Part shown: piece by piece, positions 1 through 64,000 of the stretch
How positions within the stretch are numbered: position 1 is the first letter of the stretch
Layout: every line of letters starts with the position of its first letter
NCBI RefSeq assembly: GCF_017873095.1
Contig: NZ_JAGGJU010000010.1
Coordinates: forward strand, 124,001-188,000
Reading direction: 5' to 3'
DNA length: 64,000 nucleotides
From: Heterorhizobium halophytocola
GTDB lineage: Bacteria > Pseudomonadota > Alphaproteobacteria > Rhizobiales > Rhizobiaceae
The notes under the pieces: generated by a model
Seen by the model: the letters and a program-made list of their open reading frames with translations, nothing else
Told to the model about the DNA's origin: nothing
Database searches by the model: none
Position numbers and translations under genes: made by a program

Positions 1-90
1 GGGCAGGAGCAGATCCGGTTGCGGTTCCTGCGGCGGCTCTCTAAAACGAAACGCGTGCATGCAGCCCGCCTTTCCGCCTTGCGGCTTCAT
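1..90 (-). CDS. Possible 5' end of an unidentified gene running off the window
   Basis: An open frame begins with ATG at 90 and stays open leftwards to base 1 (30 codons). The visible part is rich in proline and glutamine (FREPPQEPQPDLLLP) and matches no family I recognise. No strong ribosome binding site precedes it, and an internal ATG at 60 is an alternative start. It would be divergent from ftsE. The plus strand of the same bases is also open, so this call is weak. Confidence 0.22.
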   Translation of the reverse strand, partial: MKPQGGKAGCMHAFRFREPPQEPQPDLLLP

Positions 91-129
91 CTTTGCATTG
101 AAAACAGGCAGCTACATACGTAAATTTAA

Positions 130-210
130 ATGGTTAATGCTTCGCAAAACATGGGTGCATGGCTGGCTTTTTACGGCGACATTTACCGGCCGTTAACCGA
201 ACAGGTTAAC
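130..210. promoter_or_regulatory. ftsE upstream region with TTAA-type motifs
   Basis: The 160 bases before ftsE are AT-richer than the genes around them. Bases 130-137 read TTAACCAT on the minus strand, the form of a CtrA half site. Bases 192-210 hold an inverted repeat GTTAACC-N5-GGTTAAC, about 40 bases before the ftsE start. The TTAA cores in this repeat are nine bases apart rather than the seven usual for CtrA, so the regulator is not settled. The motifs are seen directly and the CtrA link is inference. Confidence 0.35.
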
Positions 211-249
211 AAATCGCCCGAACCTTCGGTTGACTGACGGGATATCGCG

Positions 250-909
250 TTGATCCATTTCGAAAATGTCGGCCTGCGTTACGGCATGGGTCCGGAAATC
301 CTCCGGGACCTGACCTTCGACATTCCGACCCGCTCCTTCCAGTTTCTGACCGGGCCATCCGGCGCGGGCAAGACGACATTGTTGCGGCTGCTGTTCATGT
401 CGCTGCAGCCGACGCGTGGCCTGATCCGCAGCTTCGGCCGGGACATCGCCAAGATCCCGCGCAACGACCTGCCGATGCTGCGCCGGCGGATCGGTATCGT
501 CTTCCAGGATTTCCAGCTGCTCGAACACCTGACGACCTATGAGAACGTCGCCCTGCCGCTGCGGGTGCGCGGCAAGGACGAGGCGAGCTACAAGCAGGAC
601 GTTCTGGAACTTTTGAAATGGGTCGGGCTCGGCGAACGGATCAATGTCCTGCCCCCGGTGCTCTCGGGCGGCGAGAAGCAGCGCGTGGCGATTGCCCGGG
701 CGCTGATCGACCGGCCGGAGATCCTGCTTGCCGACGAACCGACCGGCAATGTCGATCCGCCCATGGCCAAGCGGCTTCTGAGCCTTTTCCTCGAACTCAA
801 CCGGCTCGGCACCGCCGTGGTGATCGCAACCCACGATCTCGGCCTGATGGATCAGGTCGATGCGCGCCGGATGATCCTGTCGGAAGGACGGCTGGATATC
901 TATGAGTGA
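250..909 (+). CDS. ftsE: Cell division ATP-binding protein FtsE
   Basis: FtsE is the cytoplasmic ATPase of the FtsEX complex, which sits at the division septum and controls peptidoglycan hydrolases through FtsX. The 219-residue protein is the usual family length and has all ABC marks: Walker A GPSGAGKTT at 35-43, Q86 of the Q-loop, signature LSGGEKQR at 138-145, Walker B ILLADEP at 158-164 and the switch histidine H195. The start is TTG, chosen because the protein then begins MIHFENV as in other FtsE proteins. Its last 8 bases overlap the start of ftsX, so the two are translationally coupled. Confidence 0.95.
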   Translation: MIHFENVGLRYGMGPEILRDLTFDIPTRSFQFLTGPSGAGKTTLLRLLFMSLQPTRGLIRSFGRDIAKIPRNDLPMLRRRIGIVFQDFQLLEHLTTYENVALPLRVRGKDEASYKQDVLELLKWVGLGERINVLPPVLSGGEKQRVAIARALIDRPEILLADEPTGNVDPPMAKRLLSLFLELNRLGTAVVIATHDLGLMDQVDARRMILSEGRLDIYE

Positions 910-1918
910 GACCCGCCCAGCGCCCAAAGCTCCGCCCGAAAGCGGACCGCCCGCCCGCCGGGCACCCATGCGGGTGCGCAAGACCGCTCCGATCGTGCCC
1001 TCCACCAATATCCAGGGCAATGCGCTGATGGTGGTGATTGCCATCATGTCCTTCCTCGCCTGCCTGACGCTCGGCGCGGTTTCCATGGTCAAGGCGACGG
1101 CGAACGGATGGCAAAGCCAGATTTCCCGAGAAATCACCATCCAGATCAAGCCGGAAGACGGGCTCGACATGGAAAAGGCACTGGTCAAGGCAAAGGATCT
1201 GGCGCTGACCTTCGTCGGCACAAGGACAGGCCAGATCATGGACGAAAAGGCCACCGCGCGGCTGCTCGAACCCTGGCTCGGCACCGGTCTCGACATCAAC
1301 GACCTGCCCGTCCCCCGTCTGGTGATCGTCACCATCGACGAGAGCAACCCGCCCGACTTCGCCGCCATGCGCGACATGCTGACGGCGGAAATCCCGCAGG
1401 CCTCGCTCGACGATCACCGCACCTGGGTCGACCGCCTCGTCTCGATGGCCCGCACCACCGTGATGATCGGACTCGGCATCCTCGGCCTGGTGTTTACCGC
1501 CATGGTGCTCACGGTCGTCTTTGCCACCCGCGGCGCGCTGTCCGGCAACCGCCATATCGTCGAGGTGCTGCATTTCGTCGGTGCGGAAGGCAGCTTCGTC
1601 GCCAACGAATTCCAGAAGCATTTCCTCAAGATCAGCATCAAGGGTTCGGCGGTCGGCGGCGTGCTGGCCGCCAGCGTGTTTGCGGTCGCAAGCTTCTGGC
1701 AGAGCCGCAGCCTGGCCACCCCGCAATCGGACCAGGCGTCCGCCCTGTTCGGCACATTCACCATAGGCTTTCTCGGTTATCTCGGCATTCTGGCAACGAT
1801 CGTCATCATCGCGCTGCTAACCATGCTTACAGCCCGCCTGACGGTGATACGCACGATCTACGAGTTGGACCTGATTCGGTCCGATCCGGCACGGACCGAC
1901 GGGCTGATGGGGGACTGA
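902..1918 (+). CDS. ftsX: Cell division permease FtsX
   Basis: FtsX is the membrane partner of FtsE and passes the ATPase cycle to periplasmic amidase regulators. The 338-residue protein has the expected layout. A basic cytoplasmic N-terminus is followed by a membrane helix at about 39-62 and a periplasmic domain to about 185. Three further helices lie near 189-212, 252-267 and 286-308. The ATG at 902 lies inside the last codons of ftsE. The long Pro/Ala-rich N-terminus (first 35 residues) is common in rhizobial versions. The ftsE overlap and order fix the assignment. Confidence 0.93.
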   Translation: MSETRPAPKAPPESGPPARRAPMRVRKTAPIVPSTNIQGNALMVVIAIMSFLACLTLGAVSMVKATANGWQSQISREITIQIKPEDGLDMEKALVKAKDLALTFVGTRTGQIMDEKATARLLEPWLGTGLDINDLPVPRLVIVTIDESNPPDFAAMRDMLTAEIPQASLDDHRTWVDRLVSMARTTVMIGLGILGLVFTAMVLTVVFATRGALSGNRHIVEVLHFVGAEGSFVANEFQKHFLKISIKGSAVGGVLAASVFAVASFWQSRSLATPQSDQASALFGTFTIGFLGYLGILATIVIIALLTMLTARLTVIRTIYELDLIRSDPARTDGLMGD

Positions 1919-1982
1919 CGCGTTTGGCCTCCGATTTGAAGAAGGCTTGCTTGGCGCACCGCAAGACGGCTAAGCAGCAAGG

Positions 1983-2699
1983 ATGGACGCGGACAGAATG
2001 ACGACAGGGCGGAAATCCAGGCCGGACGGGCAATCCAGCGATCACGTGTTCCGCCGTCGCGGACCGTTGCGTCGTACCTTGCGCTATTGCGGCTATGTCG
2101 CCCTGGTCTTTGCTGCCGTCTTTTGCGGCGGCTTTCTCATTTTCGTCGACAGCGTCACGAATCTCGAACCGCCGGCCGCCCCGGCCGCGGATGCGATCGT
2201 CGTCTTGACCGGCGGCTACCAGCGCATCGACCAGGCAGTCGAACTGCTGGAGCGGGGCGCCGGCAAGCGACTGCTGATCTCCGGCGCGCACCCGACCACC
2301 ACCGCCGAGCAGATCCGCCGCACGACCAATGGTCCCGCCAAGCTGTTCGGCTGCTGCGTCGATGTCGGCTACGAAGCGCAGGACACGATCGGCAATGCCA
2401 ACGAGACGGCGAACTGGATCCGCGATAATGCCTATCGCACGATCCTTGTGGTCACCAGCAATTACCACATGCCGCGCAGCCTGCTCGAATTGCGGCGTAT
2501 CAACCGTGACACGGCGTTCATCCCCTACCCGGTTGTCAATTCCGACCTGAAGCATACCGACTGGATGTTCGATCCCAACGCGCTGCGCACGCTGCTGTCG
2601 GAATACGGCAAGTTCACCATCGCCTATGTCCGCGACATCACCGGTTGGCACGGCAGCACGGGTTTGCGTGATCCCGAGCTGGCGCCGTCGGCCCCGTGA
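1983..2699 (+). CDS. YdcF/SanA-like DUF218 membrane protein
   Basis: The 238-residue protein has a basic N-terminus, one membrane helix at about 33-55 and a DUF218 domain over the rest. Family marks include DAIVVLTGG, a GAHPTTT stretch and VTSNYHMPRS. DUF218 proteins such as SanA and ElyC affect envelope integrity and are thought to act in the periplasm, but the reaction is unknown. It follows ftsX by 64 bases and precedes plsC in the same direction, so it may share their transcript. A second ATG five codons in has no better ribosome binding site. Family assignment is firm and function is open. Confidence 0.85.
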   Translation: MDADRMTTGRKSRPDGQSSDHVFRRRGPLRRTLRYCGYVALVFAAVFCGGFLIFVDSVTNLEPPAAPAADAIVVLTGGYQRIDQAVELLERGAGKRLLISGAHPTTTAEQIRRTTNGPAKLFGCCVDVGYEAQDTIGNANETANWIRDNAYRTILVVTSNYHMPRSLLELRRINRDTAFIPYPVVNSDLKHTDWMFDPNALRTLLSEYGKFTIAYVRDITGWHGSTGLRDPELAPSAP

Positions 2700-2777
2700 A
2701 CGCGGACAGCCGATGTCTTTTGCTTGCAAGATTTATCGTGTAGTTCCTCTGGCATTCCGAGAAAGGCCCGCGCGCTC

Positions 2778-3581
2778 ATGATCCGTCTGCGTTCGATTGT
2801 GTTCAACACGCTGTTCTACGCCAATCTGATCCTCAGGATGATCATCCTGGCACCCTATTATTTCGTCGTGCCGCGCAAGCGCGCCTATCGGATTCCGAAG
2901 AACTGGGCAAAATCCAGCACCTGGCTGATGGAAAAGATCGTCGGCACCACCTTTGAGATCGAGGGGCTGGAGAACATTCCCGACGGCGGTTACATCCTGT
3001 CGCCGAAGCATCAGTCCTTCTGGGACACGTTTGCGCTGCTGCCCTATCTCAACGACCCGGTCTATATCCTGAAGCGCGAACTGATGTGGATTCCGCTGTT
3101 CGGCTGGTATGCGGCCAAGCAGAAGATGATCCCGGTCAATCGCGGCGCGCGCGGCAAGGTCATGGCCGGCGTGATGTCACAGACCAAGGACGAAATGCGC
3201 AATGGCCGTCAGCTGATCATCTATCCTGAGGGCACACGCCGTCCGCCGGGCGCCGATCCGGTCTACAAATATGGCATTGCCCGCCTCTACCGCGATCTCG
3301 ACGTGCCGGTCGTACCGGTCGTCATGCATCCCGGCCTGTTCTGGCCGCGGCGCACGACGCTGCGTTTTCCCGGCCATTTCCGGGTGCGCATATTGCCGCC
3401 GATAATGCCCGGAATGGACCCGGACGCCTTCTTCGACAAGCTGCTGGCTGACATGGAAACGGCAAGCGACGAACTGCTGATCGAGACGGTGCGCAACAAC
3501 CCCGATCTGCCCGTTCCGGCCAGCGCCGAAACACGGCTGAAGGCCCTTGGGGCCGGCGACCTCGTTCACAAGCGGCGCTGA
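2778..3581 (+). CDS. plsC: 1-acyl-sn-glycerol-3-phosphate acyltransferase (PlsC family)
   Basis: This enzyme adds the second acyl chain to lysophosphatidic acid, giving phosphatidic acid for membrane lipids. The 267-residue protein has an N-terminal membrane helix (about 8-30). The acyltransferase motif appears as KHQSFWDTF (HX4D) and a second motif as YPEGTRRPPG. I start at ATG 2778 because it gives MIRLRSIV and has GAGAAAGG upstream. A longer frame reaching back to 2724 lacks support. It is the last plus-strand gene of the ftsEX group and converges on a ChaC-type gene only ten bases away. Confidence 0.88.
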   Translation: MIRLRSIVFNTLFYANLILRMIILAPYYFVVPRKRAYRIPKNWAKSSTWLMEKIVGTTFEIEGLENIPDGGYILSPKHQSFWDTFALLPYLNDPVYILKRELMWIPLFGWYAAKQKMIPVNRGARGKVMAGVMSQTKDEMRNGRQLIIYPEGTRRPPGADPVYKYGIARLYRDLDVPVVPVVMHPGLFWPRRTTLRFPGHFRVRILPPIMPGMDPDAFFDKLLADMETASDELLIETVRNNPDLPVPASAETRLKALGAGDLVHKRR

Positions 3582-3590
3582 GACGGCCGG

Positions 3591-4133
3591 TCAGGCCGAC
3601 CGGTCGGCCACGGGAATGAGGCTCTCGACCTTTTCCAGCCAGTGGTCGCGGATGCCGGCTTCCCGCAGATGGGCGACCGTATTGGTGAGATAGGCGATAT
3701 TAGGCCCGGAGCGCCCGACCGCCGATCCGACGACCCTTGCGGCTTCCGCCGGCGTGATCGCACCGGAATACTGCACATGCCGGCGATCGACCACGTAGGT
3801 CACGGCCGACACCGAACGACGATCCGCCAGCTGCACCGGAACCTGCCGCTCGAGATAGACGTTGGTGACCAGTTCGCGTTCGCGCAGGTAGTCGAGCGTT
3901 TCGGGCCAGTGATCGGAGGCCACCTTGAACGCCACGCCCTTGCAGGAGCCGCCTCGGTCGAGACCCAGCACGAGCCCCGGATTTTCCTGGGTGCCGCGAT
4001 GAACCCAGGAGCGGACGCAGAGGGAGCGGTGATAACCGAAGGCCCGCCCCAGACTGCGCTCCTCATAGGGGAAACCCGGGTTCCACATCAGCGAACCGTA
4101 GCCAAAGACCCAAAATTCGTCCATATCGCCCAT
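3591..4133 (-). CDS. ChaC-type gamma-glutamylcyclotransferase
   Basis: ChaC enzymes cleave glutathione, releasing 5-oxoproline and Cys-Gly in the cytoplasm. The 180-residue protein begins with the substrate loop FGYGSLMWNPG. It carries the region YLRERELVTN, which corresponds to the catalytic glutamate segment YLxxRE of the family. Two starts are possible: ATG 4133 (MGDMDEF), used here, and ATG 4124 (MDEF), which has a GGGCG stretch upstream. The gene is convergent with plsC and divergent from the DUF2125 gene, so it is probably transcribed alone. Substrate specificity beyond glutathione is not shown by the sequence. Confidence 0.85.
   Translation of the reverse strand: MGDMDEFWVFGYGSLMWNPGFPYEERSLGRAFGYHRSLCVRSWVHRGTQENPGLVLGLDRGGSCKGVAFKVASDHWPETLDYLRERELVTNVYLERQVPVQLADRRSVSAVTYVVDRRHVQYSGAITPAEAARVVGSAVGRSGPNIAYLTNTVAHLREAGIRDHWLEKVESLIPVADRSA
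3594..3609. repeat. 16-bp perfect palindrome at a convergent gene junction
   Basis: GGCCGACCGGTCGGCC is a perfect inverted repeat with no spacer. It covers the last codons of the ChaC-type gene and begins 13 bases after the plsC stop. It lacks a T-run, so it is not a standard intrinsic terminator. It could form a cruciform or simply be a coding coincidence in GC-rich DNA. Confidence 0.6.
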
Positions 4134-4169
4134 CACTAAGACGGCTTCCCATCCAAACCGGAGTATCCG

Positions 4170-5177
4170 ATGGCCCAGCAAGCGCAGACATCGAAGACGA
4201 GCCGTAAGATCCTGCTTCTCGGCCTCGCGATCGTGGCCGTGTGCGTGGTCTATAGCGGAGCCTGGTATGTCGCCGCAACCACCCTGCAGGGTCGGCTGGA
4301 GCGGATCTTCAAGGACCAGAACCCCTGGCGGGCCAATGTCACCTGCGAAAACCAGGACCTGCGCGGCTATCCGTTCCGCATCGGCGTGTTTTGCGACACG
4401 CTGTCCTTCGACGATCCGAAACGGGGAATCTCCGGCACGTTCGGGGCGCTGCGCTCGGCAGCCCAGGTCTATGCGCCGGGCCACATCATCTGGGAACTCG
4501 ACGGCCCCGGCCAGGTCCGGACCACCAACGGCGAGCTGATTTCGCTCGAATGGTCGGATCTGCGTTCCAGCGTCGTCACCGGCCTGACGGCGATCAAGCG
4601 CAGCTCCGTCGAAGCCAAGCAGTTTCATGCCACCATGACGCCACCTACCGGCCTGCCGATGGCTGAGGTCCGCAGTCCCTCGATCGAGACCCATGTCCGG
4701 GCGAATGGCGACGATCTCGACTATGCTGCCATTGGCCGCGACATCGAACTCAGCCTCGACGGCGGCAAGTTCACCCTGCCGCTGTTTTCGGCCAGCGTCG
4801 ACATGACGCTTGCCGACCGTGCCGACCTTATGGGCTTTCGGGGCGGCGAGACGGATCTGCATGGCCTGAAGACGGAAATTCGAAAGGTGGCGATCGCGCT
4901 CGGCGAAAAGCAGGAAATTTCCGCAAGCGGCCCGCTATCGGTCGACGACAAGGGACGGCTTTCCGGCAATCTGCGGCTGGAAATCAACGGCGTGTCCGAA
5001 ATCGCCAAGACGCTGAAGGATTTCGCGCCGGAGGCTGCAGACAATATCGATACCGGTGACAAGGTGCTGATCGCGCTTTTCGGCGGCGATCAGAAAGGCT
5101 CTGCCGAATTCAAGATCCGCAAGGGCGTGGTGACGCTCGGCATCTTTCCGATCTACACCATTCCCCCGATCCGGTAG
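4170..5177 (+). CDS. DUF2125 domain protein, membrane-anchored
   Basis: This 335-residue protein has a basic start, one membrane helix at about 14-36 and a large extracytoplasmic domain that fits DUF2125. Family marks include CENQDLRGYPFRIGVFC near 54-70 and a repeated beta-rich pattern. DUF2125 proteins are widespread in rhizobia and have no assigned activity. An envelope role is inferred from the anchor. GGAG lies 7 bases before the ATG. The gene stands between divergent chaC and convergent tyrC, so it appears to be a single-gene unit. Confidence 0.8.
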   Translation: MAQQAQTSKTSRKILLLGLAIVAVCVVYSGAWYVAATTLQGRLERIFKDQNPWRANVTCENQDLRGYPFRIGVFCDTLSFDDPKRGISGTFGALRSAAQVYAPGHIIWELDGPGQVRTTNGELISLEWSDLRSSVVTGLTAIKRSSVEAKQFHATMTPPTGLPMAEVRSPSIETHVRANGDDLDYAAIGRDIELSLDGGKFTLPLFSASVDMTLADRADLMGFRGGETDLHGLKTEIRKVAIALGEKQEISASGPLSVDDKGRLSGNLRLEINGVSEIAKTLKDFAPEAADNIDTGDKVLIALFGGDQKGSAEFKIRKGVVTLGIFPIYTIPPIR

Positions 5178-5203
5178 ACCAAGCGGGAAAACACCCGCGG
5201 CCG

Positions 5204-6136
5204 TCAGCTTTCCGGCGTGTCGAGCACGTGGCGGCCGAAATCCGGCGTGTCGACGTCCTGACCGGCTTCGACGATGGAGCGGCGAATGGAGCGCGTCCGG
5301 CTGAACAGTTCGAACAGCTTGTCGCCCTCCCCCCAGCGGATTGCCCGCTGCAGATAGGCCAGGTCTTCCGAAAAGCGTGCCAGCATTTCCAGAAGCGCAT
5401 CCTTGTTGTGCAGGCAGACGTCCCGCCACATGGTCGGGTCGGAGGCCGCGAGACGGGTGAAGTCGCGGAAACCGGAGGCCGAATACTTGATCACTTCCGA
5501 TTCGGTCACCGTTTCCAGATCGTCCGCCGTGCCGACGATATTGTAGGCGATGATGTGCGGCAGATGCGAGACGATCGCCAGCACCTTGTCGTGATGCTCG
5601 GGATCCATCTCGTCGATCTTGGAGCCGAGCGCTTCCCAGAAGCTTCGCAGCCGGCCAAGCGCGTCCGGATCGGTATCGGCAAGCGGGGTAAAGATGCACC
5701 AGCGGCCCTTGAACAGGCCGCGGAAACCGGCGTCCGGACCGGATTTCTCCGTGCCCGCCAGCGGATGCCCCGGAATGAAATGCACGTTGGACGGCATGTG
5801 CGGCGCCATCTGTGCGATGACCGAGGCCTTGGTCGAACCGACATCGGTCACGATCGCGCCGGCCTTCAGATGCGGTGCAATCTGTTTGGCGACGGCTTCC
5901 GAAGCACCGACCGGCACCGAGACGATCACCAGGTCGGCATCCGTTACCGCCTCTTCCGCCGCAAGCGTGTAGCCGGTGCCCAGATCGAGCTCCCGGGCAC
6001 GCTTCAGCGTGTCGGCACTGCGGGTCGAGATGGTGACGTCACGGGCAAGGCCGAGAGCCTTCACGTCCCGTGCAATCGAGGATCCGATCAGGCCGATGCC
6101 GATTAGCGTGATCTTGTCGAACAGCGGTTCTGCCAT
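5204..6136 (-). CDS. tyrC: Prephenate/arogenate dehydrogenase (TyrC type)
   Basis: The enzyme oxidatively decarboxylates prephenate or arogenate in tyrosine synthesis. The 310-residue protein starts with a Rossmann motif (LIGIGLIGSSIARDVK, about 12-27). It carries HFIPGHPLAGTEKSG, the prephenate-binding signature, near 120-134. It lacks a fused chorismate mutase or ACT domain, as in the TyrC class. Its ATG overlaps the hisC stop by one base (TGATG), so the two genes are coupled. The frame could also begin at an in-frame GTG one codon upstream. Preference for prephenate or arogenate cannot be read from the sequence. Confidence 0.9.
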   Translation of the reverse strand: MAEPLFDKITLIGIGLIGSSIARDVKALGLARDVTISTRSADTLKRARELDLGTGYTLAAEEAVTDADLVIVSVPVGASEAVAKQIAPHLKAGAIVTDVGSTKASVIAQMAPHMPSNVHFIPGHPLAGTEKSGPDAGFRGLFKGRWCIFTPLADTDPDALGRLRSFWEALGSKIDEMDPEHHDKVLAIVSHLPHIIAYNIVGTADDLETVTESEVIKYSASGFRDFTRLAASDPTMWRDVCLHNKDALLEMLARFSEDLAYLQRAIRWGEGDKLFELFSRTRSIRRSIVEAGQDVDTPDFGRHVLDTPES

Positions 6137-7242
6137 CACGCCCGCCCCATGAACTCGCCGAGCGTTTCGATGACGCCGCGATTGGCCTCTTCGGTGCCGA
6201 CCGTCATGCGCAGCGAATTGGCAAAGCCATATCCCTTCACCGCACGCAGGATATAGCCGCGGCTGGTGAGGAAGGCATCGGCATCGTCGGAACGCTTGCC
6301 GTCGACATCCGGGAAATGGATCAGCAGGAAGTTGGTGACCGACGGCGTCACTTTCAGCCCGATGGCCTCGAAGGCATGGGTAAGCTTGTCGAGCCAGAGC
6401 AGATTGTGCTCGATGGCGGTTTCGACGAAATCGCGATCGCGGATCGCAACCGCACCGGCGGCAATGGCCGGCGCGTTGAGGTTGAACGGCCCACGCAGCC
6501 GATTGACGGCATCGATGATGTCGAGCGGTGCATACATCCAGCCGATCCGCAGGGCCGCCAGACCGTAGATCTTCGAGAAGGTCCGGGTCATCACCACATT
6601 GCGGCTGTTCGACACCAGTTCGATGCCGGCCTCGTAGTCGCTTTCGCGCACATATTCGGCATAGGCCGCGTCGAGCACCAGCAGGACATGCCTGGGCAGG
6701 CCGGCCTGCAGGCGGCGCACTTCGCTGACCGGAAGATAGGTGCCGGTCGGATTGCCCGGATTGGCGATGAAGACGATCTTGGTCTTCTGCGTCACCGCGG
6801 CAAGGATCGCATCGACGTCGACCTGGCAGTCCTTTTCCTTAACCACGACCGGCGTGCCGCCGCTGCCGAGAATCTGGATCTTGTAGACCAGGAAGCCGTG
6901 CTCGGTGATGATCCCTTCGTCGCCGGCCGACAGATAGCACTGGCACAGCAGCCCGAGCAGTTCGTCGGACCCGTTGCCGCAGAGGATATTGGCGGTGTTG
7001 AGACCATGTACGGAGGCGATCGCCTCCCGCAACGCGGTAGCCTGGCCGTCGGGATAGAGTTCGAGATGGCCAACGCTCTGACGGAAGGCTTCGATCGCAT
7101 GCGGGCTCGGGCCGAGCGGTGTTTCATTCGACGACAGCTTGAACACCCGGGCGACGCCCGGGGCATGTTCCTTGCCCGGCACATAGGCTGCAATGTCGAG
7201 AATGCCCTTGCGAGGAACAGGCTTCAGCGCGTCGTTGCTCAT
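6136..7242 (-). CDS. hisC: Histidinol-phosphate aminotransferase
   Basis: HisC is a PLP enzyme that transaminates imidazole acetol-phosphate in histidine synthesis; some HisC proteins also act on aromatic keto acids. The 368-residue protein has the fold-type I marks [10 protein letters not shown] (37-46), NPGNPTGT (161-168), D191 and Y194, and the Schiff-base lysine K224 in TFSKIYG. AGGAAAG lies 9 bases before the ATG. Pairing with tyrC is common in rhizobia and suggests it also serves tyrosine and phenylalanine synthesis. That second role is inference. Confidence 0.92.
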
Positions 7243-7326
7243 CGGATGATCTTTCCTGAAAATGTCTGGGCGACCTAGAGGTTTTGGCCTTGTCGATTAG
7301 ACCGGATAACAGCACTTGTCGAGAGT

Positions 7327-8088
7327 TCAACTCTTGGCCGAGGGCTCGCGCGCCGAGCGTGTCGTCGGCACGCCCTGCGGCGCCAGAACCGGGACGAAGA
7401 CCCGGCGCGAGGCGCGGGCGGCGACCGGCAGGCCCTGATAGAGACGCTTTTGTGCCTCGGCGATGATCACGCCGGAAAACACCGGCCAGATCGACCTGCC
7501 GAGCCGCTCGAAACTGCTGCGCAGCTTCAACAGCGCGCGGATGCGGGTCGGCGGAAAGAACAGCGCCTCGGAACTGGCACCGGGGGTAAAATTCGTCTCC
7601 CGAAACAGCGCCGTCAGCTGACCGCGCGAATAGGGCCGGCCCGACCCGAAAGGCGTATGCTCGAGCTGGGCCCAGACGCCGCGGCGGTTCGGCACGACGA
7701 TCACCAGCCGCCCTCCGGGCGCCAGCACCCGCCAGATCTCCTTCAGCGTCTCGCGCGGATTTTCCGCGAACTCGAGCGAATGCACCATCAGCACCCGGTC
7801 GACGGAGGCGTCGGGCAGCGGCAGCTCCTCGTCGAACACCAGCACCGTGTCGGAGGCTTCGGCCGGCGGCCAGTTGACCGCCCCCTGCCCCGCCGGCATG
7901 AAGGCGAAGGTGCGCTCGGTATCGGCGCGGAAGCGATCGAGATAGGGCACGGAATAGCCGAGGCCCACCAGCCGTTCGTCGGGCAGACGGGCCCAGAGCG
8001 ACGACAGCGCCAGCGAGATGGATTGCTCTGTAACCCGGCCCAACCTCGAATGATAAAACTGGCGTAGATCTACGATATCGACATGCAT
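7327..8088 (-). CDS. Class I SAM-dependent methyltransferase
   Basis: This 253-residue protein has a methyltransferase-11-like core. DASVDRVLMVHSLEFAENP and EIWRVLAPGGRLVIVVPNR match motifs II to III of the Rossmann fold. The usual glycine-rich motif I is replaced by GLGYSVPYLDRF near 42-53. Such proteins sit divergently beside gloB in many rhizobia, which is the case here. The substrate is unknown; a link to methylglyoxal metabolism is only positional. The arginine- and serine-rich tail (ARASRRVFVP to SAREPSAKS) carries no known domain. Confidence 0.82.
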   Translation of the reverse strand: MHVDIVDLRQFYHSRLGRVTEQSISLALSSLWARLPDERLVGLGYSVPYLDRFRADTERTFAFMPAGQGAVNWPPAEASDTVLVFDEELPLPDASVDRVLMVHSLEFAENPRETLKEIWRVLAPGGRLVIVVPNRRGVWAQLEHTPFGSGRPYSRGQLTALFRETNFTPGASSEALFFPPTRIRALLKLRSSFERLGRSIWPVFSGVIIAEAQKRLYQGLPVAARASRRVFVPVLAPQGVPTTRSAREPSAKS

Positions 8089-8173
8089 GGCATAATTGAT
8101 AGCACCCGACGGTTGGACTTCAAGGCCGCAGCCATTAGATTCATCTCAAAGCAATCAAGGGCGGATCCGCATC

Positions 8174-8944
8174 ATGAAAACACTCGAAATCGAAGTCTTT
8201 CCGTGTCGCAGCGACAATTTCGGCGTTCTGATCCATTGCCCGGAGGGCAATCTGACGGCGGCGATCGATGCGCCCGAGCTCGAATCGGTGGTCGCTGCGG
8301 CCGAACTGCGCGGCTGGCCGATCACCCATGTCTTCACCACCCACCACCACACCGACCACGTCGAGGGCAATCTCGGGCTGAAGGAACGCTATGACTGCGA
8401 GATCATCGGCCCGGTCAACGAGGCGATCGCCATTCCCGGCCTCGACCGCGCCATGGGCGACGGCGACAGCTTCCAATTCGGTGATTACACGGTCAACGTG
8501 ATCGAGACGCCCGGACATACCGCGGGGCATATCTGCTATCATATCCCCGAAGCCAAGTTGCTGTTTGCCGCCGATACGCTGTTTGCGCTCGGCTGCGGTC
8601 GCCTGTTCGAACGCCCGGCTGCCGACATGTGGCATTCGCTGCAGAAACTCGCAGCCCTGCCGGACGATACCTCCGTCTATTTCGGCCATGAATACACGTT
8701 GTCCAATGCCCGCTTTGCCGTGACGGTCGATCCGCATAACGAGGCGCTGGCGGCGCGTGCCAAAGAGATCGAAGCCCTGAGGGCCGAGGGCAAGTTCACC
8801 ATTCCGACGACGATCGGGCTGGAGAAACAGACCAATCCCTTCCTCCGGCCCGGCGATCCGGCGATCCGCGAGCATCTCGATATGGCCGACAAGAGCGACG
8901 AGGACGTCTTCGGCGAGATCCGCCGGCTGAAGGACAGCTTTTGA
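8174..8944 (+). CDS. gloB: Hydroxyacylglutathione hydrolase (glyoxalase II)
   Basis: GloB hydrolyses S-lactoylglutathione to lactate and glutathione, the last step of methylglyoxal detoxification. The 256-residue protein has the metallo-beta-lactamase metal motif THHHTDH at 56-62, [12 protein letters not shown], and [16 protein letters not shown] typical of the family, and ends RRLKDSF. The ATG at 8174 gives the family N-terminus [10 protein letters not shown]. The upstream frame to 8096 is not conserved in style. Its TGA overlaps the ATG of the cupin gene (TGATG), so the two are co-translated. Confidence 0.93.
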
Positions 8945-9381
8945 TGTCGGCTGAAGCAGAAGCGATCATCGCTGCGCTGGAGCTTCAGCCGCATCCGGAA
9001 GGCGGCTGGTATTCAGAGACCTTCCGCGATGCCGGCAAAGGCGGCCGGGGCCACTCGACCGCCATCTATTATCTTCTGAAGGCAGGCGAACGCTCGCACT
9101 GGCACCGGGTCCGCGACGCGGCCGAAGTCTGGCATCACTATGCCGGAGGCCCGCTTGCGCTATACCGCTCGGACGATGGCGAGCGGGTCGAGACGATCGT
9201 GCTCGGGTCCGGCATCGAACGGGGTGAACGTCCGCAGGCGGTCATCCCCGCAGGCTCCTGGCAGGCTGCCGAACCACTTGGCAGCTTCGTTCTGGTCGGC
9301 TGCACGGTGGCACCGGGCTTTGATTTCTCGACCTTCGAGATGGCGGCGAGCGACTGGGCTCCGGGTCAGACATCGGCCTGA
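8944..9381 (+). CDS. Cupin, DUF985 family
   Basis: The 145-residue protein matches the DUF985/cupin_5 family: LQPHPEGGWYSETFRD at the N-terminus, AIYYLLKAGERSHWHRV, EVWHHYAGGPL, and VIPAGSWQAAEPLG. H52 and H54 (SHWHRV) and the following EVWHHY are likely metal or substrate ligands. No reaction is assigned to this family. Overlap with the gloB stop suggests shared expression. Its 3' end overlaps the convergent EamA gene by 16 bases. Confidence 0.85.
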   Translation: MSAEAEAIIAALELQPHPEGGWYSETFRDAGKGGRGHSTAIYYLLKAGERSHWHRVRDAAEVWHHYAGGPLALYRSDDGERVETIVLGSGIERGERPQAVIPAGSWQAAEPLGSFVLVGCTVAPGFDFSTFEMAASDWAPGQTSA

Positions 9382-10283
9382 CCGGTTGCGTCCGACGGCA
9401 CGACCGGCCCTGCCTTGACCGCACGACGCCGGATCATGTCCTTTGCCGCGATCACGGCGCCGCCTGTGATCAGCAGGCAGGCAAAGCCCAGCGCCGGCGT
9501 CGGCTCGGCGAAACCGCAGGCGACGAGAATAAGTGTCGACAGCAGCGGCGCGGCATAGCTGGCGGCACCGAGGATCTGGATATCCCCCGCCTTGACCCCG
9601 TAGTCCCAGGCATAAAAGGCCGCACCGACCGGTGCGAGTCCGAGGCCGACCACCGCCAGCCATTGCGAGGCGCCTGTCGGCCACACGGTCGTCTCCAGCA
9701 TCAGATGGCAAAGAAGAGAGAGCACCGATGTCGCAAGACAAAAGCCGGTGACCACATCCGTCGATGCGGCATCGTGACGACGGGTCAGCAGCGAATAGCT
9801 GGACCATGTCAGAGCGCACAGCAAAGCCGCACCGTAGCCCAGCGCATAGCGCGGATCGAAATCCAGGCCATGCTTGCCGATAATCAGGACAGTACCGGCA
9901 AGCCCGGCCAGTGCACCGACGAGATGATGCCATCCGAGCCGCTCGCCAGGCAAGAATGCGGAGCCGACCACGATCAGCAGCGGCCAGAGATAGGCGATCA
10001 GTCCCGCCTCGGCCGCCGGCGCGTTGCGCAGCGCGGTGAAATAGAGGAAGTGGTAGCCGAACAGGCCAACAATGCCGATGATCCAGACGAAGGCCGGCTG
10101 GCGCAACAGCTTCAGGCGCTCAGGCTTGGCGATGAAGGTCGCGATGCCCGGCAGGCTGCCGATGGCAAAGCAGATCGCGGAGAGCTGGAACGGCGGCATG
10201 GTGCCTGATGCGGCGGTAAAAAGCGCCAGGAAGGACCACATGACGACGGCCGAAAAACCGATCAGGGTTGCCCTGAACCGCAT
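9366..10283 (-). CDS. EamA/DMT-family exporter, YddG-like
   Basis: The 305-residue protein has about ten hydrophobic segments and two EamA repeats. Its start (ATLIGFSAVVMWSFLALF) and AEAGLIAYLWPLLIVV resemble the aromatic amino acid exporter YddG. Such proteins export amino acids or related metabolites across the inner membrane. I begin at ATG 10283; an upstream in-frame stretch is not hydrophobic and is not needed. The 3' end overlaps the convergent cupin gene by 16 bases. Substrate is unproven. Confidence 0.8.
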   Translation of the reverse strand: MRFRATLIGFSAVVMWSFLALFTAASGTMPPFQLSAICFAIGSLPGIATFIAKPERLKLLRQPAFVWIIGIVGLFGYHFLYFTALRNAPAAEAGLIAYLWPLLIVVGSAFLPGERLGWHHLVGALAGLAGTVLIIGKHGLDFDPRYALGYGAALLCALTWSSYSLLTRRHDAASTDVVTGFCLATSVLSLLCHLMLETTVWPTGASQWLAVVGLGLAPVGAAFYAWDYGVKAGDIQILGAASYAAPLLSTLILVACGFAEPTPALGFACLLITGGAVIAAKDMIRRRAVKAGPVVPSDATGQADV

Positions 10284-10314
10284 GCTCACTCCTCTGTCTG
10301 GAAACCGGCAGGAC

Positions 10315-11091
10315 TCAGCCGTCAAAGCGGATGGCGCTGATGTCGACCGCCCCGTAGCGGGTCGGGATCACGGCGCGCACAGGAGCATATAGCGGCAGGT
10401 CGCCGGCTTTGGCAAACCAGATCTCCATGCCGGTCGAGCGCTTCAGGGCCTCGATGTCGTCGCGCCCCTGCTTGAAGCCCGCCTTCGGCACGTAGCGCAC
10501 GCCGCAGACCACCGCCTCGGTGCTGACCTTGCCCTGGTCATAGACGCGCTTGCCCTTTGGCGACATCACAAGGTCGAGCCGGCTTTCTCCGTCGAAAACC
10601 GGCAGAGTGCGCGAGCAGACATCGCCGCTGGACGGCACCATCAGACTGGTCAGCGGATCCAAAACCGCCTGAAGGTCGGCCGGCGTGACCGGTACCCACG
10701 TCTTCGGCCGACGCTTCGGTGCGGGCGTGATATGGCTTTCGGTGACATTGCCGCCGGCCAGAAGCACTTTGTAAGTCTCGGTCTGCTTGCCCTTGCGATA
10801 GACGAGCGAATAGCTGCGCGGCTCGAGGCGCGCATCCGAGACCTTGCCGGATGTGGAGGTCTTGGCCGAGATCTCGGTGATCAGGTTGACGATGGCACCC
10901 GACTTGAACTCACCGGCAATCGAGTAATGGTCCTTGTCCATCAGCGTGATGAAGGACGCCTGCGCGATCGGAATGCCGGCCAACGTGATCTGGTACTCGG
11001 TACGCGACTGCGTGGCATCCTGCGCCATGGCCGGCGCGGCGCCCAATCCGAGGAGCGCGATGGCAATGAGACGGGTTGCAAACGTGGGCAC
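10315..11091 (-). CDS. DUF3108 secreted protein
   Basis: The 258-residue protein has a clear signal peptide (MPTFATRLIAIALLGLGAAP, cleavage after AMA near 24) and a DUF3108 domain. Lines such as YQITLAGIPIAQASF and YSLVYRKGKQTETYKV fit the beta-rich fold of that family. It is probably periplasmic. The family has no known activity. The start is GTG at 11091, preceded by GAGGTC. Two cysteines (VCSRTL, VVCGVR) could form a disulfide. Confidence 0.82.
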   Translation of the reverse strand: MPTFATRLIAIALLGLGAAPAMAQDATQSRTEYQITLAGIPIAQASFITLMDKDHYSIAGEFKSGAIVNLITEISAKTSTSGKVSDARLEPRSYSLVYRKGKQTETYKVLLAGGNVTESHITPAPKRRPKTWVPVTPADLQAVLDPLTSLMVPSSGDVCSRTLPVFDGESRLDLVMSPKGKRVYDQGKVSTEAVVCGVRYVPKAGFKQGRDDIEALKRSTGMEIWFAKAGDLPLYAPVRAVIPTRYGAVDISAIRFDG

Positions 11092-11208
11092 TTATTAAGA
11101 CCTCGACCAGACGGATAGCCCCTTCCGGGGGAAGGCCTATCTTTCGTGAAACTATGTCAATAAAATAGCGGGCAGGTGCTTCGATCGCACGAAAGCGCGC
11201 GCAATGGC

Positions 11209-11237
11209 TTGACTGGGACCGCCAGTCTGACTATAGA
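11209..11237 (+). promoter_or_regulatory. Sigma70-type promoter of rpmB
   Basis: TTGACT at 11209-11214 and TATAGA at 11232-11237 are separated by exactly 17 bases, close to the housekeeping consensus. A start site near 11244 would give a leader of about 80 bases before rpmB. The leader contains a small inverted repeat TCCAA-N8-TTGGA around 11250. Confidence 0.75.
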
Positions 11238-11324
11238 ACCGCAACTTTCCAATAGACGAGTTGGATTGCCGCGCGGAATATTGTCCGCCGAGCCGATTCA
11301 CGATGAAGAAGAAATAGGTGTAAC

Positions 11325-11615
11325 ATGTCCCGCAGTTGCGAATTGACCGGCAAGGGCGTCCAGACGGGCAACAATGTCAGCCACGCCAACAACCGGAGCC
11401 GTCGTCGGTTCCTGCCGAACCTTTGCGATGTAACCCTGATGTCCGACGTTCTCGGCCAGCGTTTCCGTCTGCGCGTCTCGGCAGCTGCTTTGCGCTCCGT
11501 CGAGCATCGCGGTGGTCTGGATGCCTTCCTGATGAAGGCCAAGGAAACCGAACTGAGCATGCGCGCTCGTCTGCTGCGCCGTCAGATCGCCAAGAAGACC
11601 GCCGAAGCCGCTTGA
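11325..11615 (+). CDS. rpmB: 50S ribosomal protein L28
   Basis: L28 is a structural protein of the large ribosomal subunit. The 96-residue protein begins [20 protein letters not shown] and has the conserved [11 protein letters not shown] and [20 protein letters not shown] stretches. Length fits alphaproteobacterial L28, which carries a longer C-terminus than E. coli. Cysteines at 5 and 34 are not in the four-Cys zinc arrangement seen in some L28 proteins. It has its own strong promoter and stands alone. Confidence 0.96.
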
Positions 11616-11705
11616 GGCTTTCAGCCGTCACGACATACTGTCGAAGCATGAAGGCTTGAACGGAGATATCCGGACAGGCCTTTTGCTTTGGTTTCATCCC
11701 TCCAA

Positions 11706-11736
11706 CTGGTGGCATCACCCAGGATAAAAAAATGCC
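11706..11736 (+). promoter_or_regulatory. Candidate preQ1-I-like riboswitch over the transporter start codon
   Basis: The bases can form an H-type pseudoknot. Stem P1 is CTGG (11706-11709) with CCAG (11719-11722). Stem P2 is GGCA (11711-11714) with TGCC (11733-11736), joined by an A-rich strand GATAAAAAAA (11723-11732). U11710 follows P1 and C11718 precedes its 3' strand, the places where preQ1-I aptamers contact the ligand. P2 contains the TG of the start codon, so folding would block translation. The geometry is seen; ligand binding is inferred from the preQ1-I class and from the downstream gene. Confidence 0.55.
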
Positions 11737-12370
11737 CGTCTTCCGCTATATCGCTATTTATACGGCCCTCATGACGGCCGTCGTCGTCGCCTCCAACATC
11801 CTCGTACAATACCCCTTTCCGGGCGTCCTGTTCGGGATCCAGCTGAGCGATCTGCTCACCTACGGCGCCTTCATCTACCCCTTCGCCTTTCTCGTCACGG
11901 ATCTTGCCAACCGGCAGTTCGGCCCGTCGAATGCCCGCAAGGTGGTGTTTGCCGGCTTCGTTGTCGGCGTTATCCTCTCCTATGTGACGTCGCAGCCACG
12001 CATCGCCATGGCCTCCGGCACGGCCTATCTGGTCGGCCAGCTGCTCGATATCAGCGTGTTCAACCAGCTGCGCCGCACAAGCTGGTGGAAGGCACCGCTG
12101 CTCGGCTCGATGCTGGGCTCGGTCATCGACACGGTGATCTTCTTCTCGCTGTCCTTTGCCCCCGCCTTTGCCTTTCTCGGCGCCAATGACGATTTTGCCA
12201 TTGGCTGGGCTCCGGTCCTAGGCGTCTTCAGCACCGAAGCGCCGCGCTGGATCTCCTGGGCGCTCGGCGACCTGACGGTGAAGGTTCTGGCCGGCCTGGT
12301 ACTGCTGCTACCCTATGGCGCCCTGATGAGCACGCTGCGGCCCATGCCCCCGGCACGCGCCGCCGCCTGA
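11732..12370 (+). CDS. yhhQ: Queuosine precursor transporter (YhhQ/DUF165 family)
   Basis: Proteins of this family import preQ0 or preQ1 across the inner membrane for queuosine tRNA modification. The 212-residue protein has six or so membrane helices. It carries family stretches FPFAFLVTDLANRQFGP-like (here YPFAFLVTDLANRQFGPSNA, about 49-68), GTAYLVGQLLDISVFN, and LGSVIDTVIFFSLSF. The start codon is embedded in a compact pseudoknot that resembles a preQ1-I riboswitch. A bidirectional terminator follows the gene. Confidence 0.88.
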   Translation: MPVFRYIAIYTALMTAVVVASNILVQYPFPGVLFGIQLSDLLTYGAFIYPFAFLVTDLANRQFGPSNARKVVFAGFVVGVILSYVTSQPRIAMASGTAYLVGQLLDISVFNQLRRTSWWKAPLLGSMLGSVIDTVIFFSLSFAPAFAFLGANDDFAIGWAPVLGVFSTEAPRWISWALGDLTVKVLAGLVLLLPYGALMSTLRPMPPARAAA

Positions 12371-12383
12371 CGCCAGCACACTC

Positions 12384-12420
12384 GAAAAAAAACAAGCCGC
12401 GCCTCACCCGCGCGGCTTTT
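12384..12420. terminator. Bidirectional intrinsic terminator
   Basis: AAGCCGCGC (12394-12402) pairs with GCGCGGCTT (12410-12418) around a 7-base loop. TTTT follows on the plus strand and an A8 tract precedes it (T-tract for the minus strand). It serves the transporter gene and the convergent phytase-like gene. Confidence 0.85.
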
Positions 12421-12433
12421 CTGTCAGTGGCGG

Positions 12434-13426
12434 TCAGTCTTGCAGCCGGAACTCCAGCATCAGATTGCGCTGGAGAATGGAGTGATTGTCGTCTGAGACC
12501 ATGATCAGGCTGGCCGAACCGTCAGCATGCGGGATGACATCCAGTCCCTCCATGTTGTCGATACCGTCGCCCATGCCCGCCTGCAGCACGACCGCTCCGT
12601 CGAGCACCGCTCCGGGACGGATATCGCTGCCCTTGATCCGCCTGATGCGCATGCCGACACCGGTTGTGAGGGTGAAACGCCGTTCCAGCAACAGCAGATC
12701 GCCGTCGGGCAGGAATGCCCCGTCGGTCACGTCGAAATCGTCGCGCTGCACCACACGCAACTCGCCCTTCATCGGTCCATCGACGATGCCACCATAGAGA
12801 CGACCTTCCGCGTCCACGCTCTTCTCCGAGATCGCCAGCAGGCCGCCTGCAAGCGGGCCCTCCTTCGGCGACGCCACAAGCGTTTCCAAGCCGCCATTGG
12901 CCCTGAGCTCCCGTACGGGAAACGGGATCGGCAGGCTGCGCTGCGGCCGGCTGTTCCGGAAGTCAGTGGCCGGGTAAGCATCGATGCGATGGCGCTGTTC
13001 GAAGCCGACGATGACGTCATCGCCTCGCAGTGCCACGCTCTCGGCATCCATCAGCCATTTGCCAGGCCGGCGCCGGCCCTCGCCGTCCAGCATGGGGGTG
13101 ATGTCGCCGTCATCGATTCCCGACAGCCGACCTTCTCCATCCCGCGCAATCCGGCCGCTCAACCAGTGACCGGTGTCGAGAACCCCGATGAAATGCGTCC
13201 CGTCCGGGGTGAAGCGGACCGAGGACCACGCACCGAACAGCGGCTCCGTCGACCAGAGTTCCAGCCCGCCGACAAATGCGATCTTTGCATCCGTCGGCGC
13301 GAACGAGAAATGCGTGATCGGCTCGGCCTGGATTGTCAGAGATTGCGAGGCGGCGGGCCCGGCAAGAGCCAGCACCAGAGCGACACCGGCAAGCAGCGTG
13401 CGAGATTTCAAAACGGCCAAAAACAT
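12434..13426 (-). CDS. Esterase-like activity of phytase family protein, secreted
   Basis: The 330-residue protein has a signal peptide (about 1-27, ending GPAASQ) and a beta-propeller-like domain of the phytase-esterase-like family. Typical stretches are FVGGLELWSTEPLFGAWSSV, LLLLERRFTLTTGVGMRI and DNMEGLDVIPHADGSASL. It is likely periplasmic. The family is named from sequence similarity to phytases; no substrate is established. It converges on the queuosine transporter gene with a shared terminator and is divergent from the small gene at 13572. Confidence 0.83.
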   Translation of the reverse strand: MFLAVLKSRTLLAGVALVLALAGPAASQSLTIQAEPITHFSFAPTDAKIAFVGGLELWSTEPLFGAWSSVRFTPDGTHFIGVLDTGHWLSGRIARDGEGRLSGIDDGDITPMLDGEGRRRPGKWLMDAESVALRGDDVIVGFEQRHRIDAYPATDFRNSRPQRSLPIPFPVRELRANGGLETLVASPKEGPLAGGLLAISEKSVDAEGRLYGGIVDGPMKGELRVVQRDDFDVTDGAFLPDGDLLLLERRFTLTTGVGMRIRRIKGSDIRPGAVLDGAVVLQAGMGDGIDNMEGLDVIPHADGSASLIMVSDDNHSILQRNLMLEFRLQD

Positions 13427-13571
13427 GCTCCTGCGGGCGCGGTGTCGCCCTTCTTAGGAAGCGCGACGGGCATGGTCAAGCAACCGCCGCGACGAGCAGA
13501 TTTGCAGGCCCAGCCAGACGCAAGCTGTGGGCAATAGGGTCGTCACATTCTGCAAAAACAAGGAGAATGGC

Positions 13572-13994
13572 ATGACCAGTTTCTTCGGCGTGTTCTTCGG
13601 AACCAACAGCATGCAGACCTATGGCGGCCAGACGGCCAAGGCGCCGGATTTCAACGCCTGGTTCAGCGGCGCCATGGACGACCTGCTCTCTCGCGATGCC
13701 GGGACGCGCAGCCCGCCAAGGCCCCTCGAGCACCAGGATATCGACCACCACGACCTGCGGACCAAGCTTCGCGAGCAATTGTCCGAATGGGCAGACATGT
13801 CCGTCGGGGAGCGCCTGCGCCAGCAATATCTCGACGCCCACGACCTCAGCGACGAGGCGCTGGAAGCCATGCCAGCGGACGAGCGGGCAAAGGTCGAAAA
13901 AGAGATTGCCGCCTATGTCGAAGACGGGCTGAAGCGGATGAGCGGCACGGACGATGCGGGTGCCGCACCGGACTCCCTGAGGCCAGGGGCCTGA
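13572..13994 (+). CDS. Hypothetical protein, soluble
   Basis: A 140-residue protein with a good ribosome binding site (AAGGAG, 7 bases before the ATG). It has no signal peptide or membrane helix. The first part is aromatic and glycine-rich (TSFFGVFFGTNSMQTYGG). The second part is charged and helical (LREQLSEWADMSVGERLRQQ). I recognise no domain. It converges on cobT with a gap of about 40 bases. The compact acidic helical C-terminal half suggests a small cytoplasmic adaptor, but that is only a guess. Confidence 0.65.
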   Translation: MTSFFGVFFGTNSMQTYGGQTAKAPDFNAWFSGAMDDLLSRDAGTRSPPRPLEHQDIDHHDLRTKLREQLSEWADMSVGERLRQQYLDAHDLSDEALEAMPADERAKVEKEIAAYVEDGLKRMSGTDDAGAAPDSLRPGA

Positions 13995-14034
13995 TCAGGA
14001 CAAATTCTGCAACGCGCTAGAGCCGGTCGCGGGT

Positions 14035-15921
14035 TCATCGGGACCCGCGACGTCCCCTCTTGGAAATGTCTTCGAACAGACCAGCCAATTGTTCGGTCAT
14101 GGCGCCCGCCAGTTCGTCGGCATCGACGATGGTAACGGCCCGGCGATAATAACGCGTCACGTCGTGCCCGATGCCGATGGCCAGCAGCTCGACCGGCGAG
14201 CGCTGCTCGATATTCTCGATCACGGCGCGCAGATGCCGCTCGAGATAATTGCCGGGATTGACCGACAAGGTGGAATCGTCGACCGGCGCACCGTCGGAGA
14301 TCACCATCATGATCCGGCGCTGCTCGCGCCGAGCCAGCAGACGGTTATGGGCCCAGATCAGCGCCTCGCCATCGATGTTTTCCTTCAGCAGCCCCTCGCG
14401 CATCATCAGGCCGAGATTGCGACGGGCACGCCGCCACGGCGCATCGGCGGACTTGTAGACGATATGGCGCAGGTCGTTGAGGCGGCCGGGCGACGGCGGC
14501 TTGCCGTTGGCCAGCCAGTTCTCGCGGCTCTGGCCACCCTTCCACGCCTTTGTGGTGAAGCCGAGGATCTCGACCTTGACGCCGCAACGCTCCAGCGTGC
14601 GGGCCAGAATGTCGGCGCAGGTCGCCGCGACCGTTATCGGCCGGCCGCGCATCGAGCCGGAATTGTCGATCAGCAGCGAGACGACCGTGTCGCGGAACTG
14701 CGTGTCGCGCTCCATCTTGAACGATAGCGGCTGCATCGGGTCGATGACCATGCGCACAAGGCGGGCACTATCGAGATAGCCCTCTTCCAGGTCGAAATCC
14801 CAGGAGCGGTTCTGCTGCGCCATCAGGCGGCGCTGCAGACGGTTGGCAAGCCGCCCGACCGCCCCCTGCAGGTGCGCCAGCTGCTTGTCGAGAAAAGCGC
14901 GCAGACGCTCCAGCTCGGCTTCATCGCACAGTTCTTCGGCCGTGATGATCTCGTCGAAATCCTCGGTGAAGACCGAGTAATCGACCTTCTCGTTGAAATC
15001 GTCGAAAGGACTTGCCGGCCGGCGCATTTCGCCCGGCGTCTCGGAATCGTCGTCGCCTTCGTCGGAAAGGTCGTCCTCCGACATCTCGGCGCCGTCCATC
15101 TCGCCGTCATCGAGCTGTTCGTCGGAGGCCTCGCTCTCTTCGGCCGGCGCCTGTTCGGTGCCGGTCTCTTCCTCGCTCGAATTCTCGTTTTCCTCGTTCG
15201 AGCGTGGCTGTTCCTCTTCGGAATTTTCCTCTTCCTGGCCTTCCTCCGGCGTGTCGCCGAAGTCCTCGGCCATCTCCATGGCGCTCAGCATGTGGCGGAT
15301 GACGCGGGCAAAGGCCTGCTGGTCCTCGATGGTGCCCTTCAGGCCGGTGAGGTCGTCCCCGGCCTTCTCCTCGATAAACGGGCGCCAGAGGTCGAGCACC
15401 TTGCCGGCGCTTGCCGGTGCCTTGTCCCCGGTAAGCGTCTCGCGCACCAGCATGGCGATGGCTTCGGCGATCGGCGCGTCTTCCTTGCGGGTGATTCCGG
15501 CGAAATTCGCCCGGGCATATTTCTCCGCGTTCATGGCCCCCATATTGGTGGCCATGCCGCTCATCCGGAGCGCTCCGATGGATTCGACGCGCGCCTGTTC
15601 GACCGCATCGAAAACCGCACGGGCATCGGTGCCGACCGGCGCCATGGCCGCATGCACCTTCTGGTCATGGCAGGCGATCCTGAGGGCCATGGAATCGCCG
15701 AGGCCGCGGGTGACCGCCACTTCCTCTGCCGTCGGTCGCTTGGAAAGCTCGGGCAGACGGATACGCTCGCCCGCAAGGCCGGGGCGCTCATTGGCGAAGG
15801 AAACCTCGACCTCGCCATTGGCCGCGACCGAACGGACGCAGCCCGTCACGGCGCGCCGGAAGGGCTCCGTGTCGACGATTGCGCCGGGTCTCGGACGGGA
15901 GTTGTCACCGCGTGCTGCCAT
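14035..15921 (-). CDS. cobT: Cobaltochelatase subunit CobT
   Basis: CobT forms the AAA+/VWA chaperone module with CobS that helps CobN insert cobalt into hydrogenobyrinate a,c-diamide in aerobic B12 synthesis. The 628-residue protein has an N-terminal CobT domain, a very acidic stretch (about 213-310, many EEE and SEEE runs) and a C-terminal VWA domain with the MIDAS motif [11 protein letters not shown] 15921 has GAGGAG upstream. It follows cobS closely (13 bases). cobN is not in the window. Confidence 0.94.
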
Positions 15922-15934
15922 GGGCCTGATCTCC

Positions 15935-16927
15935 TCAGGCGCCGAGAACGATGTTGGCGGCACTCTCCTTCAGCTCCGTCCCGAACACGCGCTGGTATTG
16001 TTCTGCCACCAGCGTGCGTTCCAGTTCGTCGCACTTGTTGAGGAAGGTGATGCGGAAGGACATGCCGATATCGCCGAAGATCTCGGCGTTTTCCGCCCAG
16101 GTGATCACGGTACGCGGGCTCATCACGGTCGACAGGTCGCCGTTGATGAAGGCCGAGCGCGTCAGGTCGGCAAGACGCACCATCTTGTTGATCGAATCGC
16201 GGCCGGCATCGCTCTTGTTAAAGCTCTTGACCTTGGCCAGAACGATATCGACTTCCTTCTCATGCGGCAGGTAGTTCAGCGTGGTCACGATCGACCAGCG
16301 GTCCATCTGCGCCTGGTTGATCTGCTGCGTGCCGTGATAGAGGCCGGTGGTGTCGCCGAGGCCGACGGTATTGGCGGTGGCGAACAGGCGGAAGGCCGGA
16401 TGCGGGCGGATGACGCGGCTCTGGTCGAGCAGCGTCAGGCGGCCGGAGGATTCCAGCACCCGCTGGATGACGAACATCACGTCCGGGCGGCCGGCGTCGT
16501 ATTCGTCGAAGACCAGCGCGACATTGTGCTGGTAGGCCCAGGGCAGGATGCCGTCCTTGAATTCGGTGATCTGCTTGCCGTCCTTCAGGACGATGGCGTC
16601 CTTGCCGACGAGATCGATACGGCTGACATGACTGTCGAGGTTGACGCGCACGCAAGGCCAGTTCAGCCGGGCAGCGACCTGCTCGATATGGGTCGACTTG
16701 CCGGTGCCGTGGAAGCCCGACACCATGACGCGGCGGTTGTGAGCAAAGCCGGCGAGGATGGCGAGCGTCGTGTCGCGATCGAAAAGGTAATCCGGATCCA
16801 AGTCAGGAACATAGGCATCCGCTTGGGTATAGGCCGGAACCCGAATATCGCTATCGATGCCGAAGACCTCCCGGACCGAAACGGTGGTGTCCGGAAGATT
16901 GGTAATATCAAGATCAATTTTGCTCAT
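15935..16927 (-). CDS. cobS: Cobaltochelatase subunit CobS
   Basis: CobS is the AAA+ ATPase of the cobaltochelatase. The 330-residue protein has Walker [10 protein letters not shown] at 71-79, Walker [11 protein letters not shown] near 138-147, and sensor region [13 protein letters not shown]. The ATG at 16927 is preferred to GTG 16933 because GGAG lies 6 bases before it. It is followed at once by cobT and preceded by the DnaJ-like gene, an order usual in rhizobia. Confidence 0.94.
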
Positions 16928-16987
16928 TGTCACTCCATGCCGGGGGAGGACCGGCCGCCTGCGAACGTCCAGTTCTAACCATGTCGC

Positions 16988-17614
16988 TTAACAGAAACCA
17001 GACTGCTTTAACAATTGATACGCCTGAATGACAGCCCGAAAACGCTCTTCAGAGCCCCGGTCTCCGCCATTCGCGTCGGGGTGATGCTTCTTCACCAGTT
17101 CCTTGTAGCGAGACTTGATTTCATCCGATGTCGCGGTGCCCTTCAGGTCGAGGGTGTCGAGCGCCTTGGCCTCCAGCGTCTTCAGCTTGCGGCCCTGCTG
17201 CTTGGGCCGGATGCGACCGGTGCCTTCCCCGACAAAACCGAAGGGATCCTTCAGCCGTGCCGCCGACGCGGCCGAGCCGGACCGCGCGGTCGAATGCAGG
17301 GGGCTCGCCTTGGTGGTCTTGTTGACCCCCATGGCCCAGGTCGGGCGATGACCGGTGATCGCCTCCTTCTGGTAGCGGGCAACCTCGGTGTCTGAAAGAC
17401 CCGAGAAATAGTTGTAGCCCTTGTTGTACTCCTTCACGTGCTCGAAGCAGAAAAGGAAGAACTGGTCTTCGGCATGGCGGCCGACCGGCGCGCGATGCGC
17501 ACCGGGTCTTTCGCAGCCATCCCATTGGCAGGTGTGGTTGACGACCTCGGCCTCGCGCTCGGCAGGTTTGCGGCGCGTGCGGATTTTGTCGAAGTATTTC
17601 GATTCGAGTTTCAT
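16988..17614 (-). CDS. J-domain protein
   Basis: The 208-residue protein has a C-terminal J domain (about 140-205) with the HPD tripeptide in KKHHPDANGG, which would stimulate an Hsp70 such as DnaK. The N-terminal half has cysteines and histidines in CQWDGCERPGAH and FLFCFEH that may bind a metal. It lacks the Gly/Phe and zinc-finger regions of true DnaJ. The gene sits before cobST and is divergent from bolA. A role in cobaltochelatase assembly is suggested only by position. Confidence 0.85.
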   Translation of the reverse strand: MKLESKYFDKIRTRRKPAEREAEVVNHTCQWDGCERPGAHRAPVGRHAEDQFFLFCFEHVKEYNKGYNYFSGLSDTEVARYQKEAITGHRPTWAMGVNKTTKASPLHSTARSGSAASAARLKDPFGFVGEGTGRIRPKQQGRKLKTLEAKALDTLDLKGTATSDEIKSRYKELVKKHHPDANGGDRGSEERFRAVIQAYQLLKQSGFC

Positions 17615-17708
17615 CGGGTAATTATGGGGAGTTCATGAGGGGTGGACAAGAATTGACAAATCGGATTTCTAGGCGCCGGATAGGGCTATTTTTTGAACGT
17701 GAGCGGCG

Positions 17709-17990
17709 ATGTCCATACAGCACACCATCGAGAGCAAATTGGCGGATGCTTTTGCGCCGGAACGCCTCCTCGTTCTCAACGAAAGTGCCCAGCATGCAGG
17801 GCATGCGCCCGACATCACCGGCGAGGGCGAGACCCATATGCGCGTCAGGATCGTCGCTGCGCATTTTTCCGGGATGAACCGGATCACCCGGCACCGGGCG
17901 ATCAATGATCTGTTGAAAGACGAATTCGATGCCGGCCTTCATGCGCTGGCCATCGAGGCTGCCGCACCGGGCGAACAGACCCGCTGGTAA
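17709..17990 (+). CDS. bolA: BolA family protein
   Basis: BolA proteins bind monothiol glutaredoxins and take part in iron-sulfur cluster handling and stress responses. The 93-residue protein shows the family core: NESAQHAGHAPDITGEGETHMRV split as NESAQHAGH and GETHMRVRIV, then F-SGMNRITRHRAINDLL with the class histidine. The divergent J-domain gene shares the upstream region, where TTGACA occurs at 17653-17658. A classic BolA morphogene role is not certain, since several BolA subtypes exist in this group. Confidence 0.9.
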   Translation: MSIQHTIESKLADAFAPERLLVLNESAQHAGHAPDITGEGETHMRVRIVAAHFSGMNRITRHRAINDLLKDEFDAGLHALAIEAAAPGEQTRW

Positions 17991-18009
17991 CACCGCGACC
18001 GGCACCCGG

Positions 18010-19314
18010 TCACGACGGCACGCTGTCTTCGAGGGGACGAATGCGCAGCTTGGTGATGCGGTTCTTCTCCCGCTTCATCACGATGAAACGCTTGCCGTAG
18101 AACGTGAACGCCTGACGCTCCTCGGGGATCAGCTTGGATTCATGGATGACCAGGCCGGCGATCGTGGTTGCCTCCTCGTCCGGCAGGTTCCAGTCGAGCG
18201 CGCGGTTGAGATCGCGGATCGGCACGGCACCATCGACGACGATCGAACCGTCGGCTTCCTGGCGCACACCCTGCATTTCCAGATCGTGCTCGTCGGAAAT
18301 GTCCCCGACGATTTCCTCCAGAATGTCTTCCAGCGTCACGATGCCCTGCACCTCGCCATATTCGTCGACGACGACGGCGAAATGCACCTTGCGGCGCAGG
18401 AAGGCGTTGAGCTGATCCTTGAGGTTGGTGGTATCCGGTACGAACCAGGGCTTTTGTGCGATCTTGACGACATCGATGGTCGAGGGATCGACCTCCGGTT
18501 CGGCCAGCGCCCGCAGCAGATCCTTGGCGTGCACGACGCCGACGATGTTGTCCGTGGAATTGCGCCAAAGCGGCATGCGGGTATACGGGCTTTCCAGAAT
18601 ACTGCGCACCACCTGATCCGGCGGATCGTCGGCATTGACCGCGCGCATGCCCGTCCGGTGGATCATGACGTCGGAAACCTCGAGTTCGCCGAGGTCGAGC
18701 ACGCCGCCCAGCCGGTCACGGTCGGCCTTGACCACCGATCCCTCGCGGTGAAGCAGGTCCACGGCGCCACGCAGCTCCTCATGCGCGCTCAGCATCGAGG
18801 TATCGCGCGACAGGGTCACGCCGAACACCGCAAGAAGCGCACGCACGATGACATTGACGGCCGACGACAAGGGACCGACGACACCGACGAAGACGCGCAC
18901 GATCGGCACTACCGAGAGGGCGAAACGGTCGGGCGACGAAATGGCCCAGCTCTTCGGCAGAACCTCGGAGAATATCACCAGCACGACCGTCATGACGATC
19001 GTTGCAAATGCCACGCCCGAATCGCCGAACAGGCCGAGAAACAGGCTGGTGGTCAGCGCCGACGCCAGGATATTGACCAGGTTGTTGCCGATCAGCAGCG
19101 CCCCGATCAGCCGGTCTCGCCGGGTAATCAGGGCATTGACGGTCGCTGCCCGCTGATCGCCATTGCTCTCGAACGTGTGCATGCGCGCACGCGACACGGC
19201 GGTCAGGGCGGTCTCGGAGCCCGAGAAGAACGCGGACGCCCCGATCAGCGCGATGATTGCCAGCACGATCAGCCAGTATTGCTCGACAAGGGTCCAGACA
19301 GTTTCGAGGGTCAT
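18010..19314 (-). CDS. CNNM/CBS-pair membrane transporter (CorB/HlyC family)
   Basis: The 434-residue protein has a DUF21/CNNM membrane domain (about 1-190, with SGSETALTAVSRARM and EVLPKSWA), two CBS domains (about 210-330) and a C-terminal CorC_HlyC domain ending near 425. Members export magnesium or cobalt; older annotations call them hemolysins. Its ATG overlaps the aroB TGA (ATGA). Co-transcription with aroK-aroB is a frequent arrangement in alphaproteobacteria, with no metabolic reason known. Confidence 0.9.
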   Translation of the reverse strand: MTLETVWTLVEQYWLIVLAIIALIGASAFFSGSETALTAVSRARMHTFESNGDQRAATVNALITRRDRLIGALLIGNNLVNILASALTTSLFLGLFGDSGVAFATIVMTVVLVIFSEVLPKSWAISSPDRFALSVVPIVRVFVGVVGPLSSAVNVIVRALLAVFGVTLSRDTSMLSAHEELRGAVDLLHREGSVVKADRDRLGGVLDLGELEVSDVMIHRTGMRAVNADDPPDQVVRSILESPYTRMPLWRNSTDNIVGVVHAKDLLRALAEPEVDPSTIDVVKIAQKPWFVPDTTNLKDQLNAFLRRKVHFAVVVDEYGEVQGIVTLEDILEEIVGDISDEHDLEMQGVRQEADGSIVVDGAVPIRDLNRALDWNLPDEEATTIAGLVIHESKLIPEERQAFTFYGKRFIVMKREKNRITKLRIRPLEDSVPS

Positions 19315-20438
19315 TGGCCCAGTTTTTCCTCCAGAAATCGGATGACTTCAGACGATGGCACATCGTCTGCGACAAAGGCGCGGCCAATGCCATGCGTCAG
19401 GATGAAGGTGAGCTGGCCGCCCTTGACCTTCTTGTCCTGGCCGATGGCCTCCATCAGTTCCTCGACTGTCGGAGCGACGCCCGGAATATCGCCGATCCGG
19501 GTTGGCAAGCCGACAGACTTCAGATGTGCCTCGGCACGGGCCGCATCGTCCGGGCTTGCGAGATTGAGGCGGGCGGAAAATTCGTGTGCCAGTACCATGC
19601 CGATCGCAACGCCTTCGCCATGGACCAGACGGGCGCTGTCATATCCTGTGGCGGCCTCCAGCGCATGGCCGAAGGTGTGACCGAGATTGAGCAGGGCCCG
19701 GCGTCCGCTTTCGCGTTCGTCGGCCACCACGACATCGGCCTTGGCCTGGCAACTGACGGCAATCGCCTCGATCCGTTCAGGCCCACCGGCAAACACGGCC
19801 TGCCAGTTCGTTTCCAGCCAGGCAAAGAAATCCGGCTTGTCGATCAGGCCGTATTTGGCAAGTTCGGCATAGCCGGCGCGAAATTCGCGCTCGCTGAGGG
19901 TCTGCAGGGCGTCGCTGTCGGCCAGCACCAGGTCCGGCTGATTGAACACGCCGACGAGGTTCTTGCCGTGCCGGGTGTTGATGCCGGTCTTGCCGCCGAC
20001 GGACGAATCCACCTGGGCCAGCAGCGAGGTGGGGATCTGCACGAAACGCACGCCACGGCGCACGATGCCCGCTGCAAAGCCGGTGAGATCGCCGATCACG
20101 CCGCCGCCAAGGGCGATCACCGCATCATTGCGTTCGATGCGGGCCGACAGAAGGGTGTCGCAGACTTTGGTCAGATGCTCGAAGCTCTTGGTCTTTTCAC
20201 CGGCCGGCAGCGTGATCGAGGTGGCGTCGATGCCATCGGCCTCGAGACCGTCCATCAACTCTTCCAAATAGAGCGCACCGACATTCTCGTCGGTCACGAT
20301 CGCCGCCTTGCGTCCGGAGATTCGGGTGGAGATCTCCCCGCCAGCCCGGCCGATAAGGCCCGGGCCTATCAGGATGTCATAGGCGCGCTCGCCCAGGGGC
20401 ACATGCACCACACGTTCCGTCTTGGCTTTATCCGTCAT
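19311..20438 (-). CDS. aroB: 3-dehydroquinate synthase
   Basis: AroB converts DAHP to 3-dehydroquinate, the second step of the shikimate pathway, using NAD and a divalent metal. The 375-residue protein has VIALGGGVIGDLTGF, QIPTSLLAQVDSSVGGKTGINT and NLGHTFGHALE, which carry the cofactor and metal ligands. ATG 20438 (MTDKAKTE) has AGGA close upstream and overlaps the aroK end by 11 bases. An ATG six codons upstream is possible. It couples to the CNNM gene by ATGA. Confidence 0.95.
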   Translation of the reverse strand: MTDKAKTERVVHVPLGERAYDILIGPGLIGRAGGEISTRISGRKAAIVTDENVGALYLEELMDGLEADGIDATSITLPAGEKTKSFEHLTKVCDTLLSARIERNDAVIALGGGVIGDLTGFAAGIVRRGVRFVQIPTSLLAQVDSSVGGKTGINTRHGKNLVGVFNQPDLVLADSDALQTLSEREFRAGYAELAKYGLIDKPDFFAWLETNWQAVFAGGPERIEAIAVSCQAKADVVVADERESGRRALLNLGHTFGHALEAATGYDSARLVHGEGVAIGMVLAHEFSARLNLASPDDAARAEAHLKSVGLPTRIGDIPGVAPTVEELMEAIGQDKKVKGGQLTFILTHGIGRAFVADDVPSSEVIRFLEEKLGQ

Positions 20439-21027
20439 TCGTCCTGCCGCTTTCATTGTCGTCTGCCGCCAGCCGTGACAGCACTTCGCTGACGATCACT
20501 TCCTTGCGCACGTCCCGCGACAATATGGTGATATCTGCGAGAGAGTAGATCGGGTAGCGCTGGTTCATCAGATTTTCGAGCACCTGCCGGGGATTTTCGG
20601 CCTTCAGCAAGGGACGGTGGTCGCGTTTGCTGACTCGCGCCCACAAGATGTCGAGATCAGCCTTCAGCCAGAGCGAAAGCCCGCCCTCTTCGATATGCTT
20701 GCGGGTATTCTCGTTGATGAAAGCGCCGCCGCCGGTGGAGACGACTTTCGGTCCCCCCTTCAGCAGGCGGCAGATCACCCGCGCCTCGAGTGCTCGAAAT
20801 TCGCTTTCGCCATAGGCTGCGAAGAGTTCGCTGATCGTCATGCGCGACACGCGCTCGATCTCCGCATCGGTGTCGATGAACGGAAGCCCGAGCTGGGTTG
20901 CGGTCATCCGCCCGATGACCGATTTGCCGGCGCCCATCAGCCCGACAAAGATCAGGTTACGTCGCCCGAGCCCTGCACGAGCTTTCTCGGCAAGCGACGG
21001 AGCGGTTGTCGGAAAAACGTCAGTCAT
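20428..21027 (-). CDS. aroK: Shikimate kinase
   Basis: AroK phosphorylates shikimate with ATP. From ATG 21027 the protein has 199 residues with Walker A GLMGAGKS at 29-36, the shikimate-binding region DTDAEIERVSRMTISELF, and VSTGGGAF. The N-terminal 20 residues are an extension common in rhizobial enzymes. The ribosome binding site for ATG 21027 is far. GTG 21039, with GGGAAAAGAGAT just before it, is a good alternative giving four more residues. It forms an operon with aroB. Confidence 0.93.
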   Translation of the reverse strand: MTDVFPTTAPSLAEKARAGLGRRNLIFVGLMGAGKSVIGRMTATQLGLPFIDTDAEIERVSRMTISELFAAYGESEFRALEARVICRLLKGGPKVVSTGGGAFINENTRKHIEEGGLSLWLKADLDILWARVSKRDHRPLLKAENPRQVLENLMNQRYPIYSLADITILSRDVRKEVIVSEVLSRLAADDNESGRTNDG

Positions 21028-21179
21028 CGGCGCGCACACATCTCTTTTCCCACCGTATTGTGGTTTTCCTGCCTGTCCGTCAAGCGAACCCTCGGCAAAC
21101 GCGCCCGGCCGCGCCGCGCCTTGCACTTGCCGCGACGCTTGGTCATATAGATGACTGAGGGATTAGACGAAAGACTGCC

Positions 21180-21332
21180 ATGCCGACCTTGTTCCGTTTT
21201 CTGTTCCTGTGCGCAACGGTCGTCGGCATTGTCTATGCGGTGATGCTGGCCCTGGTCGTCTTCGTCACGCCGCATGACCGTGACGTCGTCGTGCGCATCC
21301 CGACCGAGAAGGTCAACCCGCCGGACCATTGA
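21180..21332 (+). CDS. Small single-helix membrane protein
   Basis: A 50-residue protein begins [20 protein letters not shown], forms one membrane helix (about 5-30) and ends in a charged tail ([13 protein letters not shown]). It lies between divergent aroK and xerD; its stop at 21332 is 20 bases before the xerD start. Short proteins of this type stand in the same place in related genomes as far as I recall, which favours a real gene. The ribosome binding site is weak. Function is unknown. Confidence 0.7.
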
Positions 21333-21352
21333 GCCGAGACTGGAGAACGACC

Positions 21353-22306
21353 ATGGCCATGGGCGATCTGAGCTGGGCGCGCATCGAAGCGTTTCTGGAA
21401 ATGATGAGCGCCGAACGGGGGGCTGCCACCAACACGCTTGCCGCCTATGAGCGCGATCTCGGCGACCTCCACGAGTTCCTGACTGGCCGCAAGGTCAAGG
21501 TGGGAGAAGCGGTAACGGCCGACCTCGGCGCCTATCTCGGCGACCTCGCCACGCGCGGCTTCGAACCCAGTTCGCAGGCACGGCACCTGTCTTCCATGCG
21601 GCAATTCTACAAGTTTCTCTATGCCGAGGGATTGCGCGCCGACGACCCGACAGCACAACTCGATGCACCGAAAAAGGCGCGTCCCCTGCCCAAGACGCTT
21701 TCCGTCGAAAGCGTCGAAAAGCTTCTGACGCTTGCCGCGGAAGAGGCGGCGCTGACCGACAAGGGACAACTTCAGCGCCTGCGGCTGCACGCCATTCTCG
21801 AACTGCTCTATGCGACGGGGATGCGCGTCTCCGAGGTCGTTGCCCTTTCCGCCCGCGTACTGTCGCAGACCCAGGACTTCCTGATCATTCGCGGCAAGGG
21901 CAACAAGGAACGGCTGGTGCCCTTGTCCTCGGCCGCCAGCCGGGCCCTCGTTGCCTATGGACGGGCGATGGCCGAGGCGAAAAAAAAGGGCGACCCGGAC
22001 AGTCCCTGGCTTTTTCCCGCCGCCAGCAAGGAGGGATACCTGCCGCGACAGATGCTCGCCCGGGATCTGAAAAGCCTCGCCGCACGGGCCGGGCTGCCGA
22101 GCAGCGCGGTCTCGCCGCATGTGCTGCGCCATGCCTTCGCCAGCCACCTGCTGCAGAACGGCGCCGACCTTCGCGTGGTGCAGGAACTGCTCGGCCATAG
22201 CGACATTTCCACAACACAAATATATACTCACGTACTCGAAGAACGGCTGCGTCACGTGGTAGAAACGCATCACCCCCTTGCCAAACAGGGCAAAAAACTG
22301 GATTAG
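21353..22306 (+). CDS. xerD: Site-specific tyrosine recombinase XerD
   Basis: XerD resolves chromosome dimers at dif together with XerC. The 317-residue protein has the SAM-like N-terminal domain and all catalytic residues: R158 (ATGMRVSEV), K182 (RGKGNKE), H256 and R259 ([10 protein letters not shown]), H282 (LGHSDIS) and the nucleophile Y291 (TQIYTHV). ATG 21353 has GGAG at a good distance. It is a housekeeping copy, not an integrase of a mobile element: no attachment sites or phage genes are nearby. XerC versus XerD is by gene context next to accA and aroK. Confidence 0.92.
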
Positions 22307-22368
22307 GACCGGCAAAACCGGTACCAACGCCCTGGCGACGACAGGCCACACCAGCGGAAGCGGAGTTT

Positions 22369-23322
22369 ATGCATAATTATCTCGACTTCGAAAAACCGAT
22401 CTCCGATCTCGAAGGCAAGATCCGGGAGCTGAAAAAGCTCGCGACCGAAGACGAAAGCATCGACACCTCCGAAGAGATCGGTCGGCTCGAGACGCGCGTG
22501 CGCGAAGCGATGGAAGACATCTATTCCAAGCTCAACCCGTGGCAGAAGGCCCAGGTGGCCCGCCACCCGCAGCGCCCGCATTTCGTCGACTATGCAGCAG
22601 CCCTGTTTACCGAGTTCACGCCGCTGGCCGGCGATCGCGGCTTTGGCGAGGATGCGGCGATCCAGGCGGGCTTTGCCCGCTTCGGCGGCAAGCCCGTGGC
22701 CCTGATCGGCCAGGAAAAGGGCAGCGATACCAAGTCGCGCATCAAGCACAATTTCGGCATGCCGAAGCCGGAGGGGTATCGCAAGGCGATCCGCATCATG
22801 GAAATGGCCGAGCGCTTCCGCATGCCGGTCGTCACCCTGGTCGACACGGCCGGCGCCTATCCCGGCGTCAATGCCGAGGAGCGCGGCCAGGCCGAGGCCA
22901 TCGCCCGGTCCACCGAAATGTGCCTGAAGCTCAGCGTTCCGATGATCTCGATCGTCATCGGCGAAGGCGGCTCCGGTGGCGCGATCGCGATTGCGACCGG
23001 CAACCGCGTCTACATGCTGGAGCACTCGATCTATTCGGTGATTTCGCCGGAAGGTGCCGCCTCGATCCTGTGGCGCGATTCCACCCGCGCCCGCGAAGCC
23101 GCCACCAACATGAAGATCACCGCCGACGATCTGAAATCGATGGGCGTGATCGACGAGATCATTCCCGAGCCGGTGGGTGGGGCGCATCGCGACCCGGATG
23201 CCGTGTTGAATCGCACCCGTGACGTCATCGAGAAGGCGTTGAAGGAGATGTCGTCGCTCAGCGGTGATGCGCTTCGCAAGGCGCGGCGGCAGAAATTCCT
23301 CGACATCGGGCGGAACCTCTGA
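22369..23322 (+). CDS. accA: Acetyl-CoA carboxylase carboxyltransferase subunit alpha
   Basis: AccA with AccD transfers the carboxyl group from carboxybiotin to acetyl-CoA, making malonyl-CoA for fatty acid synthesis. The 317-residue protein is full length and begins MHNYLDFEKPISDLEGKI. It shows the crotonase-like motifs TLVDTAGAYPGVNAEERGQ and IGEGGSGGAIAIATGNRVYM. GGAG precedes the ATG. It follows xerD by 62 bases. accD and the biotin subunits are not in the window. Confidence 0.96.
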   Translation: MHNYLDFEKPISDLEGKIRELKKLATEDESIDTSEEIGRLETRVREAMEDIYSKLNPWQKAQVARHPQRPHFVDYAAALFTEFTPLAGDRGFGEDAAIQAGFARFGGKPVALIGQEKGSDTKSRIKHNFGMPKPEGYRKAIRIMEMAERFRMPVVTLVDTAGAYPGVNAEERGQAEAIARSTEMCLKLSVPMISIVIGEGGSGGAIAIATGNRVYMLEHSIYSVISPEGAASILWRDSTRAREAATNMKITADDLKSMGVIDEIIPEPVGGAHRDPDAVLNRTRDVIEKALKEMSSLSGDALRKARRQKFLDIGRNL

Positions 23323-23333
23323 CCGGGCCAGTC

Positions 23334-23352
23334 ATAAAGCTGCTGCTTTTAT
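23334..23352 (+). terminator. Weak hairpin after accA
   Basis: ATAAAGC (23334-23340) can pair with GCTTTTAT (23345-23352) around a TGCT loop, with TTTT inside the 3' arm. The stem is short and AT-rich, so termination would be modest. Confidence 0.35.
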
Positions 23353-23478
23353 AGATGATGGGTGGCGAGGGATTTCCCTTGCCATGGTTAACACTTTGTG
23401 AAAGGTGCCGCGCTAGTATCTAATACGCGGACCTTCCGGTTATACCGCGTCGTTTGTTTGAGACACGAGCCCGACAGC

Positions 23479-24687
23479 ATGCGCCTGATACACTCAGCAC
23501 TGGTTATCGTCCTTCTTGCCGGCGTTGCGGGCTGCAACGACACGCTCGACAGCTTCGATCCCTCGAAGATCAGCAACAAGGTCGAACAGCCCCTGCCCTC
23601 CAAGATCCTGAAGGAGATTGCGGAAAAGGGCATGGATCGCAATTCGCCGATCATGATCCGCATTCTCAAGGAGGAAGGCGTCCTCGAGGTGTGGAAGGAG
23701 AAGCGCAACAAACGCTTCGAAAAGATCACCGATTACCAGATCTGCGCCTGGTCCGGCCGTCTCGGGCCGAAGAAGAAGGAAGGCGACCGGCAGGCGCCCG
23801 AAGGCTTCTATTCGCTGTCGCCCTATAACCTCAATCCGAATTCCAAATACTATCTGGCGATCAATACCGGCTTCCCGAACCGTTTCGACCAGGCCAATGG
23901 CAGGACCGGCAGCAACCTGATGATCCACGGCGCCTGCTCGTCGTCCGGCTGCTATTCTATGACCGATGCGCAGATCCTCGAGATCTATGCCTTTGCCCGC
24001 GATGCCTTCAAGGGCGGCCAGACGACCATTCAGTTGCAGGCCTTTCCCTTCCGCATGACCGCCGACAACATGGCGCGCCATCGCCTCAGCTCCAATTATG
24101 ACTTCTGGAAGATGCTGAAGACCGGCTACGACCAGTTCGAACTGACCAAGCGGCCGCCGGACGTGAATGTCTGCGAGCGGCGCTATGTGTTCAACCAGCA
24201 GCCGGACGCGAGCGTCAGCTTCTCGGCTGCCGGGGCATGCCCGCCGATGTCGACGCCCCCCGCCCTCGCCTCGGCGATGCAATCCTACGAGACCGCCTAT
24301 GCCAAGGATTACGACAAGGCGCTGAAGAAATACGACGACAAGGTCTGGTATGACCCGACCGAAGCCGAGCGCAAGGCCATCGTCGCCAAGGAGCGCCGCA
24401 AGAACGATCTGGCGTATGCGCCGACGGGCTCCGCCTTGAAGGCGGGCCGACTGGTCAGCATCGAGGAATTCGAGAAGATCCAGACCGGCGGCACGAGTGC
24501 ACCGCAGCCGGCCGCCGCCGCAACACCGGCGCCTGCCGCCGCCTCGACGGCCGAGACGGCACAACCCGCCGACAGCGCAATCCCGGTGCCCACTCCCGAC
24601 CCGCGGGATCCGCAGGTGGCCCAGCAGGCGGCACCGCCGCAGCCGGAGGCGACCGCGAAGAAGCCTTTCTGGAAGCTCTGGAATTGA
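23479..24687 (+). CDS. L,D-transpeptidase family lipoprotein
   Basis: This 402-residue protein has a lipoprotein signal peptide with lipobox VAGC (Cys19) and a YkuD-type domain. The catalytic motif is HGACSSSGC at 150-158, with Cys158 as nucleophile. Enzymes of this YafK-like group cross-link or trim peptidoglycan or detach lipoproteins. The last 80 residues are rich in Ala, Pro and Gln and probably form a flexible tail ending KKPFWKLWN. Its stop overlaps the TTG start of tusA (TTGA). The exact reaction is not decided by the sequence. Confidence 0.86.
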   Translation: MRLIHSALVIVLLAGVAGCNDTLDSFDPSKISNKVEQPLPSKILKEIAEKGMDRNSPIMIRILKEEGVLEVWKEKRNKRFEKITDYQICAWSGRLGPKKKEGDRQAPEGFYSLSPYNLNPNSKYYLAINTGFPNRFDQANGRTGSNLMIHGACSSSGCYSMTDAQILEIYAFARDAFKGGQTTIQLQAFPFRMTADNMARHRLSSNYDFWKMLKTGYDQFELTKRPPDVNVCERRYVFNQQPDASVSFSAAGACPPMSTPPALASAMQSYETAYAKDYDKALKKYDDKVWYDPTEAERKAIVAKERRKNDLAYAPTGSALKAGRLVSIEEFEKIQTGGTSAPQPAAAATPAPAAASTAETAQPADSAIPVPTPDPRDPQVAQQAAPPQPEATAKKPFWKLWN

Positions 24688-24935
24688 ATAGCGGTTCGGC
24701 GGAGCCGAGACATCTCGACCTGAAGGGGCTGAAATGTCCCCTGCCCGTGCTCAAGACCCGCAAGGTGCTGGCCGGCATGGCGAGCGCCTCGGAACTGCTG
24801 GTCGAGACCACAGACCCCCTCGCGGTCCTCGATATCGCCCATTTCTGCCGCGAGGCGGGGCATCAGCTCGTGGCCAGCGAAAAGACCCCCTTCGGCCACC
24901 GCTTCCTGATCCGGCGCGGGCCGGACCTCGCCTGA
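24684..24935 (+). CDS. TusA/SirA-family sulfur carrier protein
   Basis: The 83-residue protein has the TusA motif LDLKGLKCPLPVLKTRK (about 11-27). Cys18 is the sulfur-accepting residue and is followed by the typical CPxP pattern. TusA-like proteins pass persulfide sulfur to tRNA thiolation or molybdenum cofactor enzymes. The gene starts at TTG, overlapping the stop of the transpeptidase gene by four bases, so it is probably made by translational coupling. It may serve other partners than E. coli TusA, since no tusBCD genes are here. Confidence 0.82.
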   Translation: MNSGSAEPRHLDLKGLKCPLPVLKTRKVLAGMASASELLVETTDPLAVLDIAHFCREAGHQLVASEKTPFGHRFLIRRGPDLA

Positions 24936-25009
24936 AACACGCGTATTTCCGCAGCCGGCAGTGGCGCATTCACCGCGCGTAAGCGGTTCTCGCTCTGGCT
25001 GGGCTGGTT

Positions 25010-26137
25010 TCAGAAGCGCATGCCCGGCACCGCCAGCGGATTGCTTTCCAGCGCCTGTCGATCGGGACGATCCGGAGCCGGCTTGCCGACGAAGGCGTCG
25101 AACAGCTCGCGCACATAGCTTTCCGCAAGGCCGTCCGTGATCAGCACCAGCCGCGTCTCGCGCGAGGCGCCGTCAGGCCAGGCCGGCAGGCGCTCGGGCC
25201 GATGGAAGATGGATTGCACGCCGTGCAGGACCAGTGGCCGGTTCGGGTCATCCGCGAGGGCGACAATCGCCTTCATCCGCAGGATCTTGTCGCCATGGGT
25301 CGAACGCAGCAGATCGACGAACATCTCGATCGCCATCCGTTCGATCGGCTGGTCGTGGGTGATCGCATAGGACCGGATCGTGTGGCCATGGCGGTTGACG
25401 TCATGGTGATGATGATGGCCCTCATGCCCATGATGATGGTCGTGGTGGTGCGTATCGGCCTCGGCTTCGGAATGCAGCCAGCGGGCGACATCGGGCAGCT
25501 TCGTCGCCGGGTCATAGAGACCGGTTGCAAACAGCGCGGCCGACCCGGCCTCCGGCGCGTCGCCGTCGATGATCTGCGCCCGCGGATTGAGCGCGCGCAA
25601 GCGTGTCCGCAGACGTTCGGCGGTCTCGTCATCCGCCAGGCTCAGCTTCGATAGGACAAGCCGATCCGCCACCGCCACCTGCTTCATCGCTTCGGGATAG
25701 CGCTCGATGGTCTGCAGGGCATTTATCGCATCTACGACGGTGACCATGCCCTCGATCTCGAAATTCTGCGCGATGACCGGGTTGCCGATCACCGACTGCA
25801 TGACGGGCGCGGGGTCGGCCAGTCCGGTGGTTTCAATGACGATGCGGCTGAGCGGACGGATGCCGCCGGTCTGCATGGCATCGGCAATCATGGCCAGCGT
25901 ATCGACCAGCGCACCGCGCACGGTGCAGCAGAGGCAGCCGTCGGCAAGCTCGACCATCTGCTCGTCGGCGGCCGTCACCAGCAGGTGATCGATCCCGACC
26001 TCGCCGAATTCATTGATGATGATCGCCGCATCCTTCATCGCCGGGTCCTTCAGGACACGGTTGAGGAGCGTCGACTTCCCGGCACCCAGAAAGCCGGTGA
26101 GGATGGAGACGGCAACGCGGTCGTTCAAACCGGCCAT
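25010..26137 (-). CDS. COG0523 (CobW/ZNG1-like) metallochaperone GTPase
   Basis: The 375-residue protein has Walker A GFLGAGKST at 15-23, the metal motif CLCC at 68-71 (GCLCCTVRG), and a CobW C-terminal domain. A histidine-rich linker near 228-248 (HHHDHHHGHEGHHHHH) points to a zinc, cobalt or nickel store or chaperone. COG0523 proteins load metals onto client enzymes or act under zinc limitation. The nearby dacA gene could be a client, since some zinc-sparing systems lie by envelope hydrolases, but this is inference. Start ATG 26137 avoids a doubtful upstream extension. Confidence 0.85.
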   Translation of the reverse strand: MAGLNDRVAVSILTGFLGAGKSTLLNRVLKDPAMKDAAIIINEFGEVGIDHLLVTAADEQMVELADGCLCCTVRGALVDTLAMIADAMQTGGIRPLSRIVIETTGLADPAPVMQSVIGNPVIAQNFEIEGMVTVVDAINALQTIERYPEAMKQVAVADRLVLSKLSLADDETAERLRTRLRALNPRAQIIDGDAPEAGSAALFATGLYDPATKLPDVARWLHSEAEADTHHHDHHHGHEGHHHHHDVNRHGHTIRSYAITHDQPIERMAIEMFVDLLRSTHGDKILRMKAIVALADDPNRPLVLHGVQSIFHRPERLPAWPDGASRETRLVLITDGLAESYVRELFDAFVGKPAPDRPDRQALESNPLAVPGMRF

Positions 26138-26171
26138 GACGGTATCACTTTCGTTCGGAGTGCCGATCCAC

Positions 26172-27281
26172 TCAAAATGTCGGCCGCGGAATGGGGATCG
26201 GCACATCGGCGATATCGGTGCCCTTGACCGCTGCCGGATTGTCCGGCGCCAGTCCCGGGATCAGGCCGGCAAACACCGCCTGCGGCGGATGGTCCATCTC
26301 GTGGATATAGGGCGAGGTAAGTTTCAGCCGGCCATTCTCGTCGCGGCCATCGAGGCGAGCCTTGCGGGCAGAGGCCGAACAGACCTTTGCACTGATGTCG
26401 CTGACGCTGTCGCGTCCAGCACCGTAAGGCGCCAGCGATGCGAGCCGCACGCCGGATGCCCGTTCCGTCAGCCCCTTTTGCAAAAGGTTGGCGGAAAGAT
26501 CGGTGCGATCGGAGAGGCTGTCGGCGCCAAGCACCACCGAAACGACGGTCCGCCCGTTGCGGGTGGCGGTCGAAACCTGGTTGAAGCCGGATGCGCAGAT
26601 ATAACCGGTCTTCATGCCGTCCACCCCGTCGAAACGGCCGATCAGCATGTTGGAATTCGGATAGGTGCGCTTGCCCGTATTGACCGCCTCGATATCGAAA
26701 TAACCGGCATATTCGGGAAAATCACGGCGAAGCGCCATGGCGAGCACGGCGAGATCGCGCGCGGTCGTGTATTGCCCGGCGCCTGGCAGGCCGTTCGGAT
26801 TGATGAAATGCGACTGGCTCATGCCGAGCACGCGGGCCTGGGCATTCATCTGGTCGACGAAATTCTCCATCGTGCCGCCTACCGTTTCGGCAACCACGAC
26901 CGCCATGTCGTTGGCCGACTTGACCAGCATGATCTTCAAAGCGCTGTCTAGGGTGAGCTTGGAGCCCGGCTTGTAGTACATCTTGCTCGGCGCCTGCGAG
27001 GCCGCCACGCTGCTGACGGTGGCAACCGTCGTCAGGCCGACCCGCTTGGCCCGCAGCGCGCTGAAGGCGACATACGCCGTCATCATCTTCGTCAGCGAGG
27101 CCGGATACCACTTCTGGAAGGCCTCCTGATGCTCCATGACGATACCGGATTTTGCATCGACCAGGATCATCGGGTTGGCATGGGCACCGGTACAGCTGGC
27201 CACCAGGCCGGCCACGATGCAGATGCCAAGTCCAACGCGCCGATGAATACCCGCGATCCTGTCTGCCTTGCGACTTTGCAC
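26172..27281 (-). CDS. dacA: D-alanyl-D-alanine carboxypeptidase (DacA type)
   Basis: Penicillin-binding protein of the S11 family that removes the terminal D-Ala from peptidoglycan stems. From GTG 27281 (AAGGGGG upstream) the protein has 369 residues. It has a signal sequence ending near AHA at 34-36, and the active-site motifs SLTK at 62-65, SAN at 122-124 and KTG at 224-226. A VASC stretch at 27-30 also resembles a lipobox, so it could be a lipoprotein. An in-frame extension back to TTG 27356 lacks support. It precedes the COG0523 GTPase by 34 bases and may share its transcript. Confidence 0.9.
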   Translation of the reverse strand: MQSRKADRIAGIHRRVGLGICIVAGLVASCTGAHANPMILVDAKSGIVMEHQEAFQKWYPASLTKMMTAYVAFSALRAKRVGLTTVATVSSVAASQAPSKMYYKPGSKLTLDSALKIMLVKSANDMAVVVAETVGGTMENFVDQMNAQARVLGMSQSHFINPNGLPGAGQYTTARDLAVLAMALRRDFPEYAGYFDIEAVNTGKRTYPNSNMLIGRFDGVDGMKTGYICASGFNQVSTATRNGRTVVSVVLGADSLSDRTDLSANLLQKGLTERASGVRLASLAPYGAGRDSVSDISAKVCSASARKARLDGRDENGRLKLTSPYIHEMDHPPQAVFAGLIPGLAPDNPAAVKGTDIADVPIPIPRPTF

Positions 27282-27423
27282 CTCCGCCCCCTTTGCCTTC
27301 TGTGATTTGCGCTCGTATTGTCGAGGTATATCGCTTAGATAGTCAAGCCATGGCAAATGTCATCCATCGCGTCAATTTCGCGGCTTCCCGCCGCAGACGC
27401 ATTCCACAAACAGGGTTGTGAGT

Positions 27424-28587
27424 ATGCCGATTTTGAACCGGGCCGCCGAACTCCAGACGGATGTCACGGAGTGGCGGCGCCATCTCCATGCCAATCCGGA
27501 AATTCTCTATGACGTCGAACAGACGGCCGCCTTCGTCGAGCAGAAGCTGACCGAATTCGGCGTCGACGAGGTAGTGACCGGGATCGGGCGGACAGGGGTC
27601 GTCGGCGTCATTCGGGGCAACAAGGCGAGCACCCGCGCGATCGGCCTGCGAGCCGACATGGACGCCTTGCCGCTCGATGAGATCACCGGCAAGCCCTGGG
27701 CTTCGACGCAAAGCGGCAAGATGCATGCCTGCGGCCATGACGGGCATACGGCCATGTTGCTGGGCGCTGCGAAATACCTGGCCGAAACCCGCAATTTCGA
27801 AGGCAGCGTGATCGTCATCTTCCAGCCGGCAGAGGAAGGCGGCCGCGGCGCCGTGGCCATGATCGACGATGGCCTGATGGAGCGTTTCGGCATCGAGGAA
27901 GTCTACGGCATGCACAACATGCCCGGCATTCCACTGGGCCAGTTCGCCATCCGCAAGGGCGGCATCATGGCAGCCCCCGACAAATTCACCATCACCCTGC
28001 ACGGTCGCGGCGGCCACGGGGCGGAACCGCACAACACCATAGATCCGATCGTCGTCGGCTCGCAGATCGTCGGCGCCCTGCAGGTGATTGCCGCCCGCAA
28101 CGCGGATCCCCTGCGATCGGTCGTGGTGTCGGTCACCAAATTTCATTCGGGCACCGCCCATAACATCATTCCGGAAGACGCCGTTCTCGGCGGCACGGTG
28201 CGCACGCTCGACGAGAATGTCCGCGACCTCGCCGAAAAGCGCATCCGCGAGATCGCCGAGGGCATCGCTGCGGCCCATGGCGCCACTGTCAGCATCGACT
28301 ATGAGCGCGCCTGCCCCGTTACCAGCAACCATCCGGAAGAGACGGTCTACGCGGCCGATGCAGCGATAGAGATCGCCGGACCTGCCAATGTCGAAACCGA
28401 TGTCGATGCCAGCATGGCCGGCGAAGACTTTTCCTTCATGCTGCAGGCCCGTCCCGGCGCCTATATCTGGATCGGCAACGGCGACAGTGCCGGCCTGCAC
28501 AACCCGGCCTACGACTTCAACGACGAGGCCATTCCGCACGGCATTTCCTACTGGGTCAAGCTCGCGGAGCAGCGCCTTAAAATCTGA
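27424..28587 (+). CDS. M20D amidohydrolase (hippurate hydrolase-like)
   Basis: The 387-residue enzyme belongs to metallopeptidase family M20D. Metal-site stretches are MHACGHDGHTAMLLGAA, FQPAEEGGRGA and VYGMHNMPG. The dimerisation domain has GRGGHGAEPH. Members cleave N-acyl amino acids such as hippurate, IAA-conjugates or N-acetyl amino acids. The sequence does not choose among these. ATG 27424 is preferred; GTG 27418 is two codons upstream. It is divergent from dacA and ends about 100 bases before the split tRNA gene. Confidence 0.87.
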   Translation: MPILNRAAELQTDVTEWRRHLHANPEILYDVEQTAAFVEQKLTEFGVDEVVTGIGRTGVVGVIRGNKASTRAIGLRADMDALPLDEITGKPWASTQSGKMHACGHDGHTAMLLGAAKYLAETRNFEGSVIVIFQPAEEGGRGAVAMIDDGLMERFGIEEVYGMHNMPGIPLGQFAIRKGGIMAAPDKFTITLHGRGGHGAEPHNTIDPIVVGSQIVGALQVIAARNADPLRSVVVSVTKFHSGTAHNIIPEDAVLGGTVRTLDENVRDLAEKRIREIAEGIAAAHGATVSIDYERACPVTSNHPEETVYAADAAIEIAGPANVETDVDASMAGEDFSFMLQARPGAYIWIGNGDSAGLHNPAYDFNDEAIPHGISYWVKLAEQRLKI

Positions 28588-28684
28588 GGGCCAGGGAAGC
28601 GGACGGGCTCCAAGACACGGAACGGCTGCGATATTGATCTTTGCCTTTGCTTCCAGTACGAGGGTCGCTGCAAGGAAAGAAGAT

Positions 28685-28996
28685 GTCCACGTAGCTCAGC
28701 AGGATAGAGCACAGGATTCCTAAGTGAAATTGGGGGTTGCGAGGGGAAACCACGCAATCGATCTGCTCAAAGTCGGGGAACGCTTCGCTGGGCTTCCAGC
28801 ATGCCAATCCCGAGCCAAGCGCCGGAGAAATCCGGTGAAGGTGTAGAGACTGGATGGGCAGCACCTAAAGGCCGCAAGGTCCATGGTGAAGGGACAGTCC
28901 AGACCACGAACGCCTGCCTCATAGGGCAGCGCGGCGGTGAAAGCCGAAGTGGTATGAATCCTGGGGTCGGAGGTTCGAATCCTCTCGTGGACACCA
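28685..28996 (+). tRNA. tRNA-Arg (anticodon CCU), split by a group I intron
   Basis: Exon 1 (28685-28721) and exon 2 (28957-28996) join to a 77-nt tRNA. The acceptor stem GTCCACG/CGTGGAC pairs perfectly, followed by A and an encoded CCA at 28994-28996. The D arm is GCTC/GAGC. The anticodon stem is CAGGA/TCCTG with loop TTCCTAA. The T arm is GGAGG-TTCGAAT-CCTCT. Anticodon CCT (28719-28721) reads AGG arginine codons. The intron lies directly after the third anticodon base, between positions 36 and 37. The mature tRNA requires splicing. Confidence 0.95.
28722..28956 (+). ncRNA. Group I self-splicing intron (IC3-like) in tRNA-Arg
   Basis: The 235-nt insert follows U36 of the anticodon and ends with G28956, the omega G. 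The internal guide is probably in the G-run 28732-28736, pairing with exon CCU and giving the usual U-G pair at the splice site. P2 is TTGCG (28737-28741) with CGCAA (28753-28757). P6 has CCGGA-GAAA-TCCGG. P7 is GACTG (28848-28852) with CAGTC (28895-28899). A P9 hairpin is CTGCC/GGCAG. The core (GGTGTAGAGACT, CAGTCCAGA) closely resembles the Azoarcus tRNA-Ile intron. No endonuclease is encoded. Confidence 0.95.
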
Positions 28997-29841
28997 TTCT
29001 TCCTTTGTCCATACCGGAGACATAGGTGCAAGACGGCACCCCTCTCCGAAAACGGGCACATCTGCCTATTCATGGCCACCGCACGACCTGCCGCGCGCAC
29101 GTTCTCATTGCCGCACGTTTAGGGTGCAACGCCTGTGCATGCGTCAAAATGACCATGCCCGCGGCTCCCCCAACCGCCTGTCGCTCCACAAACCCGACAT
29201 TTTTCCCGGCCAAGGAACCGCCACAGCATGCAGCAGATCAGGGAAGGTTAAAGACAGGAACACTGACCAGGCCGGCATTCTATTGCAGACAACACGATTG
29301 GGTCTTTGCACCAACCAGCCGAACGTCGATCAGGTGCTGAGGGTGTGGCGCGACTGGCCAGCCGTGACACCTTGACCGTCCGCATTAATCTTCTGTTCAG
29401 CCCGACCGAAGATTAAGGCAGCTTCGAAGATAAGCGATATCGAAAGCAGTTGAAAAATTCATTATTTTCATATCAACTTACGTACGCTCATTGTTTTCAA
29501 AAACGCATTTCCACCAGACCGTTAGAATGTCTTTCCCGAAAGCTTCACCGAATGTCCACCGCTCGATAACCGGCCTTTCAAACCGACTGTAACCGGGAAT
29601 GCTCGACAGTCGGTCAGACACCCGCATGCCCTTCTCTGCGTCGCCCGCGACCGTCCGTATCGACGCGCAGGCGATCGGCCAACGTTTCGGTCGTCCGACC
29701 TGGAATGAGACACTACCTGCAATGCGGCATACACCGCGATTTTATGCCGGCGGCCCACAAGCGAAGTCTCCCGCGCTTTGACGGCCCGCCCTGGACCAGA
29801 CCCTTTTTGAACCGCGCAAAACACAGGCACCGAAACCGACC
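28997..29841. other. 845-base stretch without a convincing gene
   Basis: No open frame here has a recognisable protein, good ribosome binding site and steady codon bias together. Base composition is lower in GC than the neighbouring genes, with an AT-rich core at about 29440-29520. One perfect 9-bp inverted repeat lies at 29386-29417. I found no copy of the tRNA 3' end that would mark an attachment site, and no transposase or integrase fragment. It may hold promoters for the next gene or a small RNA. Confidence 0.6.
29386..29417. repeat. Inverted repeat TTAATCTTC-N14-GAAGATTAA
   Basis: Two perfect 9-bp arms (29386-29394 and 29409-29417) flank a 14-base spacer. It could be an operator or a weak hairpin. 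There is no T-run after it and no gene close enough to assign a role. Confidence 0.6.
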
Positions 29842-30249
29842 ATGAAAACGAAAATCAACATCGCCGCACTGGCACTGCTGATCGGCACAACGGCATTCGC
29901 GGATGCGGCCGATACCGCACAGGAACATAGCACTCTGGTGAAATCCATGATGTCGCAGAATACGCTGTCCAAGTGCCGCACCAAGAATCTGCAGGCCATG
30001 GCGTCCGAAATTCTCGAGCAGAACAATGGCTGCCCCAAGGATCTCGACGTCGGAGCGCTCGTCGACAAGGCGGCCGACAGTTGCGCCGCGGAATATGACG
30101 CGGCCTATGAGATCATGAACAAGGCCCTTTCCTACAGCACCGCAAACGCCGCCGATGCCAAGGTGGCAACGGACAAGCAAATGGCAACGGACAAGGCCAA
30201 ATGGGCCGCCAAGTCCAGCCAGCCCCTGTTGGCCATCTGCCAGAAATAA
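29842..30249 (+). CDS. Small secreted hypothetical protein
   Basis: The 135-residue protein has a signal peptide (MKTKINIAALALLIGTTAFA, cleavage near 20-24). The mature part has four cysteines (KCRT, NGCPK, DSCAA, AICQK) that could form two disulfides in the periplasm. The C-terminal part contains an 18-base tandem repeat in the DNA (30163-30180 and 30181-30198) coding VATDKQ-MATDKA. The helical, lysine-rich character recalls small periplasmic chaperone-like proteins, but no family is recognised. The ribosome binding site is weak. Confidence 0.7.
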   Translation: MKTKINIAALALLIGTTAFADAADTAQEHSTLVKSMMSQNTLSKCRTKNLQAMASEILEQNNGCPKDLDVGALVDKAADSCAAEYDAAYEIMNKALSYSTANAADAKVATDKQMATDKAKWAAKSSQPLLAICQK

Positions 30250-30473
30250 CCGGACCGCCAAGCGGTAGACCACCTGCGATATCGGAGACGGGAGGCTCCG
30301 GTCCTTGAAAAGGTCGACCGGACATCGCCGCCGGGCCTATCCATCCGGACAGGGCCGCAGCGGCTCGTCATGGCGGCGATAGTCCGGCGGTTCGGTCCGG
30401 ATCGCGATGCTGGTGCCTTGTCCGCCTATCCGATCCCTTGTAGAGCCTTGGGCAGCAATCGACCGGACGCTTC

Positions 30474-31661
30474 ATGATGCACAATGCCTATTCCGCAGCT
30501 CCCACGCGCCTGACCGTTCTCGGCTCCACCGGATCGATCGGGGTCAACACGCTGGATGTCATCAGACATCTGGGCGGGCGCCAGCGTTTCGAAGTGATGG
30601 CATTGACCGGCAATGGCAATATCGAGCTGCTGGCCGCCCAGGCACGGGAAACAGGCGCGCAGCTTGCGGTGACCGCCGACGAAAAGCTCTATGGGGCGCT
30701 GAAAGACCGTCTGTCCGGCACATCGACGCGGGTCGCAGCCGGCCAATCCGGCCTTCAGGAAGCGGCAAGCCTGAACGCCGAATGGGTGATGGCCGCAATC
30801 GTCGGCACCGCAGGACTTGCCCCGACGCTGACCGCGGCAGCCCGCGGCGCGACGATCGCGCTGGCCAACAAGGAATGCCTCGTTTCAGCCGGCAAGCTGT
30901 TCGTCGATGCCGTGAAGTCCGGCGGCGGCAAGCTTATTCCCGTCGACAGCGAGCACAGCGCGATCTTCCAATGCCTGGAAGAGCGCCAGCGCGAAGCGGT
31001 CGAGCGCATCATCCTGACGGCATCCGGCGGCCCGTTCCGCGCCTATACGCGCGACGAGATGGCCGATGTGACCGTCGAGAAGGCCCGCGCCCATCCCAAC
31101 TGGTCGATGGGCCTGAAGATCTCGGTCGGCAGCGCCTCGATGTTCAACAAGGCGCTGGAGGTGATTGAAGCCAAGCATCTATTCGACGTGACGCCGGAGC
31201 AGATCGAGGTCGTCGTTCATCCGCAATCGGTGATCCATTCGATGGTCGGTTATGCCGATGGCGCGGTGATGGCCCAGCTCGGCAGCCCGGACATGCGGAC
31301 CGCGATCGGCTATGCGCTGACGTACCCCACGCGTCCGGCGCTTCCCGTCGAACGACTCGATTTCGCCCGCATTGCTCGCCTCGATTTCGAGGCGCCGGAC
31401 GAGACGCGGTTTCCGGCCCTCCGGCTGGCGCGGCTGGCACTGGAGCGGGGCGGACAGCAGGCCGCCATCATGAATGCGGCCGAAGAAACCGCCTTTGACG
31501 GCTTCGTCGATGGCCGCTTGCGCTTTCTTGAAATGGCGGAGATCGCCGAGGCGGTGATGGAAAGCATGACGGCCTGGCCGGACGCATCGACGATCGACGA
31601 CGTTTTTGCCGCCGATCTTGAGGCAAGACGCTTGGCGACGATCGAGATCGGCCGCCGCTGA
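30474..31661 (+). CDS. dxr: 1-deoxy-D-xylulose 5-phosphate reductoisomerase
   Basis: Dxr makes 2-C-methyl-D-erythritol 4-phosphate with NADPH, the committed step of the MEP isoprenoid pathway. The 395-residue protein has the NADPH motif LGSTGSIGVNTLDV, the metal and substrate motif PVDSEHSAIFQ, and TASGGPFR. Two adjacent ATGs (30474, 30477) both serve; the ribosome binding site is poor for either. Two in-frame starts three bases apart do not change the reading. It converges on hemA with a terminator between. Other MEP genes are not in the window. Confidence 0.95.
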   Translation: MMHNAYSAAPTRLTVLGSTGSIGVNTLDVIRHLGGRQRFEVMALTGNGNIELLAAQARETGAQLAVTADEKLYGALKDRLSGTSTRVAAGQSGLQEAASLNAEWVMAAIVGTAGLAPTLTAAARGATIALANKECLVSAGKLFVDAVKSGGGKLIPVDSEHSAIFQCLEERQREAVERIILTASGGPFRAYTRDEMADVTVEKARAHPNWSMGLKISVGSASMFNKALEVIEAKHLFDVTPEQIEVVVHPQSVIHSMVGYADGAVMAQLGSPDMRTAIGYALTYPTRPALPVERLDFARIARLDFEAPDETRFPALRLARLALERGGQQAAIMNAAEETAFDGFVDGRLRFLEMAEIAEAVMESMTAWPDASTIDDVFAADLEARRLATIEIGRR

Positions 31662-31691
31662 TCCGGCGCTCTTCGACCTCCGGCTCAGGAT

Positions 31692-31720
31692 AAAAAAGCC
31701 ACCCCGGCGACGGAGTGGCT
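31692..31720 (-). terminator. Intrinsic terminator of hemA
   Basis: On the minus strand AGCCACTCC pairs with GGGGTGGCT (9 pairs, one G-U) around a GTCGCC loop, followed by a T6 run (31692-31697 on the plus strand as A). It lies 36 bases after the hemA stop. The plus strand lacks a T-run after the hairpin, so dxr is not obviously stopped by it. Confidence 0.85.
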
Positions 31721-31755
31721 CTCAAGGCAAATCCTTGGAAATAGGCCTGTCTGGC

Positions 31756-32970
31756 TCAGGCAACCGCCCGCGCCAGGGCGCAACGCGACCACAACTGGTG
31801 CAGGGCGCTGACCAGATGATCCATGTCCTCGTTCGAATGCAGCGGCGTCGGCGTGATGCGCAGACGCTCCGTCTTCTTCGGCACCGTCGGATAGTTGATC
31901 GGCTGGACATAGACATTGAAGTTGTCGAGCAGGATGTCCGAGATCCACTTGCACTTGGAGGCGTCGCCGACCATCACCGGCACGATGTGGCTCGGATTGT
32001 CCATATGCGGAATGCCGCGCGCTTCAAGCAAGGCACGAAGGCGGCGGACCCGTTCCTGATGGGCGAAGCGCTCGATCTGGCTGGACTTCAGGTGCCGGAT
32101 GGAGGCCACGGCACCGGCGGCAAGCGCAGGCGGCAGGGCCGTGGTGAAGATGAAGCCCGAGGAGAAGGAGCGGATGAAGTCGCAAAGCGCCGTCGATGCG
32201 GTGATGTAACCGCCCATGACGCCAATGGCCTTGCCAAGCGTGCCCTCGATGATCGTAACCCGGTCCATAAGGCCGTCGCGTTCGGCAACCCCACCGCCGC
32301 GCGGGCCATACATGCCGACCGCGTGCACTTCGTCGAGATAGGTCATCGCGCCGTATTTGTCTGCCAGATCGCAGATTTCCCTGATCGGCGCCATGTCGCC
32401 GTCCATCGAGTAGACCGATTCGAATGCGATCAGCTTCGGCGCCTTCGGATCGGCGGCCTTCAGCTTCGCTTCCAGATCCTGCAGATCATTGTGACGCCAG
32501 ATGACCTTGGGACACTTGGAATAACGGATGCCCTCGATCATCGAGGCATGGTTCAGGGCATCGGAGAAGATGATCAGACCGGGGATCTTCTGTCCGAGCG
32601 TGCCGAGCGTCGCCCAGTTCGAGATATAGCCGGAGGTGAAGATCAGCGCCGATTCCTTTCCATGCAGGTCGGCAAGCTCTTTTTCAAGCAGGACATGATG
32701 ATGATTGGTGCCCGAAATATTGCGGGTGCCGCCGGCACCGGCGCCACAGCTATCGATCGCCTGTTTCATCGCCTCGACCACGACCTGGTTCTGGCCCATG
32801 CCGAGATAGTCGTTGGAACACCAGACCGTGACGTCCTGCGTGCCATTTTCCGTATAGCGCGTGGCGCGCGGGAACTGCCCGTTTCGGCGTTCGAGATCGG
32901 CAAAAACGCGATAGCGCCCTTCCTCATGCAGGCCCTCAAGCTCGCTCTTGAAAAACGCTTCGAAATCCAT
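31756..32970 (-). CDS. hemA: 5-aminolevulinate synthase
   Basis: HemA condenses glycine and succinyl-CoA to 5-aminolevulinate, the first step of heme and corrin synthesis by the Shemin route used by alphaproteobacteria. The 404-residue PLP enzyme starts [20 protein letters not shown]. It has [31 protein letters not shown] and the cofactor lysine in [14 protein letters not shown]. Its upstream region carries an FNR/FixK-like box and TTTAGAA-type motifs. It also feeds the cobalamin pathway served by cobST in this window. Confidence 0.96.
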
Positions 32971-33036
32971 TGCCTTACTCCAGCCTTTTGCCCGTTCTTT
33001 TCGGTCCAGTCTTGCAGACGGTCAACCCCTGCAGAG

Positions 33037-33088
33037 TAAATTCATTCTAAACTGCGACAATAGGCGCGTCTTCCTGAATTTTTCTAAA
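33037..33088 (-). promoter_or_regulatory. Two TTTAGAA-containing motifs upstream of hemA (possible Irr/ICE elements)
   Basis: On the minus strand TTTAGAATGAATTTA covers 33037-33051 and TTTAGAAAAATTC covers 33076-33088. Each keeps one arm of the iron-control element pattern TTTAGAA-N3-TTCTAAA. They lie 70-120 bases before the hemA start. The pattern match is seen; Irr control is inference from heme-gene regulation in rhizobia. Confidence 0.35.
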
Positions 33089-33119
33089 TTCTTCGTAACC
33101 TGGCGCCGCGATCGCGGAA

Positions 33120-33133
33120 TTGATCTGGGTCAA
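33120..33133. promoter_or_regulatory. FNR/FixK-type box upstream of hemA
   Basis: TTGATCTGGGTCAA matches the TTGAT-N4-ATCAA consensus with one mismatch in the second arm. It is centred about 156 bases before the hemA ATG, a distance that suits an upstream activator if the leader is about 110 bases. The coxM stop lies on the other side, so hemA is the likely target. Confidence 0.55.
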
Positions 33134-33180
33134 GTGCGCCAGAGAACAAGAGGCGGCGCCGTGGCGCCGCCTCGAAACGC

Positions 33181-33981
33181 TTAGCTTTCCGCATGCTCCA
33201 GCGCACGCTTTGTCATGACTTTCACCAGGTTGGCGCGATATTCCGAGCTGCAGTGCATGTCCGCCATCAGGTTGGCGGGGTCAACGCTGACGCCTGCAAC
33301 CGCATCCGGCGACCAGTTCGCCGACAGTGCGGCCTCCAGGCCCTCATGGCGAAACACGCCCTCGGAGCCGGCACCGGTTGCCGCAACGCGGACGCCGTCG
33401 GCTCTCCTGGCGACGAATACCCCGGTCATGGCAAACCGCGATGCCGGGTTGGCAAACTTCGCATAGCCGGCCTTTTCCGGCGCCTCGAAGCTGATGGCGA
33501 TGATGATTTCGTCCGGCTCCAGTGCCGTCTCGAACAGGCCGACGAAGAAGTCGTCCGCCGGTATCGCTCTTCGATCGGTGACGATGGTCGCCCCGAGCCC
33601 CAGTATCGCGGCGGGGTAATCGGCTGCCGGGTCGTCATTGGCGACCGATCCGCCGATCGTACCGAGCTTGCGTACGTGCGGATCGCCGATGCGGCTTGCC
33701 AGATAACAGAGCGCCGGACAGAGCCCTTGAATCTCGGCCGACCCGGCAACTGCGGCATGCGAAACGCCGCCGCCGATTGTCACCCTCCTGCCTTCCACCG
33801 AAATCGACTTCATCGACCCGACATGCCGGAGGTCGATGACATCGGTCGGATCGGCCAGCCGCTGGCGCATGGTCACGATCAGCGTCTGCCCACCGGCCAG
33901 ATATTTCCCGTCCTCGGATGCGCCGAGAAGACTGACAGCCTCCTCGACGGAAGACGCACGGTGATAATTGAGCGAATGCAT
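33181..33981 (-). CDS. FAD-binding subunit of a CoxMLS-type molybdenum hydroxylase
   Basis: The 266-residue protein is the FAD subunit (CoxM/CutM) of a xanthine oxidase-family enzyme. It has the N-terminal FAD motif KYLAGGQTLI, TIGGGVSHAAV and GDPHVRKLGTIGGSVANDDP, and a CO_deh_flav_C domain at the end. It passes electrons from the iron-sulfur subunit to an acceptor. Start ATG 33981 is used; a long in-frame extension reads into coxL and is not real. It is the last of three genes coxS-coxL-coxM transcribed together. Confidence 0.88.
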   Translation of the reverse strand: MHSLNYHRASSVEEAVSLLGASEDGKYLAGGQTLIVTMRQRLADPTDVIDLRHVGSMKSISVEGRRVTIGGGVSHAAVAGSAEIQGLCPALCYLASRIGDPHVRKLGTIGGSVANDDPAADYPAAILGLGATIVTDRRAIPADDFFVGLFETALEPDEIIIAISFEAPEKAGYAKFANPASRFAMTGVFVARRADGVRVAATGAGSEGVFRHEGLEAALSANWSPDAVAGVSVDPANLMADMHCSSEYRANLVKVMTKRALEHAES

Positions 33982-33997
33982 GGTGCCGTCCTTCCCT

Positions 33998-36346
33998 TCA
34001 GCCTGCAGCCTGCATGGCGTTCCAGACCGCAAGCGGTGTGGCCGGCATGTCGAGAGCATTGTTGCCGATAGCATCGGTGATCGCATTGATGAGCGCCGGC
34101 GGCGAACCGATCGCACCCGCCTCGCCGCACCCCTTGATACCGAGCGGATTGCCCGGACACGGCGTGCACTGGTGTGAGACGCTGAAGGATGGCAGGTCGC
34201 TCGCCCGCGGCATGGCATAGTCCATGAAGCTGGCGGTCAGGAGCTGCCCGCTGTCGGGATCGTAGCGGACGCCTTCGAGCATCGCCTGCCCTATTCCCTG
34301 CGCGATCCCGCCATGCACCTGTCCCTCGACGATCAGCGGGTTGATCAGATTGCCGAAATCGTCGGCTGCCACGAACTGGATGATTTCGGTGTGGCCCGTT
34401 TCCGGATCCACCTCGACCTCGCAGATATAGCAGCCGGCCGGGAAGGTGAAATTGCTCGGATCGTAGAAGGCGCCCTCCTTCAGGCCAGGCTCCATGCCGT
34501 CCGGCAGATTGTGCGCCGTATAGGCGGCAAGCGTCACCTGGAACCAGGGCAGTGTCTTGTCGGTGCCCGCCACCTTCAGCTCGCCGTTTTCGATGACGAT
34601 ATCGCTTTCATCTGCTTCCATCAGGTGGGCGGCGATCTTCTTCGCCTTGATCTCGACCTTGTCGAGCGCCTTGACGATCGCCGACATGCCGACGGCACCG
34701 GAGCGGGACCCGTAGGTGCCCATGCCCATCTGCACCTTGTCGGTATCGCCATGCACGATCGAGATCGTGTCGATCGACACGCCGAGACGGTCGGCGACGA
34801 GCTGGGCGAATGTCGTCTCGTGGCCCTGGCCATGGCTGTGCGAGCCGGTCAGCACTTCGACGGTGCCGACGGCGTTGACGCGCACCTCGGCCGATTCCCA
34901 GAGCCCCACACCGGCACCGAGCGCACCGACGGCCTGGGACGGAGCGATACCACAGGCCTCGATGTAGCAGCTCATGCCGATGCCGCGCTTCTTGCCCCGT
35001 CCGGCAGCCTCTGCCCGGCGCGCGGCAAAGCCGTTCCAGTCGGCCGCGTCCATCGCAGCGGTCAGCGAAGCCTCGTAGTCGCCGGCATCATAGGTCATGA
35101 TCACCGGCGTCTCGTAGGGGAAGCTGCGGATAAAGTTCTGTCGTCGCAGTTCGGCCGGCGACACCCCGAGTTCGCGGGCCGCCGTCTCCATGGTGCGCTC
35201 CAGAACATAGGTCGCCTCCGGGCGCCCGGCGCCGCGGTAAGCATCGACCGGCACCGTGTTGGTATAGACGGTGCGGACATTGCAATGGATCGCCGGAATG
35301 GCATATTGCCCTGACAACAGCGTCGCATAGAGATAGGTCGGCACCGATGACGAGAACAACGACATATAGGCGCCGATATTCGCGATCGTATCGACCTTCA
35401 GGCCGGTAACCTTGTTGTCGGCATCGAAGGCCATTTTGATTCGCGACACATGATCGCGGCCATGGGCATCGGTCATGAAGGCCTCGGTCCGGTCGCAGGT
35501 CCATTTGACCGGCACGCCCGTTTTCATCGACGCCCAGAGACAGACGATCTCCTCGGGGTAGATGTAGATCTTCGATCCGAAACCACCGCCGACATCGGGT
35601 GCGATGACGCGCAGCTTGTTTTCCGGCGCGACATTGTAGAAGGCGCTCATCACCAGCCGCGCGACATGCGGGTTCTGGCTCGTGGTGTAGCAGGTGTAGT
35701 GATCTTCCGAGGCATCGTAGATGCCAAGCGTGGCGCGCGGTTCGAGCGCATTCGGCGACAGGCGGTTGTTGACCAGCGTCAGCTCGGTCACATGCGCCGC
35801 TTCGGCAATCGCCTGATCCGCCGCACTCTCGTCACCGATTTCCCAGTCGAAGATCAGATTGCCTGCCGCCTCCGGATGGATCTGCGGTGCCCCGGGCTTC
35901 AACGCCTGCTGCGCATCGGTGACGACCGGCAGTTCCTCATAGTCCACCTCGACGGCTTCGGCCGCATCGCGGGCTTCAGCCACGCTGTCGGCGACCACGA
36001 TGGCCACGGCATCCCCGACATAACGCACCACGTCATGGGCAAGAGGGCGCCAGGCGCCCATGTTCATCGGCGAGCCGTCCTTGGAGTGGATCATCCAGCC
36101 GCAGATCAGGTTGCCGATCCCGTCGTCCAGCAATTGCTGTCCTGTCAGGATGTCGATCACGCCGGGCATCGCCTTTGCGGCCGTCAGATCGAGTTTGCCG
36201 ATCCGCGCATGCGCATAGGGCGACCGCACGAAATAGGCATATTTCATGCCCGGCACGCTCATGTCGTCGGTATACCGACCCTTGCCGGTCAGGAAACGCT
36301 TGTCTTCCTTGCGCGCGACCCGTGCGCCAATTCCCTCTACACCCAT
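33998..36346 (-). CDS. Molybdopterin subunit, form II CoxL-like
   Basis: The 782-residue catalytic subunit belongs to the xanthine dehydrogenase family. It carries AYRGAGR near residue 370, the active-site signature of form II CoxL, rather than AYRCSFR of proven CO dehydrogenases. Other marks are [16 protein letters not shown] and [15 protein letters not shown]. Form II enzymes have uncertain substrates. ATG 36346 has GGAGG seven bases upstream; GTG 36352 is too close to it. No coxDEF maturation genes are adjacent. Confidence 0.86.
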
Positions 36347-36438
36347 CTTCACTCCTCCAAGAGATCGGGATGAAACCCGGCCTCACTGCCGGGACTGAAC
36401 CGCCGCCGGCACCGGCGACAGTCTGAATTGGAGAATTT

Positions 36439-36927
36439 CTATTCGGCGGCTTCGCGCACCGAATGCATCGCCGCGTTGGCCGACAGAACGGCGCGCACGA
36501 TATTGTGATAGCCGGTGCATCGACAGATATTGCCTTCGAGTTCGCGGCGTACCGCATGCTCGTCGAGGTCGCCGCCATGCCGCGCGATCATGTCGACCGC
36601 CGTCATCACCATGCCGGGCGTGCAAAAGCCGCATTGCAAACCGTGACATTCCTTGAACGCGGCCTGGACCGGATGCAGTTCGCCGTTCTTCGCCAGGCCT
36701 TCGATCGTGGTGATCTCCGCGCCTTGCGCCTGCACGGCCAGCAGGGTGCAGCTCTTGACCGAACCGCCGTCCATATGGACGACGCAGGCACCGCACTGGC
36801 CCGTGTCGCATCCGACATGCGTGCCCGTCAGGTTCAGCTTCTCGCGGATAAAATGAACGAGCAAAGTTCGCTCGTCGCATTCGCCAACAACTGAACGGCC
36901 GTTTACCGTCAGCTTTACTGTAGCCAT
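36439..36927 (-). CDS. Iron-sulfur subunit of a CoxMLS-type hydroxylase
   Basis: The 162-residue subunit carries two [2Fe-2S] clusters: a plant-type site CDTGQCGAC with a later Cys, and a helical-bundle site with CGFC and CRC ([10 protein letters not shown]). It transfers electrons from the molybdenum to the FAD subunit. Start ATG 36927 ([10 protein letters not shown]). coxL begins 92 bases downstream; that gap has a CCCGG-N8-CCGGG hairpin. The upstream region has a 14-bp palindrome. Confidence 0.88.
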
Positions 36928-36987
36928 TTTTCTCCTCCTCGTGCCTCTCCCAAGCACAGCCGCATCATTTTCCTTTTTTCTGTCCGG

Positions 36988-37023
36988 ATCAACAATTGAT
37001 ACTTCCGGGTGAGAATATTCTCA
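36988..37023. promoter_or_regulatory. Palindromes upstream of the coxSLM genes
   Basis: TGAGAATATTCTCA at 37010-37023 is a perfect 14-bp palindrome. ATCAA-CAA-TTGAT at 36988-37000 is a second inverted repeat. They lie 61-96 bases before the coxS ATG and could be operators of the cox genes or of the divergent lipoprotein gene at 37202. No regulator gene is next to them. Confidence 0.5.
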
Positions 37024-37201
37024 TCTCGCAATGCAGCAAATGTTACATCCCGGAAATTGAGAGGCCTGAGGCGCGGCGGCCGTGGACATTCGGATTTTGG
37101 ACGATATGCTAATAGCGCAGCGAAAACGTTGCCTTGGAGCGAGTGTGCGCCGAGTTGTGGAAAGCTTAAGGGGCAGCTTTCGTTTCGAGAGGGAGATCCG
37201 A

Positions 37202-37465
37202 ATGAAAAAGATTATCGCGCTGGTCCTGGTTGGCTTGTCGGTTGCAAGCTGCACCCAGACCGAAAAAGGTGCAGGCATCGGTGCAGCGTCCGGCGCCATC
37301 ATCGGCGGCGTTGTGACCGGCAATGTTCGTGGTGCAGCCGTTGGCGCAGCCATCGGTGGCGTGACCGGCGCCGTGCTGGGTCGTGTGAGCGAACAGCCGG
37401 GCCAGTGCTACTACCGTGACCGCTACGGCCGTCGCTATATCGACAGCTGCCCGGGCGGCTACTGA
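37202..37465 (+). CDS. Glycine-zipper lipoprotein
   Basis: The 87-residue protein has a lipoprotein signal peptide (MKKIIALVLVGLSVASC, Cys17). A glycine-zipper segment follows (GAGIGAASGAIIGGVVTGN and GAAVGAAIGGVTGAVLG). The tail is YYRDRYGRRYIDSCPGGY. This resembles the 17 kDa surface antigen or SlyB-like outer membrane lipoproteins, cut to the core. GGGAG precedes the ATG. It lies just before tamA, so an envelope role fits, but a GC-rich hairpin separates the two genes. Confidence 0.85.
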   Translation: MKKIIALVLVGLSVASCTQTEKGAGIGAASGAIIGGVVTGNVRGAAVGAAIGGVTGAVLGRVSEQPGQCYYRDRYGRRYIDSCPGGY

Positions 37466-37476
37466 GCCGTCATCCC

Positions 37477-37506
37477 GGAGCGGCGTTCTGCGCAGGTCGC
37501 CGCTCC
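37477..37506 (+). terminator. Hairpin after the lipoprotein gene
   Basis: GGAGCGGCG (37477-37485) pairs perfectly with CGCCGCTCC (37498-37506) around a 12-base loop. No T-run follows, so it may be a rho-dependent stop or an mRNA-stabilising end. Confidence 0.5.
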
Positions 37507-37562
37507 CCACATCTCCCATCGCAAGACGCTGGACCTGTCCCGATCCTCAAGGATTTTGACAG

Positions 37563-39542
37563 ATGTTTCAGGCAAGGTTCTTGTGTCGATTAGAATTGTC
37601 TGAGAAAACACTGCGCATGCGCAAGGCAGGGCCACGACCGATCAAACGTTCCGCGTCTCGGAAGGCGGGCACCGCTATCGCGGTTGCTGCCGGTCTGTGC
37701 GTGGGCGTCGGGCATGCCGGAGATGCATCGGCATTCGAGATCTTCGGACTGAAGTTTTTCGAAAAGAAGGACGATAGCGCCGAAGTCATCGATCCCGTCG
37801 CGTACAGCGTGACGCTGACAGTGGAAGGCGCCGACAAGGACCTCGAGGAAAACCTGCAGGGCAGTTCCCTTCTCGTGCAGAAGAAGGACGAACCCGTTTC
37901 CGGGGATCTTGGCCTGGTCATCCGGGCGCGCGAAGACCGCGACCGTCTGATCGCAGCGCTTTACGAAACGGCCCATTATGGCGGCGTCGTTGACCTTTCA
38001 ATCAATGGCATTCCGATCGGGAAGCTGCCGCCCAATCCGAATTTTCCGCATCAGGGCCCGGTGCCGGTGACAATCCGGGTGGAGCCCGGCCCGGTCTTCA
38101 CCCTTGGCCAGGTGCGCTTTACCGGCGACGCGGAACAGCTCGACCCGGCCAATTACGACCTCGTGCCCGGCGGCGAGGCCGGTTCGAATGTCATTCTGAA
38201 GGCGGCCGAAAAGATGGTTGCCGATCTGAAGACGCTCGGCCATCCGCTGGCAAAACTCACCGCACGCGATGTCGTCGCGGATCATTTCGGCAATAAGGTC
38301 GACGTGACGATCGGTGTCGAGGCGGGCCCGCAGGCGGATATCGGTCCGGTCGGCGTCACAGGCACCAAGGATGTCGATGCGGGCTTCGTCCGGCGCTATT
38401 CGCGTGTCAAACCCGGCGACAGCTATACGCCCGAGCAGCTCAAAAAGGCCGGCGACCGCCTGCGCGAACTCGGTGTCTTCTCCAGTGTCACGGTCAAGGA
38501 AGCCGATACCCTGGCCCCCGACGGCTCCCTGCCGGTGACCATCGAGGTCTCCGAGGGCAAGCAGCGCTATTTCGGCGTCGGCGCCACCGTGTCCAGCATC
38601 GACGGCTTCGGCGTTCAGGGCTATTGGGGCCATCGCAATCTGTTCGGTCAGGCCGAGCAGTTACGGTTTGATGGCGCAATCGGCGGCCTGGGCGAAACGA
38701 CGGATGTCGGCAATCTCGACTACAGCGCCGGTGTCAGCTTCACCAAGCCCGGCGCCTTCTTCCCGGCCGCAACGCTCACTGCCTCGGTCAAGGCGTCTAC
38801 GCAGGATAACACCTCCTACGACATCAACCTCGTGACCGCCCAGACCGGCCTCTCTTACGAGATGAGCGACTACGACACGATCAGCGGCGGCGTTTCGCTG
38901 GAATGGGCCAATGTAACGGACGCCTTCGGCGACAACGACTATCTGACGCTGTCGACGCCCTTCGAATATGTTCGCGACACCCGTGACAACAAGCTCGATG
39001 CGACCGGTGGCTATCGTGCCTCCATATCCGCCACGCCAAGCTACGAGATCCTCGGCAGCACGCCGTTCATCGACCTGCAGGGCTCGCTGTCTGCCTATCG
39101 ATCGCTGACGGAAGAAGACAGGATCGTATTGGCCGGCAAGGTTTCGATCGGCAGCCTGTTCGGCAGCGGGTCGCTGGCCGACATCCCGGCCAACCGGCGC
39201 TTCTACGAAGGCGGCGGCGGCTCCGTTCGCGGCTATGCCTTCCAGGAAATATCACCCTATAATGGCGCCGGAGATGCGACGGGCGGCCGATCCTTCATGA
39301 CCGGCTCGCTGGAAGCCCGCATTAAGATCACGGACACCATCGGCATCGTGCCGTTTTTCGATTTCGGCACCGTATCCGCCGCGAATTTTCCTGATTTCTC
39401 CGATATACGGGCAGGTGCTGGGGTAGGGCTTCGCTACGCGACACCGTTTGGACCAATTAGACTTGATGTTGCCATGCCGCTGAACAAATACCCCGGCGGC
39501 AGCGACTACGGCATTTATGCCGGGATAGGCCAGAGCTTTTGA
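37563..39542 (+). CDS. tamA: Outer membrane translocation and assembly protein TamA
   Basis: TamA is an Omp85 outer membrane barrel that works with TamB in outer membrane assembly and lipid transport. The 659-residue protein has an N-terminal signal region (long basic start, hydrophobic AGTAIAVAAGLCVGVGHAG), three POTRA-like domains to about 320, and a C-terminal barrel ending in Phe (YAGIGQSF). VRGY (SVRGYAFQEI) is the barrel motif of the superfamily. ATG 37617 (MRKAGPRP) would give a more usual signal peptide; 37563 is possible. tamB follows 36 bases later. Confidence 0.92.
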   Translation: MFQARFLCRLELSEKTLRMRKAGPRPIKRSASRKAGTAIAVAAGLCVGVGHAGDASAFEIFGLKFFEKKDDSAEVIDPVAYSVTLTVEGADKDLEENLQGSSLLVQKKDEPVSGDLGLVIRAREDRDRLIAALYETAHYGGVVDLSINGIPIGKLPPNPNFPHQGPVPVTIRVEPGPVFTLGQVRFTGDAEQLDPANYDLVPGGEAGSNVILKAAEKMVADLKTLGHPLAKLTARDVVADHFGNKVDVTIGVEAGPQADIGPVGVTGTKDVDAGFVRRYSRVKPGDSYTPEQLKKAGDRLRELGVFSSVTVKEADTLAPDGSLPVTIEVSEGKQRYFGVGATVSSIDGFGVQGYWGHRNLFGQAEQLRFDGAIGGLGETTDVGNLDYSAGVSFTKPGAFFPAATLTASVKASTQDNTSYDINLVTAQTGLSYEMSDYDTISGGVSLEWANVTDAFGDNDYLTLSTPFEYVRDTRDNKLDATGGYRASISATPSYEILGSTPFIDLQGSLSAYRSLTEEDRIVLAGKVSIGSLFGSGSLADIPANRRFYEGGGGSVRGYAFQEISPYNGAGDATGGRSFMTGSLEARIKITDTIGIVPFFDFGTVSAANFPDFSDIRAGAGVGLRYATPFGPIRLDVAMPLNKYPGGSDYGIYAGIGQSF

Positions 39543-39578
39543 CGTCTCGGCCGCAGAGATGTGGAGATCGGCTAGCCC

Positions 39579-42500
39579 ATGCCCGCTAATTCCCGCCCGA
39601 TCCTTTGGATAGGCCGTCTGGTCGCCTGGACGCTCGGCCTGTGTGTCGGGATCGGTCTTCTGCTCATCGTTCTTCTCGGCTTCAGTTCGGCGGGCTCCGG
39701 GCTGCTGGCCGATGTCGCCGGCCGGCTGGCCTCCGGACCCGGCCGGACTGTCACGATCGATCACATCGGACCGCTGCTGACAGGAAAACTGCGGATCGGC
39801 TCCGTCGTCGTCGCCGACGAACGCGGTGCCTATGCCGAACTGCACGACCTGGCCATCGACTGGACGCCATCGGACCTGCTGAAGGGCACGTTCAAGGCCG
39901 AACGCATCGCGGTGGCTTCGGTCAAGCTCGACCGCTTGCCGCAACCGCCGGCTGACCAGCCGGTAACTGACAGCACCGACAGCGGCACGTTTTCGCTGCC
40001 GGTCAAACTCGACATTGCCAAGATTTCGCTGCCATCGATCTCGCTCGGTACGGCTGTCGCCGGCCGTCCCTTCGAACTTGCCGCCGATGGTGCGCTGAAC
40101 GCCGACGACCAGGAGATCACCGCCCGGCTCGGCGCCGATCGGACCGATACGTCCGATACGCATCTTAATCTCAACTTATCCTACGTGCCGGTAGACAACC
40201 GCTTGGTGCTGGACGGCAGCTATGCCGAGCCCAAGGCTGGCCTTGTCGGGACACTGCTACGACTTCCCGGCCAGCCGGCGATGACGGTCGAACTGAATGG
40301 CCAAGGGCCCCTCTCCGACTGGGCCGGATCGCTGAACGCCGACCTCGACGGCAAACGCGTTGCAAGCCTGGATGCGACGCACCGGGTGGACGATGCCGGA
40401 ACACGCCAGGTGACCCTGAGCGGCGGCGGCACCTTTGCCGCGCTCCTGCCCCCCTGGTTGCGCGAAACCTTTTCGGGGGAGACGACCGTCGATCTGTCGG
40501 CCAGTCTGAAAGGCGAGAACCAGGTTCTCATCGACACCGCGCGGCTCTCTACCGGCGACATGATCCTGACGGCCTCTGGCCAGTATGATCCCCAGGGCGA
40601 CAACGACATCAGCGCCGACCTCGTCGGCGTCGGCGGCCCGCTTGCCCTGCGCTGGCCCCTCCAGGAAGGCGAACTGGCTCTGGCGATCCGCCGCATCGGC
40701 CTGACGGCCAAGGGCCCGAGCAGCAAGGTCGCGCTTCACATAAACGGCCAGATTGCTTCGCTCGACACGCCGCCCGCGTCCGTCGAGGGCATGACCTTCA
40801 GCGTCTCCAGCAACAGCTTCGATCTCGGCTCGCGCACGGGCGCTGCCAATGCCGTCATATCCGTCACCAAGACCACGTTCCAGCAGCCGGATCTCGAGCG
40901 GGCGTTGAAGGCTCCGCTGACGCTGAGGGCACCGCTGACCATCGAGACCGGAGCGATCAGCACCGAAGGCGCAACGCTGGAAAGCCAGAAGCTCGGCGGC
41001 ACGGTCTCCGGCCGCTTCGACCTTGCGACCAATGCTATCACGGCCGTTATCGCGTTGAAGGCCGATCCCTCCGCGTTGCCCCCGCCCGCATCCTCCAAGC
41101 TGAAAGCGCCGGTCGAAGTCAGCGGCAAGGTCGACTATGTCAACCCGGACGATATTTCCGCCACCGACCTGAAGATCCGCTCGGACCTTGCCAGCATCGA
41201 CGGCTCGGCCCGACTGGCCGATGGCAGCCTCGATGCCGATCTCACAGGCGAGATCGCCAATATCGGCGCCCTGCTGGAAAATGCCGAAGGCAAGGCGAAT
41301 GTCACCGCCAAGGTGTCGGGGCCGCTGGACGCATTGCAGGCCGATGCGCAGGTCACCATCCCCTCGGCCACTCTTGCCGGGCGCAAGCTTGCAGACCTGT
41401 CGATTACCGCAAAGGGTGGCCTCTCCGATGGTGCCCCCGAAGGGACCGTGACGGCCAACGGGTCACTCGACGGCCAGGATATTGCGGTCAATGCCGATCT
41501 CGTCAGCGAGGATGGGCAGACGAAAATTCCGCAGCTCGAAATGACCGTCGGCAAGAACAGGATCACCGGCGCCCTCGCCTTCACCCCCCAATACCTGCCG
41601 TCGGGCGACATCAAGCTCGACCTGCCGCAACTCGATCTCCTGGCGGCTTTGGCCGGGCAGAAGGTGACCGGCGACCTTGCAGGCACCATTCACCTGGATT
41701 CCAGCGGCAGCAAGATGGCCGCCAAGGTCGATCTCAGCGGCTCGAAGATCCAGCGCGATACGCTGACGATCGCCAATCCGAAGGTCGGCGTCACCGTCGA
41801 CGACCTCAAGGCTCTCTCGGCCGAAGGTGCGATCTCGGCCGACAAGGTGACCTCCGGCAGCAATGTGGTGTCGAACCCGAAAGTCGATTTCGCCCGGGAC
41901 GGCAAGGCGACGACCTTCGATGCGACCGCGAATTACGACAACGCGCCGGTGAAGGCGACCGGCAAGGTGGTCGAATCCGGCAGCGCCATCGATGTCGTCA
42001 TCGATCAGTTGAAGGCGTCTCCGAAGGGCATTCCCCTGGAGCTCGCCGCACCATCGACCGTCAAGATCGTCAATGGCAGTGCCTCCGTCGACGATCTCAG
42101 GATAAAAGCCGGCAGCGGCACGATCACGCTCAACGGCGATGCCGGCAGCAAACTCGACATGGACGCCCGGATCGACAAGCTTCCGGCCGGGCTTGCCAAT
42201 ACGGTCGTTCCCAATCTGGGCGCCGGCGGCTCGATTTCCGGCACGGTGTCTGCCAACGGGACGGCCAGCAATCCGAGCGTCGACTACAAGATGAGCTGGT
42301 CGGGCGCGGCGATCGCCCAGGCGCAGGCTGCTGGCCTGCCGCCGCTGACGGTGGAGGCCTCCGGACGCTTTGCCGACAGCAAGCTGACCGTCAACACCTC
42401 ACTTTCCGGGGTAGCGGGCCTTTCGGCCAGCGGTGGCGGTTCGGTGACGATCTCGGGCGACAAGGCGCTTTCCTACAAGCTGAGTGGCCAGATCCCGCTG

Positions 42501-43751
42501 TCGCTCTTTGCCGGCCAGCTCGCCGCCAACGGTCTGATCCTCGAAGGCGCCGCCGATATCGATGCCAGCGTCAGCGGCAGCGCCTCGGCACCGGCGATCA
42601 ACGGACGCGCCGTCGTCACCAAGGGCCGGCTGACCGATGTCCGTCACAACGTCACGATCGAGGACCTCACCACAACGCTCAGCATCGAAGGCGATCAGGC
42701 CCGCATCACCGGGTTGAAGGGCAGGCTTTCCGGCGGCGGCCTGGTATCCGGCGAAGGCACGATCAATCTCAAGGGTCCCGGCCTGCCGAGCGATATCGAG
42801 CTCAATCTCGACAAGGCGCAGTATTCCGATGGTGAGATGTTCACCACGTCGGCGACCGGCATGCTGGCGCTCAACGGCCCGCTGACCGCGGGCCCCAAGC
42901 TGTCCGGCAAGATCACACTGGGCGAAACCTCGGTTACCGTGCCGGAGAGCCTCCCGCGCTCCCTTCGTGACCTCGACATCACGCACCGCAATGCGCCCGC
43001 CGATGTCCGCCGCCAGACGGCGGCGATCCAGAAGAAGGAATCGAACGGCACCTCTTCGGATATAGGGCTCGATCTTGCCGTTTCGGCTCCCAACCGCATT
43101 TTCGTGCGCGGCCGCGGCATCGATGCCGAACTCGGCGGCGCGCTGAAAATCAGCGGCGGCGTCAGCAACCCGGTTGTCTCCGGCGCCTTCACGCTGAACC
43201 GCGGTCGCCTGTCGATCCTGACCAAGAGGCTGACTTTCACCAAGGGTACCATTACCTTTGGCGGCAATCTCATTCCGCTCCTGAACTTCGAGGCGACGAC
43301 GACCTCGGGGGGCACCGCGATCACCATCACGATCTCCGGCCTTGCCAATGACCCGCAGGTCAGCTTCAGTTCGTCGCCGGCCTTGCCCCAGGACGAAATT
43401 CTCGCCCAGCTGATCTTCGGCCAGTCGATGTCGAAGCTGTCGCCGCTGCAAATCGCCCAGCTTGCCGATGCCGTCAGCCAGCTGGCCGGCGGCCGCTCCT
43501 CGTCGCTTCTGGAAAACCTGCGCTCCGGGCTTGGCATCGACAATCTGGACGTCACCACCGATGCCGAGGGCAATGCCGCCGTCAGTGCCGGCAAATATCT
43601 GAACGACCGGACCTATCTCGAACTGCAGAGTGGCGAAGATGGCGGCAAGGCCGTGATCAATCTCGACATCGGCAAGGGCCTGAAGCTGAAGGGCGAGGCC
43701 GGCGGCAACGGGTCGAGCGGCGGCGGCATCTTCTACGAAAAGGAATACTGA
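39579..43751 (+). CDS. tamB: Translocation and assembly module protein TamB
   Basis: TamB is an inner membrane-anchored AsmA-like protein that spans the periplasm as a long beta-helical bridge and works with TamA. The 1390-residue protein has an N-terminal anchor (about 9-35), long beta-rich repeats with many GT, DLSG and GSL turns, and the C-terminal DUF490/TamB domain (ALPQDEILAQLIFGQSMSKL, ending GGGIFYEKEY). It may carry phospholipids. The gene is intact and follows tamA directly. Confidence 0.94.
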   Translation: MPANSRPILWIGRLVAWTLGLCVGIGLLLIVLLGFSSAGSGLLADVAGRLASGPGRTVTIDHIGPLLTGKLRIGSVVVADERGAYAELHDLAIDWTPSDLLKGTFKAERIAVASVKLDRLPQPPADQPVTDSTDSGTFSLPVKLDIAKISLPSISLGTAVAGRPFELAADGALNADDQEITARLGADRTDTSDTHLNLNLSYVPVDNRLVLDGSYAEPKAGLVGTLLRLPGQPAMTVELNGQGPLSDWAGSLNADLDGKRVASLDATHRVDDAGTRQVTLSGGGTFAALLPPWLRETFSGETTVDLSASLKGENQVLIDTARLSTGDMILTASGQYDPQGDNDISADLVGVGGPLALRWPLQEGELALAIRRIGLTAKGPSSKVALHINGQIASLDTPPASVEGMTFSVSSNSFDLGSRTGAANAVISVTKTTFQQPDLERALKAPLTLRAPLTIETGAISTEGATLESQKLGGTVSGRFDLATNAITAVIALKADPSALPPPASSKLKAPVEVSGKVDYVNPDDISATDLKIRSDLASIDGSARLADGSLDADLTGEIANIGALLENAEGKANVTAKVSGPLDALQADAQVTIPSATLAGRKLADLSITAKGGLSDGAPEGTVTANGSLDGQDIAVNADLVSEDGQTKIPQLEMTVGKNRITGALAFTPQYLPSGDIKLDLPQLDLLAALAGQKVTGDLAGTIHLDSSGSKMAAKVDLSGSKIQRDTLTIANPKVGVTVDDLKALSAEGAISADKVTSGSNVVSNPKVDFARDGKATTFDATANYDNAPVKATGKVVESGSAIDVVIDQLKASPKGIPLELAAPSTVKIVNGSASVDDLRIKAGSGTITLNGDAGSKLDMDARIDKLPAGLANTVVPNLGAGGSISGTVSANGTASNPSVDYKMSWSGAAIAQAQAAGLPPLTVEASGRFADSKLTVNTSLSGVAGLSASGGGSVTISGDKALSYKLSGQIPLSLFAGQLAANGLILEGAADIDASVSGSASAPAINGRAVVTKGRLTDVRHNVTIEDLTTTLSIEGDQARITGLKGRLSGGGLVSGEGTINLKGPGLPSDIELNLDKAQYSDGEMFTTSATGMLALNGPLTAGPKLSGKITLGETSVTVPESLPRSLRDLDITHRNAPADVRRQTAAIQKKESNGTSSDIGLDLAVSAPNRIFVRGRGIDAELGGALKISGGVSNPVVSGAFTLNRGRLSILTKRLTFTKGTITFGGNLIPLLNFEATTTSGGTAITITISGLANDPQVSFSSSPALPQDEILAQLIFGQSMSKLSPLQIAQLADAVSQLAGGRSSSLLENLRSGLGIDNLDVTTDAEGNAAVSAGKYLNDRTYLELQSGEDGGKAVINLDIGKGLKLKGEAGGNGSSGGGIFYEKEY

Positions 43752-43760
43752 AGGACCGCC

Positions 43761-44195
43761 TCAGGCCAGCTTGACGGTCCGCAGAAGAATGTTCGACTCC
43801 GTCGTGTTGATCCCCTCGATCATCCGGATCTGCCTCAGGATCTCGTCGAACGCGGCGAGATCCGCCGTTTCGAGTTCGGCAATGAAATCCCATTGTCCGT
43901 TGGTGCTGTGCAGCGCACGCACCTGCGGGATGCCACGCAGGCGTAGGGCCACCTTGTCGGCGACCTTGCCGACAACCTCGATCAGGACGATCGCCCGCAC
44001 GCCGCTTGTCGCAAGATCCGCAGCGGTGGTGATGGTGAAGCCGCCAATCGTGCCATTTTTGACCATGCGTTGAATGCGCGCGGCAATCGTCGCGCGCGAC
44101 GCTCCGGTCGAGGCTGCAAGAGAGGCCACCGGTGTTCGTGCGTTTTGCCTTAGGGCAACGAGGAGATCGCGATCCAGATCGTCAAGCTTCGACAT
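43761..44195 (-). CDS. Lrp/AsnC family transcriptional regulator
   Basis: The 144-residue protein has an N-terminal winged HTH (LDRDLLVALRQNARTPVASL and TGASRATIAARIQRM) and an AsnC ligand domain (IVLIEVVGKVADKVA). It is divergent from arginase and ornithine aminotransferase genes and is therefore a likely activator responding to arginine or ornithine. Start ATG 44195 is chosen for family length; ATG 44216 is an alternative. It converges on tamB with only 9 bases between stops. Confidence 0.88.
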   Translation of the reverse strand: MSKLDDLDRDLLVALRQNARTPVASLAASTGASRATIAARIQRMVKNGTIGGFTITTAADLATSGVRAIVLIEVVGKVADKVALRLRGIPQVRALHSTNGQWDFIAELETADLAAFDEILRQIRMIEGINTTESNILLRTVKLA

Positions 44196-44221
44196 TCTGT
44201 TAAATACCCATGACATTATGC

Positions 44222-44285
44222 GTAGAATTTCCGACTTTTCGCCACTAATCCGGCTTTCTGTCAACGTTCATCTCAAACATTCTAC
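44222..44285. promoter_or_regulatory. Inverted GTAGAAT/ATTCTAC pair before arginase
   Basis: GTAGAAT (44222-44228) and ATTCTAC (44279-44285) flank the Lrp-arginase divergent region, 57 bases apart centre to centre. Lrp proteins often bind spaced sites. The second copy lies 20 bases before the arginase ATG. Target assignment is inference. Confidence 0.35.
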
Positions 44286-44304
44286 CGACACAGGAGATCC
44301 ATAA

Positions 44305-45240
44305 ATGACGCAATCGCCCGCCAGCATCACCCTTATCGGCGTACCTTTCGAAGGCGGCGCCGGCCGCGGCGGCTGCGCCATGGGTCCTGCGGCATTAAGG
44401 TTGTCAGGCATCGCCGAAACCCTGGCCGATCTCGGCCACACGGTTGTCGATCAGGGGGATCTGGTTCTGGACGCCGCCTCCGAATTCGAGAGCACCGCGG
44501 CCGCGAAGGAACTGCCTCGCGTGGCAGGCATGACCCGGGTGCTTTCCGAGGCCACCTACGCGGCAGCGGCAAAGGGCACCCTGCCGGTGATGCTGGGCGG
44601 TGACCACAGCCTTTCCATGGGCAGCGTCTCGGGCATGGCACGCTATGCCGCCTCCGTTAAGCGCCCTCTCTTCGTCCTGTGGCTCGATGCCCATGCCGAC
44701 TTCAACACGCCGACCTCGTCGCCGTCCGGCAACATGCACGGCATGCCGGTCGCCTTTTTCTGCGGCCTGGACGGTTTCCCGCAGATATTGCCGGCCGAGC
44801 GCGATCTGGTCATGCCGAAAAACGTCTTCCAGATCGGCATCCGCTCCGTCGATACCAATGAGCGCGACCTGATCGGCAAGCATGGTGTGCAGGTCTTCGA
44901 CATGCGCGCGATCGACGAGAACGGCATTGCCGCCATCGTCCGGCAGGTGCTTCGCGCCGTGGTCGAAAGCGACGGATTGCTGCATGTCAGCCTCGACGTC
45001 GACTTCCTCGATCCCGAGGTGGCGCCGGGTGTCGGCACGACGGTGCCGGGCGGTGCGACGTTCCGCGAGGCGCATCTGATCATGGAAATGCTGCATGACA
45101 GCGGTGTCGTCGCCTCCCTCGACATCGTTGAACTCAATCCGTTTCTGGACGATCGCGGCAAAAGCGCCCGCGTCATGACCGAACTGACGGCAAGCCTGTT
45201 CGGCCGCCGTATCCTTGACCGCCAGACCCAGCCCGCCTGA
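44305..45240 (+). CDS. rocF: Arginase
   Basis: Arginase hydrolyses arginine to ornithine and urea with a dimanganese centre. The 311-residue protein has all metal motifs: [19 protein letters not shown] and [14 protein letters not shown], plus [21 protein letters not shown] precedes the ATG. The next gene, ornithine aminotransferase, begins 20 bases after its stop. Together they form an arginine catabolic operon (arginine to glutamate semialdehyde). Expression is probably driven by the divergent Lrp-type regulator. Confidence 0.95.
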
Positions 45241-45260
45241 CCCCGACAAAGGAGAACACG

Positions 45261-46460
45261 ATGAGCAATGCCGAGCAATTGATGGATGCGGAACGACGCC
45301 TCGGGGCTTCGAACTACAAACCGCTCGACGTCGTGCTCACACGCGGGGAAGGCGTGCATGTTTGGGACACCGACGGCAACCGCTACCTGGACTGTCTGTC
45401 TGCCTATTCCGCCGTCAACCAGGGCCATTGCCATCCGAAGATCCGCGAGGCCATGATCGAGCAGTCCGGTAAGCTCACCTTGACCTCCCGGGCATTCCGC
45501 AACGACCAGCTCGCACCGTTCTACGAGGAACTGGCGGCATTGACCGGCGCGCACAAGATCCTGCCGATGAATTCCGGTGCCGAAGCCGTCGAGACGGCGA
45601 TCAAGGCGGTGCGAAAATGGGGATACGAGGTCAAGGGCGTCGCGCATGACAAGGCGGAGATCATCGTCTGTAGCGACAACTTCCATGGTCGCACCCTGTC
45701 CGTGGTCTCCTTTTCGACCGATCCCGATGCGCGCAACGATTTCGGCCCGTTCACGCCGGGCTTTCGCATCGTTCCCTTCGGTGACGCAGAGGCCTTCGAA
45801 GCGGCGATCAACGCGAACACGGTGGCCGCACTCATCGAGCCGATCCAGGGGGAAGCCGGCGTCGTCATTCCGCCAGCCGGTTATCTCAAGCGCGTGCGCG
45901 CGCTCTGCACCGAGCGGCAGGTGACCCTGATCCTCGACGAGATCCAGACCGGCCTCGGCCGCACCGGCAAACTTCTGGCGGAAGAACATGAGGGGGTCGA
46001 GGCGGACGTGACCCTGATCGGGAAAGCGCTGTCGGGCGGCTTCTATCCCGTTTCCGCCGTGCTCTCCAATTCCGAGGTGCTCGGCGTGTTGAAGCCCGGC
46101 CAGCACGGCTCGACCTTCGGCGGCAATCCGCTGGCCTGCGCCGTTGCCCGTGCCGCCCTCCGGGTGCTGGTCGAGGAAGACATGATCGGCAATGCGGAGC
46201 GCATGGGCGCCTATTTCCTCGAGGGCCTCGGCCAGTTGCGTTCCAACGCCATCCGCGAGGTGCGTGGACGCGGGCTGATGCTCGCCATCGAGCTCGATCC
46301 CGAGGCCGGCGGCGCCCGGCCCTATTGCCTTGCATTGAAGGAACACGGCGTGTTGGCAAAGGATACCCACGACCATACGATCCGGCTTGCCCCTCCGCTC
46401 GTCATCAACCGGGAACAGGTAGACTTCGCCCTCGAGCAATTGCGAAAGGTCCTCGGCTGA
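45261..46460 (+). CDS. rocD: Ornithine aminotransferase
   Basis: This PLP enzyme turns ornithine and 2-oxoglutarate into glutamate semialdehyde and glutamate. The 399-residue protein has the fold-type I class III marks [39 protein letters not shown] and the Schiff-base lysine in [20 protein letters not shown] precedes the ATG. It is the second gene of the arginine operon. It is followed at once by the decayed chemoreceptor tail, which marks the edge of a lost region. Confidence 0.95.
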
Positions 46461-46461
46461 T

Positions 46462-46753
46462 ACTCGCCAGATGTGCCATCAAGGCCATCGCCCAGATGCA
46501 CCAGCAGCATGCGGCCACGGTTGAAGAAACCAATGCCGCGCGCTGCAACCTCGATCACCGGATCGACGATTTGCGCAAGTTGCTCAATCAATTTAGGTTT
46601 GAGAAACATTCTTCTGCCAAAGTCAGGCAAGTCCGACCAGATGTGCGCCCAGTAAACAAGGCAGTCGCATCTCCGGCTCGCAATATTATGGCGAAGGCTG
46701 CTCGCGTCTTTGGCGGGGGAGCTGCCCGAGCGGAACACTGGGAAGAATTCTAA
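46462..46753 (+). pseudogene. 3' remnant of a methyl-accepting chemotaxis protein gene
   Basis: The frame that ends TAA at 46753 encodes IKAIAQMHQQHAATVEET, DLRKLLNQFRFE and a terminal HWEEF. These are the C-terminal signalling-domain helix and CheR/CheB-tethering pentapeptide of chemoreceptors (pattern QMDQxTQQNAAMVEET to WEEF). Everything before about 46480, the sensor and most of the signalling hairpin, is missing. The joint lies against the rocD stop. The intact stop overlaps the cheW ATG by one base (TAATG), so it once led into cheW. A deletion is the simplest explanation. Confidence 0.8.
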
Positions 46754-47232
46754 TGGCTACCACCATAGGCTCGACAAATTTCGGCGGCGACACACTCGAA
46801 ATTATCGCGTTTCGTCTTCATGATCAGGAATTCTGCGTGAAGACGACGACCATTCGCGAAATTCGCGGCTGGGCTCCGTCCACCCCGATCCCGCATTCGC
46901 CCGCCGACGTCATCGGCGTGATGAACCTGCGCGGCTCGGTCATCCCGATCATTGACCTCGCCTACAAGCTCGGCATGAAGAGCACCGTTGCCAACGAGCG
47001 CTCCGCCATCGTCGTGGCCGAGGTGCATAACATGGTCATCGGCATGCTGGTCGACCGCGTCTCGGACATCCTGACGATCCCGTCGAGCCAGGTTCAGCCG
47101 GTGCCGGAAGTGTCCGCATCCTTCGACAAGACCTTCTCGGAAGGCATCATCGCCACGGAAAACGGCATGATCTGTTTCCTGAACCTCTCCAAGATGTTCA
47201 AGGGTTCGGACCTGGAAGAACTCGCCGCCTGA
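46753..47232 (+). CDS. cheW: Chemotaxis coupling protein CheW
   Basis: CheW links chemoreceptors to CheA. The 159-residue protein has the CheW fold (LEIIAFRLHDQEFCVKTTTI, VIGVMNLRGSVIPIIDL, VGMLVDRVSDILTIPSSQVQ-like VIGMLVDRVSDIL). It is intact, follows a truncated receptor gene with a one-base stop-start overlap, and ends before a strong terminator. No cheA or flagellar gene is nearby. Its ribosome binding site (GGGGGAG far upstream) lies in the remnant. Its expression now depends on rocF-rocD readthrough or a local promoter. Confidence 0.92.
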   Translation: MATTIGSTNFGGDTLEIIAFRLHDQEFCVKTTTIREIRGWAPSTPIPHSPADVIGVMNLRGSVIPIIDLAYKLGMKSTVANERSAIVVAEVHNMVIGMLVDRVSDILTIPSSQVQPVPEVSASFDKTFSEGIIATENGMICFLNLSKMFKGSDLEELAA

Positions 47233-47258
47233 TCCACGGCGTTGGACCGGACAGTCAG

Positions 47259-47287
47259 GCCGCCGCCCGCAAGGGACGGCGGCTTTT
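47259..47287 (+). terminator. Intrinsic terminator of cheW
   Basis: GCCGCCGCCC pairs with GGG-A-CGGCGGC around a GCAA tetraloop (one bulged A), followed by TTTT. It lies 27 bases after the cheW stop. Confidence 0.85.
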
Positions 47288-47313
47288 GTCTGTCTGAGCA
47301 CCTGCAACAGCAC

Positions 47314-47346
47314 AGGAAAAAGGGCGGCCCATGAGCCGCCCTTTCC
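47314..47346 (-). terminator. Intrinsic terminator of the OFA transporter gene
   Basis: AAAGGGCGGC (47319-47328) pairs perfectly with GCCGCCCTTT (47335-47344) around a 6-base loop. On the minus strand a T-run follows. It lies 30 bases after the transporter stop and also backs up the cheW terminator. Confidence 0.85.
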
Positions 47347-47374
47347 CTACCTCACAAAAGCCTTGAGGCCTCGA

Positions 47375-49129
47375 TCAGCTTTCGGCCTTCGGCACGGCGC
47401 CCGCCATGCCGATAGGCTCGGCCTTCACATCGCCCTCGTCGCGCGCATCCATGTAGTGCTTTTCGGCGACCGGACGCACCAGAGCATTGGCAATCAGGCC
47501 AATGACCAGCAGACCAGCCATGGCATACATGGTGGTGTTGTAGAGGCTGGATGTCGGGTCGACGGTGCCCGCCGGCGCGATTTCCATCAGGCGTGCGATG
47601 GTCACCGTCTTGGCCGCTACCAGCTGGTCGAGCTGGTCGAGACCGGCACCGAACTTCTGCTGGAAGGCCGCCGGATCGATCTTCGACGCGAGTGCGCGGA
47701 TTGATCCTGTTACCGAGGCATCACGCAGCTGCGTGATCGCCAGAGGCCCAAGAACGCCAGCCGTGCTCCAGGCCGTCAGCAGACGACCATGGATGCCACC
47801 GACATATTTGGTGCCGAAGATGTCGGCGAGATAGGCCGGGATCGTCGCGAAACCGCCGCCATACATCGTGAAGATGATCATGGTGGCTGCATAGAACAGC
47901 ACCAGCCACATCACCGCCGGGTTGACGCTCACCTGCGCCGCGGCATAGGGCACGGAGAGATAGAGCGCGATCCCGAGAATGAAGAACACGAAATAGGTGT
48001 TCTTGCGGCCGATATAGTCCGACATAGACGCCCAGAAGAATCGGCCCCCCATGTTGAACACCGAGATCATGAAGACGTAGGTGGCGGCAAATGCTCCGTC
48101 GACGACACCTGGAAGCGTCGTGCCGAAGATTTCCGTCATCATCGTCTTTGCCACCGACAGCACGCCGATGCCGGCCGTGACGTTGAAGCAGAGCACGATC
48201 CACAGCAGGTAGAACTGCGGCGTCTTCAGCGACTCGTTGATATCGACATGGCGCCGTGTGATCATGCGCTTGGCCGCATCGTTGGCGGTTGGCGGTGTCC
48301 AGCCGGCCGGCAGCCAGCCTTCACGCGGAACGCGGTAGGAGAAGGCGGCAATCAGCATCACGACGAAATAGGCGATGCCGAGGGTGAAGAAGGTCATCGC
48401 CGCGCCGGTGTTACCGGTGCCGGCGACGTAGACGCCTTCCTGCAGCGGGATCGGTGCTGCCGCCAGCTGCTTGGCATTGGCAACGACGACTTCCACCATC
48501 TGGCCATTGACCTCGGCCATGCGGCGGCCGCCCTCGGTGACCAGGTTGATCGCCCCTTCGGCGCCCAGATATTGCGGGGCCTGGTAGTAGAGACCGAGCA
48601 GCCATTCCTTGATCGGCGTGGCGACCATGGCACCGCCGCCGAAGCCCATGATGGCAAGACCGGTCGCCATGCCGCGACGGTCCGGGAACCAGCGGATCAG
48701 GGTCGACACCGGCGATACATAGCCAAGGCCGAGACCACAGCCGCCGAGCACGCCGTAGCCCAGATAGAGAAGCCAGAGCTGGTGGCTGACAATGCCGAAG
48801 CCACCGACGAGGAAGCCGCCGCCCCAGAGAAATGCGGCCGTGACGCCCACCATGCGCGGGCCAACCTCTTCCAGCCACTTGCCGGCGAAAGCCGCGGCAA
48901 GGCCGAGGAAGACGATGGCAACGGAAAAGATCCAGACGACGGACGGCAGGGCCCAGTCACTGGACGAAGCCGCGACAACGCCGAATTCCTTGGTTAGCGG
49001 CGGATTGAAAATACTCCATGCATAGACGGAGCCGATGCACAAATGAATTGCGATGGAAGCTGGTGGAACCTTCCACCGGTTAAATCCCTCTTCCGCAACA
49101 ATGTGTTCTTTCTTAAGTCGGTCGAACAT
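47375..49129 (-). CDS. OFA-family (oxalate/formate antiporter) MFS transporter
   Basis: The 584-residue protein has 12 membrane helices and OFA family marks: PPLTKEFGV after helix 1, SPVSTLIRWFPDRRGMATGLAIMGFGGGA, and FGTKYVGGIHGRLLTAWSTAGVLGP. It is longer than OxlT because of a loop of about 90 residues in the middle. Next to formate dehydrogenase genes it probably moves formate or oxalate, but an oxalate decarboxylating system is absent. The upstream 155 bases hold GGAGG near the ATG and a TATACT box on the minus strand near 49190. Confidence 0.87.
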   Translation of the reverse strand: MFDRLKKEHIVAEEGFNRWKVPPASIAIHLCIGSVYAWSIFNPPLTKEFGVVAASSSDWALPSVVWIFSVAIVFLGLAAAFAGKWLEEVGPRMVGVTAAFLWGGGFLVGGFGIVSHQLWLLYLGYGVLGGCGLGLGYVSPVSTLIRWFPDRRGMATGLAIMGFGGGAMVATPIKEWLLGLYYQAPQYLGAEGAINLVTEGGRRMAEVNGQMVEVVVANAKQLAAAPIPLQEGVYVAGTGNTGAAMTFFTLGIAYFVVMLIAAFSYRVPREGWLPAGWTPPTANDAAKRMITRRHVDINESLKTPQFYLLWIVLCFNVTAGIGVLSVAKTMMTEIFGTTLPGVVDGAFAATYVFMISVFNMGGRFFWASMSDYIGRKNTYFVFFILGIALYLSVPYAAAQVSVNPAVMWLVLFYAATMIIFTMYGGGFATIPAYLADIFGTKYVGGIHGRLLTAWSTAGVLGPLAITQLRDASVTGSIRALASKIDPAAFQQKFGAGLDQLDQLVAAKTVTIARLMEIAPAGTVDPTSSLYNTTMYAMAGLLVIGLIANALVRPVAEKHYMDARDEGDVKAEPIGMAGAVPKAES

Positions 49130-49284
49130 AATACATCAGCCCTCCATAGCTGAAACACCGTACCCATACGTAAGAGATACCCCAGTATAGTGGGCGTCCC
49201 CCCTCCCCAGCCGCTTCGATCCCCCGGCAGGCGAGGCTGAAACCGGTCGCAATCCATGCGGGATCGATTGCGGCCGGAATTCTG

Positions 49285-49614
49285 TCATTCCGGAATGCTC
49301 GGTTCCGAGAGAGATTCGCCGGCAGCCGTTCCCTTGCCCGGCGACGCCGCGGCCGAGGCATCGTAACCGACGCCGACGCCGTCTTTTTCCTTGGGTCGCC
49401 GGATCAGCGGCGCAGCCTCCATCACCAGCGGAAGAAAGCCTTCGCCCCCGGCATCGACATGCTCGAAGAACTGCCGGCGCATGCGTGGCTCCCAGAACTT
49501 GTTGATATGGGTCGCCACCCCCTCCACCCGGACATCCGCCGGCTGCGACAGGAAAAAGGTCGCGATCTGGTTGGCCATGCGGATCAGTTTTTCGAGTGTC
49601 TGGTCATGCGACAT
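49285..49614 (-). CDS. fdsD: Formate dehydrogenase delta subunit
   Basis: The 109-residue protein carries the FdsD pattern: MANQIATFFLSQPADVRVEGVATHINKFWEP and RQFFEHVDAGGEGF. FdsD helps assembly or activity of the soluble NAD-dependent formate dehydrogenase. The C-terminal 40 residues are low complexity (SAAASPGKGTAAGESL). Its ATG lies inside the end of fdhD (11-base overlap), so the two are coupled. It is the last gene of the fds operon. Confidence 0.88.
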   Translation of the reverse strand: MSHDQTLEKLIRMANQIATFFLSQPADVRVEGVATHINKFWEPRMRRQFFEHVDAGGEGFLPLVMEAAPLIRRPKEKDGVGVGYDASAAASPGKGTAAGESLSEPSIPE

Positions 49615-50428
49615 CGGCAGAAGCTCCCGAAGTTATGCGCTGCGCTTGTGTGAAAATCTCAAAATCACTGCCGCGGGCAATGCCGACAAGCGTTATGCCG
49701 GCCCGCTCGGCAGTCTCGATGGCCAGCGCCGTGGGGGCGGAAATGGCCATCAGGATAGCGCTACCAAGCGCCGCCGTCTTCTGCACCATCTCGACGGAAA
49801 GACGGCTGGTCACAAGCACGGCCCCCTCTGAACCGGTACGCCCGGAGCCAAGTACCGCGCCGCAGAGCTTGTCGAGCGCATTGTGGCGACCGACATCCTC
49901 GCGGATGGCAAGAAGTCCTTCGTGCGGCACATAGAACCCGGCGCCGTGAACCGCCCGCGTCTGCCGGTTGAGCACCTGCGCGTCGCCCAGCATCTGCATG
50001 GCAGCGGCGATGTCCCTCTCGGAAAGCCGGATGCCGTCGCCGACCGAGGAAACATCCCGCATCGCCTGATCGATCGACTCGATGCCGCAAAGGCCGCAGC
50101 CGACCGGCCCGGCCATGCGGCGGCGGCGGGCCGTCAGCGCTTCGGCAGTGTCGTCTTTCAGGCTGATCTGGATGTCGATCCCGGGACCGGCCTCGATCGG
50201 CTCGATCGCCAGGATATCATCGGCGGTGACGATAATGCCTTCGGCCAGCGAGAAGCCGATGGCAAAATCCTCCAGATCGGCGGGCGTCGCCATCATCACG
50301 GCGTGGGTGCTGCCTCCGTAGGAAAAGGCGACCGGCACCTCTTCGGGCACGGCACGCGTCGCCGTCACCGGCGAGGCATTGTGTCGCCCGATCGTCTCCA
50401 CGGAGCGAAACGTCTTCGCACGCAGCAC
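49604..50428 (-). CDS. fdhD: Formate dehydrogenase accessory sulfurtransferase FdhD
   Basis: FdhD transfers sulfur from IscS to the molybdenum cofactor of formate dehydrogenase. The protein has GCGLCGIESIDQAM with the paired cysteines and EDVGRHNALDKLCGAVL, both typical of FdhD. The start is likely GTG 50428, preceded by GGGGGG and AAAGG, giving 274 residues. An ATG frame back to 50617 overlaps fdsA and is less likely. It lies between fdsA and fdsD as expected. Confidence 0.9.
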   Translation of the reverse strand: MLRAKTFRSVETIGRHNASPVTATRAVPEEVPVAFSYGGSTHAVMMATPADLEDFAIGFSLAEGIIVTADDILAIEPIEAGPGIDIQISLKDDTAEALTARRRRMAGPVGCGLCGIESIDQAMRDVSSVGDGIRLSERDIAAAMQMLGDAQVLNRQTRAVHGAGFYVPHEGLLAIREDVGRHNALDKLCGAVLGSGRTGSEGAVLVTSRLSVEMVQKTAALGSAILMAISAPTALAIETAERAGITLVGIARGSDFEIFTQAQRITSGASADVA

Positions 50429-50487
50429 TACCTTTACCCCCCACTCTTCGTCCTCAATAGAGATATTCCCTCGAGGCGAAACGCTCC

Positions 50488-53370
50488 TTACTCCGCCGCT
50501 TCCAGCTTGCCGGCGATCCGGCGCGACTGGCGCGACAACTCCTCGTAATCCTGCTGCCAGTCCGTCGGTCCATTCGACGGAGAAATCTGGACGGCGGTGA
50601 CCTTGTATTCCGGACAATTGGTCGCCCAGTCCGAAAAATCGGTCGTGATGACATTGGCCTGCGTATCCGGGTGGTGGAAGGTCGTATAGACGACCCCCGG
50701 TGCCACACGGTCGGTGATCAGCGCCCGCAGCGTCGTTTCGCCCGAACGGCTGGCAAGCTTGATCCAGTCGCCATCCTTGATGCCGCGCTGCTCGGCGTCA
50801 TGCGGATGCAGTTCCAGACGGTCTTCCTCATGCCATGCGGAGTTGGCGGTACGCCGCGTCTGCGCGCCCACATTGTACTGTGAGAGGATACGGCCGGTTG
50901 TCAACAGAAGCGGGAAGCGCGGACCCGTTCTCTCGTCGGTTGCAACATATTCGGTCCGGATGAACTTGCCCTTGCCGCGCACGAAGCCGTCGGCATGCAT
51001 GATCGGCGAGCCTTCCGGATGGGCCTCGTTGCAAGGCCATTGCACCGAACCCATGCGATCGAGATAGGCATAGGTGACGCCGGCAAAGCTCGGCGTCGTG
51101 GCCGCGATCTCGGCCATGATTTCCGACGGGTGGCTATAGTTCCAGTCGATGCCCATGGCCTGGGCAATCAGCTGCGTCACTTCCCAGTCGGCATAGCCGT
51201 TTTTCGGCGTCATCACCTTGCGCACACGGTTTATGCGTCGCTCGGCATTGGTGAAGGTCCCGTCCTTTTCCAGGAAGGTCGAGCCCGGCAGGAAGACATG
51301 GGCGTAATTGGCCGTCTCGTTGAGGAACAGGTCGTGCACGACGACGCATTCCATGGCGGCAAGACCGGCCGACACATGCTTGGTATCCGGGTCGGACTGC
51401 AGGATATCTTCACCCTGGATGTAGATGCCGCGGAAAGTACCGTCGACGGCTGCATCCAGCATGTTGGGGATGCGCAGGCCCGGTTCGTTGTCGAGGGTCA
51501 CGCCCCAGAGCTTCTCGAAGGTCTCGCGCGTCGCGTCGTCGGAGATATGGCGATAGCCGGGAAGCTCGTGCGGGAAGGATCCCATGTCGCAGGACCCCTG
51601 GACATTGTTCTGGCCACGCAGCGGATTCACGCCAACGCCGGGACGGCCGATATTGCCCGTCGCCATCGCCAGATTGGCGATCGCCATGACTGTCGTCGAG
51701 CCCTGGCTGTGTTCGGTGACGCCGAGACCGTAGTAGATCGCACCATTGCCGCCGGTGGCATAGAGCCTGGCAGCACCGCGCACGAGATCGGCGGGAACGC
51801 CGGTGAACTTTTCGGTTTCCTCGGGGCTATGCTGCGGCTCGGAAACGAAGGCGGCCCAGTCCTCGAACTCGGACCAATCGCAGCGCTCGCGGATGAAGGT
51901 CTCGTCCGCGAGGCCCTCGGTGACGATCACATGCGCCAGCGCGGTCAGCACGGCGACATTGGTGCCAGGCTGCAGCGGCAGGTGGAAGGCGGCTTCCACA
52001 TGCGGGGTCCTGACGAGGTCGATGCGACGCGGGTCGATGACGATCAGCTTGGCGCCCTTGCGCAAGCGCTTCTTCAGACGCGAGCCGAAGACCGGATGAC
52101 CGTCGGTCGGGTTGGCGCCGATGACGAGCACGACATCGGAATGTTCGACCGAATCGAAATCCTGCGTGCCGGCGGAGGTGCCGAAAGCCTGGCCGAGGCC
52201 GTAGCCGGTCGGGGAGTGGCAGACGCGGGCGCAGGTATCGACATTGTTGTTGCCGAAACCTGCACGGACCAGCTTCTGCACGAGAAAGGTTTCTTCATTG
52301 GTGCAGCGCGAGGATGTGATGCCACCAATCGATTCCCGGCCGAACTGATACTGGATGCGGCGGAATTCCGATGCGACGTAATTGAGTGCCTCTTCCCAGG
52401 ACACTTCGCGCCAGGGATCGGAGATCTTTTCGCGGATCATCGGGTTGAGGATGCGATCCTTGTGGCTGGCATAGCCATAGGCAAAGCGGCCCTTGACGCA
52501 GGAATGACCACGATTGGCCTTGCCGTCCTTCCACGGCACCATGCGCACCAGTTCCTCGCCGCGCATTTCCGCCTTGAACGAGCAACCGACGCCGCAATAG
52601 GCGCAGGTGGTGACTTCCGAATGTTCCGGCTGGCCGATCTCGATCACCGACTTCTCCGTCAGCGTCGCGGTCGGACAGGCCTGCACGCAGGCGCCGCAGG
52701 AGACGCATTCCGACGACATGAAGGCCTCGTGTGCACCGGGCGAAACGCGGCTGTCGAAGCCGCGGCCCTCGATCGTCAGCGCGAACGTGCCCTGCACCTC
52801 CTCGCAGGCCCGCACGCAGCGCGAGCAGACGATGCATTTCGACGGATCATAGGTGAAATAGGGGTTGCTCTCGTCCTTCGGCATCCAGAGCGCATTGACC
52901 TCGCCAACGCCGTCCCGCGCCTTGACGTGGTTCTCGCCCTCATAGCCGTAGCGCACGTCGCGAAGCCCGACGGCACCGGCCATGTCCTGCAGCTCGCAAT
53001 CACCATTGGCGGCACAGGTCAGACAGTCCAGCGGGTGGTCGGAGATATAGAGCTCCATCACCCCCTTGCGGATATTCTTCAGCCGGTCCGTCTGCGTGTG
53101 CACGACGAGCCCGGGGGCAACCGGCGTGGTGCAGGAGGCCGGGGTGCCATTGCGTCCCTCGACCTCCACCAGACAGAGCCGGCAGGAACCGAAGGCATCC
53201 ACCATGTCGGTGGCGCAGAGTTTCGGCACCTGGATGCCGGCCTGCATCGAGGCACGCATGATCGAGGTGCCTTCGGGCACGGTGATTTCGCGACCGTCGA
53301 TGGTCAGCGTCACGGTCTTCTCGGACGTGGATGCCGGCGTGCCGTAGTCGATTTCAGGGACGAGGGACAT
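50488..53370 (-). CDS. fdsA: NAD-dependent formate dehydrogenase alpha subunit
   Basis: The 960-residue catalytic subunit oxidises formate to CO2 at a bis-MGD molybdenum site. It has an N-terminal [2Fe-2S] domain (KLCATDMVDAFGSCRLCLVE), a His-Cys 4Fe-4S site (HPLDCLTCAANGDCELQ), two ferredoxin clusters (CIVCSRCVRAC, CVSCGACVQAC) and the MoCo domain with CAYCGVGC. The active-site cysteine is in RVCHSPTGYGLG, so it is a Cys, not Sec, enzyme. Start ATG 53370 (MSLVPEIDYG) is used. fdsB ends six bases upstream. Confidence 0.95.
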   Translation of the reverse strand: MSLVPEIDYGTPASTSEKTVTLTIDGREITVPEGTSIMRASMQAGIQVPKLCATDMVDAFGSCRLCLVEVEGRNGTPASCTTPVAPGLVVHTQTDRLKNIRKGVMELYISDHPLDCLTCAANGDCELQDMAGAVGLRDVRYGYEGENHVKARDGVGEVNALWMPKDESNPYFTYDPSKCIVCSRCVRACEEVQGTFALTIEGRGFDSRVSPGAHEAFMSSECVSCGACVQACPTATLTEKSVIEIGQPEHSEVTTCAYCGVGCSFKAEMRGEELVRMVPWKDGKANRGHSCVKGRFAYGYASHKDRILNPMIREKISDPWREVSWEEALNYVASEFRRIQYQFGRESIGGITSSRCTNEETFLVQKLVRAGFGNNNVDTCARVCHSPTGYGLGQAFGTSAGTQDFDSVEHSDVVLVIGANPTDGHPVFGSRLKKRLRKGAKLIVIDPRRIDLVRTPHVEAAFHLPLQPGTNVAVLTALAHVIVTEGLADETFIRERCDWSEFEDWAAFVSEPQHSPEETEKFTGVPADLVRGAARLYATGGNGAIYYGLGVTEHSQGSTTVMAIANLAMATGNIGRPGVGVNPLRGQNNVQGSCDMGSFPHELPGYRHISDDATRETFEKLWGVTLDNEPGLRIPNMLDAAVDGTFRGIYIQGEDILQSDPDTKHVSAGLAAMECVVVHDLFLNETANYAHVFLPGSTFLEKDGTFTNAERRINRVRKVMTPKNGYADWEVTQLIAQAMGIDWNYSHPSEIMAEIAATTPSFAGVTYAYLDRMGSVQWPCNEAHPEGSPIMHADGFVRGKGKFIRTEYVATDERTGPRFPLLLTTGRILSQYNVGAQTRRTANSAWHEEDRLELHPHDAEQRGIKDGDWIKLASRSGETTLRALITDRVAPGVVYTTFHHPDTQANVITTDFSDWATNCPEYKVTAVQISPSNGPTDWQQDYEELSRQSRRIAGKLEAAE

Positions 53371-53375
53371 GGTTT

Positions 53376-54932
53376 TTACTCCGCCGCTTCGATGAGGGGG
53401 GTGGGCGCGAAATCCTCTGGGAAATGAGTGATCGCACTCATGACCGGATAAGGAGTGAAGCCGCCAAGAGCACAGAGCGAGCCGAACTTCATCGTGTTGC
53501 AAAGGTCGGTGAGCAGCGCCAGGTTCTTTTCCGGCTCGATGCCCCTTGCCAGCTTGTCGACGGTCTCGACGCCGCGGGTCGAGCCGATGCGGCAGGGCGT
53601 ACACTTGCCGCAGCTTTCGATGGCGCAGAATTCCATCGCGAAACGCGCCTGCTGCACCATGTCGACGGTGTCGTCGAACACCACGATGCCGGCATGGCCG
53701 ATCAGGCCGTCCTTGGAGGCAAAGGCTTCGTAATCGAAGATCGTGTCGAACAGCGAGACCGGGAAATAGGCCCCGAGCGGACCGCCGACCTGCACCGCCT
53801 TGACCGGTCGGCCGCTGGCAGTTCCGCCGCCGATCTCGTAGACGATCTGACCGAGCGTCAGGCCGAAAGCCGCCTCGTAAAGGCCGCCATGCTTGACGTT
53901 ACCGGCAATCTGGATCGGAATAGTGCCGTGCGAACGGCCGACGCCATAGTTCTTGTAGAAGGCAGCGCCCCGGTCAAGGATGACCGGCACGGAGGCAAGC
54001 GACATGACATTGTTGACCACGGTCGGCTTACCGAACAGGCCCTCCAGTGCCGGCAGCGGCGGCTTGGCGCGCACGATGCCGCGCTTACCTTCCAGGCTGT
54101 TCAGCAGCGATGTTTCCTCGCCGCAGACATAGGCGCCGGCCCCCATGCGCACTTCCATGTCGAATGCGTGGTTCGAGCCGAGTACCGATGCCCCGAGAAT
54201 GCCTTCGCTGCGGGCGATTTCAATCGCCCTTTCCATCATTCGCACGGCATGCGGATATTCCGACCGGGTATAGACATAGCCCTTGGTCGCGCCGGTCGCG
54301 ATGCCGGCGATCGCCATGCCCTCGATCAACACGAAGGGATCGCCTTCCATGATCATCCGATCGGCGAAGGTCCCACTGTCGCCCTCGTCGGCATTGCAGA
54401 CGATATATTTCTGATCGGCCTTGGCGCCGAGCACCGTGTTCCACTTGATGCCGGTCGGAAAGCCCGCGCCGCCGCGACCGCGAAGGCCGCTGTCGGTGAC
54501 TTCCTTGACGATCTCGGCCGGCGTCATGGCGATCGCCTTCTCAAGCCCGGTCAGGCCCTTGTAGTGGCGATAGTCGGCAATCGAGAGCGGATCGGTGATG
54601 CCGCAGCGCGAGAAGGTGAGCCGCGTCTGGTTGGCGAGATAGGGCATGTCATGGGTTTCGCCATGCCCGAGCGGATGATGGCCGCCCTCAAGAAAACCGC
54701 CGTCGAAGAGGCTGGAAACATCCGAGGGCTTCACCGGACCGTAGGCAACGCGGCCGCTAGGCGTGCGAACCTCGACCAGCGGCTCGAGCCACAGCATGCC
54801 GCGCGAACCATTGCGCACGATCTCGACCTCGAGCCCGCGGGCGGTCGCCTCGCGCTCGATCGCGGCCACGACCTTGTCGGCGCCGACCGCAAGCGCTGCG
54901 GCATCGCAGGGAACGAAAACGGTGGTGCTCAT
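53376..54932 (-). CDS. fdsB: NAD-dependent formate dehydrogenase beta subunit
   Basis: This 518-residue diaphorase subunit resembles NuoF and passes electrons from the iron-sulfur chain to NAD. It has GLRGRGGAGFPTGIKW (NADH/FMN site), GAYVCGEETSLLNSLEG (FMN) and a 4Fe-4S site ESCGKCTPCRIGS with a fourth Cys in SLCALGGF. The N-terminal 100 residues form a thioredoxin-like domain without the cluster cysteines. It overlaps fdsG by four bases (ATGA). Confidence 0.94.
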   Translation of the reverse strand: MSTTVFVPCDAAALAVGADKVVAAIEREATARGLEVEIVRNGSRGMLWLEPLVEVRTPSGRVAYGPVKPSDVSSLFDGGFLEGGHHPLGHGETHDMPYLANQTRLTFSRCGITDPLSIADYRHYKGLTGLEKAIAMTPAEIVKEVTDSGLRGRGGAGFPTGIKWNTVLGAKADQKYIVCNADEGDSGTFADRMIMEGDPFVLIEGMAIAGIATGATKGYVYTRSEYPHAVRMMERAIEIARSEGILGASVLGSNHAFDMEVRMGAGAYVCGEETSLLNSLEGKRGIVRAKPPLPALEGLFGKPTVVNNVMSLASVPVILDRGAAFYKNYGVGRSHGTIPIQIAGNVKHGGLYEAAFGLTLGQIVYEIGGGTASGRPVKAVQVGGPLGAYFPVSLFDTIFDYEAFASKDGLIGHAGIVVFDDTVDMVQQARFAMEFCAIESCGKCTPCRIGSTRGVETVDKLARGIEPEKNLALLTDLCNTMKFGSLCALGGFTPYPVMSAITHFPEDFAPTPLIEAAE

Positions 54933-55408
54933 CGGCGTGCCTCCGCAACGAGTTCGGGAAGACAGTCTTCGTCGAGACGGCCGTGCAGTTCGCCGTCGAG
55001 CATGGCGGCCGGCGCGGAGGCGCAGAGCCCGAGACAGTAGACCGGCTCCAGCGTCACGGCGCCATCGGCCGTCGTTTCATGAAACCCGATGCCGAGCAGC
55101 GTCTTGAGCTTTTCGGCGATCTGAGGCCCGCCCATCGACTGGCAGGCCTCGGCGCGACAGAGCTTCAGGACATGGCGACCGGCCGGCCGCGCACGAAAAT
55201 CATGGTAGAAGCTGACCACGCCATGCACCTCGGCACGCGAAAGATTGAGCGCCGCGGCGATGACCGGCTTGGTTTCCTCGGGGACGTAGCCGAACTCCTC
55301 CTGGATCGCATGCAGGATCGGCAGAAGGGGGCCTTCGAGATGACGAAGGTCTTCGATGATGGCAAGCGTCCGCCCGGAGACATCTCCAGCGGTCATTCTG
55401 ATGTTCAT
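54929..55408 (-). CDS. fdsG: NAD-dependent formate dehydrogenase gamma subunit
   Basis: The 159-residue NuoE-like subunit holds a [2Fe-2S] cluster in a thioredoxin fold: CRAEACQSMGG and CLGLCASAPAAM supply the four cysteines. It transfers electrons inside the FdsBG part of the complex. ATG 55408 follows a GGGAGGAAG ribosome binding site. It is the first gene of the fds operon (fdsG-B-A, fdhD, fdsD). The upstream 187 bases carry a LysR-type site. Confidence 0.94.
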   Translation of the reverse strand: MNIRMTAGDVSGRTLAIIEDLRHLEGPLLPILHAIQEEFGYVPEETKPVIAAALNLSRAEVHGVVSFYHDFRARPAGRHVLKLCRAEACQSMGGPQIAEKLKTLLGIGFHETTADGAVTLEPVYCLGLCASAPAAMLDGELHGRLDEDCLPELVAEARR

Positions 55409-55435
55409 GTCTTCCTCCCGGGCCGGCCACAAACG

Positions 55436-55450
55436 ATAGAAGTTTTCAAT
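55436..55450. promoter_or_regulatory. Degenerate ATAG-N7-CAAT site upstream of fdsG
   Basis: ATAG-AAGTTTT-CAAT keeps one arm of the LysR-type box seen at 55585. It is 28 bases before the fdsG ATG and could be the promoter-proximal activation site. Confidence 0.35.
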
Positions 55451-55584
55451 GACGGATGCGTTGTGACGGACGAAGAAATTGCGAATGGGCGCGGTCCACC
55501 AAGAGATTCGTCAGTTTTCCCCGCCAATGCCTTGAAAAAGAACGCGTTCAACCTAAAAGATCAATAAGCTTTTTTCGTCACGCG

Positions 55585-55599
55585 ATAGCACATTTCTAT
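55585..55599. promoter_or_regulatory. LysR-type box upstream of the fds operon
   Basis: ATAG-CACATTT-CTAT is a perfect palindromic T-N11-A box, about 180 bases before fdsG, and overlaps the stop codon of the LysR gene itself. Position and form suit a recognition site for that regulator. Confidence 0.5.
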
Positions 55600-56492
55600 T
55601 GAAACGCTTGATCCTCCGCCAGCCTGCGCACTTCCAGCAGGAGCGCGGTGACCAATGGCGTGTAAGGTTCGCGGTGCGTCACGACCATGCCGACGCGATG
55701 GGTGGCCGTCGGATCATCGATCGGGATGGTCCGGATATCATCGGATGTGCCGAAGGCATCCGCCATGCGCCTCGGCATGACGGATGCCCAGCGCCCGGTG
55801 CGAATATGAGAGAACAGCACGATCATCGAATTGGATTCCAGCGTCGGCTCCGGTGAAACGCCGGCCTGCGCCATGTGATGATTGATGATCCGGCGGTTCT
55901 GCATGTCCGCGGTCAGGAGACACAGGCTAAGTTCGGCGACCTCCGACCAGGTGACGCTTTCCCGGTCCGCCAGGGGCGAGCCGGCCACCGTGACCAGGTG
56001 ATAATGCTCGGAATAGAGGGGCACACTCGTCACGCGGCCCAGGGGCTCGTCATCGAGATAGGTGATGCCGGCGTCGATCTCGAAATTTTCGAGATGCCCG
56101 AGCACCTGGAGCGAGGTGTTGGAACCGATCGAAAACGTGACATCCGGGTGCTTCTCCCGAAACGGCGCGGTGATCCGCGGCACCATGGAAAGGGCAGTCG
56201 GTATGACCCCGAGCCTTATGTGGCCGGCAAGCCCGCGCCGGACCGCCCGCATCTCCTCCCGCATCGACCGCGCATCACCGACGATACGCCGCGACCATTC
56301 GAGCACGCGCTGGCCTTCCGGCGTCAGCCCCTGGAAGCGCGAACCGCGCTGCACCAGCATGACGCCCAGTTGATCCTCCAGCTGCCGGATGGCGGCCGAC
56401 AGCGTCGGCTGCGTGACGCCGCACTGCTCGGCCGCGCGACCGAAATGACGTTCGCGCGCCAAGGCCATGAACAGTTCGAGCTTGTCGATCAT
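55596..56492 (-). CDS. LysR-family regulator, probable regulator of fds
   Basis: The 298-residue protein has an N-terminal winged HTH (LFMALARERHFGRAAEQCGVTQPTLSAAIRQLE) split here as FGRAAEQCGVTQPTLSAAIR, and a LysR substrate domain. It is transcribed in the same direction as fds, directly upstream, as seen for FdsR-like regulators. ATG 56492 has GGAGG upstream. The effector may be formate or a related acid; that is inference from position. Confidence 0.86.
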   Translation of the reverse strand: MIDKLELFMALARERHFGRAAEQCGVTQPTLSAAIRQLEDQLGVMLVQRGSRFQGLTPEGQRVLEWSRRIVGDARSMREEMRAVRRGLAGHIRLGVIPTALSMVPRITAPFREKHPDVTFSIGSNTSLQVLGHLENFEIDAGITYLDDEPLGRVTSVPLYSEHYHLVTVAGSPLADRESVTWSEVAELSLCLLTADMQNRRIINHHMAQAGVSPEPTLESNSMIVLFSHIRTGRWASVMPRRMADAFGTSDDIRTIPIDDPTATHRVGMVVTHREPYTPLVTALLLEVRRLAEDQAFQ

Positions 56493-56650
56493 TGGTGCCT
56501 CCGTCCCCAAGCCCTAGCATTCCCGAAGCCGCAGGCAAACCTACCCGGCGAAGCATCTGCATCGCCGTCCGCCGGTGGATTTGGGGAGTGTCTCGGTCTA
56601 TCGGACGCCATCGTCTCGACAGACGCCTGCCTTAAACCGAAATGGAACGC

Positions 56651-57022
56651 TTAGACCAACGGTGAGGCCTGCTCGTCCACGCCCGTCGCCGCATCGCCGC
56701 AATAGAGGCGATAGAGCAGCGAAACGACTTCGACGGCATTGGGATTGGCAATGCTGTAGTAGATCTGGCGGCCATCGCGGCGGGTCTGCACCAGCTGTTC
56801 CAGCCGAAGCCGCGCAAGCTGCTGCGAGACGACTGCCTGTTGCAGGCCGAGCATCGTCTCGATCTCGCCGACGGTCTTTTCGCCTTGGCTCAGGATACAC
56901 AGGATCAGAAGGCGCGTTTCATGCGACAGTGCTTTCAACAGCTCGCTGGCCGCGCGGGCGCGATCCATAAAGCTGTCCAACTGGTCAGATGAGCTGAGCG
57001 CCTCGATATCTGTGGATTTCAT
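56651..57022 (-). CDS. ArsR-family repressor, BigR/SqrR-like
   Basis: The 123-residue protein has an ArsR winged HTH (LLKALSHETRLLILCILSQG, LGLQQAVVSQQLARLR). Two cysteines are at 42 (LLILCIL) and 108 (RLYCGD), the exact spacing of the redox pair in BigR and SqrR, which sense persulfide. No metal-binding cysteine box of ArsR or SmtB is present. Target genes are not adjacent: no sulfide quinone reductase or persulfide dioxygenase is in the window. It may control itself or the neighbouring lactate dehydrogenase gene. Confidence 0.82.
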   Translation of the reverse strand: MKSTDIEALSSSDQLDSFMDRARAASELLKALSHETRLLILCILSQGEKTVGEIETMLGLQQAVVSQQLARLRLEQLVQTRRDGRQIYYSIANPNAVEVVSLLYRLYCGDAATGVDEQASPLV

Positions 57023-57161
57023 CGCCGCTTTCTTTGCCGGGCGAAAGGGCCCAGGCCACAGGAGAAGACCGAAGAATAGGAATTTTCGTATAATCTACTT
57101 GAAGGGCTTTGTCCAACCTGACGGACAGATGTCCCGCAGCGCCATCACGGCCGCCGGGTTC

Positions 57162-58145
<984 letters not shown>

Positions 58146-59270
58146 TCATCCGATGCGGGTGGCCTTCAACCTTTCCTCGTCAAGGCTGATTCCGAGACCG
58201 GGCTGTCCGCCGAGCACCAGCCAGCCCTTCTGATGGGCGAGCGCACTGGTCATCGGGTAATCGCGCCGCTCACTGCTCCATTCCGGATTGTCATAGGGAT
58301 ATTCGAGCCAGGGTGCCTCGCCGACGCCGGCCGTCAGATGGGCATTGGCGAGCACGCCGATGCCGTTGGTCCAGCTGTGCGGGGTAAAGCCGACCCCGGC
58401 CTCACGCGCCTGGTACACCAGACGCCGGCAGCCGGTAATGCCACCCACCAGCGCCACGTCGGGCTGGATGATATCGAGCGCGCGGTCCTCGATGATGTCG
58501 CGGAAGGCGTCGATTTCTCGGGTCATCTCGCCACCGGCTATCCGGACGGATGTCGCGGCTCTCAAATCACGCATGCCCTTGCGGTCGGCGCGATGCAGTG
58601 GCTCTTCCATCCAGTAGGCGCCAAGGCGCTCCAGCTCTTTGGCGACCGCCAGCGCATCCTTGAATGTCCATGCCATCGACGTATCCCAGGGCATGCGCCA
58701 ACCCTGGTTGCAATCGACCATCAGTTCGAGCCGGTCTCCGACACGGCTGCGCACGGTCTCCAGCGCCTTCACGTCAGCCCGCCAACCGTCCCGGCCGCCG
58801 GCCGAAGACGAGAACCGGACCTTCATCGCCGGGAAGCCTTCGTCGATATAGCGCTCCGCCTGATCGGCCAGTGCTTCGGGTTCGCGCAGCACACCGGAGG
58901 AGGCATAGAGCCGCACACGATCGGAACGGCCGCCGAGCATGCGCCAGACCGGTTCCTCGGTGATCTTTCCGGCAAGATCCCAAAGCGCCAGATCCAGCGG
59001 CCAGCAGCGGCCATAGTGAAAACCGATATGGCTTATGACTTCGTAGTGCCGCTCCAGATGGCGCGGATCCTCGCCGATGAACAGGTCTTCATGGCCCTCG
59101 AAGCCCTTCATCAGGTCGCCGGAGCCGATGCCTTCGCGGCCCTCGTCGTCGCGCACCCGAACAATCGTCGCATCGAAATTTCGCCGCGCCCGGCCATCCC
59201 AGCTCGCCTTGAACGGTGGATCGAGCGGAAGACGGTGATGGGTGATCTCGATCGCTGTAATCTTGCTCAT
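58146..59270 (-). CDS. Enolase-superfamily (mandelate racemase type) dehydratase
   Basis: The 374-residue protein has the MR/MLE barrel. Catalytic K150-V-R152 stands where MR proteins have KxK. Metal ligands are D186 (VDCNQ), E222/223 (WMEEP) and E248 (GGEM), and a His-Asp pair is D271 and H298. The His-Asp dyad places it in the mandelate racemase subgroup, whose members dehydrate acid sugars. K-x-R is seen in several dehydratases. The sugar acid is unknown. It follows the aldehyde dehydrogenase gene by 11 bases. Confidence 0.82.
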   Translation of the reverse strand: MSKITAIEITHHRLPLDPPFKASWDGRARRNFDATIVRVRDDEGREGIGSGDLMKGFEGHEDLFIGEDPRHLERHYEVISHIGFHYGRCWPLDLALWDLAGKITEEPVWRMLGGRSDRVRLYASSGVLREPEALADQAERYIDEGFPAMKVRFSSSAGGRDGWRADVKALETVRSRVGDRLELMVDCNQGWRMPWDTSMAWTFKDALAVAKELERLGAYWMEEPLHRADRKGMRDLRAATSVRIAGGEMTREIDAFRDIIEDRALDIIQPDVALVGGITGCRRLVYQAREAGVGFTPHSWTNGIGVLANAHLTAGVGEAPWLEYPYDNPEWSSERRDYPMTSALAHQKGWLVLGGQPGLGISLDEERLKATRIG

Positions 59271-59281
59271 AGTCTCTTTCC

Positions 59282-60781
59282 TCAGCCGAACTGCTGCCAG
59301 ATCGTCTTGTAATCGCAATATTTGTCGATCGCGTGGACCGAGCGGTCGCGCCCGGAACCGGACTGCTTGAAGCCGCCGAAGGGGGTCGCGAAATTTGCCA
59401 TGTCATAGGTGTTGACCCAGACGGTGCCGGCATGGATGCCTTCCGACATGCGGTGTGCCCGCTCCATGTCGCGGGTGAAGACGGCGCCGGCCAGACCGTA
59501 AACGGTGTCATTGGCGATCGAAAGGGCCTCATCCTCGCTGTCGAACGGAATGGCGACCAACACGGGACCGAATATCTCGTTGCGGGCGATCGGCATGTCG
59601 TTCGTCACATCGGCGATGACACCCGGCGAGATGTAGTATCCGCCAGTTTCCGACAGCGTTCGCTCGGCGCCGAACACCCGGCGACCTCCAGAGCCCACGC
59701 CGTCATCGATCATGCCGAGGACCTTTTGCATATGGCTTTCCTCGATCAGCGCACCGATCTGGGCCGCGGGCTCCAGCGGATGGGCAAGCGCGATCTCGCG
59801 GCGCGTCACCGCTTCGATCTTGTCCAGCAGCGCGTCCTGCACGGAGCGCTGAACGATCAGGCGGGTCGAGGCATGGCAGGTTTCGCCGGCATTGTAGAAG
59901 CACCCCCAGGCGGCCGCCGAGGCCGCCGCATCGAGATCGGCATCCTCGAACACCACAATCGGCGACTTGCCGCCAAGCTCGAGCGCGACGCGCTTGATGT
60001 TCGACTGGGCCGCATAGCCCATGATCAGCTTGCCGACCTCGGTCGATCCGGTGAATGCGATCATGTCGACATCCATGTGCAGGGCAAGCGGCTTGCCGGT
60101 CTCCTCGCCGTAGCCGGTCACGACGTTCAGCACGCCGGCCGGCAGTCCCGCCTCATGCGCAAGGGCAGCCAGTCTCAGCGCCGAAAGCGAAGACTGCTCG
60201 GCCGGCTTCAGCACGACGGAATTGCCGGCCGCGATCGCCGGCCCGAGCTTCCAGGCATCGATGATCAGCGGATAATTCCACGGCGTGATGGCTCCGATGA
60301 CGCCGAGCGGCACCTTGCGCACCAGGGCCCGCGCCTTCGGCCCCGTCGGCGCGATCTCGTCATAGAGTTTATCGATCATCTCAGCGTAATACTGGATGCC
60401 GTCGGCGCAGAGGCGGACATCGACATTCAGCGACGCCAGGATCGGCTTTCCGACATCGAGCGTCTCCAGCAGCGCCAGTTCCTCGGCGTGCTCGCGCACC
60501 AGGGCGGCCCAACGCAGCATGATCGCCTTTCGCTCTGCCGGCTCCATGTGACGCCACACCCCACTGTCAAAGGCGCGGCGCGCGGCCTTCACGGCCTTGT
60601 CGATATCGACACTGGTGCCGCGCGCGATCGCTGCCCCTTCCTGTCCGTCCATCGGTCGGGGGCGGGAAAAAGTCGCGCCATTCCCGGATGGCTGATAGGC
60701 ACCGTCGATGAACAGCCGCCCCTCCGGCTGAAGCTGCGCAAGCGACCGCTCCCAATAGGCGCGTGTGGTCTGGGCTGTCAT
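59282..60781 (-). CDS. Aldehyde dehydrogenase (NAD(P)-dependent)
   Basis: The 499-residue enzyme has the cofactor motif FTGSTEVG, the general base glutamate in ALELGGKSP and the nucleophile cysteine in NAGETCHASTR. It oxidises an aldehyde to a carboxylic acid. It lies four bases after the iron-type alcohol dehydrogenase and 11 before the dehydratase, so the operon may take an alcohol through the aldehyde to an acid. ATG 60781 is preferred over an upstream frame. Substrate is not known. Confidence 0.87.
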   Translation of the reverse strand: MTAQTTRAYWERSLAQLQPEGRLFIDGAYQPSGNGATFSRPRPMDGQEGAAIARGTSVDIDKAVKAARRAFDSGVWRHMEPAERKAIMLRWAALVREHAEELALLETLDVGKPILASLNVDVRLCADGIQYYAEMIDKLYDEIAPTGPKARALVRKVPLGVIGAITPWNYPLIIDAWKLGPAIAAGNSVVLKPAEQSSLSALRLAALAHEAGLPAGVLNVVTGYGEETGKPLALHMDVDMIAFTGSTEVGKLIMGYAAQSNIKRVALELGGKSPIVVFEDADLDAAASAAAWGCFYNAGETCHASTRLIVQRSVQDALLDKIEAVTRREIALAHPLEPAAQIGALIEESHMQKVLGMIDDGVGSGGRRVFGAERTLSETGGYYISPGVIADVTNDMPIARNEIFGPVLVAIPFDSEDEALSIANDTVYGLAGAVFTRDMERAHRMSEGIHAGTVWVNTYDMANFATPFGGFKQSGSGRDRSVHAIDKYCDYKTIWQQFG

Positions 60782-60785
60782 AGTC

Positions 60786-61940
60786 TCACTCCTTCGGCAG
60801 GGCCATGATACGGTCTGCAAGGGCTTCGAGGTCGGCGTCGGTGAGCTCGCATGCCGTCGCGCGGCGCATGGGTTGATTTTCAGGCGCCTTCATCTCGGCT
60901 GCGAGATCCTCGGCGGCGAATTGGCTAAAGACGGGCGGCAAGGCACGGCGGATACCGCATCGATCCATCAACTGTGCGACGAAATCCGGCAGTTCGGCTG
61001 TGCTGCGCAATCCGCAGACGCTGGCGGCCGCCTCGAGCGCCGGCGTCGGCTCCTCGCAAAGCCAGGCGATCGTCGCCTCGAAGCCGAGTGCCGTTGCCAG
61101 ACCGTGATGAACCGGCCCGAGCCCGGCCAGCGCATGGCTGACATTGTGGGCAATCGCCGTTCCGCAATTATCGATGGCGATACCGGCAAGACAGGAGCCG
61201 ACCAGCATGGCTTCCCGGGCGACGAGATCGTCGGGTGCGGACACCGCCCGCTCCAGATTGGCCGCGATCAACCGCATCGCCTGGTGGCCATAGACCTGCG
61301 CACCGGCATGGGTATTGCGGTTGGTCGAGGCCTCGAAGGCATGGATAAACGCATCTAGCCCGCACCATGCCGTCAGATGGGCCGGCAGGGAGACTGTGAG
61401 TTCCGCATCGAGGATTACCGCATCGGCCTTGGTTTCCGGCCCCCAGATCCAGAGCTTCTTGCCGGTCGGACCAGAGAAGATGTTTGTCGCCGAGGTCTCC
61501 GAACCGGTTCCGGCCGTCGTCGGCACCATAATCTTCAGGAGCGGCGCTGTCGGCAGGGGATGCGCGGCCAAGGCATAGTGCATCGGATCTTTACCGGAGA
61601 CTGCCGTGCAGGCAGTGATCTTGGCGATGTCGAGTGCCGATCCGCCACCGATGCCGATCACGGCCCTTGCCCCTTCGGCAGCCGCCTGCGCCGCGCGCAG
61701 ATGGGCGATCTTCGGTTCGCCGGCAAAATCGCTGAACAGCCGCGCCTCGATGCCGCGCTTGGCAAGCGCTGCGCGCACCAGGTCACCGATGCCATTGCCG
61801 TCGAGGAAGGTGTCGATGACGAGCAGCAGCGGTCCCGCGCCTGCCTTGGCAGCGACAACGTCGGCAAGCTTGGCGAGTGTGCCGGACCCCACGTGAATCT
61901 CGGGTATGGATGAGAGGCAATAGCTCAAGGTCTGCTCCAT
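60786..61940 (-). CDS. Iron-containing alcohol dehydrogenase
   Basis: The 384-residue enzyme has GIGGGSALDIAKI, PTTAGTGSETS and metal-ligand stretches AFIHAFEAST and GPVHHGLATALG, the marks of group III alcohol dehydrogenases. Such enzymes use Fe2+ or Zn2+ and act on diols, lactaldehyde or maleylacetate. It is the first gene of the cluster, divergent from the LysR gene. ATG 61940 (MEQTLSYC) is used. Substrate is open. Confidence 0.84.
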   Translation of the reverse strand: MEQTLSYCLSSIPEIHVGSGTLAKLADVVAAKAGAGPLLLVIDTFLDGNGIGDLVRAALAKRGIEARLFSDFAGEPKIAHLRAAQAAAEGARAVIGIGGGSALDIAKITACTAVSGKDPMHYALAAHPLPTAPLLKIMVPTTAGTGSETSATNIFSGPTGKKLWIWGPETKADAVILDAELTVSLPAHLTAWCGLDAFIHAFEASTNRNTHAGAQVYGHQAMRLIAANLERAVSAPDDLVAREAMLVGSCLAGIAIDNCGTAIAHNVSHALAGLGPVHHGLATALGFEATIAWLCEEPTPALEAAASVCGLRSTAELPDFVAQLMDRCGIRRALPPVFSQFAAEDLAAEMKAPENQPMRRATACELTDADLEALADRIMALPKE

Positions 61941-62013
61941 CGGCTGCGCGTTGATGCCCCATCCTCCACGACAATGCCAGCTATTCAAATATAGTGATTT
62001 CTAGGCTAGTTTG

Positions 62014-62028
62014 ATGATCTGAGATCAT
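62014..62028. promoter_or_regulatory. 15-bp palindrome before the LysR gene
   Basis: ATGATCT-G-AGATCAT is a perfect palindrome that ends 12 bases before the TTG start and just upstream of the likely ribosome binding site. It also lies in the shared region with the alcohol dehydrogenase gene. An autoregulatory site is likely; a LysR T-N11-A reading is possible. Confidence 0.5.
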
Positions 62029-62040
62029 GGAGAAGGCGAT

Positions 62041-62946
62041 TTGCTCGACAAGATACCGCTGGAAGCGTTCCGCGTTTTCGATGCCGCCGCGCGGTTCATG
62101 AATTTCTCCAGGGCAGGGCGCGAACTTAATATCACCCAGGCAGCCGTATCCCGCCGCATCAAACTGCTCGAAGAGCATCTGGGCCGGGCGCTGTTTACCC
62201 GGCGCGGGCGCAATCTGGCGCTGACTGCCGACGGTGAAAAACTGTTCCAGCGGATAAGGGCCATGCTCGAATATCTGGAGGAGAGCATCGAGCCGTTTCT
62301 CAGCAAGACGTCGCCGACCGTCTCGATCGCCGCCAGCGGATCGATCTCCCACCTGTGGCTCGGGCACCGGCTGAAGAATTTCGCCAAACAGTCGCCGGAA
62401 CTGACGATTCGGCTGATGACGACCGACAGTCCACTGGAACTGGCCGCGGAGACGAACGACCTCGTCATTCTCTACTCCACCGGCGAACATCCGCGGTGGC
62501 ACCTGACCCTTCTCCTGCCGGAGGAATTGATCCCGGTCGCCTCCCCTGCCTATCTCGAGCAGCGCGGCCTCGACCCGCAGACGCTGACCGGAAATGACAT
62601 CGCCGGCCTCGACCTGATCGACTACGAGCGTTTCAATGCGCACTGGATCTCCTATCGCCAGTGGTTTTCGCGTCTGGCGTCACCGCCGACCCGCAAGCCG
62701 GCGCGGCCGCGCCTGTCGTTCTCGACCTATGCCATGGCAATCGCCGCCGCCGTCGATGGCGACGGCGTGGCACTGGGCAGCGTCGCGATGCTTGCCGCCC
62801 AGATAGAGCGGGGCGAACTCGTCCCGCTCGGCAAGGAGACGGTGCAGTCCGGCTATGGCTATTATCTCGGCCTGCCCCGCTACAGAACGGTCGAGCCCCA
62901 TGCCTTGCGGCTGCACCAGCATCTTCTGTCCGAGACGCCGGCATAG
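62041..62946 (+). CDS. LysR-family regulator, GcvA-like
   Basis: The 301-residue protein has a GcvA-type N-terminus (LEAFRVFDAAARFMNFSRAG, LNITQAAVSRRIKLLEEHLG) and a LysR effector domain. It is divergent from the alcohol dehydrogenase-aldehyde dehydrogenase-dehydratase genes and so probably controls them. The start is TTG 62041 with GGAG upstream. A palindrome covers the region just before it. A terminator shared with atpC follows. Confidence 0.86.
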   Translation: MLDKIPLEAFRVFDAAARFMNFSRAGRELNITQAAVSRRIKLLEEHLGRALFTRRGRNLALTADGEKLFQRIRAMLEYLEESIEPFLSKTSPTVSIAASGSISHLWLGHRLKNFAKQSPELTIRLMTTDSPLELAAETNDLVILYSTGEHPRWHLTLLLPEELIPVASPAYLEQRGLDPQTLTGNDIAGLDLIDYERFNAHWISYRQWFSRLASPPTRKPARPRLSFSTYAMAIAAAVDGDGVALGSVAMLAAQIERGELVPLGKETVQSGYGYYLGLPRYRTVEPHALRLHQHLLSETPA

Positions 62947-62955
62947 GCCAAACGC

Positions 62956-62984
62956 AAAAAAGCGGCCCCGCAGGACCGCTTTTT
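62956..62984. terminator. Bidirectional terminator between the LysR gene and atpC
   Basis: AAAAAGCGG (62957-62965) pairs perfectly with CCGCTTTTT (62976-62984) around a 10-base loop. T-runs are present for both strands. It stops the LysR gene and the atp operon. Confidence 0.88.
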
Positions 62985-63008
62985 CAAATACGCGACATTG
63001 TCGACCAA

Positions 63009-63416
63009 TCAGGCCGGCAGAATGGTGTGGTTGAGATGCGTCAACTGGTCGATGAAGCGCTCGATCTGCGTACGATCCTCATCCGATTCAGCATGCTCGA
63101 GATCGGCCCGGGCCTGCTCGATCCGCTTGACCAGCGTATCGCGATTGACGTCGCTCATGGCAACGGCCGACTCGGCCAGGATCGTGCAGCCGCTTGGCAG
63201 GATGTCCGCAAAGCCACCGAAGACCACATATTGGTGACGCTCACCGCCTGCGGTCTTCACCCGCACCACGCCTGGCATGATCGTGGTCATGGTCGGCGCA
63301 TGCTTGGCCATCACGGTCATCTCGCCTTCCGTACCCGGAATGACCACTTCGCTGACCTCTTCGGAAAGCAGCAGGCGTTCGGGCGAAACGAGTTCGAAAT
63401 TGAAGTTTTCGGCCAT
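63009..63416 (-). CDS. atpC: ATP synthase F1 subunit epsilon
   Basis: AtpC is the epsilon subunit of the central stalk and a regulator of ATP hydrolysis. The 135-residue protein begins MAENFNFELVSPERLLLSEE and has EMTVMAKHAPTMTTIMPGVV and GGFADILPSGCTILAE of the beta-sandwich domain, then a helical hairpin. It is the last gene of the atp operon and is followed by a strong terminator. It lies 67 bases after atpD. Confidence 0.95.
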   Translation of the reverse strand: MAENFNFELVSPERLLLSEEVSEVVIPGTEGEMTVMAKHAPTMTTIMPGVVRVKTAGGERHQYVVFGGFADILPSGCTILAESAVAMSDVNRDTLVKRIEQARADLEHAESDEDRTQIERFIDQLTHLNHTILPA

Positions 63417-63483
63417 GGCTCTTCACTTTTTCAAAGGGAAGGAAAGGCGCACGCGTATCGGTCGCGCGCGCCCTATCCGTTTA

Positions 63484-64000
<517 letters not shown>

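Follow-up and report, generated by a model that had tools for sequence, protein, structure and literature searches.

Group I introns that interrupt tRNA-Arg(CCU) have been described from alphaproteobacteria. The intron of the Agrobacterium gene was reported by Reinhold-Hurek and Shub (1992, cited in PMC7717549), and sporadic distribution, horizontal transmission and transposition are named in the title of Paquin, Heinfling and Shub (1999, cited in PMC7717549). A further member of the family, BbgpI of Bartonella bacilliformis, is self-splicing and splices both in vivo and in vitro, and the split tRNA that hosts it had been left unannotated (PMC7717549). Crystal structures are available for the tRNA-Ile intron of Azoarcus, according to a 2014 review in which the label IC3 appears in a title within the reference list (PMC3984707). 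As far as the accessible text of these sources goes, the intron described here shares with those of 1992 and 1999 the same tRNA, the anticodon site and the sporadic distribution, and differs in its new host, in exons that are shown to differ along with the intron, and in the carrier element seen in relatives. BbgpI belongs to another genus, and the accessible text describes no element context for it (PMC7717549).

The locus was examined within a 64-kb stretch of the Heterorhizobium halophytocola contig NZ_JAGGJU010000010.1, here called the window, in which the tRNA-Arg(CCU) gene lies split on the forward strand. The 5′ exon (28685..28721, 37 nt) ends with the anticodon base U36, the group I (IC3-like) intron occupies 28722..28956 (235 nt) with its terminal G at 28956, and the 3′ exon (28957..28996, 40 nt) includes an encoded CCA. 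Joining the exons gave a 77-nt tRNA-Arg(cct) that ARAGORN folded completely. In its intron mode the same program recovered the interrupted gene and placed the 235-nt intron behind position 37; the insert separates tRNA bases 36 and 37. A sequence-only reading of the window had proposed a tRNA-Arg(CCU) gene interrupted by a 235-nt group I intron directly after the anticodon, and the exon coordinates, the ARAGORN intron mode and the covariance model described below agree with it. The default ARAGORN run found no tRNA in the 64-kb window, and the general tRNA model did not report the split gene; together with Rfam at its gathering score, which also missed it, these results indicate that common tools can overlook such tRNAs. 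The gene upstream (27418..28587, forward strand) presumably encodes an M20-type amidohydrolase and served as the locus and tree marker, while the gene downstream (30474..31661, forward strand) is taken to be 1-deoxyxylulose-phosphate reductoisomerase-like.

The group I identity of the insert was assessed using covariance models. The Rfam Group I model RF00028, to which the earlier reading had pointed, did match the intron (29.9 bits, E 8e-6 in a 501-base search) but the match fell short of the gathering score of 50, and a separate covariance model was therefore built. Cores were recovered from 19 of 20 loci with introns in other tRNAs, and 15 of the 19 entered the model alignment (A2): 13 genomic loci from within the order, a Bradyrhizobium plasmid and a Gordonia phage. 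None of the 15 cores came from tRNA-Arg(CCU), a choice made to keep the test independent. This model matched positions 28761-28905 with 121.9 bits (E 5e-29 in 64 kb); nothing else in the window matched up to E 10, and in the whole genome the window intron was the sole match at E 0.001 (150 of 3015 first-look candidates scored). The high covariance score that the earlier reading had named as support was thus obtained with a model of other tRNAs, although the automatic structure of that model is non-canonical and lacks P7, so the 121.9 bits rest partly on plain sequence. The label IC3-like denotes kinship to introns of other tRNAs under this model. Two further matches, to twister-sister (E 9.7) and, antisense to the 3′ exon, to HPnc0260 (E 0.13), were attributed to chance or to overlap with the tRNA.

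For comparison within the family, 134 loci were screened for the tRNA-Arg(CCU) intron; the exon pattern matched in 89 and was unmatched in 45. Clustering of the 89 at 88% left 56, of which 34 entered the alignment (A1). A 63-pair structure from P1 to P10, drawn on the window, was 96.6% paired across these 34 introns with their flanking exon bases, with changes on both sides at 29 of the 63 pairs. None of 500 shuffled controls reached any of the measures, slid structures were only 29–43% paired, and RNAalifold, run unaided, gave compensated changes at 32 of 69 pairs. The window intron itself contains no non-standard pair among the 63.

The individual helices, all on the forward strand, are as follows. 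P1 pairs the exon CCU (28719-28721) with the internal guide GGG (28732-28734), giving the U.G pair at the 5′ splice site in 34 of 34 sequences, and P10 pairs 28729-28731 with the second exon at 28957-28959 (97.1% of cells paired). P2 (28735-28741 with 28753-28759) shows double changes at six of seven pairs, P3 (28763-28768 with 28856-28861) at two of six while being 100% paired, and P6a (28820..28837, with a GAAA loop at 28827-28830) at all seven pairs, with 90% paired. In P8 (28862-28865 with 28885-28888) two of four pairs carry double changes, as do all four pairs of its inner helix P8a (within 28862..28888), and P9 (28903-28907 with 28949-28953) has them at two of five. P7, formed by GACTG (28848-28852) and CAGTC (28895-28899), is 100% paired and has a double change at one of its five pairs, seen in one sequence. 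Covariation supports P2, P3, P6a and P8. P4 (28773-28777 with 28809-28813) is invariant, and since P1 and P4 never vary among the 34 sequences, covariation speaks neither for nor against them. P9b as drawn deviates from the RNAalifold version, which lowers the weight of that helix only. The catalytic core of a group I intron, P3-P8 and P4-P6 with P7, is therefore present in the window intron, as are both the splice-site U.G pair and the terminal G; the latter was demanded by the selection pattern for the relatives, so only the window's own terminal G counts as an observation. The parts that the earlier reading had named (P2, P6 with a GAAA loop, P7, P9 and a terminal G) were all recovered.

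The window intron is 91% identical to that of Agrobacterium leguminum, which bears out the kinship to the Agrobacterium tRNA-Arg intron proposed from the letters alone. With this identity, membership in the alphaproteobacterial family of group I introns in tRNA-Arg(CCU) is clear from sequence and the finding of the intron is not in itself new. The order of P3-P8 and P7 in the core is that of the Azoarcus tRNA-Ile intron, although that intron resides in another tRNA and another bacterial class. In a tree of introns the window intron grouped with those of Agrobacterium, Neorhizobium galegae and two of the elements described below (genome G026 and locus L177) with weak-to-moderate support, the tree being weakly supported inside Rhizobiaceae. 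The insertion site, the structure and the homology to a family with a splicing member together suggest that the window intron splices. The precursor would fold, guanosine would attack at U36, and the exons would be joined through P1/P10 and the 3′-terminal G to release the 77-nt tRNA. On the evidence as a whole, the insert is very probably a group I intron of this family that functions in tRNA maturation.

The dependence of AGG decoding on splicing may be less strict than was first proposed. In the window genome assembly, which is 99.39% complete, 40 uninterrupted tRNA matches were each assigned an anticodon and no other tRNA-Arg(CCU) gene was found. tRNA-Ile(GAU) and tRNA-Ala(UGC) are also absent among the 40, probably because the rRNA operons are absent from the draft. 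An intact tRNA-Arg(UCU) is present in the genome, and of the 188 Arg codons in seven window ORFs selected as likely genes only 3 are AGG. tRNA-Arg(UCU) may read AGG by wobble, as in other bacteria. The earlier claim that the only AGG-reading tRNA needs splicing was correct in that this is the sole CCU gene found, but was overstated given the intact tRNA-Arg(UCU); with that tRNA present and AGG rare, the strong selection on the intron that had also been proposed is not established. The same two facts would fit a decayed or unspliced intron in a genome where tRNA-Arg(UCU) alone reads AGG, a reading that is scarcely credible beside an intron free of non-standard pairs and exons that fold into a complete tRNA.

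The distribution of the intron within the genus was examined with a query that matched in 63 of 63 genomes. The intron occurs in three of them (the window genome, G026 and G059) and the other 60 contain an intact intronless tRNA-Arg(CCU). The M20-type gene is the upstream neighbour of the tRNA in G026 and G059, and also in 59 intronless genomes; in the remaining one a contig start truncates the stretch. The two forms differ in more than the intron, a point absent from the earlier reading, as are the elements of close relatives described below. All 60 intronless tRNAs have a GGTCCCG/GGTTCCG body, whereas the carriers have a GTCCACG or GTCCACA body, and the acceptor, anticodon and T stems all differ between them. 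Many of 121 family genomes searched gave full-length matches of 82–97% to the intronless tRNA, other Arg tRNAs included. In a tree of the M20 neighbour gene (69 rows, 10 of them intron carriers; one intronless genus locus, the contig-cut L361, is absent) the carriers are scattered and the firm branches force at least four changes. G026 groups with the intronless G007 (100/92) and G059 with the intronless G014 and G051 (100/99), while the window's gene is nearest to intronless genus members in a placement that lacks resolution. The different tRNA bodies and the scattered carriers indicate that the tRNA gene was seemingly exchanged whole, and more than once, while the neighbour gene kept its own history. 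Because the tRNA lineage of the window exons is not that found in the rest of the genus, a whole-gene replacement is proposed, in which the tRNA gene together with its intron seems to have taken the place of the resident gene in the window lineage.

The conserved site, the U.G/P1 pairing and the presence of related introns in further tRNAs, tRNA-Leu and tRNA-Lys among them, could also be accommodated by classical homing or reverse splicing of the intron into the resident tRNA. This is very unlikely, as the tRNA bodies of the intron-bearing and intronless alleles differ far beyond the anticodon loop. In addition, the window ORF list contains no ORF of at least 60 aa lying wholly within the intron; some ORFs of this size overlap it, and five of them had no Pfam family match at E 0.1, so nothing points to a homing endonuclease.

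Replacement of the whole gene has a possible vehicle in the relatives. In two of the three genus carriers, G026 and G059, an element has halved the resident tRNA and carries, close to one of its ends, the intron-bearing tRNA. G026 is 86–100% alike to G007 (50-base bins) as far as base 29 of the resident tRNA, with one mismatch in these 29 bases, and then diverges; the remainder of the resident tRNA, starting at base 23, follows 25.7 kb further on together with the downstream flank. The element, which is GMT-like as explained below, thus occupies 25.7 kb in tRNA-Arg(CCU) (G026:C1:4383567-4409229; L374, L423). In G059 the same resident-tRNA stub and the same 3′ part are found on two separate contigs. 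The complete intron-bearing tRNA is located about 140 nt inside the left terminus of the element, which reads TTTARGGG...TTACCG or near it, followed by a second GGTAA-TTACC site. This terminus is common to G026, G059, Rhizobium sp. Root1220 (L214), the uncultured Rhizobium genomes G711 (L177) and G660 (L189), and G382, a genome of another family; in the uncultured Rhizobium 3.2 kb separate the stub from the tRNA. The combination of stub, element end and intron-bearing tRNA was thus observed in five lineages in all, which is a small sample.

A search for the stub pattern that was blind to the intron found it in 2 of 394 family genomes (G660 and G711). When one mismatch was allowed, 7 of 397 order genomes matched, of which one (G382) was judged real; the other six had no tRNA context and were rejected. 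In all three genomes found from the stub the intron-bearing tRNA follows, while the remaining cases were found from the intron side. The G382 element, also GMT-like and in tRNA-Arg(CCU), begins at about 6600 of contig C70 (L446); its right end was looked for in G382 and not found.

An arrangement of this kind is known from temperate phages of mycobacteria and other actinobacteria, where in tRNA-dependent lysogeny integration breaks a tRNA and the element supplies the same isotype; the accessible text mentions no intron (PMC10865867). In G026 and G059 the sequence shows a host tRNA broken by integration and an element tRNA of the same isotype in its place, although here the elements are GMT-like islands and the tRNA they carry is intron-bearing. 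The element tRNA therein looks, from its sequence and position, like a rescue tRNA and the intron like a hitchhiker. The combination of a broken tRNA and an intron-bearing substitute did not come up in searches of open-licence papers.

The gene content of the elements resembles that of the Gamma-Mobile-Trio (GMT) islands, mobile elements rich in defence genes (PMC12715929; Mahata 2024, as cited in PMC12715929 and PMC12259885). The G026 element encodes a GmtZ-like (271 bits, cut-off 600) and a GmtY-like (181 bits, cut-off 340) recombinase, the latter in two overlapping frames, and G382 has GmtZ-like (260 bits) and GmtY-like (228 bits) genes in single frames near its tRNA. The scores of both elements are below the curated values of 340 for GmtY and 600 for GmtZ by which the Gamma-Mobile-Trio is recognised. 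The GmtY model also matched weakly in nine of nine genomes and in 11 of 14 controls, which leaves the strong matches in G026 and G382 as the only ones that count. GmtZ was not found in G059, whose element overruns both contigs, nor in G660 and G711, where the element was partly read. A third protein is common to G026 and G382 (42% identity), with a match next to the tRNA in G059; no NCBIfam model matched the protein of G026 and G382. The third protein of the Gamma-Mobile-Trio itself is GmtX. The cargo of G026 comprises PtuAB-like genes (best PADLOC models PDC-M01A/B), Hachiman (HamA, HamB) and Gabija (GajA, GajB), while in G382 a HyoA above its cut-off lies beside the trio genes. The relatives' elements therefore share GmtY- and GmtZ-like proteins and defence cargo with the published islands, as far as their description is accessible, but are alphaproteobacterial, score below the curated cut-offs, lie in tRNA-Arg(CCU) and carry a substitute tRNA. 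They work like Gamma-Mobile-Trio elements, and membership is not claimed. In Rhizobium mayense (L204) and Phyllobacterium trifolii (L104), distant matches to GmtZ and to the third protein were also seen beside an intron-bearing tRNA-Arg(CCU), with no stub by pattern search at either locus.

Resident tRNAs that an element has split while bringing an intron-bearing substitute provide a concrete, testable route by which the endonuclease-less group I introns of this sporadic tRNA-Arg(CCU) family could spread between bacteria, and what is new here is that possible route for the family; the window intron is an ordinary new member, and it is the carrier elements of its relatives that deserve attention. 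In several relatives GMT-like integrative elements appear to have inserted into and broken the resident tRNA-Arg(CCU), bringing an intron-bearing tRNA just inside one end that would replace it. The exons of the window tRNA are identical to those on the G026 element. The window locus itself contains no stub, element terminus or GMT genes and the window genome gave no GmtZ match, so its own route is drawn from the relatives. The spacers upstream and downstream of the window tRNA found no similar sequence in 326 loci at E 1e-3, a search in which the neighbour gene, used as a control, did match. The window copy is read tentatively, with doubt slightly outweighing belief, as a settled descendant of such an element-borne replacement.

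A vertical history would be possible but somewhat improbable. Under it the intron-bearing tRNA was ancestral in the family, most of the genus swapped to the intronless form and the window kept the old one. The intron is indeed widespread in alphaproteobacteria (at least 119 stretches), six Agrobacterium loci have it beside the same M20-type gene with no stub found, and the unresolved position of the window in the neighbour-gene tree leaves room for such a history. G026 and G059, however, point the other way: there an intronless resident tRNA has been broken by an element carrying the intron-bearing form. The intronless copy of the genus is matched at 100% over its full length in three other genera, and the window intron has its closest kin in Agrobacterium, the neighbour gene among the intronless genus members. 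The element-borne replacement can be extended into a wider proposal, unlikely as a whole, in which intron-bearing tRNA-Arg(CCU) genes would be the rescue tRNAs of integrative defence islands that destroy the host tRNA-Arg(CCU). The sporadic distribution would then be explained by the hitchhiking intron, a target split about 10 bases from the insertion point may shield the rescue gene, and the window gene would be a settled copy left after loss of the island.

Related introns were also observed on plasmids and phages. A match was found in 1272 plasmid records, mostly enterobacterial. The one record inspected from the enterobacterial set, pCTX-M3 (NC_004464.2, about 61823-62121; L042:2464-2762), carries what looks like a complete tRNA, unannotated and about 0.65 kb from aac(3)-IId, that is interrupted by a related group I intron (73.4% across the aligned portion); the tRNA was labelled Stop(tta) by ARAGORN and is tRNA-Leu(UAA) by eye. 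A Bradyrhizobium plasmid carries a tRNA-Leu(taa) with a related intron. According to the accessible text of the 2014 review, the phage introns observed until then were all in protein-coding genes (PMC3984707). Using the ARAGORN intron mode, tRNA-Lys and tRNA-Leu with related introns were identified in Gordonia phage Daredevil (L044:2420-2731) and Agrobacterium phage Atu_ph07 (L045:2379-2740), respectively, and both are unannotated. Rfam at its gathering score missed the four plasmid or phage relatives. In IMG/VR the intron core was present in 118 stretches (L223-L340), some of whose contigs may be prophage or bacterial; nine were read by eye. The ARAGORN intron mode gave no tRNA in 46 of the 118, and in the remainder its call was most often tRNA-Arg(UCU).
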